Source: Bacteroidales bacterium
GTDB lineage: Bacteria; Bacteroidota; Bacteroidia; Bacteroidales; UBA932
Length of the DNA stretch: 49,777 bases
Assembly: GCA_017451395.1 (NCBI GenBank)
Contig: JAFSPR010000097.1
Coordinates: 1 to 49,777 of the forward strand
Direction: 5' to 3'
Shown: positions 1 to 49,777 of the stretch, in pieces
Numbering within the stretch: the stretch's first letter is position 1
Layout: every line of letters starts with the position of its first letter
Program-made: the position numbers and the translations under genes
Notes under the pieces: generated by a model
Told to the model about the DNA's origin: nothing
Seen by the model: the letters and a program-made list of their open reading frames with translations, nothing else
Database searches by the model: none

Positions 1-245
1 CCAAGGCTCTGCATGGGAACGCCGTTGTCCTTTACACTAAGTGAGCCGATGGTCATGGGCCCCAGGTTCTCTACCGGCAGGTACCACTCGGTGTTTTCAG
101 AGCCCACAAACATGCTCCAGCGCTGGGTGACCACTGCGCTGCCGTCCTTATTGACGGCTACGCTTATGTCAAGGTCCTTAACCTCATGGGCCGCTGCCGT
201 AGCGCAGAGCGCCGCGGCAGCAACAAGTGCCAAAAGTCTTTTCAT
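1..245 (-). CDS. DUF2207-like membrane protein, N-terminal part
   Basis: Only the first ~81 codons lie in the window; the gene runs off the left edge. It starts at the ATG complementary to 243-245, directly after the TAG stop of lemA, so the two are surely co-transcribed. The protein opens with a clear signal peptide (MKRLLALVAAAALCATAAAH) followed by a beta-rich segment containing DISVAVNKDGSAVVTQRW and TEWYLPVENLG. That pattern, an early 'D..V..DGS..V...W' strand pair after a signal peptide, is what I know from the N-terminus of DUF2207 predicted membrane proteins, which are often encoded next to lemA. The function of the family is unknown. The family call is inference from a short N-terminus and would need the rest of the gene, where membrane segments are expected. 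Confidence 0.7.
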   Translation of the reverse strand, partial: MKRLLALVAAAALCATAAAHEVKDLDISVAVNKDGSAVVTQRWSMFVGSENTEWYLPVENLGPMTIGSLSVKDNGVPMQSL

Positions 246-791
246 CTAGATTTCCGGGTAATCTTTCTTGGATACGTCGTCGGCAAGGTAATCACGCTTT
301 GCAAAGCCCAGGATGCCGGCCACCAGGGAGGTGGGGAATACGCGGACCTGCTGGTTGAAGCGGGTCACAGTGTCGTTGAAGGTCATGCGGGACAGGCGGA
401 CGTTCTCCTCATAGTCCTTGATGTCCTTCATGGTCTGCTGGTAGTTGGCGCTGGCCTTGAGGTCCGGATAGGCCTCTGCGACGGCGATGAGTTTTGCTCC
501 GATTGCAGCAAGGGCTTCCTCGTTGGCGTTTATATCGGCCGCGGTGGGATTGGGAGAAGAGACAATCTTTCTTTCCTTCACAATCTTCTCAAGGGTATCG
601 GCCTCATAGGAAGCGTATTCCCTGGTGAGTTTGATGAGGGCCTTGAGGGCATCGAAACGGCTGATCTGCTGGACGTTGATCTGCTTGAGGGCATTGTTGC
701 ATAGTTCGTCACTTTTGACAAGGCGGTTCTGAACGCCGATAATCCAGACAACAAGGACTGCCAGGACGGCAAGGATGATAGCTAAAGTCAT
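246..791 (-). CDS. lemA: LemA family protein
   Basis: A 181-residue LemA-type protein. I start it at the ATG ending at 791 rather than at an upstream in-frame ATG (854), because residues 2-20 (TLAIILAVLAVLVVWIIGV) then form the N-terminal membrane anchor usual for LemA, and the upstream extension is not family-like. After the anchor comes the helical body, with the family pattern QNRLVKSDELCNNALKQINV and, near the C-terminus, the conserved YNxxV-like segment (FNDTVTRFNQQVRVFPTSLVA) ending in GILGF. LemA proteins are membrane-anchored helical bundles of unclear function, with the body outside the inner membrane. The downstream DUF2207-like gene begins at the very next base after the stop. Transcription diverges from the DUF975 gene across a 74-base AT-rich gap. 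Confidence 0.9.
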   Translation of the reverse strand: MTLAIILAVLAVLVVWIIGVQNRLVKSDELCNNALKQINVQQISRFDALKALIKLTREYASYEADTLEKIVKERKIVSSPNPTAADINANEEALAAIGAKLIAVAEAYPDLKASANYQQTMKDIKDYEENVRLSRMTFNDTVTRFNQQVRVFPTSLVAGILGFAKRDYLADDVSKKDYPEI

Positions 792-832
792 AGTACTGTT
801 GAGTTTTATTATGCGAATATACAATTTTTGCA

Positions 833-840
833 TAAATTTG
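833..840 (+). promoter_or_regulatory. Putative -7 element for the DUF975 gene
   Basis: TAAATTTG fits the Bacteroidota sigma-ABfr -7 consensus TAnnTTTG and lies 25 bases before the ATG at 866, in the divergent gap shared with lemA. I see no good -33 TTTG at 19-21 bases upstream, so this is a one-box call. Confidence 0.45.
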
Positions 841-865
841 CGTATAGAAAACACGATAATCAGAT

Positions 866-1603
866 ATGAAAACCAATCAGGAATTCAAGAACGCCGCCCT
901 TGACGCGCTCCGCGGCAACTGGGCAAAAGCCGTTGTGGCAACTCTAATCTATGTGCTTGTCCTTTCATTCATAACCGGTCCTACGGTTTACAGCACCACC
1001 CAGGTCCAGAAGCAGCTGACGGATCTTGCCGCAACTTCTCCCACCGGATATCAGGCCGCGGCCCTTATCACATCCCCTGAATTCATAGCCCTCCAGAAAA
1101 CGGCCACCCGTACCAGCGGAATCTCCACCCTCCTGCAGTTCCTTCTGGTCATGCCCCTTTCCCTTGGCTTCCTCAATGCATTCCGGAAACTCCTTGTAGC
1201 CGGAGACAGCCAGATTCTGTCCAACACTTTCCGTATCGGCTTTTGCAACTACTGGCACAAGGTATGGGGTATGCTCCTTATGACAATCATGGTGTTCCTG
1301 TGGTCCCTGCTCCTTATCATTCCCGGTATCATAAAGTGGTTCTCATATGCCATGACCCCCTTCATCCTTGAGGAGAATCCGGAGCTCAGCGCATCTGACG
1401 CCATCCACCGCAGCCGTATGATGATGCGCGGCCATAAGTTCGACCTTTTCTATCTGTACCTTAGTTTTATAGGCTGGTTCATCCTGTGCATCTTCACCGC
1501 CGGCATCGGTTTCCTGTGGCTTGGTCCTTACGTGGACACCGCCCTCGCCGCCTTCTATGAGGATGTCAAGGCCGATTACGCCCTCAACGGCGGCCTGGAC
1601 TAG
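866..1603 (+). CDS. DUF975 family membrane protein
   Basis: A 245-residue integral membrane protein. It begins with the cytosolic helix MKTNQEFKNAALDALRGNW, typical of DUF975 proteins, followed by a membrane segment (about 19-40). Later hydrophobic stretches lie around 88-105, 133-155 and 193-220. The conserved segment FRIGFCNYWHKVWGMLLM and the motif YAMTPFILEENPELSASDAI (membrane loop followed by an amphipathic helix) are characteristic of the family, as is the ending with ALAAFYEDVK. The role of DUF975 is not established. It is monocistronic: lemA diverges upstream and uvrA converges downstream, with a strong hairpin between the stop codons. Confidence 0.88.
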   Translation: MKTNQEFKNAALDALRGNWAKAVVATLIYVLVLSFITGPTVYSTTQVQKQLTDLAATSPTGYQAAALITSPEFIALQKTATRTSGISTLLQFLLVMPLSLGFLNAFRKLLVAGDSQILSNTFRIGFCNYWHKVWGMLLMTIMVFLWSLLLIIPGIIKWFSYAMTPFILEENPELSASDAIHRSRMMMRGHKFDLFYLYLSFIGWFILCIFTAGIGFLWLGPYVDTALAAFYEDVKADYALNGGLD

Positions 1604-1607
1604 CCCC

Positions 1608-1665
1608 TTTGCCGTGTTGACGGCTAAAACGCGTATAAGGCCGATTCCGGAGCCAACACGGCAAA
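1608..1665. repeat. Hairpin repeat between convergent genes, GCCGTGTTGAC family
   Basis: TTTGCCGTGTTG (1608-1619) and CAACACGGCAAA (1654-1665) are a perfect 12-base inverted repeat around a 34-base centre. It fills the 66-base gap between the DUF975 stop and the uvrA stop, so it may end transcription from both sides. However, neither strand has a T-run after the stem, so it is not a textbook intrinsic terminator. The left arm continues as GCCGTGTTGACGGCTAAAA, which recurs nearly unchanged near 46690, 46774 and 46811, so it also belongs to a dispersed repeat family. The centre holds a GGCCGAT copy (1639). Confidence 0.7.
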
Positions 1666-1669
1666 AAAC

Positions 1670-4420
1670 CTACAGTACGTCCTTGAGATAGGGGCCGGTT
1701 ACGGAGGCGGGGTCCGAAGCCAACTGCTCCGGAGTACCCTGAGCCACAATCAGGCCACCCTTGCGGCCGCCTTCGGGGCCCATATCGAAGAGATAGTCAA
1801 CGCTCTTCAGGACATCCAGATTGTGCTCAATGATAATGATGGTGTTCCCTGCCTCAACAAGTCTCTGAAGCACTCCCAACAGCACTTTGATGTCTTCAAA
1901 GTGGAGGCCGGTGGTGGGTTCGTCAAGTATGTACAGGGTATTTCCCGTTGAAGGGCGTGAGAGTTCCGCCGCCAGTTTCATACGCTGGCTCTCGCCGCCG
2001 GAAAGCGTGATGGCGCTCTGGCCAAGGCGCACGTATCCAAGGCCCACATCCAGCATAGCCTTCAGTTTGGCGGCAATCTTGGGAACAGGCTTGAAGAACT
2101 CGTAGGCCTCGGAAATGGACATCTCCAGGACATCGTTTATGTTCTTCCCCTTGTAGCGTACGGCCAGGGTGTCCTCGTTGTAGCGCCTTCCGCCGCAGGT
2201 TTCGCAGGGTACGTGCACGGACGGCAGGAAGTTCATCTCTATCACCTTGATGCCGGCGCCCTTGCACTCCTCGCATCGGCCTCCGGGAACGTTGAAGGAG
2301 AATCTGCCTGCCTTATAACCGCGGACCTTGGCATCTGGCGTTTCCTCGAAGAGGGTGCGGATGTCGCTGAACACGGCAGTGAAAGTGGCGGGATTTGAGC
2401 GCGGCGTACGGCCGATAGGGCTCTGGTCTATCTCTATGAGTTTGTCTATATTCTCTATGCCCTCGATGGACTCGTACGGCAGCGGACGCTCCTTGGAGCG
2501 GTAGAACTTCTGTTTGAGTATGGGCATCAGGGTCTCATTGACAAGGGAACTCTTGCCGGATCCGGAAAGGCCGGCTACGCCAATGAGGCAGCCCAGCGGG
2601 AAACTCACGTCAACGCCCTTGAGGTTGTTTCCGGTGGCGCCACGGAGCGTGAGGAACTTGCCGTTCCCGGGCCTTCTGAAGGCCGGAACTTCTATGCGCC
2701 TCTTCCCCCGGAGGTAATCCAGCGTAAGTGACTGGCCGCTCTTCAGAAGTTCCTTCAAAGGCCCGTTCAGGCATATCCTGCCGCCGTTTTCTCCCGCGCC
2801 GGGGCCCACATCCACAAGCCAGTCGGCGCTCATCATAGTCTCTGCGTCGTGCTCCACCACCATCACGGAATTGCCTTCGTCGCGGAGCGCTTTCAGAGAC
2901 GCAATGAGTTTACGGTTATCCTTCTGATGAAGGCCGATAGAAGGCTCGTCAAGGATATACAGCACATTCACCAGTTTGGAGCCAATCTGGGTTGCCAGGC
3001 GGATACGCTGGCTCTCGCCTCCGGAAAGAGACCCGGTGGGGCGGTCCAGCGACAGGTAGTCCAGGCCCACATCCAGCATAAACCTGACGCGTTCCCTTAG
3101 TTCCTTGAGTATGTCCCGGGATACGTTCAGTTCCTTCTGGTTAAAACCCTCCGGAATCTTATCCAGCCAGGTGGCAAGTTCCGAAATCTCCATCGCCGAT
3201 ACCTCCGCAATGGTTTTTCCGTCCACCCTGAAGCACATCGCCTCCTTGTTGAGACGAGTGCCGCCGCAGACTGGACAAACCACCGTGTCCTCGATATTCT
3301 CAATGACTCCGCCCCAGGTTTCCATCTCCGTGAGATTCCCCTCCCCTACGCGGAAAAGGTCCTCGGAGCCATACACCAGAAGGCTCACGACCTCGTCCGG
3401 AAGGGTGCCGATGGGGTCGTACAGGCTGAACCCGTATTTACGCGCTATGGCCCGGATTATATCGAATTTCCTGTTCTCACGGACCTTCCCGAGGGGCACT
3501 ATGCCGCCATCGGCCACACTCCTTGAGCGGTCCGGGATGATTGTGTCCATATTCACGTCCACAATGGTCCCAAGGCCCTTGCAGTGAGGGCAGTAGCCCT
3601 GCGGCGAGTTGAAGGAGAAACTGTGCGGCTGCGGCTCCTGCAGGGAAAGGCCGCTCTGAGGGTCTACAAGGTGCTTTGAATAGTGGGAAATCTCTCCGCT
3701 TTCAACGTCAAGGATGGCAACGGAACCCTTTCCAAGGCCGATAGCCTTCCCCACCGAGTCCCTCACCCTTCTGTCGTCTCCGGCTTCCGGAATCAGGCGG
3801 TCTACCACCAATTCTATAAAGTGCGGCTTATACCGGTCAAGGGCCATTTCAGGCACTATGTCCTGGATTTCGCCGTCTATCCGCACCTCCATATAGCCTC
3901 GCTTCCGAAGCTGCTCGAAGAGTTCACGGTAGTGTCCTTTTCGGCCCCTGACAAGCGGGGAAAGAAGGTAGCATTTGCGGCCCGCGAACTTACTCATTAT
4001 GAGGTCCACTATCTGGGAATCGTTGTAGCGGACCATCTCAAGGCCGGTTTCCGGGGAAATGGCCCTGGAGCCCTTGGCGTAGAGAAGTCTCAGGAAGTCG
4101 TAGATTTCCGTTATGGTACCAACCGTTGAACGGGGGTTGTTTCCGGTAGTTTTCTGCTCTATGGCAATGATGGGGCTGAGGCCGTTTATCTCCTCAACCT
4201 CAGGCTTTTCCAGTATGCCCATGAAGTGCTTGGCATAGGTGGAAAGGGTGTCCATATACCGGCGCTGACCCTCCGCATACAAAGTGTCAAAAGCCAATGA
4301 ACTTTTGCCGCTGCCGCTTAGGCCCGTCACCACCACAAACTTCCCGCGGGGGATGTCAACGTCTATCCCCTGCAGGTTGTTTGCCCGCGCTCCGCGTATC
4401 TCTATGAAGTCCCCGGCCAT
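1670..4420 (-). CDS. uvrA: Excinuclease ABC subunit UvrA
   Basis: UvrA is the damage-sensing ATPase of nucleotide excision repair; it binds DNA as a dimer with UvrB in the cytoplasm. The 916-residue length is close to the usual ~940. Both ABC modules are intact. Module I has GLSGSGKSS (residues ~33-41), LSGGESQRIRLATQ and YILDEPSIGLH. Module II has GLSGSGKSS, LSGGESQRMKLAAEL and YILDEPTTGLH. The zinc-binding CxxC pairs are present (CPHC, CPVC in module I; CEEC, CETC in module II), and so is the GLSPIIAIEQKTTGNNPRST signature. It starts 7 bases after the nucleoside kinase stop, at the end of the starch-enzyme run, so it is probably read through from that operon or from an internal promoter. 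Bacteroidota often carry a second uvrA paralogue; I cannot tell from the window whether this is the main copy. Confidence 0.97.
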   Translation of the reverse strand: MAGDFIEIRGARANNLQGIDVDIPRGKFVVVTGLSGSGKSSLAFDTLYAEGQRRYMDTLSTYAKHFMGILEKPEVEEINGLSPIIAIEQKTTGNNPRSTVGTITEIYDFLRLLYAKGSRAISPETGLEMVRYNDSQIVDLIMSKFAGRKCYLLSPLVRGRKGHYRELFEQLRKRGYMEVRIDGEIQDIVPEMALDRYKPHFIELVVDRLIPEAGDDRRVRDSVGKAIGLGKGSVAILDVESGEISHYSKHLVDPQSGLSLQEPQPHSFSFNSPQGYCPHCKGLGTIVDVNMDTIIPDRSRSVADGGIVPLGKVRENRKFDIIRAIARKYGFSLYDPIGTLPDEVVSLLVYGSEDLFRVGEGNLTEMETWGGVIENIEDTVVCPVCGGTRLNKEAMCFRVDGKTIAEVSAMEISELATWLDKIPEGFNQKELNVSRDILKELRERVRFMLDVGLDYLSLDRPTGSLSGGESQRIRLATQIGSKLVNVLYILDEPSIGLHQKDNRKLIASLKALRDEGNSVMVVEHDAETMMSADWLVDVGPGAGENGGRICLNGPLKELLKSGQSLTLDYLRGKRRIEVPAFRRPGNGKFLTLRGATGNNLKGVDVSFPLGCLIGVAGLSGSGKSSLVNETLMPILKQKFYRSKERPLPYESIEGIENIDKLIEIDQSPIGRTPRSNPATFTAVFSDIRTLFEETPDAKVRGYKAGRFSFNVPGGRCEECKGAGIKVIEMNFLPSVHVPCETCGGRRYNEDTLAVRYKGKNINDVLEMSISEAYEFFKPVPKIAAKLKAMLDVGLGYVRLGQSAITLSGGESQRMKLAAELSRPSTGNTLYILDEPTTGLHFEDIKVLLGVLQRLVEAGNTIIIIEHNLDVLKSVDYLFDMGPEGGRKGGLIVAQGTPEQLASDPASVTGPYLKDVL

Positions 4421-4427
4421 ACCTGAA

Positions 4428-6104
4428 TTACAAGGTTTGTCCGCCGATGAATTCCCTCATTATGGACGTGGGCGGAATTGCCTCTATCTCCTGCGGCTGC
4501 AGGGCCACTATGAAATCCAGGAACTTCAGAAGGCGGCGGGCCTCAGAGTAGGCCGGAGAAGAGGGCAGGATGCGCCTCAGAAGAGGCTCTGCATAGTACC
4601 TGAGCATCGGCAGTTCATACAGGAGGGCCGTATTGAACTGGGCATCGGCATTCTCCTGGAAGGGGAAGATGTGCTTTCCTTCCCCGCGGCGAACGGACGG
4701 CCAGCGGAGGATGGTATCCTCCGGGGTAATGCCGCGGACGCGGTTGTCGCGTACCATACGCCTCAGGAGCCTGTTGTCCGTTGTGGAGATGCAGCAGTTC
4801 TCGTCCAGTTTAAGGGACGTAAGGGCCGATGCATAAATGCGGAAAATGCGGCTCTGGTCTACGCTGGGCACCATATTGGGATCAAGGGCGTGGATGCCCT
4901 CCATCACAAGGATGTCGTTCTCCTCAAGGTGCATCATATTGCCCTCGAAGAAGGGGCGTCCCTGCTTGAAGTCATAGCGGGGAATCTCCACCTCCCTGCC
5001 TTCAAGAAGGTCATTGAGGTGCTGCCCAAGAAGTTTAAGGTCCATTGCTTCAAGGGCCTCGAAGTCAAGGTTCCCGTCAGAATCCAGAGGCGTGCGCTCG
5101 CGCTCCACAAAGTAATTGTCCAGTTCTATCACCTTAGGGTTCAGCCCAAGGACTTTGCACTGCTGGGCAACCCTAAGCGATGAAGAAGTCTTTCCGCTGG
5201 ACGAAGGCCCGGCGATGAACACAATCTTCACGCGGTCTCTCTGGGCGTAAATACGGTCGGCAAGGGCACCGTAAGCCCTTTCCTGACGGGCTTCGCACAG
5301 GTTTATAAGTTCCACGGCCCCGCCGCCAAGGAGGCGCCTGTTTAGGGCTCCCACACTCACTACGCCCGTAGTCTTGCACCAGTGTCCGTAATCCTTCAGG
5401 GTGGCGGTGAGTTTCATCTGCTTCTGCCGGACGATGGTCTTTGTAATATCATCGTCGGAAGGATACATCAGGCAGAATCCGTGGTGGAACGGCATCAGGT
5501 CAAATACCTCCAGATAGCCGGTAGAAGGCACCAGGGCGCCGTAGAAGTTGTCGGCCACCCCGTCAAGATAGTTCACCTTGCAGTAGAACTGGCCCACCGT
5601 GCGTATAAGATCGGCCTTAAGGTCCTGATTCTGGGACTCGAACAGTTCTATCGCCTCGTTGGCGGGAAGAACCTTCATCGTGAACGGAAGGTCCCGGGCC
5701 ACCAGACTTCGCATCTCCTCACGGAGGGCCATTATCTGCTCGTCCGTTATGCGCTCGCCGCGGAGTTTACAGTAAAGGCCGCTGGGAAGGGAGTGGTTTA
5801 TCTTGAACTTCCTGTCCGGGAAAAGCGTACGGGCCGCCCGCTGGGCAAGGAAACTCAGGGAACGGAGATACGTGCGGCGGCCATCCGGGTGGTTGAATCC
5901 CACAAACTCTATGGAATGGGGGCCGTAGACCTCGTAGTCCAGGGACTTGAGTTTGTGGTCACACAGGGCGGCAAGCACCGGGTATTCCTTTCCGGTCTTG
6001 GGGTCCGTCACGGTTTTGGGGGCAATGGAGGCCAGGGTGCTCCCTACCTCCACGTTTATCTTCTCCCCGCTTGATGCGAGCGTAATGGTGATCTGCTTCA
6101 TCAT
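4428..6104 (-). CDS. TGS-domain nucleoside (uridine-type) kinase
   Basis: A 558-residue fusion. Residues ~1-65 form a TGS domain (MKQITITLASSGEKINVEVG, later VLAALCDHKLKSLDYEV). Next comes a segment like the second additional domain of threonyl-tRNA synthetase (NHSLPSGLYCKL, PFHHGFCLMYPS). From about residue 290 there is a P-loop kinase of the uridine kinase/phosphoribulokinase fold, with Walker A GPSSSGKTS, the acceptor-side segment VIELDNYFVERE and VMEGIHALDP. By family knowledge it phosphorylates a nucleoside with ATP or GTP in the cytoplasm; the true substrate is not known from sequence. The ATG overlaps the susB stop (ATGA), so the two are translationally coupled. A second ATG lies one codon downstream. 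There is no aminoacylation core, so it is not a tRNA synthetase. Confidence 0.88.
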   Translation of the reverse strand: MMKQITITLASSGEKINVEVGSTLASIAPKTVTDPKTGKEYPVLAALCDHKLKSLDYEVYGPHSIEFVGFNHPDGRRTYLRSLSFLAQRAARTLFPDRKFKINHSLPSGLYCKLRGERITDEQIMALREEMRSLVARDLPFTMKVLPANEAIELFESQNQDLKADLIRTVGQFYCKVNYLDGVADNFYGALVPSTGYLEVFDLMPFHHGFCLMYPSDDDITKTIVRQKQMKLTATLKDYGHWCKTTGVVSVGALNRRLLGGGAVELINLCEARQERAYGALADRIYAQRDRVKIVFIAGPSSSGKTSSSLRVAQQCKVLGLNPKVIELDNYFVERERTPLDSDGNLDFEALEAMDLKLLGQHLNDLLEGREVEIPRYDFKQGRPFFEGNMMHLEENDILVMEGIHALDPNMVPSVDQSRIFRIYASALTSLKLDENCCISTTDNRLLRRMVRDNRVRGITPEDTILRWPSVRRGEGKHIFPFQENADAQFNTALLYELPMLRYYAEPLLRRILPSSPAYSEARRLLKFLDFIVALQPQEIEAIPPTSIMREFIGGQTL

Positions 6105-8296
6105 TTTTCTCTTAGGCTAAGGCCGAATCCGCCGCTGCGGGCCATCCACACCTTGAGGGTGCTGTCGGCGGAAAGAAGGTGGCGGCTTATCTCATAGGCC
6201 TGGGGGTTGGTCTCATAATCCGCGTCGGGGGCATCGGCATAAAGGGTGGCTTCATAGACAACGCCGGGCTTCAGGAAGTCAAGCGGAATCTCAACCTCCC
6301 TTGCGTTCTCTCCGGTGACGCCGCCAACAAACCAGACGTCCTTTTCAACGCCGCCCGGATGGGCAAATTCATAAGCGCCGGAAGTGCCTTTCAACCGGCC
6401 CGAATTCAGGGTCTTGTAATTGGGATGGCGGGCGGTCACAATGTACTCTCCGGGCTCTGCCATAAGGTAGATGCTCCTGTCCCAGTCCACCGCAACGTCC
6501 TTTATGAACTGGAAGGCATCCATAAAGCGGGCGTAGTTCTGGGGAAGGTCCGCGGCCATCTGGAGAGGGCTGTAGAAGGTTACATACAGGCCAAGTTGAT
6601 TGCCGATGGTATGGCGCATCTTACCGGTCTGGCCCGGAGCGGTAATGGACATATCCTGCTCGAAAATGCCGGGCGTATAGTCCATAGGGCCGCCCTGAAG
6701 GCGCGTGAACGGGAGGATGGATGTATGGCCGGGATTGATGTCCATACGGAACTCCGTACCCATAGCACTCTCGTTTCCTATCATATTGGGCCAGGTGCGG
6801 CAGAGACCGGTGGGACGCACGGCCTCGTGGGCGTTCACCATAATGTGGTGCTTTGCGGCCTCAACCACGGCATAGTGATAGTGGTTGATGAGAGGCTGGC
6901 TGTAGTGGTGCTCTCCGTAAGGGATTATATTGCCCACATATCCGCTCTTCACGGCGTCATAGCCGTACTTGTTCATAAGATTGTATGCCGCCTCCATATG
7001 GCGCTCGTAGTTCACCGTGGAAGAAGAACTCTCGTGGTGCATAATGAGGCGTATTCCCTTGCTGTGGGCGTACTCGTTAAGAGCCGGAAGGTCAAAATCG
7101 GGATAAGGAGTGACAAAGTCAAACACATAGTCCTTCTGGGCTCCGAACCAGTCTTCCCAGCCCTCGTTCCAGCCTTCGATGAGAAGGCCGTCAAAGCCGT
7201 TTTCCGCAGCGAAGTCTATGTACATTCGCACATTCTCGTTGTTGGCGCCGTGATGGCCGTGGGGCTTCGCCTTCGCATAATCCGTGACGCCAAGTTGGAC
7301 TGACGGGAAATCGGAGGTGTAGGACCAGTGGGTGCGGCCCGTAATCATCTCCCACCATACGCCCATATATTTTGTGGGGTGTATCCAGGAAACGTCGTCA
7401 AGGGCGCAGGGCTCGTTGAGGTTGAGGATAAGGCGTGAAGCCAGAACATCCGTAGCCTTCTCACACACCTGCACCGTACGCCAGGGGCTGTGGCAGGGTG
7501 CCTGCAGGCGGCCTTTCACGCCCTCAGCGTCCGGGGTGAGGAGGGTGGAGAAAGTGAAGGTTTTGTCGTCCAGGTCAAGGTTGGCTGTGGGATAATCCAG
7601 GACCTCGGCCTCGTGGATGTTGACGTACAGGCCGTCATCCGTCTTCATCTGAAGGGCGGTCTGGACGGAAGTTGCCGATGCAACTGTCTGGGACGCGTTG
7701 TACGGACGCTCCTCCGCATTATACTTCCTGATCTCCGACAGCCTGGAGCGGGTATAGTTGTACTCCTGGGTGTCATAATCACCGGCAATCCACCACGCTG
7801 TATGGTCTCCGGTAAGGGCGAACTGAGTTATTTCATCGGCCACCTTGAAATATGTGAGCCTGTTCTCCATAGGGAACTCATATCGGAAGCCAAGGCCGTC
7901 ATTGTAAAGGCGGAAGCGCACGTTCATCGCAACTCCGTCCTCCCTTTTCAGGATCACCAGCATCTCGTTGCAGTGGTTCCTGATTTCCTTTTCCTCTCCC
8001 CAGACGGGCTCCCAGGTTTCATCAATGGTATTGTACAGGGTACCTTCAAGGGTGAATCCTTTCAGAAGATCTGTGCCGCCCACAAGTTTGTAGCCAAGTT
8101 TGGAGGGCTTAATCACCGCCTTGCCGTCATAATTCAGTTTGTAAGCGGGAGTTCCGTCCTCATAAAGGAGAAACTGCGCCTCAAGTTTGCCGTCCGGGCT
8201 GGTAAGGGCCTCAACGCTCTTAGGCATAACGGTTTTGGGGCCGCAGGCTGTGATTATCAGCGCGGCGCTGGCTAGTAAATGTTTGATTTTCAGCAT
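6101..8296 (-). CDS. susB: GH97 alpha-glucosidase, SusB-like lipoprotein
   Basis: A glycoside hydrolase of family 97 (731 residues). It should release glucose from malto-oligosaccharides in the periplasm, as SusB does in Bacteroides. I start at the ATG ending at 8296, which gives a lipoprotein signal (lipobox ITAC, Cys18). The upstream in-frame extension would run through a palindromic repeat and is unlikely. The N-terminal beta-sandwich (~25-270) is followed by the (beta/alpha)8 barrel. The base and acid glutamates of the inverting GH97 branch are recognisable in VNAHEAVRPTG and IGNESAMGTEF. VKSGYVG has Gly where retaining members carry their nucleophilic Asp, which supports the inverting type. 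A C-terminal beta domain follows. It sits between the susA-like gene (48-base gap with the hairpin) and the nucleoside kinase (4-base overlap). Confidence 0.93.
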   Translation of the reverse strand: MLKIKHLLASAALIITACGPKTVMPKSVEALTSPDGKLEAQFLLYEDGTPAYKLNYDGKAVIKPSKLGYKLVGGTDLLKGFTLEGTLYNTIDETWEPVWGEEKEIRNHCNEMLVILKREDGVAMNVRFRLYNDGLGFRYEFPMENRLTYFKVADEITQFALTGDHTAWWIAGDYDTQEYNYTRSRLSEIRKYNAEERPYNASQTVASATSVQTALQMKTDDGLYVNIHEAEVLDYPTANLDLDDKTFTFSTLLTPDAEGVKGRLQAPCHSPWRTVQVCEKATDVLASRLILNLNEPCALDDVSWIHPTKYMGVWWEMITGRTHWSYTSDFPSVQLGVTDYAKAKPHGHHGANNENVRMYIDFAAENGFDGLLIEGWNEGWEDWFGAQKDYVFDFVTPYPDFDLPALNEYAHSKGIRLIMHHESSSSTVNYERHMEAAYNLMNKYGYDAVKSGYVGNIIPYGEHHYSQPLINHYHYAVVEAAKHHIMVNAHEAVRPTGLCRTWPNMIGNESAMGTEFRMDINPGHTSILPFTRLQGGPMDYTPGIFEQDMSITAPGQTGKMRHTIGNQLGLYVTFYSPLQMAADLPQNYARFMDAFQFIKDVAVDWDRSIYLMAEPGEYIVTARHPNYKTLNSGRLKGTSGAYEFAHPGGVEKDVWFVGGVTGENAREVEIPLDFLKPGVVYEATLYADAPDADYETNPQAYEISRHLLSADSTLKVWMARSGGFGLSLREK

Positions 8297-8310
8297 AATA
8301 ACAGTATAGC

Positions 8311-8331
8311 GGTGCACCTGCAAGTGCACCC
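8311..8331. repeat. GTGCAC palindromic repeat, copy 1
   Basis: GTGCACCTGCAAGTGCAC with one or two extra pairing G/C bases on each side forms a near-perfect hairpin between susA and susB. The same palindrome occurs at 39209-39230 and, with two changes, at 46609-46630. On the minus strand it is preceded by ATAACATCAC, resembling ATAACTTGTC at the 39209 copy. There is no T-run after it, so it is not a standard terminator; a REP-like element is more likely. Confidence 0.8.
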
Positions 8332-8344
8332 GTGATGTTATAAG

Positions 8345-10327
8345 TTACTCATTCTCAGCGCGTTGTGCGCCAGGAATAAATTCTACAATAAGGGCCGATT
8401 TGGGAGCAACGCTGAAGCCGTTGCAAAGCGTAACGGTTTCCCCGCTCAGAACTTCCGTTCCGGTGGCGGGCCCGCTCACGAACTCCGCGTAATGGTCCCA
8501 GTCAAGCGTGCGGGGCTCAAGGCCGTTGTTGATGAAAACGAACACGGCGTCATCCTCCGTATAGCGGAAGAAGGAGTATGTATTGTCCGTAATGTTGACG
8601 GGGCCCACGTTCTTACGTGACAGGAAATGCAGCGTCTCCCCCTCCTGGACGGCCTTGCAGGTGCGTCTCCAGCGGAAGAGCGTACGGGCGTAGTCGTGAA
8701 GTTCCGCCGCGTGGGAATACATTTCCGGGGCCGATGCCCTCCCCGCTGCCGAGAACAGCGTAAATGAATCATCGGGCCATCCTCCGGGGAAGTCTATGCG
8801 CTTTGCTCCGTCCGAGCCCGGCTTATCCTTCCTCTCCAGGAACATCATCTCGTCTCCGTAGTAGAGTTGAGGTATGCCGCGAACCGTGGCAAGGAGCGCC
8901 AAGGCCAGTTTCATACGCTCCGGATCCTCCTTGAATGTGTCTCCGGTACGGGGGTGGTCGTGATTGGCAAAGAAAGTGAGAATATGGCTCAGGTCCTTGT
9001 ACACGAAGTCCTGGGCCAGAACCGTGTAAATCCTGGTCATACCCTCGTTCCAGAACACCTCATCCTCCATAAGCGCCGTATGGATAGCCTGCTCCAGCGG
9101 GAAATCCATAACGGAAGGGAGATTGGAGTTGAATCCGTTCTTGTTGGGATTGTCTTTCTGCCAGTATGCTACCTGCGGGATGGAATAATCCCAGCATTCT
9201 CCAACAATGTTCATCCCTGGATATTCGTCAGTCACCGCCTTGCACCACCGGGACATAGGCTCCGGTTCATTGTAGGGATAGGTGTCTACGCGGAGTCCGT
9301 CAAGGCCGGCATACTCTGTCCACCAAACTGCCCACTGCTGGAAATACTTCAGGACAAAGGGGTTGTCCAGATTCATATCCGGCATTGACGGCACAAACCA
9401 GCCGCTCTCCTGACGCTCACGGTCCACTTTTGCAACGTGAGGGTCCATATACACGGAAAACAGGGCGTTCATCTGCATATAGGGTTCGTTCACGTGGTAC
9501 CAGTCGTCAAAGGGAGGATTGTCCATCCACCAGTGGCCGGTGCCGCAGTGGTTGGTGACAACGTCCATTATCACCTTGAGGCCGCGGGCATGGCAGGCAT
9601 CTACAAATGCCTTGTACCCGGCGTTGTCCCCAAAGCGGGGATCAATGTGGTAGTAGTCCGTTATTGCGTATCCGTGGTAACTGCCGCGGGGCTGGTTGTT
9701 TATAAGGAGAGGAGTGCACCAGATGGCCGTAGCGCCAAGGTCCCGGACGTAATCGAGGTGATCGATCATCCCTTGAATATTGCCTCCGTGGCGGGCGTTG
9801 GGGTCCTTCCTGTCCACCTTATCCAGCATAAACGGGACCTGCCAGGGGTGGCCGGAGCCGTCCTCATAGGCTCCTCCCTGGGCTTTCCCCTGAGCAAAAC
9901 GGTCCGGCATAATGAGATAGATCATATCGGCCGTTGAGAAACTCTCACGGGCGGCACTGCCGCTCTCCCGCTCCCGGATGAGGTACGGATATCTGAAACT
10001 TTCCCCCTCCTTTGTGAACACTATGTCGTAGGTGCCGGGCTTTGCTTTAGGGGACACCTCCACGTCCACAAACAGGAAATCCGGGTTATCGGCCTTATGC
10101 ACGGCCTTAACCTTGAGACCGGTGCCTGCCACTGCTACGTCACAGGCCGATATCCCAGGCCCCTGCACCATAAGTTGGAGACCGGTTTTCATACCGGTCC
10201 ACCAACTCAGGGGCTCTACGCGCGTTATTTCCGCGGGGCCGGCCTCCGGGACTGAGGAGGAATCTATCCTACCGGAACAGGCGGCCATAATCAGTAACGC
10301 GGCAAAAAGGACATACTGCTTTCTCAT
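8345..10327 (-). CDS. susA: GH13 neopullulanase/cyclomaltodextrinase, SusA-like lipoprotein
   Basis: A 660-residue GH13 enzyme. It should cleave malto-oligosaccharides, pullulan or cyclodextrins in the periplasm and feed the GH97 enzyme encoded next. Lipoprotein signal: lipobox MAAC, Cys17. Residues ~30-120 form a beta-sandwich of the cyclomaltodextrinase N-terminal type (TRVEPLSWWTGMKTGLQLMV, then GTYDIVF). The barrel carries the GH13 blocks DVVTNH, GLRVDTYPY (nucleophile Asp), NIVGECW (acid/base Glu) and FFANHDHPRT (transition-state Asp). GNIQGMIDHLDYVRDLGATAIWCTP is the usual block near the barrel start. A C-terminal beta domain ends the protein. It starts 3 bases after the previous GH13 gene, so it is in the same operon. 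Confidence 0.92.
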   Translation of the reverse strand: MRKQYVLFAALLIMAACSGRIDSSSVPEAGPAEITRVEPLSWWTGMKTGLQLMVQGPGISACDVAVAGTGLKVKAVHKADNPDFLFVDVEVSPKAKPGTYDIVFTKEGESFRYPYLIRERESGSAARESFSTADMIYLIMPDRFAQGKAQGGAYEDGSGHPWQVPFMLDKVDRKDPNARHGGNIQGMIDHLDYVRDLGATAIWCTPLLINNQPRGSYHGYAITDYYHIDPRFGDNAGYKAFVDACHARGLKVIMDVVTNHCGTGHWWMDNPPFDDWYHVNEPYMQMNALFSVYMDPHVAKVDRERQESGWFVPSMPDMNLDNPFVLKYFQQWAVWWTEYAGLDGLRVDTYPYNEPEPMSRWCKAVTDEYPGMNIVGECWDYSIPQVAYWQKDNPNKNGFNSNLPSVMDFPLEQAIHTALMEDEVFWNEGMTRIYTVLAQDFVYKDLSHILTFFANHDHPRTGDTFKEDPERMKLALALLATVRGIPQLYYGDEMMFLERKDKPGSDGAKRIDFPGGWPDDSFTLFSAAGRASAPEMYSHAAELHDYARTLFRWRRTCKAVQEGETLHFLSRKNVGPVNITDNTYSFFRYTEDDAVFVFINNGLEPRTLDWDHYAEFVSGPATGTEVLSGETVTLCNGFSVAPKSALIVEFIPGAQRAENE

Positions 10328-10330
10328 CCT

Positions 10331-11743
10331 TTATTTGGTGAGGACAATGTACTCGCCGGGGGCAAGGGTTATGTCGTATGGAGTCTTGATCACGTTGCCT
10401 GTGAAGACGTCCTTGTATTCTCCCTTGAGGTTGAGAGTCATAGTGACAGGCGCGGCCTCAAGATTCTTGAAAGGCTCCGCCACAACGTCTCCCTGAGGAC
10501 GGTTGTCGTTGGCATCGGCCTTGGCCTCGGGAGCCTCCGCGGGCACGGGAACGCCGAAATTGGCAATCACAATGACCATATTTCCCTTGACTTCCCTGTG
10601 AAATGCCACCCAACCTTCGGGAGCGTCCCACCATACTATGTCACCGCCTTTTTCGCCGGCCTTGAGGGCGGGATTGTTGTGCTTGAGGTCACAGAGAGTC
10701 TTCCAGAAAGTGGTGTACTCGTTGGCGCTCCAGTCAGTGATGGGATCCTTCTCAAAGAATTCCAGACGGCGGCTCAGGCCGATTTCCTGGCCGGTATAGA
10801 TGAGCGGCTGGCTGCCCGGAAGAGTGAAGCAGAGAACTGCGCAGGCATTTGCAGCAGCGCCCTCGCGCTCGAATTCAGTGCCGCTCCAGGAGTTTTCGTC
10901 GTGGTTGGAAGTGAAGGTAAGGCGGAAGGCCTCCTTGGGGAAACGGGCGGCGTCACGTGCAACATACTCCTTAAGGTCGTCCACGGTCTTGGCACCCTTT
11001 GCAAGGGAGTTCAGAAGGTGGTGGAGTTCCCAGGCGTAGTTGGCGTCGAAGGTCACGAGGGGATCGGCCAGATTGTCCCTCTCGGCCTCGGCGAGGAGGT
11101 AGATGTCGGGGTAATCCTTGTTCATCTTGGGGAGGATTCCGTACCAGAATTCTGCGGGGACCTCGCCGGCAGCGTCGCAGCGGAAGCCGTCCACGCCCTT
11201 CTCAAGCCAGAAACGCATAGCGTCGTCCTGGGCCCACCAGACTTCCTCGTTCTCATAGTTGAGGCTGCGGGTGTCGGTCCAGTCGTACTCCCAGATGGCG
11301 TTGCCTTCTGCGTCCCTCTCATAGAAATCGGCCGGCTTCTCCGTCATCCAGATGTGGTCCGGGGCGGTCTGGTTGGCAACCCAGTCAAGGATTACCTTCA
11401 GGCCAAGTTCGTGGGCCTTTGCAAGGAAAGCCTCAAAGTCTTCCATGGTGCCGAATTCAGGATTCACCTTCTTGTAGTCGGAGATGGCATAGTATGAGCC
11501 AAGGGTGCCCTTACGGCCCTCCGTGCCGATTTCAAACATAGGCATAAGCCATACTACGTCCACGCCAAGTTCCTTCAGGCGGGGAAGTTGAGCAGCCGCT
11601 GCCGCAAAGGTTCCCTCCGGGGAATACTGGCGGATGTTCATTTCATAGACAACTGAGTCGTAGGTCCATTCGGGGTGATACTGAACCTTGGGTGCGCAGG
11701 CTGCAAGGGCAAGCGCTGCAAGTGCGATGATAATCTTTTTCAT
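10331..11743 (-). CDS. GH13 alpha-amylase-family lipoprotein
   Basis: A compact 470-residue GH13 enzyme with a lipoprotein signal (lipobox LAAC, Cys16), expected to act on alpha-glucans or their breakdown products in the periplasm or outer membrane. Barrel blocks are complete: DWVANQTAPDH, GVDGFRCDAAGEVP (nucleophile Asp), IYLLAEAE (acid/base Glu) and TFTSNHDENSW (third Asp). It lacks the N-terminal sandwich of the susA-like gene and has only a short C-terminal beta domain. It contains a low-complexity linker around residues 400-415 (PVPAEAPEAKADANDNRP). It lies 9 bases downstream of the susG-like gene and 3 bases upstream of the susA-like gene. I cannot assign a substrate; comparable small GH13 lipoproteins are usually annotated as alpha-amylase. 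Confidence 0.9.
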   Translation of the reverse strand: MKKIIIALAALALAACAPKVQYHPEWTYDSVVYEMNIRQYSPEGTFAAAAAQLPRLKELGVDVVWLMPMFEIGTEGRKGTLGSYYAISDYKKVNPEFGTMEDFEAFLAKAHELGLKVILDWVANQTAPDHIWMTEKPADFYERDAEGNAIWEYDWTDTRSLNYENEEVWWAQDDAMRFWLEKGVDGFRCDAAGEVPAEFWYGILPKMNKDYPDIYLLAEAERDNLADPLVTFDANYAWELHHLLNSLAKGAKTVDDLKEYVARDAARFPKEAFRLTFTSNHDENSWSGTEFEREGAAANACAVLCFTLPGSQPLIYTGQEIGLSRRLEFFEKDPITDWSANEYTTFWKTLCDLKHNNPALKAGEKGGDIVWWDAPEGWVAFHREVKGNMVIVIANFGVPVPAEAPEAKADANDNRPQGDVVAEPFKNLEAAPVTMTLNLKGEYKDVFTGNVIKTPYDITLAPGEYIVLTK

Positions 11744-11752
11744 ATGTGGTTG

Positions 11753-14152
11753 TTACTGTTGAAATACTACTGAAGAATATGCGGGGAGGGTGACGGACTT
11801 GCCGCTTACCTCAACTTTCTGGTTGGCAACTATGATCTTGTCCAGTTTGTCACTGTCACGGGTGACGGTAACGGGAGAGGATGAGAGGTTATGCATCACC
11901 AGAACCCTCTCAGAGGCCGATTTCATATACCAGGCGGCAACGGCGCCGTTGCCGGCGGAGGTGGACTCCATCTCACCTTCGGCAAGGGCGGAGTGGGTGT
12001 TGCGGGCATATGCGAAGTGGCGGTAGAGTTGCAGCAGGGAGCGGTTGTCGGCGGCCTGGGCCTCTACGGAAGAATCGGCCGTAATCACGCTCTTGTCAAA
12101 ACTGCACCAGGAGGTGGGGACTACGCAGTCCTTTTTCCAGTTGATGGGCTGGCGCACGTTCTGGTCTCCGCTGGATTTCACGCCCCAGTAGCCAAGTTCC
12201 TCGCCCTGGTAGATGTAGGGCTTGCCGGGGCTGGTGAGAAGGATGGCCGCTATCACGCGTTTCTTCTGGGGATGGTTGCCGATTTCAGACGCCACGCGGT
12301 TTTCGTCGTGGTTGGAGAGTTTGATAGCATCCTCAAAACCGGTCCTGTGGCTGTGGAGAGCCTGGCCGTAGGCATTCTTGTTCTTGTTCTGGATGCCGGA
12401 TATGGTAGACGCCAGATCTGAGCCCTGGCCCTTGTTCACCCTGTCCTTCACCGTGCCGTAATAGGCAAAGTCAAACAGGGAAGGAAGGCCCTTGTAGTAG
12501 GGGGCCACTACATCGGCATTGAAGTCATATGCTTCACCCACCATATAGAAGTCTCCCTTGCCGCCGCGGGCCTTGTAGGTGGCGTTGCAGTGGTTGTACC
12601 ACTCACTGAGGAACTTCACGTTGGCGTCAGTGTGGCACTGGTAAATCCACATCACGGCGTCAAGGCGGAGGCCGTTCACGCCAAGGTTGATCCATTTGTC
12701 GGCGCTGGCCGCAAGGTCCTTGAAGGCGGCCGATGTCTCGCAGGACTGCCAGGGGCCGTAGTTGAGGTCGGGCATGGAGCCGGAGAAACTGCCCCAGTAG
12801 TAAGTGATGCTGCCCCCGAAGATTATGTCGTTGGCGGCATTGCCCTTGACAAGGGTCATAGGCGTTCCGAACGTAATCTTGGGATTGGATGCGGGCGCGC
12901 CCCACTTGTGGTCTCCCCACTCCGTGGCGTGGTCCTTCACAAGGACGCCCCAGTTGTTGTCCACCTTGAGGGTTAGTTCGTACACTTTGTCGGTGGAGGT
13001 CTTTCTCATCTGATGGGCGTTGTTGTCAAAGATGTACCAGCCGGCGTCTCCGTCCGCCTGGGCGGCGTCGGAGGTTTCCGTTATGGTGAGTTTGGGGGCC
13101 GATGCGCTGGTCACATCCAGTTTGAAGTGGAGGTTCTTGGATCCTGTGTAGGCGGGGTTACCCATAGCCACGGAGTGCCATTCACCCATACGTCCGTCTT
13201 TCTGGCCGGCGAAGTTGTCCACCTTTCCTGCGGCTACATCGGCCGTGTAATTGTCCGAGAACACATAGTAGTCCTTGTATTTCTCGTCCCCGGCGAGGGC
13301 GCTCTTGAACCAGCCGCACTGGTCTCCGGAGTGGTTGAGGACATAGTCTATGTAGATGTCAATGTTCTTCTTTCCGGCCTCGGTGATGAGTTCCTTGAGT
13401 TTGGACTCTGCCTGGGCTGCGGTTGCGCCCTTTCCGCCGTACTTTGGATTGATGGCGTAGTAGTCCTTTATGTCGTAGGCGTGGTAGGACTGGGAGTCGT
13501 TTACCGGCGACAGCCACAGGGCCGTGGCGCCGATGGCATCAAGGTAATCCAGGTGGTCAATTATGCCCTGGAAGTCTCCCCAGCCGTCTCCGTCGGAATC
13601 GGCAAAACTGTAAACGTTGAGCTGATAGGTGATTCCGGACTTTTTGTCGGAGGGAGCGAGGGAGGCGCTGTAATCTCCCAGGAGGTCTCCGCCTTCTTCC
13701 ACCTTGGCTTCATCGGAGTGCGTGAAAGCGCTGCCTGCGGTGAGGAAATACCCTATCTGGTTGGTTTCCGCTATGTAGAGGTCATAGGTGCCGGCGGGAA
13801 GTTTGATATTGTCCCCTCCCTGGGAGAGAGACACCTTTTCCCCAACTTTTACGGACGAGGCGCCAAGGTTCACATCCCAGTTCTTGTTCTTACGGAACTT
13901 GAATTCGTCCGACGCCGTGACTGTCACGTTGAAGGCGGCGTGCCAGGAGCCGTCGGTCTTCATCGCGATGTCCTTTGACCAATTGTCTCCGCCGATTGTG
14001 CCTATCACAGACCATTCGCTGGCCTTGTCGAAGGAAGAGGCCGGAGTAACGGGAGTGGAGGGATTGTCCGGAGTTTCATCGGGCTTTGTTTCCGGTTTTG
14101 TGCAGGAAAACACGGCAGCCGCAAGGATAATCAGTAGATGAAAGCGTTTCAT
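11753..14152 (-). CDS. susG: SusG-like GH13 alpha-amylase with SusE-type N-terminal domain
   Basis: A 799-residue lipoprotein (Cys17). The lysine/acid-rich segment after the cysteine (TKPETKPDE) resembles the Bacteroidota surface-export signal, so it probably faces outward and cuts starch at the cell surface. Residues ~45-138 look like a SusE/SusF-type domain (WSVIGTIGGDNWSKDIAM, then FKFRKNKNWDVNLG), which the classical SusG lacks. The GH13 barrel starts near 165. Catalytic residues: Asp498 in GVNGLRLDAV, Glu in FYMVGEAYDF (~540), Asp in KLSNHDENRV. Between barrel blocks, residues ~332-447 form an inserted beta module with two tryptophan-rich turns (DNNWGVLVKD, TEWGDHKWGAP), the position and style of CBM58 in SusG. 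It is the first gene of the operon; no susC, susD or regulator lies next to it. Confidence 0.9.
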   Translation of the reverse strand: MKRFHLLIILAAAVFSCTKPETKPDETPDNPSTPVTPASSFDKASEWSVIGTIGGDNWSKDIAMKTDGSWHAAFNVTVTASDEFKFRKNKNWDVNLGASSVKVGEKVSLSQGGDNIKLPAGTYDLYIAETNQIGYFLTAGSAFTHSDEAKVEEGGDLLGDYSASLAPSDKKSGITYQLNVYSFADSDGDGWGDFQGIIDHLDYLDAIGATALWLSPVNDSQSYHAYDIKDYYAINPKYGGKGATAAQAESKLKELITEAGKKNIDIYIDYVLNHSGDQCGWFKSALAGDEKYKDYYVFSDNYTADVAAGKVDNFAGQKDGRMGEWHSVAMGNPAYTGSKNLHFKLDVTSASAPKLTITETSDAAQADGDAGWYIFDNNAHQMRKTSTDKVYELTLKVDNNWGVLVKDHATEWGDHKWGAPASNPKITFGTPMTLVKGNAANDIIFGGSITYYWGSFSGSMPDLNYGPWQSCETSAAFKDLAASADKWINLGVNGLRLDAVMWIYQCHTDANVKFLSEWYNHCNATYKARGGKGDFYMVGEAYDFNADVVAPYYKGLPSLFDFAYYGTVKDRVNKGQGSDLASTISGIQNKNKNAYGQALHSHRTGFEDAIKLSNHDENRVASEIGNHPQKKRVIAAILLTSPGKPYIYQGEELGYWGVKSSGDQNVRQPINWKKDCVVPTSWCSFDKSVITADSSVEAQAADNRSLLQLYRHFAYARNTHSALAEGEMESTSAGNGAVAAWYMKSASERVLVMHNLSSSPVTVTRDSDKLDKIIVANQKVEVSGKSVTLPAYSSVVFQQ

Positions 14153-14192
14153 ATCTTGTGCTTTTAATTATCGGTTTAGCATACAATTATAA

Positions 14193-14218
14193 TAAAAAAG
14201 CGTTGGAAATCCAACGCT
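14193..14218 (-). terminator. Intrinsic terminator after the methyltransferase gene
   Basis: Read on the minus strand: an 8-base perfect stem (AGCGTTGG / CCAACGCT) with a 4-base loop, then TTTTTTATTA. It lies 35 bases after the stop of the TrmH-type gene and upstream of the susG-like gene, so it separates the lysS operon from the starch operon. The susG promoter must then lie in the remaining ~40 AT-rich bases (14153-14192), where TATAATTG is the best, weak, match to a -7 box. Confidence 0.85.
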
Positions 14219-14253
14219 AAAATACTGTATTGCCAAGTTTTTTGGATGGGCGG

Positions 14254-15078
14254 TCAAATCTGCCTCTGACGCACGGCTTCAAACAGCAGGATTGCGGCGC
14301 TTACAGACACGTTAAGGCTGTCCAGATGCCCCAGCATGGGTATGCGTATATGGGCCGAAGCCGCTTTCCGCCACTGGTCCGTAAGGCCGGTGGACTCCGT
14401 TCCCATCACAAGGGCCGTTCCGCGGCGCATGTCTATATTGTAATACAGGGAAGAGTCCTGAAGCTGGGCCGTAAGTATCTGTATGCCGCGGTCTTGAAGG
14501 AATGAGATTGCTTCTTCTGAGCTGCAGGCCACAGTGGGCACGGTGAACACCGCTCCTATTGAAGCGCGGATGAGGTTGGGGTTGTAAAGGTCCGTGAGAG
14601 GATCGCAGATGAGAACTGCATCGGCCCCTGCGGCGTCTGCGCTCCGAAGCACAGCGCCAAGGTTTCCGGGCTTCTCAACGGCCTCCAGCACCATTATGAG
14701 CGGATTTTCAGGAAGACGCAAATCACTGAGTTTGCGCTCTTTATACTCTACCTCCGCAATGATTCCCTCCGTACTTCCACGGTACGCAACCTTGCGGTAC
14801 AGAGCCTCCGGAATCTCGATGACGGCAGGGGAAGAGACGCTTCCCGTAGCATTTGCCCGGACAGGGTTGCGAAGCAACGCGGAGGGAAGCGTCTCTTCCC
14901 CTGCAATCTCCGGACATACAAAGAGCGTCCGGACATTGTACCCTGCTTCAAGGCAGTGCTCCAGTTCCCTTCGGCCTTCAACCACAAAAAGACCCTGCTC
15001 CCGCCGCGCCTTGGATTTTTCCTGCAGCAGAAGCAGATTCTTGATCTTGGGGTTCTGGGCCGATGTTATGGTCTCCAT
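14254..15078 (-). CDS. TrmH/SpoU family RNA 2'-O-methyltransferase
   Basis: A 274-residue SPOUT methyltransferase that should transfer a methyl group from AdoMet to a ribose 2'-OH in rRNA or tRNA. The N-terminal substrate-binding domain (~1-57) contains EQGLFVVEGRRELEHCLEAG. The SPOUT motifs are intact: motif 1 EKPGNLGAVLRSADA, motif 2 TALVMGTESTGL, motif 3 MLGHLDSLNVSVSAA. Residues ~59-85 are an insert encoded by a perfect inverted repeat (see 14825-14904). It adds a serine/alanine-rich linker between the two domains without breaking the frame. The ATG follows the lysS TAG with no gap, so it is co-translated with lysS. The exact RNA target cannot be read from the sequence. A clear terminator follows. 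Confidence 0.93.
   Translation of the reverse strand: METITSAQNPKIKNLLLLQEKSKARREQGLFVVEGRRELEHCLEAGYNVRTLFVCPEIAGEETLPSALLRNPVRANATGSVSSPAVIEIPEALYRKVAYRGSTEGIIAEVEYKERKLSDLRLPENPLIMVLEAVEKPGNLGAVLRSADAAGADAVLICDPLTDLYNPNLIRASIGAVFTVPTVACSSEEAISFLQDRGIQILTAQLQDSSLYYNIDMRRGTALVMGTESTGLTDQWRKAASAHIRIPMLGHLDSLNVSVSAAILLFEAVRQRQI
14825..14904. repeat. Inverted pair of hairpins inside the methyltransferase gene
   Basis: Positions 14825-14845 and 14884-14904 are a perfect 21-base inverted repeat with a 38-base centre. Each arm is itself a hairpin: GGGAAG, loop AGACG, CTTCCC. The layout, two REP-like hairpins facing each other, resembles a BIME. It lies in frame in the linker of the methyltransferase and encodes residues ~59-85. 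GTAG follows the left arm directly. I found no other copy of this arm in the window. Confidence 0.8.
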
Positions 15079-16593
15079 CTAGAATTTTTCCGGTCTCATC
15101 ATGGGGAAGAACAGGACGTCCTGGATGCTGTCCTTTCCTGTCATAAACATCGTGAGGCGGTCTATGCCGATTCCGATACCGGAGGTGGGAGGCATGCCGT
15201 ACTCAAGGGCGCGGACGAAGTCATAGTCAATGTACATTGCTTCGTCGTCTCCCTTTGACTTGAGGGCGGCCTGCTCCTCAAAGCGGTCAAGCTGGTCAAT
15301 GGGGTCGTTGAGTTCAGAGTACGCGTTGGCAAGTTCCTTACCGTTCACAAAGAGTTCAAAACGCTCCGTGAGGGTATCGTCGTGCCTGCAGCGCTTGGTA
15401 AGGGGGCTCATCTCCACGGGATAGTCAATCACAAACGTGGGCTGTATGAGTTTTTCCTCGCAGTACTGGCCGAAGATGGCGTCGATGAGTTTTCCTACGC
15501 CCATCTCAGGGCTCACCTCAACGTTCAGTTTCTTGCAGGTTTCACGAAGCGCGGCCTCATCCATACCCTTCACGTCAACGCCCGCGAATTCCTTGATGGC
15601 GTCAAGTATCGGCAGCCTGCGGAAAGGTCCCTCGAAGGAGATCTCGTTGCCGCCTATTACCTTCTTCACGCCGCCGGTGGCTTCGGCCACCTTCTGGAGC
15701 ATCTTCTCCGTGAATTCCATCATCCAGAGGTAATCCTTGTATGCTATGTACATCTCCACACAGGTGAACTCCGGATTATTGGTTTTGTCCATACCCTCAT
15801 TGCGGAAGTTCTTTGCAAACTCATAAACGCCCGCAAAGCCGCCCACGATGAGGCGCTTGAGGTACAGTTCGTTTGCAATCCTCATATACATATCCACGTC
15901 CAGGGCATTGTGGTGGGTGATGAACGGACGGGCAGTTGCGCCGCCGGGGATGGCCTGGAGGATGGGGGTCTCCACCTCAAGGCAGCCAGCCTCGTTGAAG
16001 CACTGGCGCATTGTGTTGATGATGAGCGTGCGCTTCACGAATGTTTCCTTCACCTGCGGGTTCACCACAAGGTCCACGTACCTCTGGCGGTAGCGGAGTT
16101 CAGGGTCCTCGAAACTGTCGTGGACGGTGCCGTCGGCATCGGTCTTTACGATGGGAAGGACCCTCAGGGACTTGCTAAGGACGGTCAGTTCCTTTGCGTG
16201 AACGGATAACTGGCCGGTCTGGGTAAAGAACGCAAAGCCCTTTATGCCGATAATATCGCCGATGTCAAGCAGTTTCTTGAACACGGTGTTGTACATTGTC
16301 TTGTCCTCTCCGGGGCAGATCTCGTCACGCTTCACGTACACCTGGATACGGCCGGCGCTGTCCTGGAGTTCCATAAAGGAAGCCGCGCCCATAATGCGGC
16401 GGCTCATGATGCGGCCGGCAATGCACACGTCCTGGAAATTGCCTTCTTCCGGCTTGAAGCCTTCAGCAATTTCCACCGTTGTGGTGTTTATGGGGTACAG
16501 GGGTGCCGGATAGGGATTGATGCCAAGTTCACGAAGTTTCTGAAGGGACTCCCTTCGGCCGATTTCCTGTTCGTTGAGTTCGTAGTATGCCAT
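15079..16593 (-). CDS. lysS: Lysyl-tRNA synthetase, class II
   Basis: Charges tRNA-Lys with lysine in the cytoplasm. The 504-residue length is normal for bacterial LysS. The N-terminal OB-fold anticodon-binding domain (~50-150) has [21 protein letters not shown]. The class II core has motif 1 ([20 protein letters not shown]), motif 2 ([19 protein letters not shown]) and motif 3 ([15 protein letters not shown]). The [13 protein letters not shown] segment is the lysine-specific version. The C-terminus ([14 protein letters not shown]) is the usual LysS end. It heads a two-gene unit with the TrmH-type gene, and a good -7 box lies 19 bases before the start. Confidence 0.98.
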
Positions 16594-16611
16594 AAGTCAC
16601 AAATTAGTTTG

Positions 16612-16619
16612 CAAAGATA
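16612..16619 (-). promoter_or_regulatory. -7 promoter element of lysS
   Basis: On the minus strand this reads TATCTTTG, a full match to TAnnTTTG, 19 bases before the lysS ATG. No clear -33 TTTG is seen at the standard distance. Confidence 0.65.
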
Positions 16620-16828
16620 GCAAAAAAGCGGGACTTTTCCTCGCTGGTGGTCATATTGTTGATTTCCAACCCTTTACTGATATCTGATTGTGCAAAACGC
16701 CCAAGCATGTTTACATAAAACATTGATACTCATCACATTGCCCGCCAGGGGCGTTTCCAGCACTTGTTTTCCCATTCAGTGTGGTAATTGACCAGCCCAC
16801 AATCGGCCTGGCGGTTATCGGCCTGAAA

Positions 16829-16875
16829 ATCAACGCCTTACACAAATCTGATTGGCTAATTTGCACAGTCAGATT
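16829..16875 (+). repeat. RAYT-flanking repeat, left copy
   Basis: Begins ATCAACGCCTTACA, has TCTGATTGG in the middle and ends TTGCACAGTCAGATT. The right-hand copies at 17951-17997 and 18116-18162 share the same order of blocks (ATCAACACCTTACA, TCTGATTGG, TGCACAAGCAGATT). Aligned by eye; degenerate. Confidence 0.55.
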
Positions 16876-16928
16876 AACTTAAAGCGCAGATTATCAGCCG
16901 TTTATCCACCAGGACAATTTGACCTGAT

Positions 16929-17855
16929 TCAGAGTTTCTTAATCGGCATGTGGAGATATTTGCCAATTTGCTCAGACGGGGCGCGAGTCTGCTTTCTGAG
17001 AAGAAGGAACAGTTCATATTTGCGGTCCATATCATATGACAGGATATCGTGAATATCATTTACCCCGCACTCCCGCAGAATGATACCTGTCATCTGATTA
17101 TAGTACGCATCGGACTTTCCCACAAAGGGTTCGTTCAGGTCATATTCGCTGCCTGTGGTTGAGTGGATGGCCGTAAGCATAGCCCTGTAGTTGCCGTCAA
17201 AATAACTCAAGGCCGTGTCATAGTCAATGACATTGTATTTTGAAATGATATAATCTGTGAGTTGAAGGGACTCCCGCCTGTCAAGTTTTCTGAAAAAACG
17301 CCTTAACCTGGCATAATTGAGTGGCCGATCGGCATTCCTCAGTCCGTCAACCTCATCCAGGACCCGCCTCAAGGACTGGCTGGCTTTATCCTTAACCAAC
17401 TTTTCAGAGAAAGGATGATCGCATTCGGCATAGGCCAGGAAAGTCCATCTGTACTCTTCGGCCTTTCCCGCCAGTTGACGCTCAACAGGATTGTTGGCAA
17501 TGTATATGATGTTTGACCTGGCCTTTTTGGCACCAACCTTAGGAGCACTTCCAAACGGATGTCGGAAATAATCTCCTCTCCTGTGACATGCCACGTTGTG
17601 CTCAACGGCAAAATCGTGAGCATATTCTGACATAAATGCCGATAATGTTTTCTTCTGCGATGTAACAACTGACAAGTGCACGTGATCCGGCATAGGGCAC
17701 ATCGCCAGAATGGTCACCTTATGTTTCCTTGCCTTAGTACAAACAATGGTAAACCAGACAAGATAATCACGAACGGTATAAAAAATCACACCGTTATCCT
17801 CTGCCCGATGGTAACAGTGGTTTACAATATCTCTGTAATACTTGCGTCGTCCCAT
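16929..17855 (-). CDS. REP-associated tyrosine transposase (RAYT), IS200-like
   Basis: A 308-residue Y1-transposase-like protein. The HUH motif is at His58-Val-His60 in CPMPDHVHLSV. The catalytic tyrosine is Tyr118 in NIIYIANNPVERQL, followed by the EEYRWTFLAY block usual for RAYTs. The C-terminal ~190 residues are not found in simple IS200 transposases and end in a helix-turn-helix-like stretch (TRAPSEQIGKYLHMP), as in many RAYTs. By family knowledge such proteins cut and join single-stranded REP hairpins and are usually single-copy and vertically kept. I chose the ATG at 17855; a GTG four codons upstream is the alternative, with AATCTTTG as a weak -7 box just before it. It is flanked by degenerate repeats on both sides and lacks IS-type ends, which supports a domesticated RAYT. 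Confidence 0.88.
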   Translation of the reverse strand: MGRRKYYRDIVNHCYHRAEDNGVIFYTVRDYLVWFTIVCTKARKHKVTILAMCPMPDHVHLSVVTSQKKTLSAFMSEYAHDFAVEHNVACHRRGDYFRHPFGSAPKVGAKKARSNIIYIANNPVERQLAGKAEEYRWTFLAYAECDHPFSEKLVKDKASQSLRRVLDEVDGLRNADRPLNYARLRRFFRKLDRRESLQLTDYIISKYNVIDYDTALSYFDGNYRAMLTAIHSTTGSEYDLNEPFVGKSDAYYNQMTGIILRECGVNDIHDILSYDMDRKYELFLLLRKQTRAPSEQIGKYLHMPIKKL

Positions 17856-17950
17856 AGCTTTTTTCACAAAGATTGCAACGGGGAGCGGAAATTGAAAAAA
17901 ATCTGACGAATAAGGTGGCCCGCCCCAGTCTGGCGGATATCAACCTGAAA

Positions 17951-17997
17951 ATCAGCGGGTTACAAGAGCACGATTAAGCGCTGCGCACAAGCAGATT
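17951..17997 (+). repeat. RAYT-flanking repeat, right copy 1
   Basis: Begins ATCAGCGGGTTACA and ends GCGCACAAGCAGATT. It shares CGGGTTAC with the left side of the GTGCAC hairpin at 39209 (ACGGGTTACGC), which links the RAYT flanks to the hairpin family. Confidence 0.55.
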
Positions 17998-18115
17998 GGC
18001 GTAAGTTACTGAAATTCACAATGTTAACGAAGGATGAAAAATCACGTCTTGATACGGGCCGATTAAAAGACGGGCTGAAACTCAAATACCCGGCCTGGCG
18101 CCTAAGTCACACGCT

Positions 18116-18162
18116 ATCAACACCTTACAAGATTCTGATTGGACGGTATGCACAAGCAGATT
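18116..18162 (+). repeat. RAYT-flanking repeat, right copy 2
   Basis: ATCAACACCTTACA, then TCTGATTGG, then TGCACAAGCAGATT: block order and spacing match the left copy at 16829 and partly the copy at 17951. Confidence 0.55.
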
Positions 18163-18222
18163 TCTGTAATTGTTTGATTGTGAGGCCGATGAGCGCCAGG
18201 TGGAACAATGCGCATTTTTAGC

Positions 18223-18230
18223 TATATTTG
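18223..18230 (+). promoter_or_regulatory. -7 promoter element of the aminopeptidase P gene
   Basis: TATATTTG, a perfect TAnnTTTG match, 17 bases before the chosen ATG at 18248. It rules out longer in-frame starts upstream of it. Confidence 0.7.
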
Positions 18231-18247
18231 TAGAAAATCGGTTCAAT

Positions 18248-20062
18248 ATGGCAGAAAACATCTACAGGTACAGGGAAAGGATTGAGGCCGCGAGGGCGCT
18301 GATGCGCTCAAACGGCTGGGATATCCTCATCATCACCGGAACGGACCCTCACGGGAGCGAGTACATTGCGCCCCGCTGGCAGCAGGTAGCCTGGCTTTCC
18401 GGGTTCACCGGGGAGGCCGGGGACATTGTGATAACAATGGACCACGCCGGCCTGTGGACGGACACCCGCTATTTCATCCAGGCAAGCCGTCAACTCTCCG
18501 GAACAGGCGTTGAACTCCATAAGATGCGCGTCCCGGAGCAGGTCCCCATCCCCCAGTGGATAGCGTCCCTGGGGCTTGACGAACCCGTAATTGCCGTGGA
18601 CGCGCTCTGCCAGAGCGTCGCCGCCGTGCGGGAGCTGCAGGAGGCGGTGCCATCGGCCATAATTGTGCCGGTTCCGGACATAATAGGGCCGCTTTGGCAG
18701 GACAGGCCTGGAGTTCCGTCAACGCCCATCATCACCCTTGGAGAAGACCTTGTAGGAGAGAGCCGGGAGTCAAAGATTGGCCGTCTTCGCAAATGGCTTG
18801 TCCTTCAGGGGGCCGATGCAATCCTCCTCACCGCCCTTGACGAGATTGCCTGGCTTCTCAACGTCCGCGGACAGGACATAGACTACAACCCCTATGTGAT
18901 ATCATACCTTCTGGTGTCCCTGGAGGATGTCCAGTGGTTTGTGCGGAAAGACGCCTTCGAGGACCCGGATTCAGAGACCCAGGCCAGTTTTGAGGAACTT
19001 GAGGCCGATGGAATAGCCATCAGGGACTATTCAGACGTGAATTTCACCCTGGCTTCACTGCGTCTTGACGGGATGGACAAGATATGCGTGGATCCTTCCG
19101 GAATAAGTCATGCCTTAAGGGATGCCATAGATGACGGAGACCTTCTCCCGGAGGTCATAGAAACGGCATCTCCAGTCCCGCTCTGGAAGGCCGTGAAGAA
19201 TCAGGTGGAGATAGACGGGATGAGGGAGGCCCACATTGAAGACGGCCTTGCCGTGGAGCAGTTCCTCTACTGGGTGGAGCAGCACGCCGGCCGTGTTACC
19301 GAGTGGGAGGCCGCCTGTGAACTGGGCCGATTGCGGGCTCAGATTCCCGGCTACCGGGGGGACAGTTTTGAGACTATATCGGCCTATGGGGAAGGTGCGG
19401 CCCTGCCTCATTACATAACGCCGGCAGAGGGCTCCTCCTTACTTGAAGCCCGAGGCCTGTACCTTGTGGACTCCGGCGGGCAGTACCTCTTTGGGACCAC
19501 CGATATCACGCGTACGGTGCCCCTGGGGCCTTGTACGCCGCTCGAAATTGAAGATTATACGCTGGTACTGAAAGGGCACATCGGCCTTGCGATGGCCGTT
19601 TTTCCTGCTGGCACCGCCGGCTGCCAGATAGATGCCCTTGCGCGTGAGCCGCTGTGGAGGGCGCGCCGTAACTTCGGGCACGGAACTGGGCACGGCGTTG
19701 GCTTTTTCCTTGGCGTGCACGAGGGCCCTCAGGACATCCGCCAGAACTTCAACTCCCAGGCCCTTCTGCCCGGAATGATCCTTTCCGACGAACCCGGTAT
19801 CTACCGGGAGGGAATGCACGGCGTGCGCCACGAAAACCTTGTGCTGGTGCGTCGTCTGGGAGACAACGAATTTGGCTCCTGGCTGGGTTTCGAGCCTCTG
19901 ACCCTGTGCCACTTTGACACGTCCTGCCTGGATGTTTCTCTGTTATCGGCCGATGAAATTGAGTGGCTCAACGCCTACAACAGGCACGTTTATGAAGTGC
20001 TGAGCCCCCGCCTCCCTGAAGAGGTTGCGCAATGGCTGCGCGTCAAGACCGGGCCCGTTTAA
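18248..20062 (+). CDS. pepP: Xaa-Pro aminopeptidase (aminopeptidase P), M24B
   Basis: A 604-residue cytoplasmic metallopeptidase that removes the N-terminal residue before proline. It starts at MAENIYRYRERIEAARALM because the -7 box lies just upstream. It has the three-domain layout of the long, eukaryote-like aminopeptidase P: two creatinase-like N-terminal domains (~1-300) and the pita-bread catalytic domain. The metal ligands are all visible: Asp in LVDSGGQY, Asp in GTTDITRT, His in GHGTGHGVGFFLGVHEGP, Glu in SDEPGIY and Glu in GVRHENL. The C-terminal tail (LGFEPLTLCHFDTSCLDVSL, then EIEWLNAYNRHVYEVLSP) is also family-typical. It stands alone, with its own promoter and ~100 bases before the next gene. 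Confidence 0.95.
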   Translation: MAENIYRYRERIEAARALMRSNGWDILIITGTDPHGSEYIAPRWQQVAWLSGFTGEAGDIVITMDHAGLWTDTRYFIQASRQLSGTGVELHKMRVPEQVPIPQWIASLGLDEPVIAVDALCQSVAAVRELQEAVPSAIIVPVPDIIGPLWQDRPGVPSTPIITLGEDLVGESRESKIGRLRKWLVLQGADAILLTALDEIAWLLNVRGQDIDYNPYVISYLLVSLEDVQWFVRKDAFEDPDSETQASFEELEADGIAIRDYSDVNFTLASLRLDGMDKICVDPSGISHALRDAIDDGDLLPEVIETASPVPLWKAVKNQVEIDGMREAHIEDGLAVEQFLYWVEQHAGRVTEWEAACELGRLRAQIPGYRGDSFETISAYGEGAALPHYITPAEGSSLLEARGLYLVDSGGQYLFGTTDITRTVPLGPCTPLEIEDYTLVLKGHIGLAMAVFPAGTAGCQIDALAREPLWRARRNFGHGTGHGVGFFLGVHEGPQDIRQNFNSQALLPGMILSDEPGIYREGMHGVRHENLVLVRRLGDNEFGSWLGFEPLTLCHFDTSCLDVSLLSADEIEWLNAYNRHVYEVLSPRLPEEVAQWLRVKTGPV

Positions 20063-20133
20063 TCATACTGCCGGCCGACGGAAAGAATGGCACGAAATTA
20101 GCGGCTTTTCATAGATAATACCGTTTTTTTATG

Positions 20134-20141
20134 TAAGTTTG
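20134..20141 (+). promoter_or_regulatory. -7 promoter element of the hemW operon
   Basis: TAAGTTTG matches TAnnTTTG and lies 25 bases before the ATG at 20166. The upstream stretch is AT-rich. It probably drives the tightly packed genes up to 22842. Confidence 0.65.
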
Positions 20142-20165
20142 TACAAATAAACATTGAATACTACT

Positions 20166-21080
20166 ATGGCAAACGAAGATCCCCTTGAGAGAATCGAGCG
20201 CGAAGAGCGCGAACGTAAAGAAAAGAAAGGACCCCGCACGGTTATGACCATCCTGGCCTGCGTTGCGGCCGCACTTGCCCTTGTGCTGGGCTATATGCTC
20301 TATCAGAGGAGCACCCTTGTGAAGGCCCTGGAGAGTGAAAAGACGGAACTTGCGCAGCAGATGAAAGACCTCCAGAGCGATTTCTCGCAGTTAAGTTCTG
20401 ATTACGACTCCATCAACAGCCAGTTGGACACTTCCCGTGAGCAGGTTGCAATGCTCATCGAGAAACTGAGCAAGACGGAAGCCACCAACCGCGCAAAGAT
20501 CCGCCAGTATGAGAAGGAACTGGGCACCCTCCGTACCATTATGAAGGGCTACATAGTCCAGATTGACTCCCTCAACACCCTCAACAAGAAACTCACCGCA
20601 GACGCCGCAGCAGCACGCCGTGAGGCCGCCGAGGCCCGCACCGCCAACGAGGAACTCACCCAGCAGGTGGAGCATCTCTCAACCCAGGTGAGCGCCGGAA
20701 AGGTGCTCAAGGCCCGCGCAATCTCCCTCACCGGCTACTACAGCAACAACAAGCCCGGAGACCGCCACAGCCGCGTGGACTATATGGTGGCTGGCCTCAC
20801 GCTGGTTGAGAATTCCCTCGCAGACCGCGGCCCGCTTCGCGTCTATGTCCGCGTAAAGGATCCCGAGGGCATCCTCCTTATGAACAACGAGTCCACGGAA
20901 TTCTCCGTGAATGGTACGGTCCTCCAGGCCACCGCTTCCCGTGAGGTGGACTACGAGGGCGCGGAGGTGGACCTCTCCATCTACATCAATGACATTGAGG
21001 AATATGTAAAGGGCGTCTACACCCTGGAAGTGTACACGGAAAAGAGCCTCCTTGGCAAGGCCGAATGTATGCTCCGCTAG
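20166..21080 (+). CDS. Membrane-anchored coiled-coil protein, function unknown
   Basis: A 304-residue protein. The N-terminal ~24 residues are highly charged (RIEREERERKEKKGPR), then one membrane helix (~25-46, TVMTILACVAAALALVLGYM). A long coiled coil (~50-175) is rich in Glu, Gln and Lys heptads. The C-terminal ~110 residues are a compact beta-rich domain (RVDYMVAGLTLVEN, RVYVRVKDPEGILL, then VYTLEVYTE) that looks like an all-beta fold with matched strands. Orientation is probably coiled coil and beta domain outside the inner membrane. I recognise this as a type common in Bacteroidales but know no function. I start at the second in-frame ATG (20166), after the -7 box. hemW begins one base after its stop. 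Confidence 0.8.
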   Translation: MANEDPLERIEREERERKEKKGPRTVMTILACVAAALALVLGYMLYQRSTLVKALESEKTELAQQMKDLQSDFSQLSSDYDSINSQLDTSREQVAMLIEKLSKTEATNRAKIRQYEKELGTLRTIMKGYIVQIDSLNTLNKKLTADAAAARREAAEARTANEELTQQVEHLSTQVSAGKVLKARAISLTGYYSNNKPGDRHSRVDYMVAGLTLVENSLADRGPLRVYVRVKDPEGILLMNNESTEFSVNGTVLQATASREVDYEGAEVDLSIYINDIEEYVKGVYTLEVYTEKSLLGKAECMLR

Positions 21081-21081
21081 T

Positions 21082-22158
21082 ATGATCTACATTCACGTCC
21101 CCTTCTGCAAAAGTTTTTGCACCTACTGCGATTTCTTCCGGGAAATCCCGCAGGAAGGTGCATTTGACACGTACACCCGCCTGGTGTGTGAGGAGATAAA
21201 AAGCCGATGCAAGGAGATGGATGACTCCCTTCACACCCTGTATTTTGGCGGCGGAACGCCATCCGTGCTTCCGCTGTCAAACCTTACAAAGATACTCCTC
21301 GCCCTTGAGGAATGCGGCCACGGCGGTCCTTACACGGAATTCACTATGGAGGTGAATCCGGAGGATATAGTGGAGAAGGGACTTCCCTACCTCCAGAGCC
21401 TGAGGATGCTGGGATGTAACCGCATCAGTATTGGCATCCAGTCACTGGACGACGACCTCCTTCAGTGGATGAACCGCCGGCATAATGCGGAGCACGCCGT
21501 GAGGGCCGTCCGGATGGCAAGGGAATCAGGGTTTGAGAACATAAGCGTTGACCTTATCTTCGGGCTTTCAAACCTCAGGGACGATGTCTGGGAGCGCACC
21601 ATAGACCACACCCTGGAACTTAAGCCGGAGCATATCTCCTGCTACCAACTCACCGTGGAAGGAGACAGCGTCCTTGCCCACAGGCTGGAGGCCGGAGAAT
21701 ATGAAGAAGCGCAGGAGGAGCAGTGCGCAAGGCAGTACAACCTGCTCTGCCACAAACTCCACGCGGCAGGGTACAACCACTATGAGATCTCCAACTTTGC
21801 AAAGCCGGGGTTTGAGGCAAAGCACAACGGCGGTTACTGGCAGCGGCGGCCCTATGTTGGGCTTGGTCCGTCGGCCCACTCCTTCAGCGGAAGGGGCCGC
21901 AGTTGGAACAGCAACGACATCTCCGGCTATACCCGCACGGAGGAAGCCCTGAGCGTAGAGGACGAGATAGTGGAAACCCTTATGCTGAGCCTCCGCACCG
22001 CACACGGGGCAGACGCTGAATTCCTGGAAGCCAACTGCAAGGCCGCCGATATCCAGCGCCTCATAGGGGAAGGGGCCCTCACAAAGGCCGGGAGGCGTTA
22101 CCGCATCCCGGAAAACCGGTTTTTTGTAAGTGACGAGATAATAAGGGAACTGATATGA
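21082..22158 (+). CDS. hemW: HemW-like radical SAM haem chaperone
   Basis: A 358-residue radical SAM protein. HemW proteins bind haem and a 4Fe-4S cluster and are thought to deliver haem to respiratory enzymes; many genomes still call them oxygen-independent coproporphyrinogen oxidase. The cluster motif is Cys9-X3-Cys13-X2-Cys16 in PFCKSFCTYCDF. The four-cysteine pattern of true HemN is missing, which favours HemW. Further family blocks are YFGGGTPSVLPLSNL, TMEVNPEDI, ISIGIQSLDDDLLQWMNRRH, SVDLIFGLSNL and YEISNFAKPG. The C-terminal domain starts near 290. It is packed between the coiled-coil gene (1-base gap) and a small membrane protein gene (4-base ATGA overlap). Confidence 0.93.
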   Translation: MIYIHVPFCKSFCTYCDFFREIPQEGAFDTYTRLVCEEIKSRCKEMDDSLHTLYFGGGTPSVLPLSNLTKILLALEECGHGGPYTEFTMEVNPEDIVEKGLPYLQSLRMLGCNRISIGIQSLDDDLLQWMNRRHNAEHAVRAVRMARESGFENISVDLIFGLSNLRDDVWERTIDHTLELKPEHISCYQLTVEGDSVLAHRLEAGEYEEAQEEQCARQYNLLCHKLHAAGYNHYEISNFAKPGFEAKHNGGYWQRRPYVGLGPSAHSFSGRGRSWNSNDISGYTRTEEALSVEDEIVETLMLSLRTAHGADAEFLEANCKAADIQRLIGEGALTKAGRRYRIPENRFFVSDEIIRELI

Positions 22159-22625
22159 CGTATTTAAGAAGAGCGGCAAAGTACTTTGTCCAGATAACCA
22201 TAATATTTGTCCTCATCATCGGAATCCTGATGCTTTCAGGGATGGTGTCCAAGGATGTCGCCGTGGCTTTCCGCAACGGCTGGCAGTCAATCTGGATGAT
22301 CCTTGCCCTGTTTGCCGCAATGAGCCTGGCGTATCCCTTCTTCGGATACGGAAAACGTAAAATCCACGCAAACGGGGATCCCGCCCCTATGTGGGAGAAG
22401 ATTGACGAGGCCCTGGAGGCAAGGGGCTATGTGTTTTCCGGAAACACGGAAAACGGCGGCCGGAAATACCATCTTGGCAACACCCTCAACAGGGTGGCGC
22501 ACCTTTGGGAAGACACCCTCACCATAGAATCCGTCCTTGGCGGCTTTGAGATAGAGGGCCTCGTCAGGGACCTCTCCCGCGCCGTTATGACTATAGACCG
22601 TAAAATTAACGATTATGGAGACTGA
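22155..22625 (+). CDS. Small two-helix membrane protein, function unknown
   Basis: A 156-residue protein with two membrane helices near the N-terminus (~12-31 and ~46-64), followed by a ~90-residue soluble domain (KIDEALEARGYVFSGNTENG, then LWEDTLTIESVLGGFEIEG). It overlaps hemW by 4 bases (ATGA) and the next gene by 11 bases, so all three are translationally linked. I do not recognise a named family; similar short genes beside hemW are common in Bacteroidales. No function is proposed. Confidence 0.8.
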   Translation: MTYLRRAAKYFVQITIIFVLIIGILMLSGMVSKDVAVAFRNGWQSIWMILALFAAMSLAYPFFGYGKRKIHANGDPAPMWEKIDEALEARGYVFSGNTENGGRKYHLGNTLNRVAHLWEDTLTIESVLGGFEIEGLVRDLSRAVMTIDRKINDYGD

Positions 22626-22842
22626 TAAACAGAGTTTCAAGACAGTAGCCACCTTCACGGACAAGGTTATGGCCGATATGTGCGTAGCAATGCTTGGAGA
22701 CAACGGCATCCCTGCCGGAGTCTTCGGGGCAGACTCCTCATACCCGTCCCTGAGTTTTGCCAGGAACATTGAGGTGAAGGTGAATGAAAGCGACTACGAG
22801 GCCGCAATGAGCATTTTGGCGGCTTCCGACAAGGCGGAGTAG
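22615..22842 (+). CDS. DUF2007-type small protein
   Basis: A 75-residue soluble protein with a ferredoxin-like pattern: VATFTDKVMADMCVAMLGDN at the start, then GIPAGVFGADSSY, then IEVKVNESDYEAAMSIL at the end. This matches DUF2007 (putative signal-transducing protein), whose members are short and have exactly this order of blocks. The molecular role is unknown. Its start lies inside the upstream gene (11-base overlap). Its last 49 bases overlap the end of the convergent DUF3109 gene, so the two stop codons lie inside each other's reading frames. Confidence 0.82.
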   Translation: METDKQSFKTVATFTDKVMADMCVAMLGDNGIPAGVFGADSSYPSLSFARNIEVKVNESDYEAAMSILAASDKAE

Positions 22843-23396
22843 AACTCCTCCCCAAACGCATCCGTAAGCGGCCCGCGGAGAAATTCGTACACACGGATTC
22901 CTTCGCGGCGCCCTTTTTCATAGGCATCCCTGCAGATATGCCAGCGGTGAAGGTTGAGTCCCACCCTTCCGCCGCCTAGGTCCACCACGCGGATGGGATA
23001 GAGAGAGCAGGAAATGGGCTTCCGGAATGTCCCGAGGCCCTTGCAGAACTGGCGCTCAATGGCGCAGAAGCAACTTCCATCGGCCTCAAAATGGCAATAG
23101 GCACATTCCTCGGAGCCGGGGACGACGGGCGTGACAAGGTCTCCGTCACGGTCGATTTCAAAAAAACCCTTGGCTTCTACGGCCGCCCTGCCTTTTTCCG
23201 TCATAAGCGGGGAATATATCTCATAATTGGCCTCCAGCGGTTCCAGTTCCTCTTCCTTAAGGGGAGCGCCGCTGTCTCCTATTATGCAGCAGCAGCCCTT
23301 GCACACGGGATAGTCGCAGGCAAAAAACTCCAGGATGACATCCTCTGAAACAAGGACGTCACCAATCTCTATTATGGTTCCGAAAGCGCTGCTCAT
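22794..23396 (-). CDS. DUF3109 family cysteine-rich protein
   Basis: A 200-residue protein with many cysteines in metal-site-like clusters: CDYPVCKGCCCIIGDSGAPL near the N-terminus, then CAYCHFEADGSCFCAIE, CKG and ISCSLYPIRV. The order and spacing match DUF3109, which is related to the zinc/iron-chelating YkgJ-type domain; the function is unknown. The first ~25 residues (GTIIEIGDVLVSEDVILEFF) are the usual family start. It follows the M16-like gene with a 4-base overlap and runs convergent with, and 49 bases into, the DUF2007 gene. Confidence 0.88.
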   Translation of the reverse strand: MSSAFGTIIEIGDVLVSEDVILEFFACDYPVCKGCCCIIGDSGAPLKEEELEPLEANYEIYSPLMTEKGRAAVEAKGFFEIDRDGDLVTPVVPGSEECAYCHFEADGSCFCAIERQFCKGLGTFRKPISCSLYPIRVVDLGGGRVGLNLHRWHICRDAYEKGRREGIRVYEFLRGPLTDAFGEEFYSALSEAAKMLIAAS

Positions 23397-25879
23397 TCCA
23401 CTATATATTCTACTGCACCGCCGGCCGCAAGGGAAGCGAGGAAACCGCGCACCTTTTCAGGGGTTACGGCCTGAATGCTCTCCGCATAGCGGGAGTTCAC
23501 GTCCTTGTTAAGGGCATAACGCACCTGCTGGGCGGCGGTAAAGCCCTCAGGCGACGCCATTCTCACCTTCACCCTTTCCATAAGAGAGTCTTTCCAGGCC
23601 GATACATCCACCGCCGACGGCATCCTCTTCCCGGCTTTTGCAATGGCCGAACGGACCGCCGTGACGGCCTTTGTCACATCCGGCTCCGCCACATCTCCCG
23701 GAAGGCCCTTCACCGGCACAGGGAAGCAGGAAATCTCCATATAGAAGCGCTCCTGGGGCTGGGTCATCGGGCCGATTGAAACATCGGCCGTAAAGCCATA
23801 CGGCGAAAGTTCCCAGATAAGGGACTGCTTCATGACCTCCGCCGCCACGATGGAAAGATAGTAGTTGTCCGATGTAACCGAAATTGGCGCCTCCATCACT
23901 ACGCGGATGCTGCGGGGGCCCTTGTCCCCGTTTATGGTGACGGTGCCGTTCCGCTGCCTGAACTCCACGGGACGGCGGGGGGTGGTGCCTTTCTGGACGC
24001 CCACTCCGCCAAGGTACCTGCTGAGAAGGCGTTTCACCACGCCGGCATCAAGGTCTCCGGAGATGATGAGGACTCCGTCGTTGAAACGGGCGAAGCGGTC
24101 GGCGAAATAGGCCTCGGCCTTGATCTGGGTTTGAGCCGTGAGAGCCCCCGGACGCTCCGAATAGCGGTATCCGGGATGCAGCTGCGCATACAGTATATCC
24201 TCCTGGGACGGTTCCCTTAGCCCCTGGGCCGCGCTGTACCGGAGGAATTCCTCCCTGTTCATCTCACGCTCGTTGCATATGGCAAGGAGGGTCTTCAGGA
24301 GGAAGGCAAGTTTTCCGGAAGGGGCGCTGCCGCTTATGACAAGGCTGTTCAGGTGGACATCGGCATTCATTGAAAGGCCGTTCACCTCAAGCATATCCCT
24401 GAAAACGGGGGCGGGGATGCCGCCTACGTCGTAAAGCCCAAGCATAGGGCCGATATGCCCGCCTTCCCCTTCCTGAAGGTCCGGAATCTGGGACAGGCCG
24501 CCGCCCAGCACAAGCGAATAATTGAACATCCGGGAGCCCTTTATCTCCTTGTAGACCACCTTTACGCCGTTGGAGAAAGTCCACACCGTGCCGCCGGAAA
24601 CGGGCTCCGGCTTCTCTTTCTGGATGCGGACCCTGGAAGGTGTGATATCTATGCCGGCGGAATCTGCGCCGTGCCAGGTATAATCGGCCTCAAAAGGCAC
24701 CGCAAGGCCGTTTTTATAGGTGGCATTGTAAACCATCAGAGCCTGGGCCGGATCCAGCGTATCCCTTGCCGACAACTCCAGCGTAAGGTTGTCCTCCCCC
24801 GCCAGAAGGGCCGATGCAAACTTATTGAAAAGCCTGGTCTCCGTCTCTTCAGGGACGTTTTTACGGGCAAAGAGGCGCACGCGCTCCGATGCCGGAGCAA
24901 GGTTGGCCCCAAAAAGGAAATGGGCGATACAGGGCCCCATCTTGTCTTCCACCGCGGCCGCATTCCTAAGAAGCACGGGCCTCAGAACTTCCTTGGCATC
25001 CGTGAATTCCTTAACGCTTACCCCCTGGGCATCCATCGACGCCAGCGTACGGGCCATCACCCTCAGGGCGTGGTCTTCCTGACCCGGGGCGATGCCCGCC
25101 GTCACGGTATAACGCTCATCCCCCCTGTAGTCACAACTTCTCAGGGAATTGAAGGTGATGGAACTGAAAGTGACGCCTTCACGGACGAAATCCTTCTCCA
25201 GCCTGTTTTTAAGGAGCACCAGGAATTCCAGCCCGAAGATATCGGTCACAAGGGCCTGGGCGGTGTTCATAAACACGTCCGGAATGCGGTTCCCGGCATA
25301 TGTGACGGAAATGGAACCGGGGCCGATGCTAAAATCCAGGGCCACCGGCTGATGAGGATTCCACTCGTACGCGGCAACCGGCCCGGGGGCGTCCAGTTTT
25401 CTGACAAGCAGCGAGAAGATGTCCATCTTCTTCCTGAGTTCCACCGTGGGCGCAACGTCTCCGGAAACGATGATGGCCTGGGGGGCGCTACTCTGCGCCA
25501 TCTTCTGGAAAGTGTAGAGAAGCATCGAATCCAGGACGTCCTTCTTATAGAACGGAACATCCCTGAAAGTATATACCGTTGAGCCTTCCCATTCCGTGAG
25601 GAATCCGTCCCTGGCGGGTCCTACGCCCATCCTGGCAAGGAAGGCCGATGACAGCCCCGCACGCTTTTCCGCCGTGAGGGAATCCCCTTTCTGGACCAGC
25701 GCAATTGAGGCGTATCCCTTTCTGACAGGGGCCTTTACAATATAATAGGAGGCGTCACAGCCAAGTTTTCCCATCTCTATGGAAGGATCTGTCTGGAGCG
25801 GCGGCAATTGCTGGGCTGGCACAATTATTGCGAAACAAAGCCCGGCGAGTATGGTAAATATGCTTTTGGGTATATTCAC
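23393..25879 (-). CDS. M16-like (insulinase-fold) protein lacking the HxxEH motif
   Basis: An 828-residue exported protein with a signal peptide (~1-22, ending in VPAQQ). Several blocks recall M16 peptidase repeats: a central start TFSNGVKVVYKE followed by YSLVLGGGLSQIPD, a typical M16 segment PGYRYSERPGALTAQ in place of the usual insert, and ARFNDGVLIISGDLD with VKRLLSRYLGGV, the interaction strand of inactive M16 domains. I could not find HxxEH, or the inverted HxxEH with its downstream Glu, anywhere in the protein. It is therefore probably a non-catalytic M16 homologue in the periplasm, perhaps a partner subunit. It uses a GTG start at 25879; no in-frame ATG fits the signal peptide. DUF3109 follows with a 4-base overlap. 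Confidence 0.78.
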   Translation of the reverse strand: MNIPKSIFTILAGLCFAIIVPAQQLPPLQTDPSIEMGKLGCDASYYIVKAPVRKGYASIALVQKGDSLTAEKRAGLSSAFLARMGVGPARDGFLTEWEGSTVYTFRDVPFYKKDVLDSMLLYTFQKMAQSSAPQAIIVSGDVAPTVELRKKMDIFSLLVRKLDAPGPVAAYEWNPHQPVALDFSIGPGSISVTYAGNRIPDVFMNTAQALVTDIFGLEFLVLLKNRLEKDFVREGVTFSSITFNSLRSCDYRGDERYTVTAGIAPGQEDHALRVMARTLASMDAQGVSVKEFTDAKEVLRPVLLRNAAAVEDKMGPCIAHFLFGANLAPASERVRLFARKNVPEETETRLFNKFASALLAGEDNLTLELSARDTLDPAQALMVYNATYKNGLAVPFEADYTWHGADSAGIDITPSRVRIQKEKPEPVSGGTVWTFSNGVKVVYKEIKGSRMFNYSLVLGGGLSQIPDLQEGEGGHIGPMLGLYDVGGIPAPVFRDMLEVNGLSMNADVHLNSLVISGSAPSGKLAFLLKTLLAICNEREMNREEFLRYSAAQGLREPSQEDILYAQLHPGYRYSERPGALTAQTQIKAEAYFADRFARFNDGVLIISGDLDAGVVKRLLSRYLGGVGVQKGTTPRRPVEFRQRNGTVTINGDKGPRSIRVVMEAPISVTSDNYYLSIVAAEVMKQSLIWELSPYGFTADVSIGPMTQPQERFYMEISCFPVPVKGLPGDVAEPDVTKAVTAVRSAIAKAGKRMPSAVDVSAWKDSLMERVKVRMASPEGFTAAQQVRYALNKDVNSRYAESIQAVTPEKVRGFLASLAAGGAVEYIVE

Positions 25880-25883
25880 TCTG

Positions 25884-25891
25884 CAAAGTTA
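25884..25891 (-). promoter_or_regulatory. -7 element just before the M16-like gene
   Basis: Minus strand TAACTTTG, a full TAnnTTTG match, only 4 bases before the GTG start at 25879. If used, transcription would begin at or next to the start codon and give a leaderless message. Confidence 0.5.
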
Positions 25892-25904
25892 AGATTAAAA
25901 TTGC

Positions 25905-25912
25905 TATATTTG
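25905..25912 (+). promoter_or_regulatory. -7 promoter element of the TPR gene
   Basis: TATATTTG, a perfect TAnnTTTG match, about 42 bases before the ATG at 25955, in the divergent gap shared with the M16-like gene. Confidence 0.65.
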
Positions 25913-25954
25913 CAACTCGCACGCCAAGATTGAAATAATTTAAACTTTAAGGAT

Positions 25955-26887
25955 ATGAAGAAATTTTTAGTAGTGTTCGCATCTTTGGGTCTGGCTCTTA
26001 GCGCAATGGCCCAGGATTTCAATGAGGCCGTAGAGACCTTCAACCAGGCCGCCCAGGCAGAATCAAAGGCAGAAGCCCTCAATCTTTTCAAGCAGGCTTA
26101 CACCCAGTTTGTCGCCTGCGGTGAAGAGGCCGAGGCCCAGGACAAGGTGGAAGAACTGAAGGATATCATCCCCGCATATTCCGTAGCTGTTGCAAAGGAA
26201 AGCATCGCCTCCAAGGATTATGACGCTGCCATCGTGGCCCTTGAGGCCGCAGCCGCAGACTGCGCAGAGTTCGGCGCAGAGGAAAAGGCCGCAGAAGTCA
26301 AAGACCTTTTTGGTTTCACCTATAAGGCATCGGCCAAGAAAGCCCTTGCCGCAAAGGATGCCCAGAGCGCTTTCGCTCTCCTCAAGAAGAGCGTGGAGTA
26401 TGATCCCAATGACGGTGAGGCTCAGTTCCTCCTTGGCCGTCTCTACCTCAGTTCCGGCAAGATTGACGAAGCAAAGGCCGCATTCGACATTGCATCGGCA
26501 AACGGTAAGGAGGCAGATGTAAAGAAGCAACTCTTCAACTACTACTACAACAATGGCCAGAAGGCTCAGCAGGCCAAGAAGTACGCAGAGGCCATAGAGG
26601 ACTACAAGGCAGCCCTTGAGATTAATCCGGAGCCCGAGAAAGCCGCCATCTTCTTCAAGATGGGCATCAGTTACGGCGCACTTGGAAAGAAGGCCGAGCA
26701 GAACGAGGCCCTCAAGAAGTACTGCACACTTGACGCCGCGGCAGCAGCCAACGACGACATCCTCCTCACCATCGCCCAGAACGCCGTGGCCCTGAAGGAT
26801 GCCGAAACCGCCAAGGAATTCTATGGCAAACTTGCTTCCAGCAAGAACGAAGCCTACGCCAAAGAGGCCAAGAACTACCTGAAATAG
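25955..26887 (+). CDS. Exported tetratricopeptide repeat protein
   Basis: A 310-residue protein with a clear signal peptide (MKKFLVVFASLGLALSAMAQ) and almost purely alpha-helical content rich in Ala, Lys and Glu. At least five TPR-like helix pairs are visible, the clearest being EAQFLLGRLYLSSGKIDEAK and AIEDYKAALEINPEPEKAAI. TPR arrays mediate protein contacts; the partner is unknown. It lies in the periplasm by inference from the signal peptide. It has its own promoter, diverges from the M16-like gene, and ends before a 134-base gap holding a strong hairpin. Confidence 0.88.
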   Translation: MKKFLVVFASLGLALSAMAQDFNEAVETFNQAAQAESKAEALNLFKQAYTQFVACGEEAEAQDKVEELKDIIPAYSVAVAKESIASKDYDAAIVALEAAAADCAEFGAEEKAAEVKDLFGFTYKASAKKALAAKDAQSAFALLKKSVEYDPNDGEAQFLLGRLYLSSGKIDEAKAAFDIASANGKEADVKKQLFNYYYNNGQKAQQAKKYAEAIEDYKAALEINPEPEKAAIFFKMGISYGALGKKAEQNEALKKYCTLDAAAAANDDILLTIAQNAVALKDAETAKEFYGKLASSKNEAYAKEAKNYLK

Positions 26888-26943
26888 CCCCCCCTTGGCG
26901 TAATGCCGATGCGGTGGAACTCAATCACCTAAGAATGAGCAAC

Positions 26944-26989
26944 TTACCGGGTTCTTTGGGAAAAGATTTAATACCAAAGAATCCGGTAA
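26944..26989 (+). terminator. Long hairpin between the TPR and lactonase genes
   Basis: TTACCGGGTTCTTTGG (26944-26959) pairs with CCAAAGAATCCGGTAA (26974-26989) over 16 positions, one of them a G-T pair, with a 14-base loop. It is followed by ATCTTTATAAA rather than a pure T-run, so it could end the TPR transcript inefficiently or act in the leader of the lactonase message, which starts 32 bases later. Confidence 0.6.
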
Positions 26990-27021
26990 ATCTTTATAAA
27001 TCAACAGTTTAACCTCCACTT

Positions 27022-28089
27022 ATGTTCCGTACCGTTCTTGCACTCATCGGCCTTACAGCCGCAATGACCATTCACGCCCAGGAATACAGGCTTCTTGTGG
27101 GCACTTACACGGAAAACACTTCCGCCGAAGGGGTGTACCTCTATTCGTTTGATTCAAAACGTGCCGATGCCACCCCTCTGAGCATGGCTCCAAGCGGCAA
27201 TCCGTCGTTTGTCATCACTAACCCGGGACAGACCAGGGTGTACTGCGTGAACGAGTTCAACGACGGACGTCAGGGGGTAAGTTCATTCATCCTTGACGGG
27301 AATTCGCTCCTGGGGCTTAACAGCGTCACAATGGCCAGAGGAGAGGACCCCTGCAACCTTCTTTTTACCGGAGAGGCCATCATCAGTTCCAACTACACAG
27401 GAGGCTCCGTCACGGCATTTTCCCTGGCCGATGACGGCGGCATAATCGGCCTGTCACAGAATTATGCCCCAACCGGCGGCACCGCCCATATGCACTGCGC
27501 CGTCACTTCTCCGGACGGGAAGTATGTCTTTGTCACAAACCTTGGGATGGACTGCATCCATCGCTTTGACCTTGAAGACGGCAAAAAGCCCCTGGATGAT
27601 GCAGAGCTTACCTGGAAGAATCGCAAACGCACAAAATTCGGCCCCAGGCATATGGTTTTCAGCCAGGACGGCAAGTACGCCTACCTCCTCTGCGAACTGG
27701 GAGACAAACTGGTGGTTTTTGAGTATGACAACGGAGAACTTGCTCCCATCCAGACCCTCACCGCCTACAAGGGCAAGGGACACGGAAGTGCCGATATCCA
27801 CATCTCCCCGGACGGCCGTTTCCTCTATACCAGCCACAGGCTGAAGGAAGACGGTATTGCCATCTTCTCAATCAACCAGGCCACTGGGAAAGTGAAAAAA
27901 GCAGGTTATCAGCCCACCGGGCGCCACCCAAGGAATTTTGCCATCACCCCTGACGGGAACTGGCTCCTGTGTGCCTGCAGGGACGATAACCGTATCGAAA
28001 TCTATTCAATAGATAAAAAAACCGGAACACTCACTTCTTCTGGCAAGGCCATTGAAGTGGGTGCTCCGGTGTGCGTACAGATTCTTTAG
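27022..28089 (+). CDS. Exported lactonase-family beta-propeller (6-phosphogluconolactonase-like)
   Basis: A 355-residue protein with a signal peptide (~1-20, ending TIHAQ) and the seven-bladed propeller of the Lactonase family (PF10282). Typical blade starts are RLLVGTYTENTSAEGVYLY, GNPSFVITNPGQTRVYCVNE, HMHCAVTSPDGKYVFVTNLG, GPRHMVFSQDGKYAYLLCEL and ADIHISPDGRFLYTSHR. PRNFAITPDGNWLLCA closes the set. Cytosolic members (YbhE/Pgl) hydrolyse 6-phosphogluconolactone. This one is exported, so its substrate is likely another lactone or none, and the pentose-phosphate role should not be assumed. Its last 4 bases overlap the end of the convergent Lrp gene. Confidence 0.88.
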   Translation: MFRTVLALIGLTAAMTIHAQEYRLLVGTYTENTSAEGVYLYSFDSKRADATPLSMAPSGNPSFVITNPGQTRVYCVNEFNDGRQGVSSFILDGNSLLGLNSVTMARGEDPCNLLFTGEAIISSNYTGGSVTAFSLADDGGIIGLSQNYAPTGGTAHMHCAVTSPDGKYVFVTNLGMDCIHRFDLEDGKKPLDDAELTWKNRKRTKFGPRHMVFSQDGKYAYLLCELGDKLVVFEYDNGELAPIQTLTAYKGKGHGSADIHISPDGRFLYTSHRLKEDGIAIFSINQATGKVKKAGYQPTGRHPRNFAITPDGNWLLCACRDDNRIEIYSIDKKTGTLTSSGKAIEVGAPVCVQIL

Positions 28090-28580
28090 TCCCTTCCGGA
28101 ATAGGATGTGGACTTGAAGTCCTTAACCCAGACCTGGCGCTCGATGGGCTCATCCAGGGAGATCATAGTGTCAGTGGACTGGATGTAGGGAATCTTCTGG
28201 ATGGTGTTCAGGAGCACCTCCATAAGGTGGTCGTTGTCCAGGCAGTAGAGTTTTGCGAGGATGGCGAAGCGGCCGGTGATGAAATGGCACTCCACAATCT
28301 CCGGGATCTTCTTCAGATTTGCAATCACCTCAGGGTATTTTGTGGATTCGCTGAGGGAGATGCTCACAAATGCGCAGATATTGAGACCCAGGGCCTGGGG
28401 CTTTACCAGAAGGCGGGAGCCGGTGATTACGCCGTTTGACTCCAGCCTCTTGACTCTCTGGTGAATAGCCGCGCCCGAGACGCCGCATTCACGGGCAATC
28501 TCAAGGAAGGGCATACGTGCGTTCTTTACCAGGAAGGAGAGGATTTTCTGGTCTACTTCATCAATGTGATATTTTGCCAT
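28086..28580 (-). CDS. Lrp/AsnC family transcriptional regulator
   Basis: A 164-residue DNA-binding regulator. The N-terminal winged helix (~5-60) has DEVDQKILSFLVKNARMPFL, then EIARECGVSGAAIHQRVKRL and NGVITGSRLLV. The C-terminal RAM ligand-binding domain (~70-150) follows, with GLNICAFVSISLSE, VECHFITGRFAILAKLYC and IQSTDTMISLDEP. Lrp-type proteins form octamers and respond to amino acids; the ligand and targets here are unknown. It is convergent with the lactonase gene and upstream of nothing on its own strand, so it is probably monocistronic. A -7 box precedes it by ~28 bases. Confidence 0.93.
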   Translation of the reverse strand: MAKYHIDEVDQKILSFLVKNARMPFLEIARECGVSGAAIHQRVKRLESNGVITGSRLLVKPQALGLNICAFVSISLSESTKYPEVIANLKKIPEIVECHFITGRFAILAKLYCLDNDHLMEVLLNTIQKIPYIQSTDTMISLDEPIERQVWVKDFKSTSYSGRD

Positions 28581-28607
28581 AAGTTACACTTTTTAACTAA
28601 CCAACGG

Positions 28608-28615
28608 CAAAAATA
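28608..28615 (-). promoter_or_regulatory. -7 promoter element of the Lrp gene
   Basis: Minus strand TATTTTTG matches TAnnTTTG, 27 bases before the ATG at 28580 and just beyond the topA stop. Confidence 0.6.
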
Positions 28616-28619
28616 CAAA

Positions 28620-30929
28620 TTATTTTGATTTATTACCTCTTCTGACGAACTTTTTTGTGGGTCCGTTTTCAGAAATAATCGCCTGACAGTCAGCCTCCGT
28701 CAAAGAAGCGGCATCTTTTCCGCGGGGAATCTTATAATTTGATTCTCCCTGCTTGATATACGGGCCGTACCGGCCGTTGATTATCTTGATGTCCCCGAAC
28801 TCCGCAATGATCTCCTGGGCGGGTTTCTCCGCGGGAGTTTCGTTGATGAGGGCTTCGCACTCCTCAAGCGTTATTGTAAGAGGGTCCTTGCCGCGGGGCA
28901 GTTTGACATTTCTGACACCATATTTGAGATAGGGGCCGAACTTTCCGCGGGTGGCAATGACGTCAAGTCCCATAATCTTTCCTACGGTGCGTGGAAGTTC
29001 CAGAAGTTTCAGGGCATCGGAGAGAGTTATGGTTTCAATCAGCTGGTCCTTCCCGAGGGATGCGCTCTGGCGGTTCTCCCCCTCTCCCTTCTGGACATAG
29101 GCGCCGAATTTTCCGAAGGTTGCCGTAACCATCTGGCCGTCCGGGGCAAGGCCCAGTTCACGGGTGACGCGGCTGTAGCCCTTCTCCTGCAGCACCTTCT
29201 CCACATTATTGTGGAAAGGACGGTAGAACGAGCCTATGGTTGAACTCCAGTCCTTCTTTCCGTCGGCAATCTTGTCGAAATCCTCCTCAACGGTGGCGGT
29301 GAAGTCGTAATCCAGGACATCGGCAAAATTATCCACCAGGAAATCCGTCACGATAAGGCCGATTTCCTGAGGCAGGAGTTTGCCTTTTTCCGCGCCCACA
29401 ACCTCTTTCTTGACGCTTTCCTTGATGACGGAGCCCTTGAGGGTGAGGTTCTTCACCTCATACACGGTGCCGGGCTTGTCTCCCTTCACGGCATATCCGC
29501 GGCCACGGGTAAGGGTGTCCACTGTGGCGGCGTAGGTTGAAGGACGGCCGATTCCCAGTTCCTCCAGTTTCTTCACAAGCGTAACCTCCGAATAGCGCTG
29601 AGGCGGGGCGGTGAACTTGGAAAGGGCGTAGACGCCGTGCTCCGTGAGAGGGTCTCCGGCATTCAGGGACGGGAGCATAATCTCTACGTCGTCCTGGGAG
29701 TCGTCGTCGCGGCCTTCCATATATACTTTCATAAAGCCGTCAAAGAGAAGTTCCGTGCTCTGGAGGCCGTAAAGTTCAGGCCTTCTGTCCTGCTCTATGG
29801 TGATTGAGGTGTTAAGGACCTTGCTGGCGGCCATCTGGGATGCGATGGTGCGTTTCCAGATAAGTTCATAAAGCGCCTTTTCCTGAGGGGTTCCGTCAAT
29901 GCGGGGCGATCCTATGTATGTGGGACGGATGGCTTCGTGGGCCTCCTGGGCGCCCTTTGACTTGGTATGATACTGGCGTATGTTAAGGTAATCCTGGCCG
30001 TAGCAGTCAAGGATATACTTCTTTGCCGCGCCAAGAGCCAGGGAGGAGAGGTTGGTGGAGTCCGTTCTCATATAAGTGATGAGACCTCTCTCGTATAGAG
30101 TCTGGGCGACTCTCATAGTGGAGGCTACGGAAAAACGGAGTTTGCGGCCGGCCTCCTGCTGAAGCGTGGAGGTAGTGAAAGGCGGTGCAGGATAGCGCTC
30201 CCCGTCCTTTTTGTCGATGGAAGCGATCCGGTAATTTGCGCCGATACTCTCCTCCAGGAAGGCCCTTGCCTGGGCCTGTGAAGGGAATTTTGTATCAAGG
30301 GTTGCCTTAAGGCCGATTTTTGAACCCACCGGGCGGAATTCAGCCTCAACCCTGTAGAAAGGCTCCGGCTTGAACGCCATAATCTCCTTCTCACGGTCTA
30401 CGATAAGACGCAGGGCAACACTCTGCACGCGGCCGGCGGAGAGTTTTGGCTGAATCTTCTTCCAGAGGATGGGAGATAGTTCGAATCCCACAAGGCGGTC
30501 CAGCACGCGGCGCGCCTGCTGGGCGTACACCAGGTTCATATCGATGTCCCTCGGGTGCTCTATGGCCTCAAGGATGGCGGGCTGGGTAATCTCGTGGAAA
30601 ACGATGCGGCGGGTCTTGTCCTTAGGGAGTTCCAGGGTCTGGGCGAGATGCCAGGAGATGGCCTCTCCCTCACGGTCTTCATCGGAGGCGAGCCAGATGG
30701 TGGATGCGGAGTCTGCGAGTTTACGGAGATCCGCCACTACCTTCTTTTTGTCGGCGGGGATTACGTACTCCGGCTTGAAGCCGTTCTCAACGTCCACCCC
30801 AAGATTATGTTCTTCCAGGTCCCTTATATGGCCGATTGACGCCTTTACCAGGAAATCCTTTCCCAGATACTTCTGAATGGTCTTCACCTTTCCGGGTGAC
30901 TCCACGATTACTAGATTTTTGCCGCTCAT
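28620..30929 (-). CDS. topA: DNA topoisomerase I
   Basis: Relaxes negative supercoils by cutting one strand. The protein is 769 residues from the ATG at 30929; the preceding GAAGGAT and the start MSGKNLVIVESPGKVKTIQK fit the family, so an in-frame start 29 codons upstream is rejected. The Toprim domain has VIVESPGK and ASDEDREGEAISWH. The active-site tyrosine is in GLITYMRTDSTNLS. The block LSAGRVQSVALRLIVDRE is intact. There is no zinc-finger C-terminus. Instead there are three repeats of the Bacteroidota type (KFGAYVQKGEGENR, KFGPYLKYGVRNVKLPRGKD, RYGPYIKQGESNYKIPRGKD), and the tail is basic (KKFVRRGNKSK). It is divergent from the PBP1A operon. Confidence 0.97.
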   Translation of the reverse strand: MSGKNLVIVESPGKVKTIQKYLGKDFLVKASIGHIRDLEEHNLGVDVENGFKPEYVIPADKKKVVADLRKLADSASTIWLASDEDREGEAISWHLAQTLELPKDKTRRIVFHEITQPAILEAIEHPRDIDMNLVYAQQARRVLDRLVGFELSPILWKKIQPKLSAGRVQSVALRLIVDREKEIMAFKPEPFYRVEAEFRPVGSKIGLKATLDTKFPSQAQARAFLEESIGANYRIASIDKKDGERYPAPPFTTSTLQQEAGRKLRFSVASTMRVAQTLYERGLITYMRTDSTNLSSLALGAAKKYILDCYGQDYLNIRQYHTKSKGAQEAHEAIRPTYIGSPRIDGTPQEKALYELIWKRTIASQMAASKVLNTSITIEQDRRPELYGLQSTELLFDGFMKVYMEGRDDDSQDDVEIMLPSLNAGDPLTEHGVYALSKFTAPPQRYSEVTLVKKLEELGIGRPSTYAATVDTLTRGRGYAVKGDKPGTVYEVKNLTLKGSVIKESVKKEVVGAEKGKLLPQEIGLIVTDFLVDNFADVLDYDFTATVEEDFDKIADGKKDWSSTIGSFYRPFHNNVEKVLQEKGYSRVTRELGLAPDGQMVTATFGKFGAYVQKGEGENRQSASLGKDQLIETITLSDALKLLELPRTVGKIMGLDVIATRGKFGPYLKYGVRNVKLPRGKDPLTITLEECEALINETPAEKPAQEIIAEFGDIKIINGRYGPYIKQGESNYKIPRGKDAASLTEADCQAIISENGPTKKFVRRGNKSK

Positions 30930-30989
30930 ATCCTTCAAAATTTTATGCAAAGTAAAGCACAATCTGGGCAATTTTCCAAATTTTCTGAT

Positions 30990-30997
30990 TATTTTTG
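30990..30997 (+). promoter_or_regulatory. Putative -7 element of the PBP1A operon
   Basis: TATTTTTG matches TAnnTTTG and lies 60 bases before the ATG at 31058, which leaves a leader of ~55 bases containing a perfect hairpin (31014-31030). Confidence 0.5.
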
Positions 30998-31013
30998 CAG
31001 TTCCATATTTAGG

Positions 31014-31030
31014 CAAGACCTAAGGTCTTG
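31014..31030 (+). promoter_or_regulatory. Perfect hairpin in the PBP1A leader
   Basis: CAAGACC, loop TAA, GGTCTTG: a 7-base perfect inverted repeat in the putative 5' leader. A run of seven T starts ~13 bases after it. It could be a weak attenuator-like structure or a protein-binding palindrome; the sequence does not decide. Confidence 0.4.
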
Positions 31031-31057
31031 TAAAGGACAAAATTTTTTTGCTCGGAT

Positions 31058-33379
31058 ATGACAGATCAGAATAAGAAGAAGGTCACCAAATGGTTCTGGA
31101 TTCTCATCACCGCTCCGGTGGCGGCGGTTATCGGCCTGCTGTGCCTCGTATGGGCCTTTGCCGATATCCCTTCGCTGGAAGAACTTGAAAACCCGGATTC
31201 CAAACTTGCAACACAGGTAATCGCGGAGGAAGGGGAGATCCTTACCACTTATCATATAGAGAACCGTACGTTCGTCAGTTACGACGAACTTGCGCCCTCC
31301 CTTGTCCAGGCCGCCGTTGCAACGGAGGACAAACGCTTCTACAAGCATTCCGGAGTGGATCTCCAGTCACTTGGCCGCGTGCTTTTCAAAACCCTCCTCT
31401 CCAGGGATTCCTCCCAGGGCGGCGGCTCCACCATCACACAGCAACTTGCAAAGACGCTCTATCCCCGCGGTGAACGCGTGGGCAAACTCAAGATGATATG
31501 GATAAAACTCAAGGAATGGATCACCGCCATAAAACTTGAGCGCAACTACACCAAGGAAGAGATAGTTGACATGTACCTCAACGCCATCTTCTTCGGGTCC
31601 AATTCATACGGCATATCATCGGCCGCAAACCAGTTCTTCGGCAAAAAGCCATCGGAACTCCTCACCCAGGAGAGCGCCGTGCTGGTTGGAATGGTGAACA
31701 AGCCCACCCGCTACAACCCCGCAATCAATCCTGACAACGCCCTTAAACGCCGCAACCTTGTGCTGGACCGTATGCGGGAGATGAAATACCTCACCAAGGC
31801 GGAATGCGATTCCCTCCAGGCCCTCCCCATTGAACTTCACGCCCGTCAGGGAGACCGCACCACCGGAGTGGGCCCCTATTTCAGGGATATGCTCCGCCGC
31901 ACGCTCAGCGCTTCCCAGCCCAAGCGCTCCTCCTACTATACGGTGGAGGATTACAGGGCCGATTCCCTCCTCTGGGCCGACGACCCCCTCTACGGCTGGC
32001 TGAACAAGAACACGAAGAGCGACGGAACGCCGTATGACCTTGACCGTGACGGCCTGAGAATATACACCACCATCAACTACAAGATGCAGCGCTATGCGGA
32101 GGAAGCCGTTGCAGAGCACCTTGGAAAGGACCTCCAGAAGGCCTTTGACAGGGAACTCAAGTATAGAAGGAATCCTCCTTTTATGGCCGATACCGAGAAA
32201 TCCGTCATAGAGACCACCATGAAACAGGCGCGCCGCTGGAGCGACAGGACCCGTATGATGAAGGCTTCCGGCGCAACGGACGCGGAGATAGAGGCTTCCT
32301 TCAACGAACCCGTAAAGATGAGGGTCTTCACCTGGGACAAGCCCGGCTACAGGGACACCGTTATGACTCCCAACGACTCAATCCGCTACTACAAGTCCTT
32401 CTTCCGCGCCGCGTTTATGGCCATTGAGCCCGGCACCGGCCACATCAAGGCATATGTGGGCGGCCCGGAATACCGTTACTTCAAATACGACAACGTCCGT
32501 CAGGGCAAGCGTCAGGTAGGTTCTACCGTAAAGCCCTTCATCTATACGCAGGCAATGGAGTCCGGTATGACTCCCTGCGACCCTGTCCTCAACTCCCCCG
32601 TGGTGATAGTCATCAACAAGGACGGAGACACCTGGTCTCCACAGGACACCCACGCCGACGGAAGTATGGTGGATCTCACCTGGGGCCTTGCGCACAGTTC
32701 CAACTCGGTATCGGCCTATCTTATGAAGCAACTGGGCGCGGAATCCATGGTGTCCATGATGAGAAAGATGGGAATCACGGGATTCATTGACCCTGTTGTG
32801 TCGCTTTGCGTGGGCGCCGCAGACCTTTCCGTATATGATATGGTAACGGCCTACAACACCTTCCCTTCCGGCGGAGTATACACCAATCCTATGTTCGTAA
32901 CACGCATTGAGGACAGCGAAGGCAATATCCTGGGGCAGTTCTCCACCCGTAAGCACGAGGCCCTCTCCCAGCGCACCACAGGAGAGATGCTCACGATGAT
33001 GAGGGCCGTGGTGGATCAGGGCACGGGCGTAAGGCTTCGCCTCAAATACGGCCTCAAGGGAGAGATTGCGGGCAAGACCGGCACCACCAACGACAACTCC
33101 GACGGCTGGTTCATCGGCTACACCCCCCGCATCACCGCAGGTATCTGGGTTGGCTGCGAAGACCGCTACGTGCGCTTTGCCAACAACAGCCTGGGCCAGG
33201 GCGCAAATATGGCGCTTCCAATCTGGGGGCTCTGGATGAAGAAGGTCCTGAAGGACGGCACCCTGGGCATATCGGAGGCCGATGTCTTCCCCGACGAACT
33301 TAAAGGCTACTGGTGCACCCCGGCAACGGAGCAGCAGGCACCTGAAAAAGAAGATCTTGAAAATTATTACTTCGAATAA
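31058..33379 (+). CDS. Penicillin-binding protein 1A (bifunctional)
   Basis: Polymerises glycan strands and cross-links peptides in the cell wall. It is 773 residues: a short basic cytosolic tail, one membrane helix (~12-34), then a GT51 transglycosylase domain and a transpeptidase domain. The GT51 catalytic Glu90 is in ATEDKRFYKHSGVD, with GGSTITQQLAKTLYPR and the segment MYLNAIFFGSNSYGI. Transpeptidase motifs are SxxK in VGSTVKPFIYTQAM, SxN in AHSSNSVSAYLM and KTG in IAGKTGTTNDNSDGW. About 120 residues between the domains (~290-430) form the variable linker. It is first in a PBP1A-ddl-prmC unit; its stop overlaps the ddl ATG by one base (TAATG). Confidence 0.95.
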   Translation: MTDQNKKKVTKWFWILITAPVAAVIGLLCLVWAFADIPSLEELENPDSKLATQVIAEEGEILTTYHIENRTFVSYDELAPSLVQAAVATEDKRFYKHSGVDLQSLGRVLFKTLLSRDSSQGGGSTITQQLAKTLYPRGERVGKLKMIWIKLKEWITAIKLERNYTKEEIVDMYLNAIFFGSNSYGISSAANQFFGKKPSELLTQESAVLVGMVNKPTRYNPAINPDNALKRRNLVLDRMREMKYLTKAECDSLQALPIELHARQGDRTTGVGPYFRDMLRRTLSASQPKRSSYYTVEDYRADSLLWADDPLYGWLNKNTKSDGTPYDLDRDGLRIYTTINYKMQRYAEEAVAEHLGKDLQKAFDRELKYRRNPPFMADTEKSVIETTMKQARRWSDRTRMMKASGATDAEIEASFNEPVKMRVFTWDKPGYRDTVMTPNDSIRYYKSFFRAAFMAIEPGTGHIKAYVGGPEYRYFKYDNVRQGKRQVGSTVKPFIYTQAMESGMTPCDPVLNSPVVIVINKDGDTWSPQDTHADGSMVDLTWGLAHSSNSVSAYLMKQLGAESMVSMMRKMGITGFIDPVVSLCVGAADLSVYDMVTAYNTFPSGGVYTNPMFVTRIEDSEGNILGQFSTRKHEALSQRTTGEMLTMMRAVVDQGTGVRLRLKYGLKGEIAGKTGTTNDNSDGWFIGYTPRITAGIWVGCEDRYVRFANNSLGQGANMALPIWGLWMKKVLKDGTLGISEADVFPDELKGYWCTPATEQQAPEKEDLENYYFE

Positions 33380-34398
33380 TGGCAAATTATAAGTCTATTG
33401 CAGTTATTTACGGCTCGGACTCCTCAGAATGGGAGGTCTCCTGCCGCAGCGGAGAGTTCATCGCCTCCCGTATAGACGAGTTCAAGTATGACGTCTATGA
33501 AATCCTGGCACGCTTTGGAAAGTGGAAACTGGTTGCTATGCGCAAGGCAAACTCCATGCGTATGCCCTTCCCGGAAGGAGCGCAGCCTGAGATTGACAAG
33601 ACGGATTTCTCCGTTATGGTACTTGGAGAGAAGGTCCAGTTGGACTTTGCATACATAATGCAGCACGGCGCGCCCGGAGAGACCGGCCTTCTGCAGGGCT
33701 ACCTTGAGATGCTGGGAATCCCCCACTCCACCTGCAGCGCCTTTGTAACAAGCGTTGCATTTGACAAATATTCCTGCAAGAGATATATCCAGGATGCAGA
33801 TTACGTGAAATTCGCCCCTGACTGCGTGATCCGCCGCGGAGAGGACGTCCATTCTTTCTGCAAGAAGGTTGCGGAAAGGCTCCGCTTCCCGGTGTTTGTA
33901 AAGCCCACGGACAACGGCTCCAGTTTCGGTATCTCCAAGGTCACCAGGCCGGAAGACCTCCCGTCGGCCATAGGATTTGCATTCTCCGAAGGCCGCACCG
34001 TGATGGTGGAGCAGGGCATCCCCTGCCAGCACGAGTTAACCTGCGCCGTTTACGCAGACGGCCAGGAGGTCAAGGCCCTTCCGGTCATAGAGATTATCTC
34101 CCAGACCGGCTGGTTTGACTATGACGCAAAGTATAACGGCCTGAGCAGCGAAGTCTGCCCCGCGGAGATCCCGGAAGAACTATCCGTCCACGTCCAGGAA
34201 ATCTCCAAACGAATCTACCGGCACCTTGGCTGCAAGGGGCTTGTGAGGATGGACTATATATCGGCCCCTGACGGAATCTATTTCCTTGAGGTGAACATCA
34301 TCCCCGGTATGACCAACGCATCCCTCGTGCCCAAGATGGTACGCGCCGCCGGAATGGATATGACCTACTTCCTCTCAAAGATCATAGACAACGCCTGA
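33379..34398 (+). CDS. ddl: D-alanine--D-alanine ligase
   Basis: Makes the D-Ala-D-Ala dipeptide of peptidoglycan precursors from two D-alanines and ATP in the cytoplasm. The 339 residues show the ATP-grasp fold: N-terminal GSDSSEWEVSCRSGE, MQHGAPGETGLLQGYLEML (the HGxxGExGxxQ motif), FVKPTDNGSSFGISKV, and the C-terminal metal/ATP site VRMDYISAPDGIYFLEVN with IPGMT. VEQGIPCQHELTCAV carries the usual catalytic loop. It is coupled by 1-base overlaps to PBP1A upstream (TAATG) and prmC downstream (TGATG), which fits a cell-wall unit. The residue pairing does not suggest a D-Ala-D-Lac ligase, but I did not check this by alignment. Confidence 0.95.
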   Translation: MANYKSIAVIYGSDSSEWEVSCRSGEFIASRIDEFKYDVYEILARFGKWKLVAMRKANSMRMPFPEGAQPEIDKTDFSVMVLGEKVQLDFAYIMQHGAPGETGLLQGYLEMLGIPHSTCSAFVTSVAFDKYSCKRYIQDADYVKFAPDCVIRRGEDVHSFCKKVAERLRFPVFVKPTDNGSSFGISKVTRPEDLPSAIGFAFSEGRTVMVEQGIPCQHELTCAVYADGQEVKALPVIEIISQTGWFDYDAKYNGLSSEVCPAEIPEELSVHVQEISKRIYRHLGCKGLVRMDYISAPDGIYFLEVNIIPGMTNASLVPKMVRAAGMDMTYFLSKIIDNA

Positions 34399-35300
34399 TG
34401 CTGCTTGCCGATTTCATCAAGAAGGGCGTTGCGGCCCTTGAGCCCCTGTACCCCACCGCCGAAGCCCACAGCATCGTCCTGATGCTGTGCGAAAGCCTTA
34501 TCGGCACAAAGAGTTACACGCACATAGTGGAGCCCCGGTACGACATAGACAAAAAGGCCGAACAGCCGCTTGCGGAGGCTATGCTGCGCCTGCAGGCAGG
34601 TGAGCCCATCCAATATGTCATCGGCCGCACCGATTTCTGCGGTCATTCTTTCAAGGTGAACAGGAACGTCCTCATCCCCCGCCCGGAGACCGAACTCCTG
34701 GTAAGGGAGGCCATAAAGATAGCGGGGCGCATCCAGCGTATGAGAATCCCCTACGGCAAAAGCGCAGAGCCCGTGCGCGTGCTGGACCTCTGTACCGGTT
34801 CCGGCAACATAGCTTGGTCCGTGGCGCTTGGAGTCCCGGGGGCGCGCGTTGTGGGCGTAGACATCTCCGAAGCAGCCCTGGACGTAGCCAGAAGCCAGAA
34901 TTTCTCCGCCGACCTAAAGGCCACTGGAGCCCTTGCCCCCACCTTCGTGGCGGCCGATGTCCTTGACACGGAGCAGGAATTCAATTACGGTTCCTTCGAC
35001 CTTGTGCTTTCCAATCCTCCCTACATTATGGAAAAGGAGAGGGCTCTCCTCAGGAAGAACGTGGTAGACTATGAGCCGGCATCGGCCCTCTTTGTCCCGG
35101 ACGATGACCCCCTTCTGTTTTACCGCGCCGTTGCACGGTGGTCGGAGCGTTTCCTGTCGCCGGAAGGAAAGGGCCTTACGGAGATAAACGAGGTCCTTCC
35201 CAAAGAAACCGTGGCGGTTTTCAGGGATTCCGGATTCGGGGAAATTGACGTAGTTAAGGACTTTTTTGACAAAAAACGTTTCGTTTTCTATATGAAATAG
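34398..35300 (+). CDS. prmC: Peptide chain release factor glutamine methyltransferase
   Basis: Methylates the glutamine of the GGQ loop in release factors using AdoMet. It has 300 residues with a helical N-terminal domain (~1-80) and a Rossmann methyltransferase domain. RNVLIPRPETELLV is the PrmC-specific block before the AdoMet site. VLDLCTGSGNIAWSVAL is motif I, VVGVDISEAALDVA motif II, and SNPPYI the catalytic NPPY motif that binds the target glutamine. It is the last gene of the PBP1A-ddl unit, overlapping ddl by one base, and is followed at once by a strong terminator. Confidence 0.95.
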   Translation: MLLADFIKKGVAALEPLYPTAEAHSIVLMLCESLIGTKSYTHIVEPRYDIDKKAEQPLAEAMLRLQAGEPIQYVIGRTDFCGHSFKVNRNVLIPRPETELLVREAIKIAGRIQRMRIPYGKSAEPVRVLDLCTGSGNIAWSVALGVPGARVVGVDISEAALDVARSQNFSADLKATGALAPTFVAADVLDTEQEFNYGSFDLVLSNPPYIMEKERALLRKNVVDYEPASALFVPDDDPLLFYRAVARWSERFLSPEGKGLTEINEVLPKETVAVFRDSGFGEIDVVKDFFDKKRFVFYMK

Positions 35301-35329
35301 GCATCTGAGACCACTCAGGTGCCTTTTTT
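35300..35329 (+). terminator. Intrinsic terminator after prmC
   Basis: GGCATCTGAG, loop ACCA, CTCAGGTGCC, then TTTTTT. It is a 10-base stem with one G-T pair and begins at the last base of the prmC stop codon. Confidence 0.93.
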
Positions 35330-35336
35330 CCGTTTC

Positions 35337-35363
35337 ATCCGTTTCACTATTTTTGAAACGGAT
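35337..35363. promoter_or_regulatory. 9-base inverted repeat before the lipoprotein gene
   Basis: ATCCGTTTC (35337-35345) and GAAACGGAT (35355-35363) are perfectly complementary, with a 9-base centre. The left arm is also the second half of a direct repeat (CCGTTTCATCCGTTTCA). It lies 56 bases before the lipoprotein ATG, upstream of a weak -7 match (CAACTTTG). It could be an operator or a second hairpin. Confidence 0.45.
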
Positions 35364-35418
35364 AACTCTCCTCAACTTTGTATCCGGAGCCGGGCTTTTA
35401 ATCCGGGTATGAAATGCT

Positions 35419-36570
35419 ATGAAAAAAAGTTTGCTATTTGTGGCCGTGGCCGCCGCCGTCATCTGCGGCTGCCACAAGAATGACTTTGAACCTGAGACCG
35501 CGCGCGAGGATGCGCCACGGTATGTTGCGCTGGAGGACGTGGCAAAGATATTCGCCGGCCTTCCCATAGGCGTGGAGCAGATGACGGAGGTGCACGACGC
35601 GGCGTCTCAGAGCGCCGGCAACGGCTACGACGAGGAGTACCTGATGAAGGACCTCTTCGAGGCCCCGGGAACAGGTGTGGGGGACGCTCCCACCAAGGCA
35701 AAGGAGTATTCAAAACCCCTCAGGGACCTCCTTCTGGAGGCCTTTTCCACCAAGGCCGATGCCGGCGAAGGCACTCAGTGGCTGGATTCCCTGATGGTTT
35801 CCGACGTCCAGATCTACTGGCCGTTCAGCGACTCCTGGAACGGAGCCTCCCTGCCGGTTATCACCTTCGATCCCGGGGACCTTGCAACCAGCAACGTGGG
35901 CTATGCCCTCAGGGCCGATGGCGGCTTTGACAAGGTTCTTGTGGACGAGCAGATGGCCCGCGAAAGGCCGGTGTGGGTGATGAACCGGAACTCAGACGCA
36001 GAGTTCAAATCCCTTGAGATGAGGCGCCGGGAGGACCCTTCGTGGGGAAACGGCGGCGGAGACATCATCGTAAGGCCAGACACTAAGGCCCAGACCGATA
36101 TTAAGACCCTGATTCTGCGCTCTTTCACCGCAAACCGGCAGTACGACAGCTGGTTTGCCGGCGCTGCTGAATTCTTTGTGAAAGTGGGAAGCGTGGAGAG
36201 CTTCAAGGCCTCAACAGAGGCCGAACTAAGGCTCTACAACCCCACCATCACGGACTTCATGATTGTTGTAAGAAGAAAGCAGATGGGGCAGGAGATCCCA
36301 TTCAATGCCGTTCTGGTGTCAGAGTGGACAAAATCCCTTACCAACTGTGCCCTTATGCTCATTGAGGATGACGGAGGCTCCCGCACCACCTGGAAGGCAA
36401 ATGCAATGGTTAAGGTCAATTCCAAAAGTTATGGCATTGAACTGGAACTGCCCCTTAACTCCCGAGACGACGTTGTGTGGCGCGGTTCCCTCACCCGTTC
36501 CTACATAGAAAAATACAGCGGAGAACCTGGCCACTTTGGCGACATTGACATGGTCCTGGAACTTATTTGA
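35419..36570 (+). CDS. Lipoprotein of unknown function
   Basis: A 383-residue lipoprotein with lipobox ICGC (Cys18), followed by an acidic/neutral stretch (HKNDFEPETARED) that could direct surface exposure. The middle contains a proline- and glycine-poor region with WLDSLMVSDVQIYWPFSDSW. The second half has strand-like segments (IKTLILRSFTANRQYDSWFA, TEAELRLYNPTITDFM). It recalls a group of Bacteroidales lipoproteins of unknown role, but I cannot name a domain. It stands alone after the prmC terminator; vapB follows 85 bases downstream with its own promoter. No function is proposed. Confidence 0.82.
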   Translation: MKKSLLFVAVAAAVICGCHKNDFEPETAREDAPRYVALEDVAKIFAGLPIGVEQMTEVHDAASQSAGNGYDEEYLMKDLFEAPGTGVGDAPTKAKEYSKPLRDLLLEAFSTKADAGEGTQWLDSLMVSDVQIYWPFSDSWNGASLPVITFDPGDLATSNVGYALRADGGFDKVLVDEQMARERPVWVMNRNSDAEFKSLEMRRREDPSWGNGGGDIIVRPDTKAQTDIKTLILRSFTANRQYDSWFAGAAEFFVKVGSVESFKASTEAELRLYNPTITDFMIVVRRKQMGQEIPFNAVLVSEWTKSLTNCALMLIEDDGGSRTTWKANAMVKVNSKSYGIELELPLNSRDDVVWRGSLTRSYIEKYSGEPGHFGDIDMVLELI

Positions 36571-36603
36571 TATGGGTGCCGTAGCATTAAATGTTGTTAC
36601 AGA

Positions 36604-36635
36604 TTTGTTTTTCTGTAATAACATTCCTACCTTTG
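36604..36635 (+). promoter_or_regulatory. Consensus promoter of vapBC
   Basis: TTTG at 36604-36607, a 20-base spacer, then TACCTTTG at 36628-36635: both boxes of the Bacteroidota primary sigma factor consensus. Transcription should start about 36641, which makes the ATG at 36656 a better start than the one at 36644. Confidence 0.75.
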
Positions 36636-36655
36636 TCATTGAAATGGACAAGAGT

Positions 36656-36964
36656 ATGGAAACCACAATCATAAAGATTGGCAACAGCCGAGGCATAATC
36701 ATTCCCGCATCAATTCTGAAGAAGTTTCACGTGAAGGAAGGAAGCAAGGTCAGGCTTGACGAAAAAGACGGAGTGTTCACACTTAGTTTCGTTGAGGAGG
36801 AAGAGCCTTATACCGGGCCATATACCGGACCTTTCAAGGCTCTCAAGGACCTTGTAGATGAAGACGCCTGGGGCGGAAAAGATATGGATCCCGTGGAATA
36901 CGTTAGGCAGCTCAGAGATGACAGCAAAGCCGAGAAACGTGTAATAGACTGGGGAGATTTCTAA
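36656..36964 (+). CDS. vapB: AbrB/MazE-type antitoxin (VapB)
   Basis: A 102-residue antitoxin. The N-terminal SpoVT/AbrB swapped-hairpin DNA-binding domain (~1-48) reads METTIIKIGNSRGIIIPASI and then FHVKEGSKVRLDEKDGVFTL. The C-terminal tail binds the toxin and contains the doubled unit YTGPYTGPFKAL before an acidic stretch. By family knowledge it neutralises the PIN toxin encoded next and represses their shared promoter. I prefer the ATG at 36656 because the promoter leaves almost no leader for the one at 36644 (MDKSMETT). One base separates its stop from the vapC ATG. The pair is AT-rich relative to the neighbours and lies in a stretch lacking GGCCGAT, so it is probably acquired. Confidence 0.88.
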   Translation: METTIIKIGNSRGIIIPASILKKFHVKEGSKVRLDEKDGVFTLSFVEEEEPYTGPYTGPFKALKDLVDEDAWGGKDMDPVEYVRQLRDDSKAEKRVIDWGDF

Positions 36965-36965
36965 T

Positions 36966-37355
36966 ATGTATTTAATTGATTCCGACACTCTTATTGCCCT
37001 CGGACGCGGGAAAACCTTTATTCAAGATAGAATAAACCGCTGCGGCATAAATAATTGCGTCCTATCTGAAATAAGCCTGGCTGAACTGTATGTTGGTGTT
37101 TATAAAATCCGGAGTAGCAAGGAGGAACTATTTCTACAGTTTTTAGAAAACAGCTTCAAAATAATCCCGATTTCACCTGCAATAAAAACTTTTGCCAGAC
37201 TCCGGGCGCAACTGGAAAGCTCAGGTTTTATTCTTGATAAAATGGACCTTTTCATTGCAGCAACGGCGCTGGTCAACGACTACACGCTGGTAACCCATAA
37301 CACCCGCCACTTCTCCCGCATCCCAGGATTGAAACTTGAAGACTGGGCCGTTTAA
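36966..37355 (+). CDS. vapC: PIN-domain ribonuclease toxin (VapC)
   Basis: A 129-residue PIN-domain protein. The acidic metal site is complete: Asp5 (YLIDSDTLIALG), Glu40 (EISLAELYVG), Asp94 (LDKMDLFIAATAL), with Asn112 in THNTRHFSRIPGLKLEDW, the standard C-terminal PIN block. VapC toxins cut tRNA or rRNA once freed from VapB; the target of this one is unknown. Its 3' end overlaps the convergent U32 gene by 4 bases, with no terminator between them. Confidence 0.93.
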   Translation: MYLIDSDTLIALGRGKTFIQDRINRCGINNCVLSEISLAELYVGVYKIRSSKEELFLQFLENSFKIIPISPAIKTFARLRAQLESSGFILDKMDLFIAATALVNDYTLVTHNTRHFSRIPGLKLEDWAV

Positions 37356-39163
37356 TCACCGTATTGAGACACTGTCATTTCGCACTCTGCACAGTGGAAG
37401 TCCAGGCGCAGGCGCTTGCCGGCGTTGAGAAGATAGAGAGGTTCGGGCTTGTATTTGCCTTGTTTGGGGCACAAGCCAAGCTCATGGCGCACGCAGTACT
37501 TGCTGCGCATAAGTTCGGCCCCTTCCCTATGGGTAATCTCATAGGCATCTTCAATCTGGGCTGCACCGCGGGAAGAGTAGAGTGCGCGGTCCATGGAATT
37601 GGCCACATTGGCCTTGTAGGACAGTGTTTCCGGGGATGCGGCCGAAGACATCGCACCCGCTTTCAGCGCAATGGCATTCACTGGCATTCCGTCAAGCTCA
37701 GCGGCAATATCTCTCCGGATGCCGTTGAGGAAGGAAGCCGCCATGAAGGGTACGGTGCCGGATGCATGTAAATCAGTTACTTCAAAACTGTAGTGACCGC
37801 TTCGTTTTGAAAGCTGCCCGTGAATAATCTCCAGCATCCTGGAGCGGTCCCGGGCCGAATCCGTGCCCGCAGGGAACTCCCTGGTCACTTTTCGGCCATC
37901 TTCGGAAATAGCCGTAACCGTAAGGGATTCAGGGGAAACCGTCACGCTCAAGGATACGCCGATCTCTCTCACCGGGGCCGAAGCCTCCAGCCTTTTCTGA
38001 AACCTGGCGCTGATATTCCGATAAAGCCTTGTGCCGGCCCGGAGTTCTTCCGGTACCCGGCAGCAGAGGTTCAGCCCTTCGGCGACATCGGCCCTGAAGC
38101 CAATAATCTCGTTGCCGGAGAGGAATGCAAAGCCGTCTCCGTTTGCAAGGTCAAGGGCCGAAGACTTCAGGACTATTCCGTCGGCGGTAATGCGGGCAAC
38201 TTCTCCAGCGTATTCCCCGATGTATGTGGGGACATCCATTGAGGACCATTTTCCGCGCTTCCCGTCAATGAAAAGGTCTGTGTATCCGCGGTTGAATGTC
38301 TTCCCAAGGTCCGGTGCAATTCCGCCGGAAACGCTGCCGAAAGATGCCCTGGAGTATTTCTCCGGGTGTTTTTGGACCAAGGCGTTCAAGGCCTCGCTGT
38401 ATGCGGTGACAACGTTCCGCACGTATGATTCGCCCTTGAGGCGCCCCTCGATCTTGAACGAGCATACCCCGGCTTCGGCAAGGTCTTCAAGCCGGTGAAG
38501 AAGGTTGTAGTCCTTGAGGGACAGAAGGGCTTTGTCCCTTGCCAGCACCTTCCCGCTGCCATCCATAAGGTCGTAGCGGCTTCGGCACACCTGGGCGCAT
38601 TCCCCGCGGTTGGCGCTTCGGCCCGTAAGATATTCTGACAGGTAGCACTGGCCGCTGTAGCATACGCAAAGGGCTCCGTGGATGAAGAATTCAATTTCGG
38701 CCGAAACGGCCTTGCGTATTGCGCGTATGTCATCAAGGGAAAGCTGGCGCTCAAGTACCAGGCGCCCATATCCGAGACTCTCAATGAACCGGGCCTTTTC
38801 CGGCGTCCTTATGGCGCACTGCGTTGAAGCGTGAACTATAAGGCCGGCCTTTGATGCCATCTCAATTACAACAGGGTCCTGCACGATGAGGGCATCCACG
38901 CCGGCACTTGCAAGCTGCCAGACCAGTTCCTCGGCGGCCTTCAGTTCATCTTCATACAGGATTGTATTAACCGTGGCGTAAATCCTGACGCCAAAGCGGT
39001 GGGCGTAGGAGCACAGTTCCCTGATATCCTCAATGCTGTTTCCGGCGGCGGCGCGGGCTCCGAACGCAGGCCCTGCAATGTACACGGCATCTGCGCCGCA
39101 GTCGATGGCGGCTTTGCCGATTTCGGCCGTACGAGCCGGTGCAAGAAGTTCAAGATGCAGCAT
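37352..39163 (-). CDS. U32 peptidase-like protein (RlhA/YhbU-type)
   Basis: A 603-residue member of the U32 family. E. coli U32 proteins (RlhA, TrhP, UbiU/UbiV) work in RNA hydroxylation or ubiquinone synthesis rather than proteolysis, so the peptidase name is historical. The N-terminal barrel has LELLAPARTAEIGKAAIDCG, DAVYIAGPAFGARA, STQCAIRTPEKARF and HGALCVCYSGQCYLSEY. GECAQVCRSRYDL follows. The cysteine cluster, with CVCYSGQC and ECAQVC plus a later Cys, fits the 4Fe-4S site. The C-terminal ~200 residues form an extension (FQKRLEASAPVREIGVSLSV) and end in CAECEMTVSQYGD. The RlhA-like length and domain order favour 23S rRNA hydroxylation, but this is inference. ispD lies 79 bases upstream across a hairpin. 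Confidence 0.9.
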   Translation of the reverse strand: MLHLELLAPARTAEIGKAAIDCGADAVYIAGPAFGARAAAGNSIEDIRELCSYAHRFGVRIYATVNTILYEDELKAAEELVWQLASAGVDALIVQDPVVIEMASKAGLIVHASTQCAIRTPEKARFIESLGYGRLVLERQLSLDDIRAIRKAVSAEIEFFIHGALCVCYSGQCYLSEYLTGRSANRGECAQVCRSRYDLMDGSGKVLARDKALLSLKDYNLLHRLEDLAEAGVCSFKIEGRLKGESYVRNVVTAYSEALNALVQKHPEKYSRASFGSVSGGIAPDLGKTFNRGYTDLFIDGKRGKWSSMDVPTYIGEYAGEVARITADGIVLKSSALDLANGDGFAFLSGNEIIGFRADVAEGLNLCCRVPEELRAGTRLYRNISARFQKRLEASAPVREIGVSLSVTVSPESLTVTAISEDGRKVTREFPAGTDSARDRSRMLEIIHGQLSKRSGHYSFEVTDLHASGTVPFMAASFLNGIRRDIAAELDGMPVNAIALKAGAMSSAASPETLSYKANVANSMDRALYSSRGAAQIEDAYEITHREGAELMRSKYCVRHELGLCPKQGKYKPEPLYLLNAGKRLRLDFHCAECEMTVSQYGD

Positions 39164-39208
39164 CAGTTGGCGCTTAAATATCTGACAGACAACGGGTTAC
39201 GCATTTCA

Positions 39209-39230
39209 GGGTGCACCTGCAAGTGCACCC
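39209..39230. repeat. GTGCAC palindromic repeat, copy 2
   Basis: A 22-base perfect palindrome apart from its centre, core GTGCACCTGCAAGTGCAC, with GGG/CCC ends, in the 79-base gap between ispD and the U32 gene. Left context ACGGGTTACGCATTTCAG; right context GACAAGTTATAA. It is the best-preserved copy of the family. Confidence 0.85.
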
Positions 39231-39242
39231 GACAAGTTATAA

Positions 39243-39938
39243 TCAATTGAGATCCAGCAACTTACCAGCCAGGGTCAAATCTTCTGGAGTAGTGATTTTT
39301 ATGTTGTATTTTTCCCCTTCCGTGTAGGTGAGGGGAATGCCGAAGCGTTCCGCCACGGAGGCGTCGTCGGTGAAAAGGGTGTCGTACCCCTGCGTATAGG
39401 CCTCCTTGAGGGCCTCACTCCAGAAAATCTGAGGGGTCTGTGCGCCAAAGAAACGGCTTCGGTCGGCCTTTTCCCCGGAAGACACCAGTTTTCCGGTTTT
39501 GTCCTTGTCCAGCACCTTCAGTGTATCCGTCACGGGCATCACGGGGATAAGCGCCTCTACGGAAGCAGCCTCCTCAAACAGCCTTTTGATACAACTGGCC
39601 GATATAAGCGGCCTCACCCCGTCCTGAACCGCCACCAAAGCCCCGTCCGGGACATACGCCAGGGCGTTTTTCACGGAATGGAAGCGGGTGAATCCCCCCT
39701 TCACGAGGCGCTGCGGGCAGGTGAAATTTTCCTTTATGCAGTACTGGCGCCAGTAGGCTATATTAGCCTCCGGAAGCACGGTGACGATATGGATGTCCGG
39801 GACGGCCGCCATAAACTTTTCTATGGTTATGCGGAGTATGGGTTTACCGCCCAGTTCAAGGAACTGCTTGGGAACGGCGGCCCCCATCCTGGTGCCCACA
39901 CCCCCCGCCGTAACTATGAGGTACTTTTTTTTCTCCAT
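39243..39938 (-). CDS. ispD: 2-C-methyl-D-erythritol 4-phosphate cytidylyltransferase
   Basis: Third step of the MEP isoprenoid pathway: joins MEP to CTP. It has 231 residues, the normal length. The nucleotide-binding loop TAGGVGTRMGAAVPKQFLEL carries the GGxGxRMGxxxPKQ motif. VAVQDGVRPLI and LFTDDASVAERFG are the MEP- and metal-binding blocks, and IKITTPEDLTLA closes the family pattern. It is divergent from mreB across a 78-base gap that contains a -7 box for each gene. The GTGCAC hairpin lies directly downstream, before the U32 gene. Confidence 0.95.
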   Translation of the reverse strand: MEKKKYLIVTAGGVGTRMGAAVPKQFLELGGKPILRITIEKFMAAVPDIHIVTVLPEANIAYWRQYCIKENFTCPQRLVKGGFTRFHSVKNALAYVPDGALVAVQDGVRPLISASCIKRLFEEAASVEALIPVMPVTDTLKVLDKDKTGKLVSSGEKADRSRFFGAQTPQIFWSEALKEAYTQGYDTLFTDDASVAERFGIPLTYTEGEKYNIKITTPEDLTLAGKLLDLN

Positions 39939-39955
39939 AGAGTAAATACTTTACG

Positions 39956-39963
39956 CAAATCTA
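39956..39963 (-). promoter_or_regulatory. -7 promoter element of ispD
   Basis: Minus strand TAGATTTG matches TAnnTTTG, 17 bases before the ispD ATG, in the divergent gap with mreB. Confidence 0.6.
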
Positions 39964-39975
39964 AACAATTTTTAG

Positions 39976-39983
39976 TAACTTTG
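39976..39983 (+). promoter_or_regulatory. -7 promoter element of the mre operon
   Basis: TAACTTTG matches TAnnTTTG, 33 bases before the mreB ATG. It should drive the six tightly packed genes up to 46561. Confidence 0.65.
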
Positions 39984-40016
39984 AAAGTTAATCGCAAATA
40001 GACCTATACATAGCAT

Positions 40017-41042
40017 ATGGCTTTCAGTTTTTTAAGTCAGGAACTGGCAATAGACCTTGGAACCGCCAACACCGTCATCTTCCAGAATGACCAGATAGTG
40101 CTGGACGAACCCTCCATCGTCGCCATTGACAACCAAACCGGAAAATGCATCGCACTTGGCCAGAAAGCCAAACTGATGCACGAGAAAACAAACCCCGGAA
40201 TCAAAACCGTACGCCCTCTCCGTGACGGCGTCATCGCAGACTTCAACGCGGCGGAAATGATGATCCGCGGCTTCATAAAGCAGGTGAACTCCCGCCACCG
40301 CAGCCTCTTCGCCCCCAACATCAAACTGGTTGTGGGCATCCCTTCCGGCTCAACTGAGGTAGAGATCAGGGCCGTCCGTGACTCCTCGGAGCACGCCGGC
40401 GGACGTGACGTATACCTAATCTACGAGCCTATGGCCGCAGCCCTTGGTATCGGCCTTGACGTTGAAGCGCCTAAGGGAAACATGGTTGTGGACATCGGAG
40501 GCGGCACCACGGAGATTGCAGTCATCTCCCTTGGCGGCATCGTCCAGCAGGAATCCATCCGCGTTGCCGGTGACGTCTTTACGGCCGATATCCAGAATTA
40601 CCTGAGGCAGCAGCACGTGATAAAGGTAGGTGAAACTACCGCCGAAAGAATCAAGATCGCCGTCGGCGCAGTCATTCCACAACTCCCCGGCGAGGAACCG
40701 GAGCCTTTCGTGGTACGCGGTCCCAACCTTATGACCGGCCACCCCGCAGAGGCCGTCATCCCCTACCAGGAAATCGCCCACTGCCTGGACAAATCCATCG
40801 CCCGTCTTGAGGCAGCCATCCAGCAGGTCCTGGAGCAGACTCCGCCGGAACTGTACTCGGACATTGTGGAAAACGGCATCTTCCTAAGCGGCGGCGGCGC
40901 CCTTCTCCGCGGCCTGGACAAGAGGCTCTCCGACAAAGTGAACATCCCGTTCCACGTGGCGGAAGATCCCCTCAAGGCCGTTGCCCGCGGCACCTGCATC
41001 GCCCTCAAGAACACAGACAACTACTCCTTCCTTATGAGATAA
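40017..41042 (+). CDS. mreB: Rod shape-determining protein MreB
   Basis: Bacterial actin homologue; forms membrane-bound filaments that guide side-wall synthesis. It has 341 residues, the usual length. Actin-fold nucleotide motifs are visible: phosphate 1 AIDLGTANTVIF, connect 1 and phosphate 2 NMVVDIGGGTTEIAVISLGG, and the adenosine motif NGIFLSGGGALLRGLDKRL. The N-terminus MAFSFLSQELAIDLG is the amphipathic membrane-binding start. It heads the operon mreB-mreC-mreD-mrdA-rodA, with a -7 box upstream and only 3 bases to mreC. Confidence 0.98.
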   Translation: MAFSFLSQELAIDLGTANTVIFQNDQIVLDEPSIVAIDNQTGKCIALGQKAKLMHEKTNPGIKTVRPLRDGVIADFNAAEMMIRGFIKQVNSRHRSLFAPNIKLVVGIPSGSTEVEIRAVRDSSEHAGGRDVYLIYEPMAAALGIGLDVEAPKGNMVVDIGGGTTEIAVISLGGIVQQESIRVAGDVFTADIQNYLRQQHVIKVGETTAERIKIAVGAVIPQLPGEEPEPFVVRGPNLMTGHPAEAVIPYQEIAHCLDKSIARLEAAIQQVLEQTPPELYSDIVENGIFLSGGGALLRGLDKRLSDKVNIPFHVAEDPLKAVARGTCIALKNTDNYSFLMR

Positions 41043-41045
41043 AGG

Positions 41046-41855
41046 ATGCCAAGACGCAGTGCCCTTCCCGGAATAGTGAACTTCGCGGTCTTCATTTTAC
41101 TGGAGATCGCGTCACTGTATCTCATAACCCACAGTTCAGAACTTCAGAAAACCTGGATTGCGGGTGCGGGAAACGCTGTCAAGGGCGCCGTCTGGGGCAG
41201 TTCTGAGAAGGTTCGGAATTTCTTCTCCCTCCGCGGAACAAATGAGCAGCTTTCTCAGGAGAACTACCTTCTGGAGAAGGAGGTAATACGCCTCAGGGAG
41301 CAACTGAGGCTTGCCAAGGCCGATACCGTGAAACTTGGGAAACTCCCCGGCTACACCACCCTTCCCGCAGAAGTTGTGAAGATGAGCCGCTCAAAGCAGC
41401 ACAACTACATCATTGTGAACAAGGGCTATGAAGACGGCGTCCAGGAGAAATCCGGCATAGTGACCCGTGAAGGCGTTGTGGGCATCATAGATGCCGTAAG
41501 CGCCCATTTCTCCTATGCTCTCTCCTTCCAGAATGCCGATATCTCCATCAGCGCCCGCCTTGGCTCCGAGGGCGGCAGCGGACTTCTTGTATGGGACGGC
41601 AAAAGCACAAACGGTGCCATCCTGAAGGAAATCCCACTGCAGTACAAGTACAGCCCCGGTGACACCATCTACACCAGCGGCCATTCCCTGGTGTTCCATC
41701 CGGACATCCCGCTTGGAACGGCCGGCAAGGCAAAGATCGTGAACGGATCTACCAATGAGATCCAGGTAACCCTGTTCCAGGAGTTCAAGGCCATACGCTA
41801 CGTGACCATAGTGCACAACGATTCATTTAACGAAGTGGAGGAGTTCCTGAAATGA
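41046..41855 (+). CDS. mreC: Rod shape-determining protein MreC
   Basis: A 269-residue elongasome scaffold. One N-terminal membrane helix (~9-27), a coiled coil (~58-90, EQLSQENYLLEKEVIRLREQ), and the two beta-barrel domains in the periplasm: PAEVVKMSRSKQHNYIIVNK, GIVTREGVVGIIDAVSAHFS and KYSPGDTIYTSGHSLVFHPD. It links PBP2 to MreB. mreD begins inside its last codons (4-base ATGA overlap), which fixes co-translation. Confidence 0.95.
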   Translation: MPRRSALPGIVNFAVFILLEIASLYLITHSSELQKTWIAGAGNAVKGAVWGSSEKVRNFFSLRGTNEQLSQENYLLEKEVIRLREQLRLAKADTVKLGKLPGYTTLPAEVVKMSRSKQHNYIIVNKGYEDGVQEKSGIVTREGVVGIIDAVSAHFSYALSFQNADISISARLGSEGGSGLLVWDGKSTNGAILKEIPLQYKYSPGDTIYTSGHSLVFHPDIPLGTAGKAKIVNGSTNEIQVTLFQEFKAIRYVTIVHNDSFNEVEEFLK

Positions 41856-42361
41856 AAAAGAGTTTCTGGATAGCATACGCGCTTCTTTTCATTGCCCAGT
41901 TACTCCTGTGCAACTACTTTGTGTTCACCCCCTGGATGATGGCAACCCTCCTTCCGGCAATGGTCCTGTGCATACCCCTTAACATAGGCACCACCGGGGC
42001 TATGATCATAGCCTGCCTCACCGGCCTTGGGGTGGATTTGATGGCCGAGGGTATAATCGGCATCAACGCCCTTGCGCTTGTGCCCGTTGCCTTTGCCAGG
42101 AAGAAGATCATCTCCATGGTGTTCGGGCAGGACCTCATTACCCGGGAAAAGCCATTTACAATCTGCAGAAACGGCCTTACAGCAGTGCTTATGGCTCTTT
42201 TCATAAGCCTTGCCATCTACCTTGTCATATATATCTGGGCCGATTCCGCCGGCACCCGCAGTTTTGGCTTCAACGCTGCACGCTTTGGCGCTTCGCTGGC
42301 CGTAAGTATGGTTTTCTGCGTGCTTTCCGTGAGGGTTCTCACGCCATCGGATTCCAGGTAG
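41852..42361 (+). CDS. mreD: Rod shape-determining protein MreD
   Basis: A 169-residue inner-membrane protein with about five hydrophobic helices, consistent with MreD. There is little sequence motif to quote; the call rests on length, hydrophobicity (SFWIAYALLFIAQLLLCNYF at the start) and the fixed position between mreC and mrdA. It overlaps mreC by 4 bases and ends one base before mrdA. Confidence 0.9.
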   Translation: MKKSFWIAYALLFIAQLLLCNYFVFTPWMMATLLPAMVLCIPLNIGTTGAMIIACLTGLGVDLMAEGIIGINALALVPVAFARKKIISMVFGQDLITREKPFTICRNGLTAVLMALFISLAIYLVIYIWADSAGTRSFGFNAARFGASLAVSMVFCVLSVRVLTPSDSR

Positions 42362-42362
42362 A

Positions 42363-44201
42363 ATGGAGCCGGGAAAGCGTCATATCCCGCTGCTCATCGG
42401 CCTTACGATAGCCGCCCTGGCGCTGCTTGGAAAGATCTTTTCCCTGCAGGTGATTGACCGTTACAAGGAAGACGCGGACCGTAATTCCACCGTCTATGAG
42501 ACCATCTACCCTACCCGCGGCATAATCTACGACCGCAACGGGAACATCCTGGTTGGTAACAAGGTGGCCTACGACATCCTAGTGAGCCCCCGTGAGGTCC
42601 AGGCCTTCGATACCGTGGCTCTGGCTGCGGTGCTGGACGTAACGCCGGAATTCATCCGCGGAAAACTGAAGGAATACCGCCGCAGGCGCAGCGCCATCGG
42701 CTTCCAGAGCGTCACCATGATGCGTATGGTTCCGGCCGAAACCTATATGCGCTTTGACGAGGTAAAATACCGTTTCCCGGGCTTCAAGGGCCAGGTGAGG
42801 GGCGTGAGGGATTACCCCTTCAACGCCGGCGGAAACCTTCTTGGATATGTATCGGAGGTGAACCAGGCCTATATTGACAGGCATCCCGACGAATACCGGA
42901 GCGGAGACTACGCCGGAATGACAGGCATTGAGGCCGCCCGCGAAAAGGAACTCCGCGGAGAGAAGGGCTACCACATCTACCTCCGCAATTCCCGTAACCA
43001 AATTGAGCAGCCCTACAAGGACGGCGCCGAGGACAAGGAGGCCATTCCGGGGCACGACATCGTGACCACAATTGACGCCCATCTCCAACAGTATGGGCAG
43101 GAACTTATGCAGAACAAGGTTGGGTCAATCGTTGCCATAGAGCCGTCCACGGGGGAAATCCTGGCGCTGGTATCATCACCCGGCATAGATGTTTCCCAAC
43201 TGGCCGATATCGGCCGGCACTGGGAGGAAATCTCCACCAATCCCTACAAGCCCATGTACAACAGGGCGGTGCAGGCGTCGTATCCTCCCGGATCCGTTTT
43301 CAAACTTGTGAATGGTCTTATCGGCCTTCAGGAAGGTGTCCTCAGGCCGGAAATGACTTATCCCTGCCACCAGGGCTATCACTTTGGCGCGGGGCACAAA
43401 CTTGGCTGCCACGTGCACAAGAGCCCCCTCAATATGGAGGAGTCCATAATGATGAGCTGCAACGCCTACTATTGCTACGTGCTCAAGAATATCCTGGACA
43501 ACCGCAAGTACGGCAACGTCGCCGACGGTATGGACCACTGGCGGGAGATGGTGATGAGTTTCGGTTTCGGCAGAAAACTTGGGAGCGACTTCCCGGCGGA
43601 ACTTTCCGGCAGCATTCCCTCCTCAAAAACCTACAACAGGGCATACGGAAAGGGCCGATGGAACTCCACCACGGTGATATCCCTGTCTATCGGCCAGGGA
43701 GAGATCCTTGCTACGCCCATGCATCTTGCAAACCTCTGCGCGACCATTGCAAACAGGGGTTACTACTATATCCCGCACATCGTGAAGGAGTCCGAGGGCG
43801 TGCCCCTGGACCAGAGGTTCAAGGAAAGGCAGTACACGATGGTCGATACCCTGCAGTTCCCCAAGGTGATAAAGGGTATGTGGCGCGCCGTGAATTCAGG
43901 CCCCGGGATGGGCGGCACGGCGTGGATAGCGCACGTTGATTCCCTTGAGATATGCGGAAAGACAGGCACCGCGCAGAATCCACGCGGCGCCGATAACTCC
44001 GTTTTCATATGCTTTGCCCCGATGGACAATCCAAAGATTGCCATTGCGGCGTATGTGGAGAACGGAGGCTTCGGGGCCACTTATGCTGCTCCCATGGCCT
44101 CCCTTATGGCGGAAAAATATCTTACAGGTTCGGTTTCCAGGCCCGCGCTTGAAAAGCGTATGAAAGAGGCCGATCTAATGGCAAGGGTTAAGCATGATTG
44201 A
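42363..44201 (+). CDS. mrdA: Penicillin-binding protein 2 (elongation transpeptidase)
   Basis: The class B transpeptidase that cross-links side-wall peptidoglycan with RodA as the glycan polymerase. It has 612 residues: an N-terminal membrane helix (~7-27), the pedestal region with RGIIYDRNGNILVGN, then the transpeptidase domain. Its motifs are SxxK in YPPGSVFKLVNGL, SxN in MMSCNAYYCYVL and KTG in EICGKTGTAQNP. The ATG follows the mreD stop by one base. Its 3' end overlaps rodA by 8 bases. Confidence 0.96.
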   Translation: MEPGKRHIPLLIGLTIAALALLGKIFSLQVIDRYKEDADRNSTVYETIYPTRGIIYDRNGNILVGNKVAYDILVSPREVQAFDTVALAAVLDVTPEFIRGKLKEYRRRRSAIGFQSVTMMRMVPAETYMRFDEVKYRFPGFKGQVRGVRDYPFNAGGNLLGYVSEVNQAYIDRHPDEYRSGDYAGMTGIEAAREKELRGEKGYHIYLRNSRNQIEQPYKDGAEDKEAIPGHDIVTTIDAHLQQYGQELMQNKVGSIVAIEPSTGEILALVSSPGIDVSQLADIGRHWEEISTNPYKPMYNRAVQASYPPGSVFKLVNGLIGLQEGVLRPEMTYPCHQGYHFGAGHKLGCHVHKSPLNMEESIMMSCNAYYCYVLKNILDNRKYGNVADGMDHWREMVMSFGFGRKLGSDFPAELSGSIPSSKTYNRAYGKGRWNSTTVISLSIGQGEILATPMHLANLCATIANRGYYYIPHIVKESEGVPLDQRFKERQYTMVDTLQFPKVIKGMWRAVNSGPGMGGTAWIAHVDSLEICGKTGTAQNPRGADNSVFICFAPMDNPKIAIAAYVENGGFGATYAAPMASLMAEKYLTGSVSRPALEKRMKEADLMARVKHD

Positions 44202-45726
44202 CGGGCGCTCATCAGGAAGAAGAGGCATCCGTCAGACGGTAGACTGGTGGATGATAATTGTGTACCTTGCCCTTGTTGTCATAGGCTGGGTGAATATCTA
44301 TGCCGCAACGCATACCGCCGGGGCCGGTTCAATGCTGGACTGGGGCTCCCGCGCCGGGAAGCAGTTTGTGTGGATACTCACATCATTCGGCCTTGCCGCG
44401 CTTATCCTATGGGTGCTGCCGCCGCAACTGTGGGAGAGCGGCGCGCCGGTGTTCTATGCCTTTGTGCTGGGGCTTCTGGTACTGGTGATATTCGTCTCGT
44501 CGGATGTCAAGGGTTCACATTCGTGGTTCGACCTTGGCCCCATACGCTTCCAGCCGGCGGAGATTTCAAAGATAACAACGTCACTGCTGCTGTCGCTTGT
44601 CATGAGCCAGCAGTGGTTCAAGATGGGGCGCGTGAGGGACTTCCTTCTGGCGGCGGCAATAATCGGCCTTCCAATGCTTGTGATTGTGGCCGAATCCGAA
44701 ACCGGCAGCGCCCTGGTGTACGCCGGATTCATCTTCGTGCTTTACAGGGAAGGGCTTTCCGGGTGGTGGCTGGCGGCTATCGGCCTTATTATCCTGCTGT
44801 TTGTGGGAACGCTTACGGCCGGGGCCTACACCACTCTTCTCATAATGATTGGGATACTGCTTCTCAGCACGGCCCTCAGCGAGCCTTCGCGCCTTAAAAA
44901 GAGGCTTCTTCTTGGAGGCGGTTTTGTGCTCCTGATGGCGCTGTTCCCCCTTCTCCTTGGATGGATTGACGGCCTTGTGCAGGGGGAAATGGATAAACTT
45001 GCGCTGCGTCCGTGGGTGCCCCAGGCCGATGAAACGGACGACTACTTCTGGGGCTTCATCCAGAAGATCAAGCCGGTGTGGGTGCTCATAGGCCTTTCTT
45101 TTGCCGCTCTGCCGTTCCTTCTTTGGCAGGCCTATAAGATCAAGGACAAGTTCCTTGCGCTCTGCTGCGGGGTTTTCATTGCCGGAACAATTATGGTGTT
45201 CTCTACGGACTTTGTGTTCCAGAACGTGCTCCAGCCTCACCAGAGGGGCCGAATAGAGGTTCTGCTGGGGCTCAAGGAAGACCTTGCCGGGGTTGGCTAC
45301 AACGTGAACCAGTCCAAGATTGCAATAGGCTCCGGCGGCCTTCTTGGGAAGGGCTTCCTGAAGGGCACACAAACCACTTTCGGCTTTGTTCCGGAGCAGT
45401 CCACGGACTTTATCTTCTGCACCGTTGGAGAGGAGTGGGGGTTCCTTGGCTGCCTCATTGTGATAAGCCTTTACGTGTGGCTCATTGCAAGGCTCATAAT
45501 GGATGCGGAGCGCTGCAGGGGCAAGTTCACGCGCATCTACGGATACTGCGTTGCGTCCTGCATCTTTATGCACCTTTTCATCAACGTGGGTATGACCGTG
45601 GGGCTTATGCCGGTTATCGGCATACCTCTGCCTCTGCTCAGTTACGGCGGGTCTTCCCTGTGGGCATTTACAATACTGATATTCATCTTTTTGGCACTTT
45701 ACAGAAATGAGAAAAAATACTTCTGA
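44194..45726 (+). CDS. rodA: RodA glycan polymerase (SEDS family)
   Basis: Polymerises lipid II into glycan strands for side-wall growth, in complex with PBP2. At 510 residues it is longer than E. coli RodA (~370), the common situation in Bacteroidota, because of extra segments between the membrane helices. It has about ten membrane helices. Family blocks: IRFQPAEISKITTSLLLSLV, NVLQPHQRGRIEVLLGL, GYNVNQSKIAIGSGGLLGKG and EQSTDFIFCTVGEEWGFLG. IPLPLLSYGGSSLWAFTILI closes the pattern. It starts inside mrdA (8-base overlap), and the SDR gene starts inside its last 20 bases. Confidence 0.96.
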   Translation: MIDGRSSGRRGIRQTVDWWMIIVYLALVVIGWVNIYAATHTAGAGSMLDWGSRAGKQFVWILTSFGLAALILWVLPPQLWESGAPVFYAFVLGLLVLVIFVSSDVKGSHSWFDLGPIRFQPAEISKITTSLLLSLVMSQQWFKMGRVRDFLLAAAIIGLPMLVIVAESETGSALVYAGFIFVLYREGLSGWWLAAIGLIILLFVGTLTAGAYTTLLIMIGILLLSTALSEPSRLKKRLLLGGGFVLLMALFPLLLGWIDGLVQGEMDKLALRPWVPQADETDDYFWGFIQKIKPVWVLIGLSFAALPFLLWQAYKIKDKFLALCCGVFIAGTIMVFSTDFVFQNVLQPHQRGRIEVLLGLKEDLAGVGYNVNQSKIAIGSGGLLGKGFLKGTQTTFGFVPEQSTDFIFCTVGEEWGFLGCLIVISLYVWLIARLIMDAERCRGKFTRIYGYCVASCIFMHLFINVGMTVGLMPVIGIPLPLLSYGGSSLWAFTILIFIFLALYRNEKKYF

Positions 45727-46561
45727 ACCGCTCAGGATCCTTGTTACCGGAGCCAGCAGCGGAATTGGCTATGACGCCGCCGCGGAGCTAGCCCGCCTAG
45801 GCCACACCGTCTTTGCCGCCGCCCGCCGCGTGGCCCTCATGGAACCTTTGAGGGAATTCGGAGTCACCCCGGTGGCGCTGGATGTTACCTCCGAAGAGTC
45901 CATTGACGCTTGCCTTGCCGTTACGGGGCCGCTGGACATCCTTGTGAACTGTGCCGGTTACGGTTCCTTCGGCGCCATTGAGACCGTGCCGCTGGAAGAG
46001 GCCCGCCGGCAGATGGAGGTGAATCTCTTCGGCCTTGCAGCCCTTTGCAAGAAGGTTCTTCCTTATATGCGTGAACGCCGTTCCGGCCGAATTATCAATA
46101 TCAGTTCCGTGGCGGGCAAGGCCTGCCTGTACTTCGGAGGCTGGTACCACGTGTCAAAATACGCCGTGGAGGCGTTCTCGGATACCCTCAGGATGGAAAT
46201 GAAGCCGTTTGGAGTGGACGTGGTCCTCATCGAGCCCGGCGCCACCCGCACGGACTGGGGCATCATTGCCGCCGACCACCTTCAGAAATCATCCACCGGC
46301 ACGGCCTACGAGGGCCCCGCCCTTAGGGAAGCCGCCGTCATGCGCAAAGGATTCACGCTCAAGATACTGGCCAAGCCTTCCGTGGTTACACGCGCCATCG
46401 TCAAGGCCGTGAAGGCACGGCGCCCCCGCGCCCGCTACCGCGTTGCCACCGGCGCTACCGCCATAGTGTTCTGGCATGGCATCCTCCCCACCCGCTGGTG
46501 GGACGGCGCCGTGAAGCAGTTAGGCGCCCCCTGGCTGGCCAAGGTTGCGGAGAAGTTGTAG
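45707..46561 (+). CDS. Short-chain dehydrogenase/reductase
   Basis: A 284-residue classical SDR. The Rossmann cofactor site is TGASSGIGYDAAAELA. LDILVNCAGYGSFG is the NAG-type block. The catalytic triad is Ser in IINISSVAG, Tyr-Lys in WYHVSKYAVEAFS, with EPGATRTDWG as the PG motif. The AARR after the first strand favours NADP(H), though this is not decisive. The substrate is unknown; it may act on a lipid or sugar. It overlaps rodA by 20 bases and closes the rod-shape operon, so it is co-transcribed with wall genes without an obvious functional link. Confidence 0.9.
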   Translation: MRKNTSEPLRILVTGASSGIGYDAAAELARLGHTVFAAARRVALMEPLREFGVTPVALDVTSEESIDACLAVTGPLDILVNCAGYGSFGAIETVPLEEARRQMEVNLFGLAALCKKVLPYMRERRSGRIINISSVAGKACLYFGGWYHVSKYAVEAFSDTLRMEMKPFGVDVVLIEPGATRTDWGIIAADHLQKSSTGTAYEGPALREAAVMRKGFTLKILAKPSVVTRAIVKAVKARRPRARYRVATGATAIVFWHGILPTRWWDGAVKQLGAPWLAKVAEKL

Positions 46562-46608
46562 GCCTACTGGCCAGCAACACCCTGACAATCAATCACTTAC
46601 TCATCCAC

Positions 46609-46630
46609 GGGTGCACTTGCTGGTGCACCC
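46609..46630. repeat. GTGCAC palindromic repeat, copy 3
   Basis: GTGCACTTGCTGGTGCAC with GGG/CCC ends, downstream of the SDR gene. On the opposite strand it reads TTACGCAAAGTC before the palindrome, close to TTACGCATTTCA at copy 2, so the conserved unit is longer than the hairpin. TTACTCATCCAC on the other side resembles the flanks of copies 1 and 2. Confidence 0.75.
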
Positions 46631-46689
46631 GACTTTGCGTAATCTGCTGACAACCACCCACTTTCGCGCCAGGCCCATTTAGGCCGATT

Positions 46690-46825
46690 GCCGTGTTGAC
46701 AGCCAAACCACCTTCTACGGCCACTTTTACTGCCGACACGGCAACAAAATCGGCCTTTTCCCCGGAAAACGCAGCCATGTTGGCGCTAAAAACCCAATTC
46801 TGAGCCATCTGGCTGTCAACACGGC
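46690..46825. repeat. Inverted repeat cluster, GCCGTGTTGAC family
   Basis: GCCGTGTTGACAGCC (46690-46704) and GGCTGTCAACACGGC (46811-46825) are a perfect 15-base inverted repeat about 106 bases apart. Inside lie a short hairpin TGCCGACACGGCA (46731-46743) and a degenerate copy GCCATGTTGGCGCTAAAA (46774-46791). The hairpin at 1608-1665 carries the same unit. Confidence 0.7.
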
Positions 46826-46855
46826 CACCGCTATGGATAATTCCATTTTATTTAC

Positions 46856-46863
46856 TATCTTTG
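46856..46863 (+). promoter_or_regulatory. -7 promoter element of the tRNA-Leu gene
   Basis: TATCTTTG matches TAnnTTTG and lies 14 bases before the mature tRNA 5' end at 46878. Confidence 0.6.
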
Positions 46864-46911
46864 CAGTCCCACATCCTGCCTTGGTGGTGGAATGGTAGAC
46901 ACGAGGGACTT

Positions 46912-47642
46912 AGAGAAGCTCTTTGAAATAATTATTTGTAATACACGAAATTAATTATTAAATTCGTGTTTGCCATGAAGAAGAAATGTCAATATACTCA
47001 GGAAGACGTGCAAAAGGCTGTTGCCAACAATAAGTCAATAGCTGGAGTGCTAAGAGATTTGGGATTAAGACCTATCGGAGGGAACTACAAAACTGTTCGT
47101 CATCTGATTAAGAAACACAATCTGGACACCTCGCACTTTACGGGGCAAGGATGGAATGTCGGGTTAAAATTTAATCCAAAAGTAATAATCTCCAATGATC
47201 AAATATTTGTTTCAGATTCCTCATATAAGTGTTCATGGCGGCTTCGCGAAAGATACAAGTCTGCACTTGGCATCAATTATTGCGAAGACTGCCATCTTTC
47301 TGAATGGCAAGGGCAACCAATTCCGTTAGAGATTCATCATATTAATGGGATTAACACAGACAATCGAATCGAGAATCTAAAGCTTCTTTGCCCAAATTGT
47401 CACGCCCTCACAGGTAATTACAGAGGAAGAGCAAAATTGAGTGCACTCTCTGAAAAGAGAGATGTAGAATGCCGTAAATTCAAGGAAACCATAACGGGTA
47501 ACGCCGATGGCAATCTTGAGCCAAGCCTTTGAGAGAAGGAAGGTGCAGAGACTAGACACGGCACACCTAAAGAGCATAGCTCCAAGGTGAAGGAATAGTC
47601 CAGACCACAAACAGAAATGGTGGCGAAAGCCATAGTGGTAAG
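46912..47642 (+). ncRNA. Group I self-splicing intron with HNH gene
   Basis: A 731-base intron with a recognisable group I core. P1 is probably GGACTT (exon end) with AAGCTC (46916-46921). P2 is a hairpin ACACGAA/TTCGTGT before the HNH gene. P3 is TGCCGT (47470-47475) with ACGGCA (47558-47563). P4 is CCAT (47489-47492) with ATGG (47507-47510). P7 is GACTA (47550-47554) with TAGTC (47596-47600). P8 is CACCT (47564-47568) with AGGTG (47585-47589), plus an inner GAGC/GCTC. P9 is capped by a GAAA tetraloop (TGGCGAAAGCCA). The terminal base is the expected G (47642). The segments AAATTCAAGGAAACC, GGCAATCTTGAGCCAA and GGTGCAGAGACTAGA closely resemble the conserved core of chloroplast/cyanobacterial trnL introns, placing it in that subgroup (IC3). 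Folding was done by hand. Confidence 0.92.
46975..47532 (+). CDS. HNH homing endonuclease encoded in the intron
   Basis: A 185-residue protein, presumably a homing endonuclease that spreads the intron into intronless trnL alleles. The HNH zinc/metal site is complete: Cys103-x2-Cys106 (YCEDCHLSE), then LEIHHINGINTDNRIENL with His121-His122 and the Asn, then Cys139-x2-Cys142-His143 (LCPNCHAL). The N-terminal ~60 residues look like a helix-turn-helix (YTQEDVQKAVANNKSIAGVL, then IKKHNL), a likely DNA-recognition part. I prefer the ATG at 46975; a GTG three codons upstream is possible. The gene lies between P2 and P3, and its last ~20 codons (from about residue 166) run through the P3 5' strand, P4 and P6 to a stop at 47530-47532. 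So one sequence must serve both protein and ribozyme. Confidence 0.93.
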   Translation: MKKKCQYTQEDVQKAVANNKSIAGVLRDLGLRPIGGNYKTVRHLIKKHNLDTSHFTGQGWNVGLKFNPKVIISNDQIFVSDSSYKCSWRLRERYKSALGINYCEDCHLSEWQGQPIPLEIHHINGINTDNRIENLKLLCPNCHALTGNYRGRAKLSALSEKRDVECRKFKETITGNADGNLEPSL

Positions 47643-47699
47643 AAAATCCCTTGGCCCGAAACGGCCGTGCGGGTTCGATTCCCGCCCGAGGCACGCCAG

Positions 47700-47740
47700 A
47701 ACGCAACTACTTAAATATCAAGTTGTTGCGTTTTTGTTTT
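47700..47740 (+). terminator. Terminator after tRNA-Leu
   Basis: AACGCAAC (47700-47707) pairs with GTTGCGTT (47725-47732). After one T-T mismatch an inner ACTT/AAGT extends the stem. TTTGTTTTT follows. It starts 7 bases after the tRNA end, just inside the proposed mini-element. Confidence 0.85.
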
Positions 47741-47768
47741 TGCCGTTTTGGGGGCCCTTTTCGTGAAT

Positions 47769-47811
47769 TGTTTCAGTATTGTTTCAGTGGTTTCCTGAAA
47801 CAAAGTTAGTG
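47769..47811 (+). repeat. Left arm-site-like repeats of the mini-element
   Basis: Two GTTTCAGT units 11 bases apart (47770-47777, 47781-47788), followed by GTTAGTG (47805-47811). Nineteen of 20 bases from 47769 match the right-end copy at 49496-49515, in the same orientation. Confidence 0.75.
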
Positions 47812-47900
47812 CCTTTTGGAAGGACTCGAACCCGCAAATACTCAGAACTAACCCTTTTCCGCAAGACGATAAAAAGAGGGTGACAGGATTGGCTGGCTTG

Positions 47901-49388
47901 TTACCAGTTTCTCTTCTCATCAATTATTTGTAATACTTCATCCCGATCCTGATGGATATTCGCTTCGTTAAGTATATACTCAAAAGCATTTATGATATCT
48001 TCGCGTTCTACTGTGTCAATAAAATTGGACCGATGATCAAGCTTATTGAAACCTTCAACATAATCAACAGCTATGCTTTTAATGATAGAGATATCAATTC
48101 CTTCATTATTCGCTTCTTCTAATACGCGGCGACGGGCTTCCTTCCATAAAGCCAAAGACTTGGTATACATTGACTTGGGCACAAATTCACTGCCGTCCCA
48201 ATGCCGCAGAGGATTATTCATGTTTTCCTGAAGCCAATCGTCGGAGCGTAGTTTTAAAACCGACAAATCTTGAGTTGTGGCTTTAAACACTTTCTTAATA
48301 GCCTTTCCGGCCTCTGCGGGAATGCTTTCTATCCAAAGATTTCTCAGTTCCGGCAAATCCTTGGGACGAGGAAAATCATCGGCCGAAAAACCAAACAGAT
48401 CATGCATCGTCAAAGTTTCAATTTCGTGAAGCTTTGATATTTCGGCAACATCGTGTATATGCCCGGGCTTCCCTGTCAGCCCTAACCATATGAGGCCGGG
48501 GAAACGGGCTGGAATAATCTTTAAGCTAAAATTCCTGATATTGGAAAGGACAAGGTTGGTCAGTCTTTTCAAACCGACATCGGGCAAAAAATCATTCTGC
48601 AATTCAACTCGCAGAACCATAAAGAATCCATCATTTTGAGAATGAACACGAAGTGCCGGAGACAATTTCCCTCTTAGGGTTAAGCTACGAATACTGGATG
48701 GCAGGAGAATACTTTCAATACTTTCTCCGCTGATTTCCAGGTTCGTCAGGTGGGTTAAGCTTAAATCAACCACCCTTCTTGTACAATTGTCCCATATTAA
48801 CTCCCTGACAAGGTATCTGCGTTCAAGAAATGGAATTAATTGAGGATAATCTTCATATGTAATGATTCTTCCTAAAGCCGGAAGGTTATCTAATTCGGAG
48901 AAGTCAGAAAGAGATTTGAGTATATCATCTCCGATTCCGGAAATGCATTTGCTCACTTTCTTACCAGCAATGAGTATGGTCTTTCTTGTCTGTGTCAGGG
49001 CTTTTTTAAATGCCGAAGTCTGATCTTTTGGTAGTTTGTTCCAGCTCTCATTTCCTTTCTGCAGCGTTCCATCGGGCCAGTTGCCATACCGATTGCACTG
49101 TTTAAAACGTCTTATGCCCATATTCCCTATCAGCTTTGCACGAGGAGGGAAACAATTATATGGAGCCCAACAAGGACAAACCTCATTATTGTAATAATAC
49201 TGATTGGGCAAGAGATATGTCATTTGTTTTAAATCATTTTCCGTAGGCATCTGATCACTCCAATAATCCAGATCTGCGTAGACGGCACTCTCTTCGCTTA
49301 ACTGAATGATCTGGAAAGCAAACCACTTTCCTGTCTCTCTTTCTTGGAGCGCATATACATCTCCGGCCTGTAATGATAGCTGCTTCAT
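47901..49388 (-). CDS. Leucine-rich cargo protein of unknown function
   Basis: A 495-residue cytoplasmic protein (no signal peptide or membrane segment), the only gene of the mini-element. Residues ~1-110 form a domain starting LSLQAGDVYALQERETGKWF and YADLDYWSDQMP, which faintly recalls the Imm26 immunity fold. Residues ~190-370 carry irregular leucine-rich strands (VVDLSLTHLTNLEISGESIE, SSIRSLTLRG, LKRLTNLVLSNIRN, LPELRNLWIESI). The C-terminal ~100 residues are helical and charged. I do not recognise a named family; an interaction or immunity role is only a guess. The base composition is clearly more AT-rich than the chromosome. A consensus promoter lies 33 bases upstream. Transcription runs toward the tRNA. 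Confidence 0.85.
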   Translation of the reverse strand: MKQLSLQAGDVYALQERETGKWFAFQIIQLSEESAVYADLDYWSDQMPTENDLKQMTYLLPNQYYYNNEVCPCWAPYNCFPPRAKLIGNMGIRRFKQCNRYGNWPDGTLQKGNESWNKLPKDQTSAFKKALTQTRKTILIAGKKVSKCISGIGDDILKSLSDFSELDNLPALGRIITYEDYPQLIPFLERRYLVRELIWDNCTRRVVDLSLTHLTNLEISGESIESILLPSSIRSLTLRGKLSPALRVHSQNDGFFMVLRVELQNDFLPDVGLKRLTNLVLSNIRNFSLKIIPARFPGLIWLGLTGKPGHIHDVAEISKLHEIETLTMHDLFGFSADDFPRPKDLPELRNLWIESIPAEAGKAIKKVFKATTQDLSVLKLRSDDWLQENMNNPLRHWDGSEFVPKSMYTKSLALWKEARRRVLEEANNEGIDISIIKSIAVDYVEGFNKLDHRSNFIDTVEREDIINAFEYILNEANIHQDRDEVLQIIDEKRNW

Positions 49389-49420
49389 CTGCTGTAATGA
49401 CTAATTATGGGCGTCACTTT

Positions 49421-49451
49421 CAAATATAGCACTAATTATTCTTTTCACAAA
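49421..49451 (-). promoter_or_regulatory. Consensus promoter of the cargo gene
   Basis: On the minus strand: TTTG (49451-49448), a 19-base spacer, TATATTTG (49428-49421). Both boxes and the spacing match the Bacteroidota primary promoter exactly. The start point would be near 49414, leaving a leader of ~25 bases. Confidence 0.8.
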
Positions 49452-49479
49452 AACGACCTTTATTAATGACATAGAAAGA

Positions 49480-49515
49480 CACTAACTGACAGAAATGTTT
49501 CAGTATAGTTTCAGT
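49480..49515 (+). repeat. Right arm-site-like repeats of the mini-element
   Basis: CACTAAC (49480-49486, the inverse of GTTAGTG), then two GTTTCAGT units (49497-49504, 49508-49515) with the same 11-base phase as at the left end. A further GTTAGTG at 49570-49576 touches the right core repeat. Confidence 0.72.
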
Positions 49516-49576
49516 AAAACCAAATGCAGAATATATATCCTATTGATTGTCTGATATTTACGTTGAATAGTTAGTG

Positions 49577-49592
49577 TTCCCACCCGAGGCAC
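49577..49592 (+). repeat. Displaced tRNA 3'-end copy (putative attR)
   Basis: TTCCCACCCGAGGCAC, one base different from the tRNA-Leu 3' end at 47679-47694. It is directly followed by a terminator hairpin, as expected if this was the original tRNA end before integration. Confidence 0.72.
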
Positions 49593-49594
49593 AG

Positions 49595-49634
49595 GCATAA
49601 CTAATTGACCATCAATTAGTTATGCTTTATTTTT
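49595..49634 (+). terminator. Terminator right of the mini-element
   Basis: GCATAACTAATTG (49595-49607), 5-base loop, CAATTAGTTATGC (49613-49625), then TTTATTTTT. It is a perfect 13-base stem. On the plus strand it suits the ancestral tRNA-Leu transcript; the stem may also serve the minus-strand gene that ends at 49649. Confidence 0.88.
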
Positions 49635-49648
49635 CCCTTGAGTATTCG

Positions 49649-49777
49649 TCAGTAAATGCGCAGGTGATGGAAATGAAGGGTGTCACCCAACTCAATGATA
49701 CCGGCATCCTGACCATCGTCTTCATAGTACAATAATATAGATTGGCCGATGTGGTACGCATCATAGGGTTTTCCCAA
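49649..49777 (-). CDS. C-terminal fragment of an unidentified protein
   Basis: The last 42 codons of a minus-strand gene that enters from the right edge and stops with TGA at 49651-49649. The fragment reads LGKPYDAYHIGQSILLYYED, then DGQDAGIIELGDTLHFHHLR, then IY. It looks like a genuine protein end: codon use is normal, one ATCGGCC copy is present, and a hairpin follows the stop. The family cannot be told from this length. Confidence 0.6.
   Translation of the reverse strand: MGKPYDAYHIGQSILLYYEDDGQDAGIIELGDTLHFHHLRIY

Follow-up and report, generated by a model that had tools for sequence, protein, structure and literature searches.

The usual view of tRNA introns is that they are ancient features of bacteria and plastids. 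I-SspI, reportedly described by Bonocora and Shub in 2001, is said to be encoded in a tRNA-fMet group I intron of Synechocystis and to be specific for the anticodon region. For phages, a 2014 review states that all phage introns then observed resided in protein-coding genes, despite the many phage tRNA genes (PMC3984707). Collaborative (trans) homing has been put forward as a way in which composite mobile introns could form (Zeng et al. 2009; Bonocora & Shub 2009; both as cited in PMC3984707 and PMC10448857). In PMC10448857, the origin of collaborative-homing arrangements is called unclear, and turnover of homing endonuclease genes (HEGs) is offered as an alternative.

The locus described here is located in a 49,777-nt stretch of DNA from an uncultured Bacteroidales bacterium of the gut (hereafter the window). 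It carries an intron that is like the cyanobacterial trnL introns in its host gene, in its insertion site between tRNA positions 34 and 35 (34/35) and in the kind of its core, and that additionally encodes a nuclease.

A split tRNA-Leu(UAA) gene with an HNH endonuclease gene in its intron

With introns allowed, ARAGORN called one class II tRNA-Leu(UAA) at 46878–47694 with a 731-nt intron at the 34/35 junction, which bears out the first-pass annotation in that both exons form a single class II tRNA broken between U34 and A35. The intron extends from 46912 to 47642 and its final base is G. Without the intron option, no tRNA was called across the whole window. A local scan with RF00028 (Intron_gpI) matched the intron core at 47428–47624 (50.0 bits, E 1.5e-11), so that the proposed group I identity is backed by a significant covariance match; this score equals the family gathering score exactly (50), and the intron escaped detection when the entire window was scanned under default filters, making the local scan necessary. 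The core strings, GAAA-capped P9 and terminal G that had been claimed are all present. In the window's own genome (2.15 Mb, 81% complete), this intron is the sole RF00028 match, and a query with the joined exons found no intact second tRNA-Leu(UAA), its next tRNA matches being Leu(CAA) and Leu(GAG). The observation of a split tRNA-Leu(UAA) gene is hereby confirmed, and its features (all on the + strand) are as follows:

46878..46911, +, tRNA-Leu(UAA) 5′ exon, ending at U34 (ACUU) (ARAGORN -i)
46912..47642, +, group I intron of 731 nt, terminal G at 47642 (RF00028, 50.0 bits; ARAGORN)
46975..47532, +, HNH homing endonuclease ORF of 185 aa, in the P1 loop (PF13392, E 4.1e-6; phrog_10822, E 7.5e-46)
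47439..47442, +, internal guide sequence GAGU, P1 3′ strand (motif in 35/35 complete family introns)
47442..47466, +, P2 hairpin (47442–47451 / 47456–47466), also coding (covarying pairs)
47470..47475, +, P3 5′ strand, within the ORF (pairs with 47558–47563; compensatory change in 2/6 pairs)
47480..47519, +, P4 (47480–47485 / 47514–47519) and P5 (consensus fold)
47520..47546, +, P6, with the ORF stop codon at the P6 loop (consensus fold)
47550..47554, +, P7 5′ strand GACUA (predicted pairing with UAGUC at 47596–47600)
47558..47563, +, P3 3′ strand (consensus fold)
47564..47589, +, P8 (covarying distal pairs)
47596..47600, +, P7 3′ strand UAGUC (pairing with the P7 5′ strand)
47620..47633, +, P9 with GAAA loop (consensus fold)
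47643..47693, +, tRNA-Leu(UAA) 3′ exon (ARAGORN)

The consensus fold contains 51 predicted pairs, with compensatory (double) changes in 21 of them. Across tRNA-Leu introns of every origin, 109 of 114 have all five P7 pairs in standard form (taking the best downstream match), and in 17 introns of this set GACUA/UAGUC is replaced by the variant GACUU/AAGUC. The guide GAGU is predicted to pair with the exon sequence ACUU (including a U34-G wobble). Among the complete introns from the window's bacterial family (see below), the guide motif GAGUG and the final G are each found in 35 of 35, where the guide count reflects that the alignment rows were cut at the same motif. The window intron, a candidate for subgroup IC3, probably resembles the Azoarcus and Anabaena introns.

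The first-pass annotation overlooked the 185-aa HNH ORF within the intron, whose product, as a homing endonuclease, would explain the intron's spread. The ORF is intact from its ATG (46975) to its stop codon (ending at 47532), and an in-frame GTG is located upstream at 46966. Its product scores above the cut-off for PF13392 (HNH_3) and has the phage family phrog_10822 as its best family match, while residues C103, C106, H122, N134, C139, C142 and H143 are invariant in a 23-row alignment of the nuclease (A3). Since the ORF is placed between the 5′ splice site and the guide at 47439, which starts 527 nt after this splice site, it constitutes a P1-loop insertion. Moreover, its last ~30 codons double as the P1 3′ strand, P2, the P3 5′ strand, P4, P5 and part of P6. 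The nuclease is under purifying selection, with a dN/dS of 0.087 for the pair L001/L019 and a median of 0.087 (maximum 0.182) over the six of 66 pairs with usable dS, dS being saturated for most pairs. These low values indicate that the nuclease has been kept functional, at least recently.

As a separate observation, the 15-mer AATTATTTGTAATAC occurs twice in the window, i.e., at 46930–46944 (within the intron ORF's leader) and at 47922–47936 (in the next gene); this duplication of AATTATTTGTAATAC may be due to chance in AT-rich DNA.

Occupied and empty tRNA-Leu(UAA) genes in the bacterial family

RF00028 matches were found in 40 of 299 genomes of the window's family (own genome included) and in four of 295 genomes of its order, two of those four belonging to the same family. 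The 40 family loci include 35 complete tRNA-Leu(UAA) introns at the same junction, as well as two loci (L014 and L047) in which the same intron core is interrupted by contig ends. Once shifted ARAGORN labels had been corrected, i.e., the labels Ser(aga), Ser(tga) and Phe(aaa) that at some loci were interpreted as shifted calls of the CTT/...G/AAAA junction, all 35 complete copies were located at 34/35. One family genome (G216) carries a different group I-like core with no tRNA-Leu call (L049:1519-1670). Two further candidates (L051 in G005 and L052 in G179) gave weak RF00028 matches of 27.7 and 24.1 bits with no tRNA and are likely chance matches; by eye, they read as lying inside a sufB coding sequence.

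The 35 complete introns fall into three states. The HNH ORF is present in ten of them (705–731 nt), deleted remnants of it are found in two (L026, 429 nt; L030, 305 nt), and the nuclease is absent from 23 (212–271 nt). Counted among the latter is L004 (271 nt), which yielded zero nuclease match and merely has a 39-nt P1 loop.

Empty sites were found within the genus of the window. The joined-exon search gave matches in 122 of 151 same-genus genomes, and four of these genomes (G1088, G1013, G272 and G1023) carry the identical 85-nt tRNA uninterrupted. In many other same-genus genomes among the matches listed, the joined exons match as one or two halves. An intact tRNA-Leu(UAA) was called at 29 of 30 fetched same-genus loci, the remaining one ending at a contig edge. 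Both the split and the uninterrupted form are present in G1045, which is possibly explained by the 5% contamination of this genome.

In six intron-bearing genomes that are at least 94% complete (G084, G207, G245, G290, G293 and G295), no near-identical full-length tRNA copy was found, the best match to an uninterrupted copy being of half length. This bears on the reading of the locus as a pseudo-tRNA in decay that is not spliced and carries the nuclease as a passenger, for which an RF00028 score merely at the gathering threshold might speak. Given that the exons form one tRNA, that the core is conserved with compensatory changes, that the nuclease ORF is under purifying selection, and that neither the own genome nor these six yielded another copy of the gene, we consider such decay barely credible.

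A protein search with the nuclease in 199 family genomes gave matches in six, one of them weak. The HEGs of G107 and G177 are 52–53% identical to the query. They belong to a second, divergent tRNA-Leu(UAA) intron with an HNH gene in its P1 loop, found in the same genus (L332 and L333); these introns measure 747 and 756 nt, have a different core, and were assigned to tRNA-Leu(UAA) after label-shift correction. For G107, no RF00028 match was reported in the 299-genome family sample.

Bacteroidales of the gut and rumen also have the intron type of the window, one example being Candidatus Cryptobacteroides onthequi (L104). In the Bacteroidales MAG Tb.RUG.384 (L125), the 3′ part of the window intron is present, identical by eye in the stretch compared; RUG presumably denotes a rumen genome. 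As a side observation, seven of eight matching genomes of one Bacteroidota family (f156) each have two or three RF00028 matches, of which one or more exceed the cut-off.

Relatives of the nuclease and of the intron in phages

An initial search of viral sequences with the window protein yielded five loci amid phage tRNA genes; at L038, an intact tRNA-Leu(UAA) is followed directly by a free-standing nuclease gene. IMG/VR was then scanned with a profile of the nuclease, and the best 80 of at least 549 confirmed candidates were evaluated. Among these best 80, the nuclease is located inside a tRNA-Leu(UAA) intron in 22, at no more than 111 nt from (or overlapping) an intact tRNA-Leu(UAA) in 38, and at a distance of –3 to 57 nt from a tRNA-Leu(UAA) that is interrupted by an intron of 196–218 nt lacking an ORF in 11; five of the remaining nine adjoin another tRNA-Leu. 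The 80 loci collapse into 67 clusters at 90% identity. Of the 36 free-standing clusters that contain two or more tRNAs, 27 have Leu(UAA) as their nearest intact tRNA, vs. 8.1 expected if each tRNA of a locus were equally likely. As a control, restricted to the viral set, the rules for accepting a split tRNA-Leu recovered 32 of 80 real sequences and none of the 80 reversed or 400 shuffled ones; the rerun of this control required the P7 motif near the 3′ end, by which L221 was dropped. The latter locus has a 285-aa phage HNH ORF that spans nearly the whole of a 945-nt intron and has an extra Cys-rich C-terminal part (L221:1998-2855).

The position of the nuclease within the viral introns varies. 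Of the 22 intron-borne nucleases, 14 are located on the 5′ side of P4, and 13 of these 14 can be placed in the P1 loop since the guide GAGUGC comes after the nuclease, as in the window; the stretch inspected for L295 did not show the guide. Four others occupy the P6 loop in sense orientation (L261, L285 and the near-copies L286 and L288), and four occupy it in antisense (L249, L254, L284 and L287). In the related free-standing pair L271 and L293, the neighboring tRNA is intact in the one vs. split by a 198-nt intron in the other, and the alignment of both loci breaks at the tRNA.

In a collection of annotated phages, 235 records match the nuclease. Of 15 distinct phages inspected, the nuclease adjoins a tRNA-Leu in eight (Leu(UAA) in two of them, i.e., Rhodococcus phage Francesca and LR745208), is near other tRNAs only in four, has no tRNA close by in two (Dulem virus 42 and Cursive), and is inside an intron in one. 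The latter (LR756511, L204) is a 595-kb uncultured phage in which a 700-nt intron in tRNA-Leu(UAA) holds the nuclease in its P6 loop in sense orientation; RF00028 did not report this intron, whose assignment comes from the split tRNA and the core motifs. In the 735-kb huge phage LR756501 (L336), tRNA-Leu(UAA) has a group I-like 205-nt intron with no nuclease match within a 5-kb stretch. Such tRNA-Leu(UAA) introns of phages bear on the above-mentioned statement of the 2014 review that all phage introns then observed resided in protein-coding genes (PMC3984707). Separately, Dulem virus 42 gave a match to permuted tmRNA below threshold (L205:1941-2332; 37.4 bits vs. a gathering score of 47).

On plasmids, a protein search gave one weak nuclease match. 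Matches to the intron core were observed on 14 plasmid records, from Bradyrhizobium, E. coli and Salmonella (H82-H91 among them).

The intron of one viral locus, L222, is of particular relevance for the window (see below). L222 is a 101-kb contig. Six phage records, namely Bohxovirus, Dulem virus 42 and four cr-named ones, match an ORF that adjoins its intron. In cr273_1, filed in Crassvirales, an intact tRNA-Leu(UAA) precedes the homologue of this neighbor gene, and a neighboring HNH gene of L222 matches cr118_1 (Crassvirales) with 73% DNA identity. crAss-like phages infect Bacteroidales. A terminase was found in eight of 19 viral records tested, such records often being fragments, and not in that of L222; most of the phage evidence consists of uncultured contigs.

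A tree of the HEGs was built from 94 of 121 loci, with 27 partial, near-duplicate, remnant or poorly matching ones omitted. All 12 type A bacterial HEGs fall into a single clade (SH-aLRT 100), and those of L332 and L333 group at 92 with the phage loci L223 (intron-borne) and L224 (free-standing). Throughout this tree, free-standing, P1 and P6 forms are intermixed, and a single clade of all P1 HEGs is rejected (p 0.006). A single clade of all 14 bacterial HEGs is compatible with the data (p 0.77) and reaches a likelihood above that of the free quick tree. Because this constrained tree fits better, both bacterial lineages may share one origin, and two separate bacterial acquisitions are not proven.

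The intermixing of forms, together with the two deleted HEGs in bacterial introns that demonstrate loss, might also indicate a reverse series, in which intron-borne nucleases came first and were lost or replaced, and free-standing copies appeared later (cf. the HEG turnover that PMC10448857 proposes for other phages). Nevertheless, free copies next to an intact tRNA-Leu(UAA) form the largest class (38 of the best 80) and occur throughout the tree, and several intron-borne forms are scattered among the free ones in different loops and on different strands, which makes this reverse order unlikely, though deserving of some weight.

The intron-core tree (106 rows, ~190 columns) is unrooted and has long branches. 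In it, the 46 type A Bacteroidales introns, i.e., the window clade, form one clade (98/97) that is sister to the intron of phage L222 (97/92). Phage L220 and four cyanobacterial trnL introns join in the next larger set (95/94), the cyanobacterial placement being unsure because of a branch length of 2.04. Chitinophagia introns group with a different set of phage introns (99/96), and alphaproteobacterial and acidobacterial introns are separate. The earlier core tree had omitted L221 (no P7 motif in the scanned tail) and the near-duplicates L232, L233, L286 and L288; the final tree also omitted L192, L291, L254, L295, L249, L223, L058, L173 and L003 (short, divergent or long-branched). It kept four of six cyanobacterial Leu(UAA) calls, two being lost to the motif search, and two further cyanobacterial loci had been called under a shifted label. 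HEG presence (12 rows) takes 11 changes within the type A clade, a number as low in 172 of 500 shuffles; this scatter fits loss and regain and is not evidence by itself.

The trnL type assigned by the first-pass annotation stands, but membership of the cyanobacterial and plastid lineage is not established; in the core tree, the window clade is sister to a crAss-like phage intron. A core string of the window intron that spans P7, P3 and P8 is also present in introns of tRNA-Arg(CCU), tRNA-Met/Ile(CAU) and tRNA-Leu(UAA) genes from Proteobacteria, Acidobacteria and others. The earlier interpretation is partly supported and understates the case, which is that of a phage-linked, nuclease-bearing mobile intron. 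As a separate observation, a record titled Candidatus Pacearchaeota (L053) has a tRNA-Asn(GTT) call with a 258-nt intron that contains a group I core string.

The tree also bears on the proposal that the window intron is an old, vertically inherited ORF-less trnL intron of the cyanobacterial/proteobacterial kind, in which the HNH gene arrived late and locally and contributes nothing to spreading. ORF-less introns do predominate (23 of 35), trnL introns are also found in Alphaproteobacteria, Acidobacteria, Chitinophagia and Cyanobacteria, and the cyanobacterial ones fall within the 95/94 set containing the window clade. Such descent nevertheless appears improbable in view of the patchy presence of the intron (40 of 299 genomes in the family and four of 295 in the order), the identical empty genes within the same genus, the loss demonstrated by the partly deleted HEGs of L026 and L030, and the grouping of both the window clade and the Chitinophagia introns with phage introns.

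Proposed assembly and transfer of the element, and comparison with known systems

Phage relatives of the nuclease are located within or next to this tRNA gene, which points to phages as the agents of the element's assembly and spread. We hold it highly probable that the window contains a mobile tRNA-Leu(UAA) group I intron whose nuclease was already dedicated to its target in phages, and which was assembled by collaborative homing and transferred by phages. The data establish the anatomy of the locus, selection on the nuclease, the existence of empty alleles, the linkage to tRNA-Leu(UAA) and the phylogenetic grouping, and from these we infer splicing, cleavage specificity, the order of stages, and the direction and route of transfer, as follows. 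Upon folding of the pre-tRNA, P1 would pair the 5′ exon with the guide ~530 nt downstream, and the ribozyme would self-splice to yield a normal tRNA. The intron-encoded HNH protein would target tRNA-Leu(UAA) genes that lack the intron, cutting or nicking them close to the anticodon; repair templated by an intron-bearing copy would then insert intron and nuclease together. In phages, the nuclease family would have been dedicated to tRNA-Leu(UAA) before entering introns, residing free by an intact gene, by an ORF-less split gene, or within the intron, and composite introns may have arisen more than once from such parts. Phages, crAss-like ones included, would then have brought composite introns into Bacteroidales, where the nuclease likely decays once the target is filled, leaving an ORF-less intron.

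The opposite direction, in which phage contigs took introns and HEGs from Bacteroidales chromosomes, has in its favor that direction is unreadable from the unrooted tree, where L222 and the bacterial clade are simply sisters. It is nonetheless quite unlikely, since viral HEGs are far more diverse and occur in a far wider range of arrangements (P1, P6 sense and antisense, and free), and the 12 type A bacterial HEGs form a single clade.

With assembly and spread by phages as the preferred reading, a broader one appears reasonably probable, namely that one HNH family is dedicated to tRNA-Leu(UAA) across phages and has entered the trnL group I intron repeatedly, that group I introns are common in phage tRNA genes, and that phages, crAss-like ones among them, seed bacterial chromosomes with tRNA introns. 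Repeated entry (into P1, P6 sense and P6 antisense) from the free-standing state next to the same gene would mean that each step by which a mobile intron comes into being has been preserved. Few natural series exist for how ribozyme introns gain mobility and reach bacterial chromosomes. Here, empty genes, free nucleases, ORF-less and composite introns, and deleted remnants are found for a single target, and each step is biochemically predictive. For tRNA introns, this offers a phage route.

A literature search found no reports of this system, and as subscription journals were mostly outside its coverage, this negative is not proof of novelty. The components are of known kinds, and we regard the element as a new variant in its combination of parts, in its isotype-dedicated HNH family and in its series of intermediates, none of which was met in that search. 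The phrog_10822 entry itself is annotated as HNH endonuclease only and records no link to tRNA-Leu(UAA) or introns.

In comparison with the known systems, the fetched cyanobacterial trnL introns are 212–300 nt in length, and thus too short to hold the nuclease, and sit on a long branch, whereas the window intron has an HNH gene in its P1 loop. I-SspI is reportedly likewise encoded in a tRNA intron but differs in the tRNA concerned and in belonging to the PD-(D/E)XK family. The SegB protein of T-even phages is similarly a free-standing homing endonuclease tied to phage tRNA genes; however, it is a GIY-YIG enzyme with no isotype preference reported in its description, while the family of the window is HNH and mostly found at tRNA-Leu(UAA) (PMC13096335). 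Finally, collaborative homing, as portrayed in the sources cited above, shares with the present series a free-standing nuclease next to an ORF-less intron and one conserved target (11 of the best 80 viral loci), but here this target is a tRNA gene, and the free, beside-intron and inside states all occur within one nuclease family.
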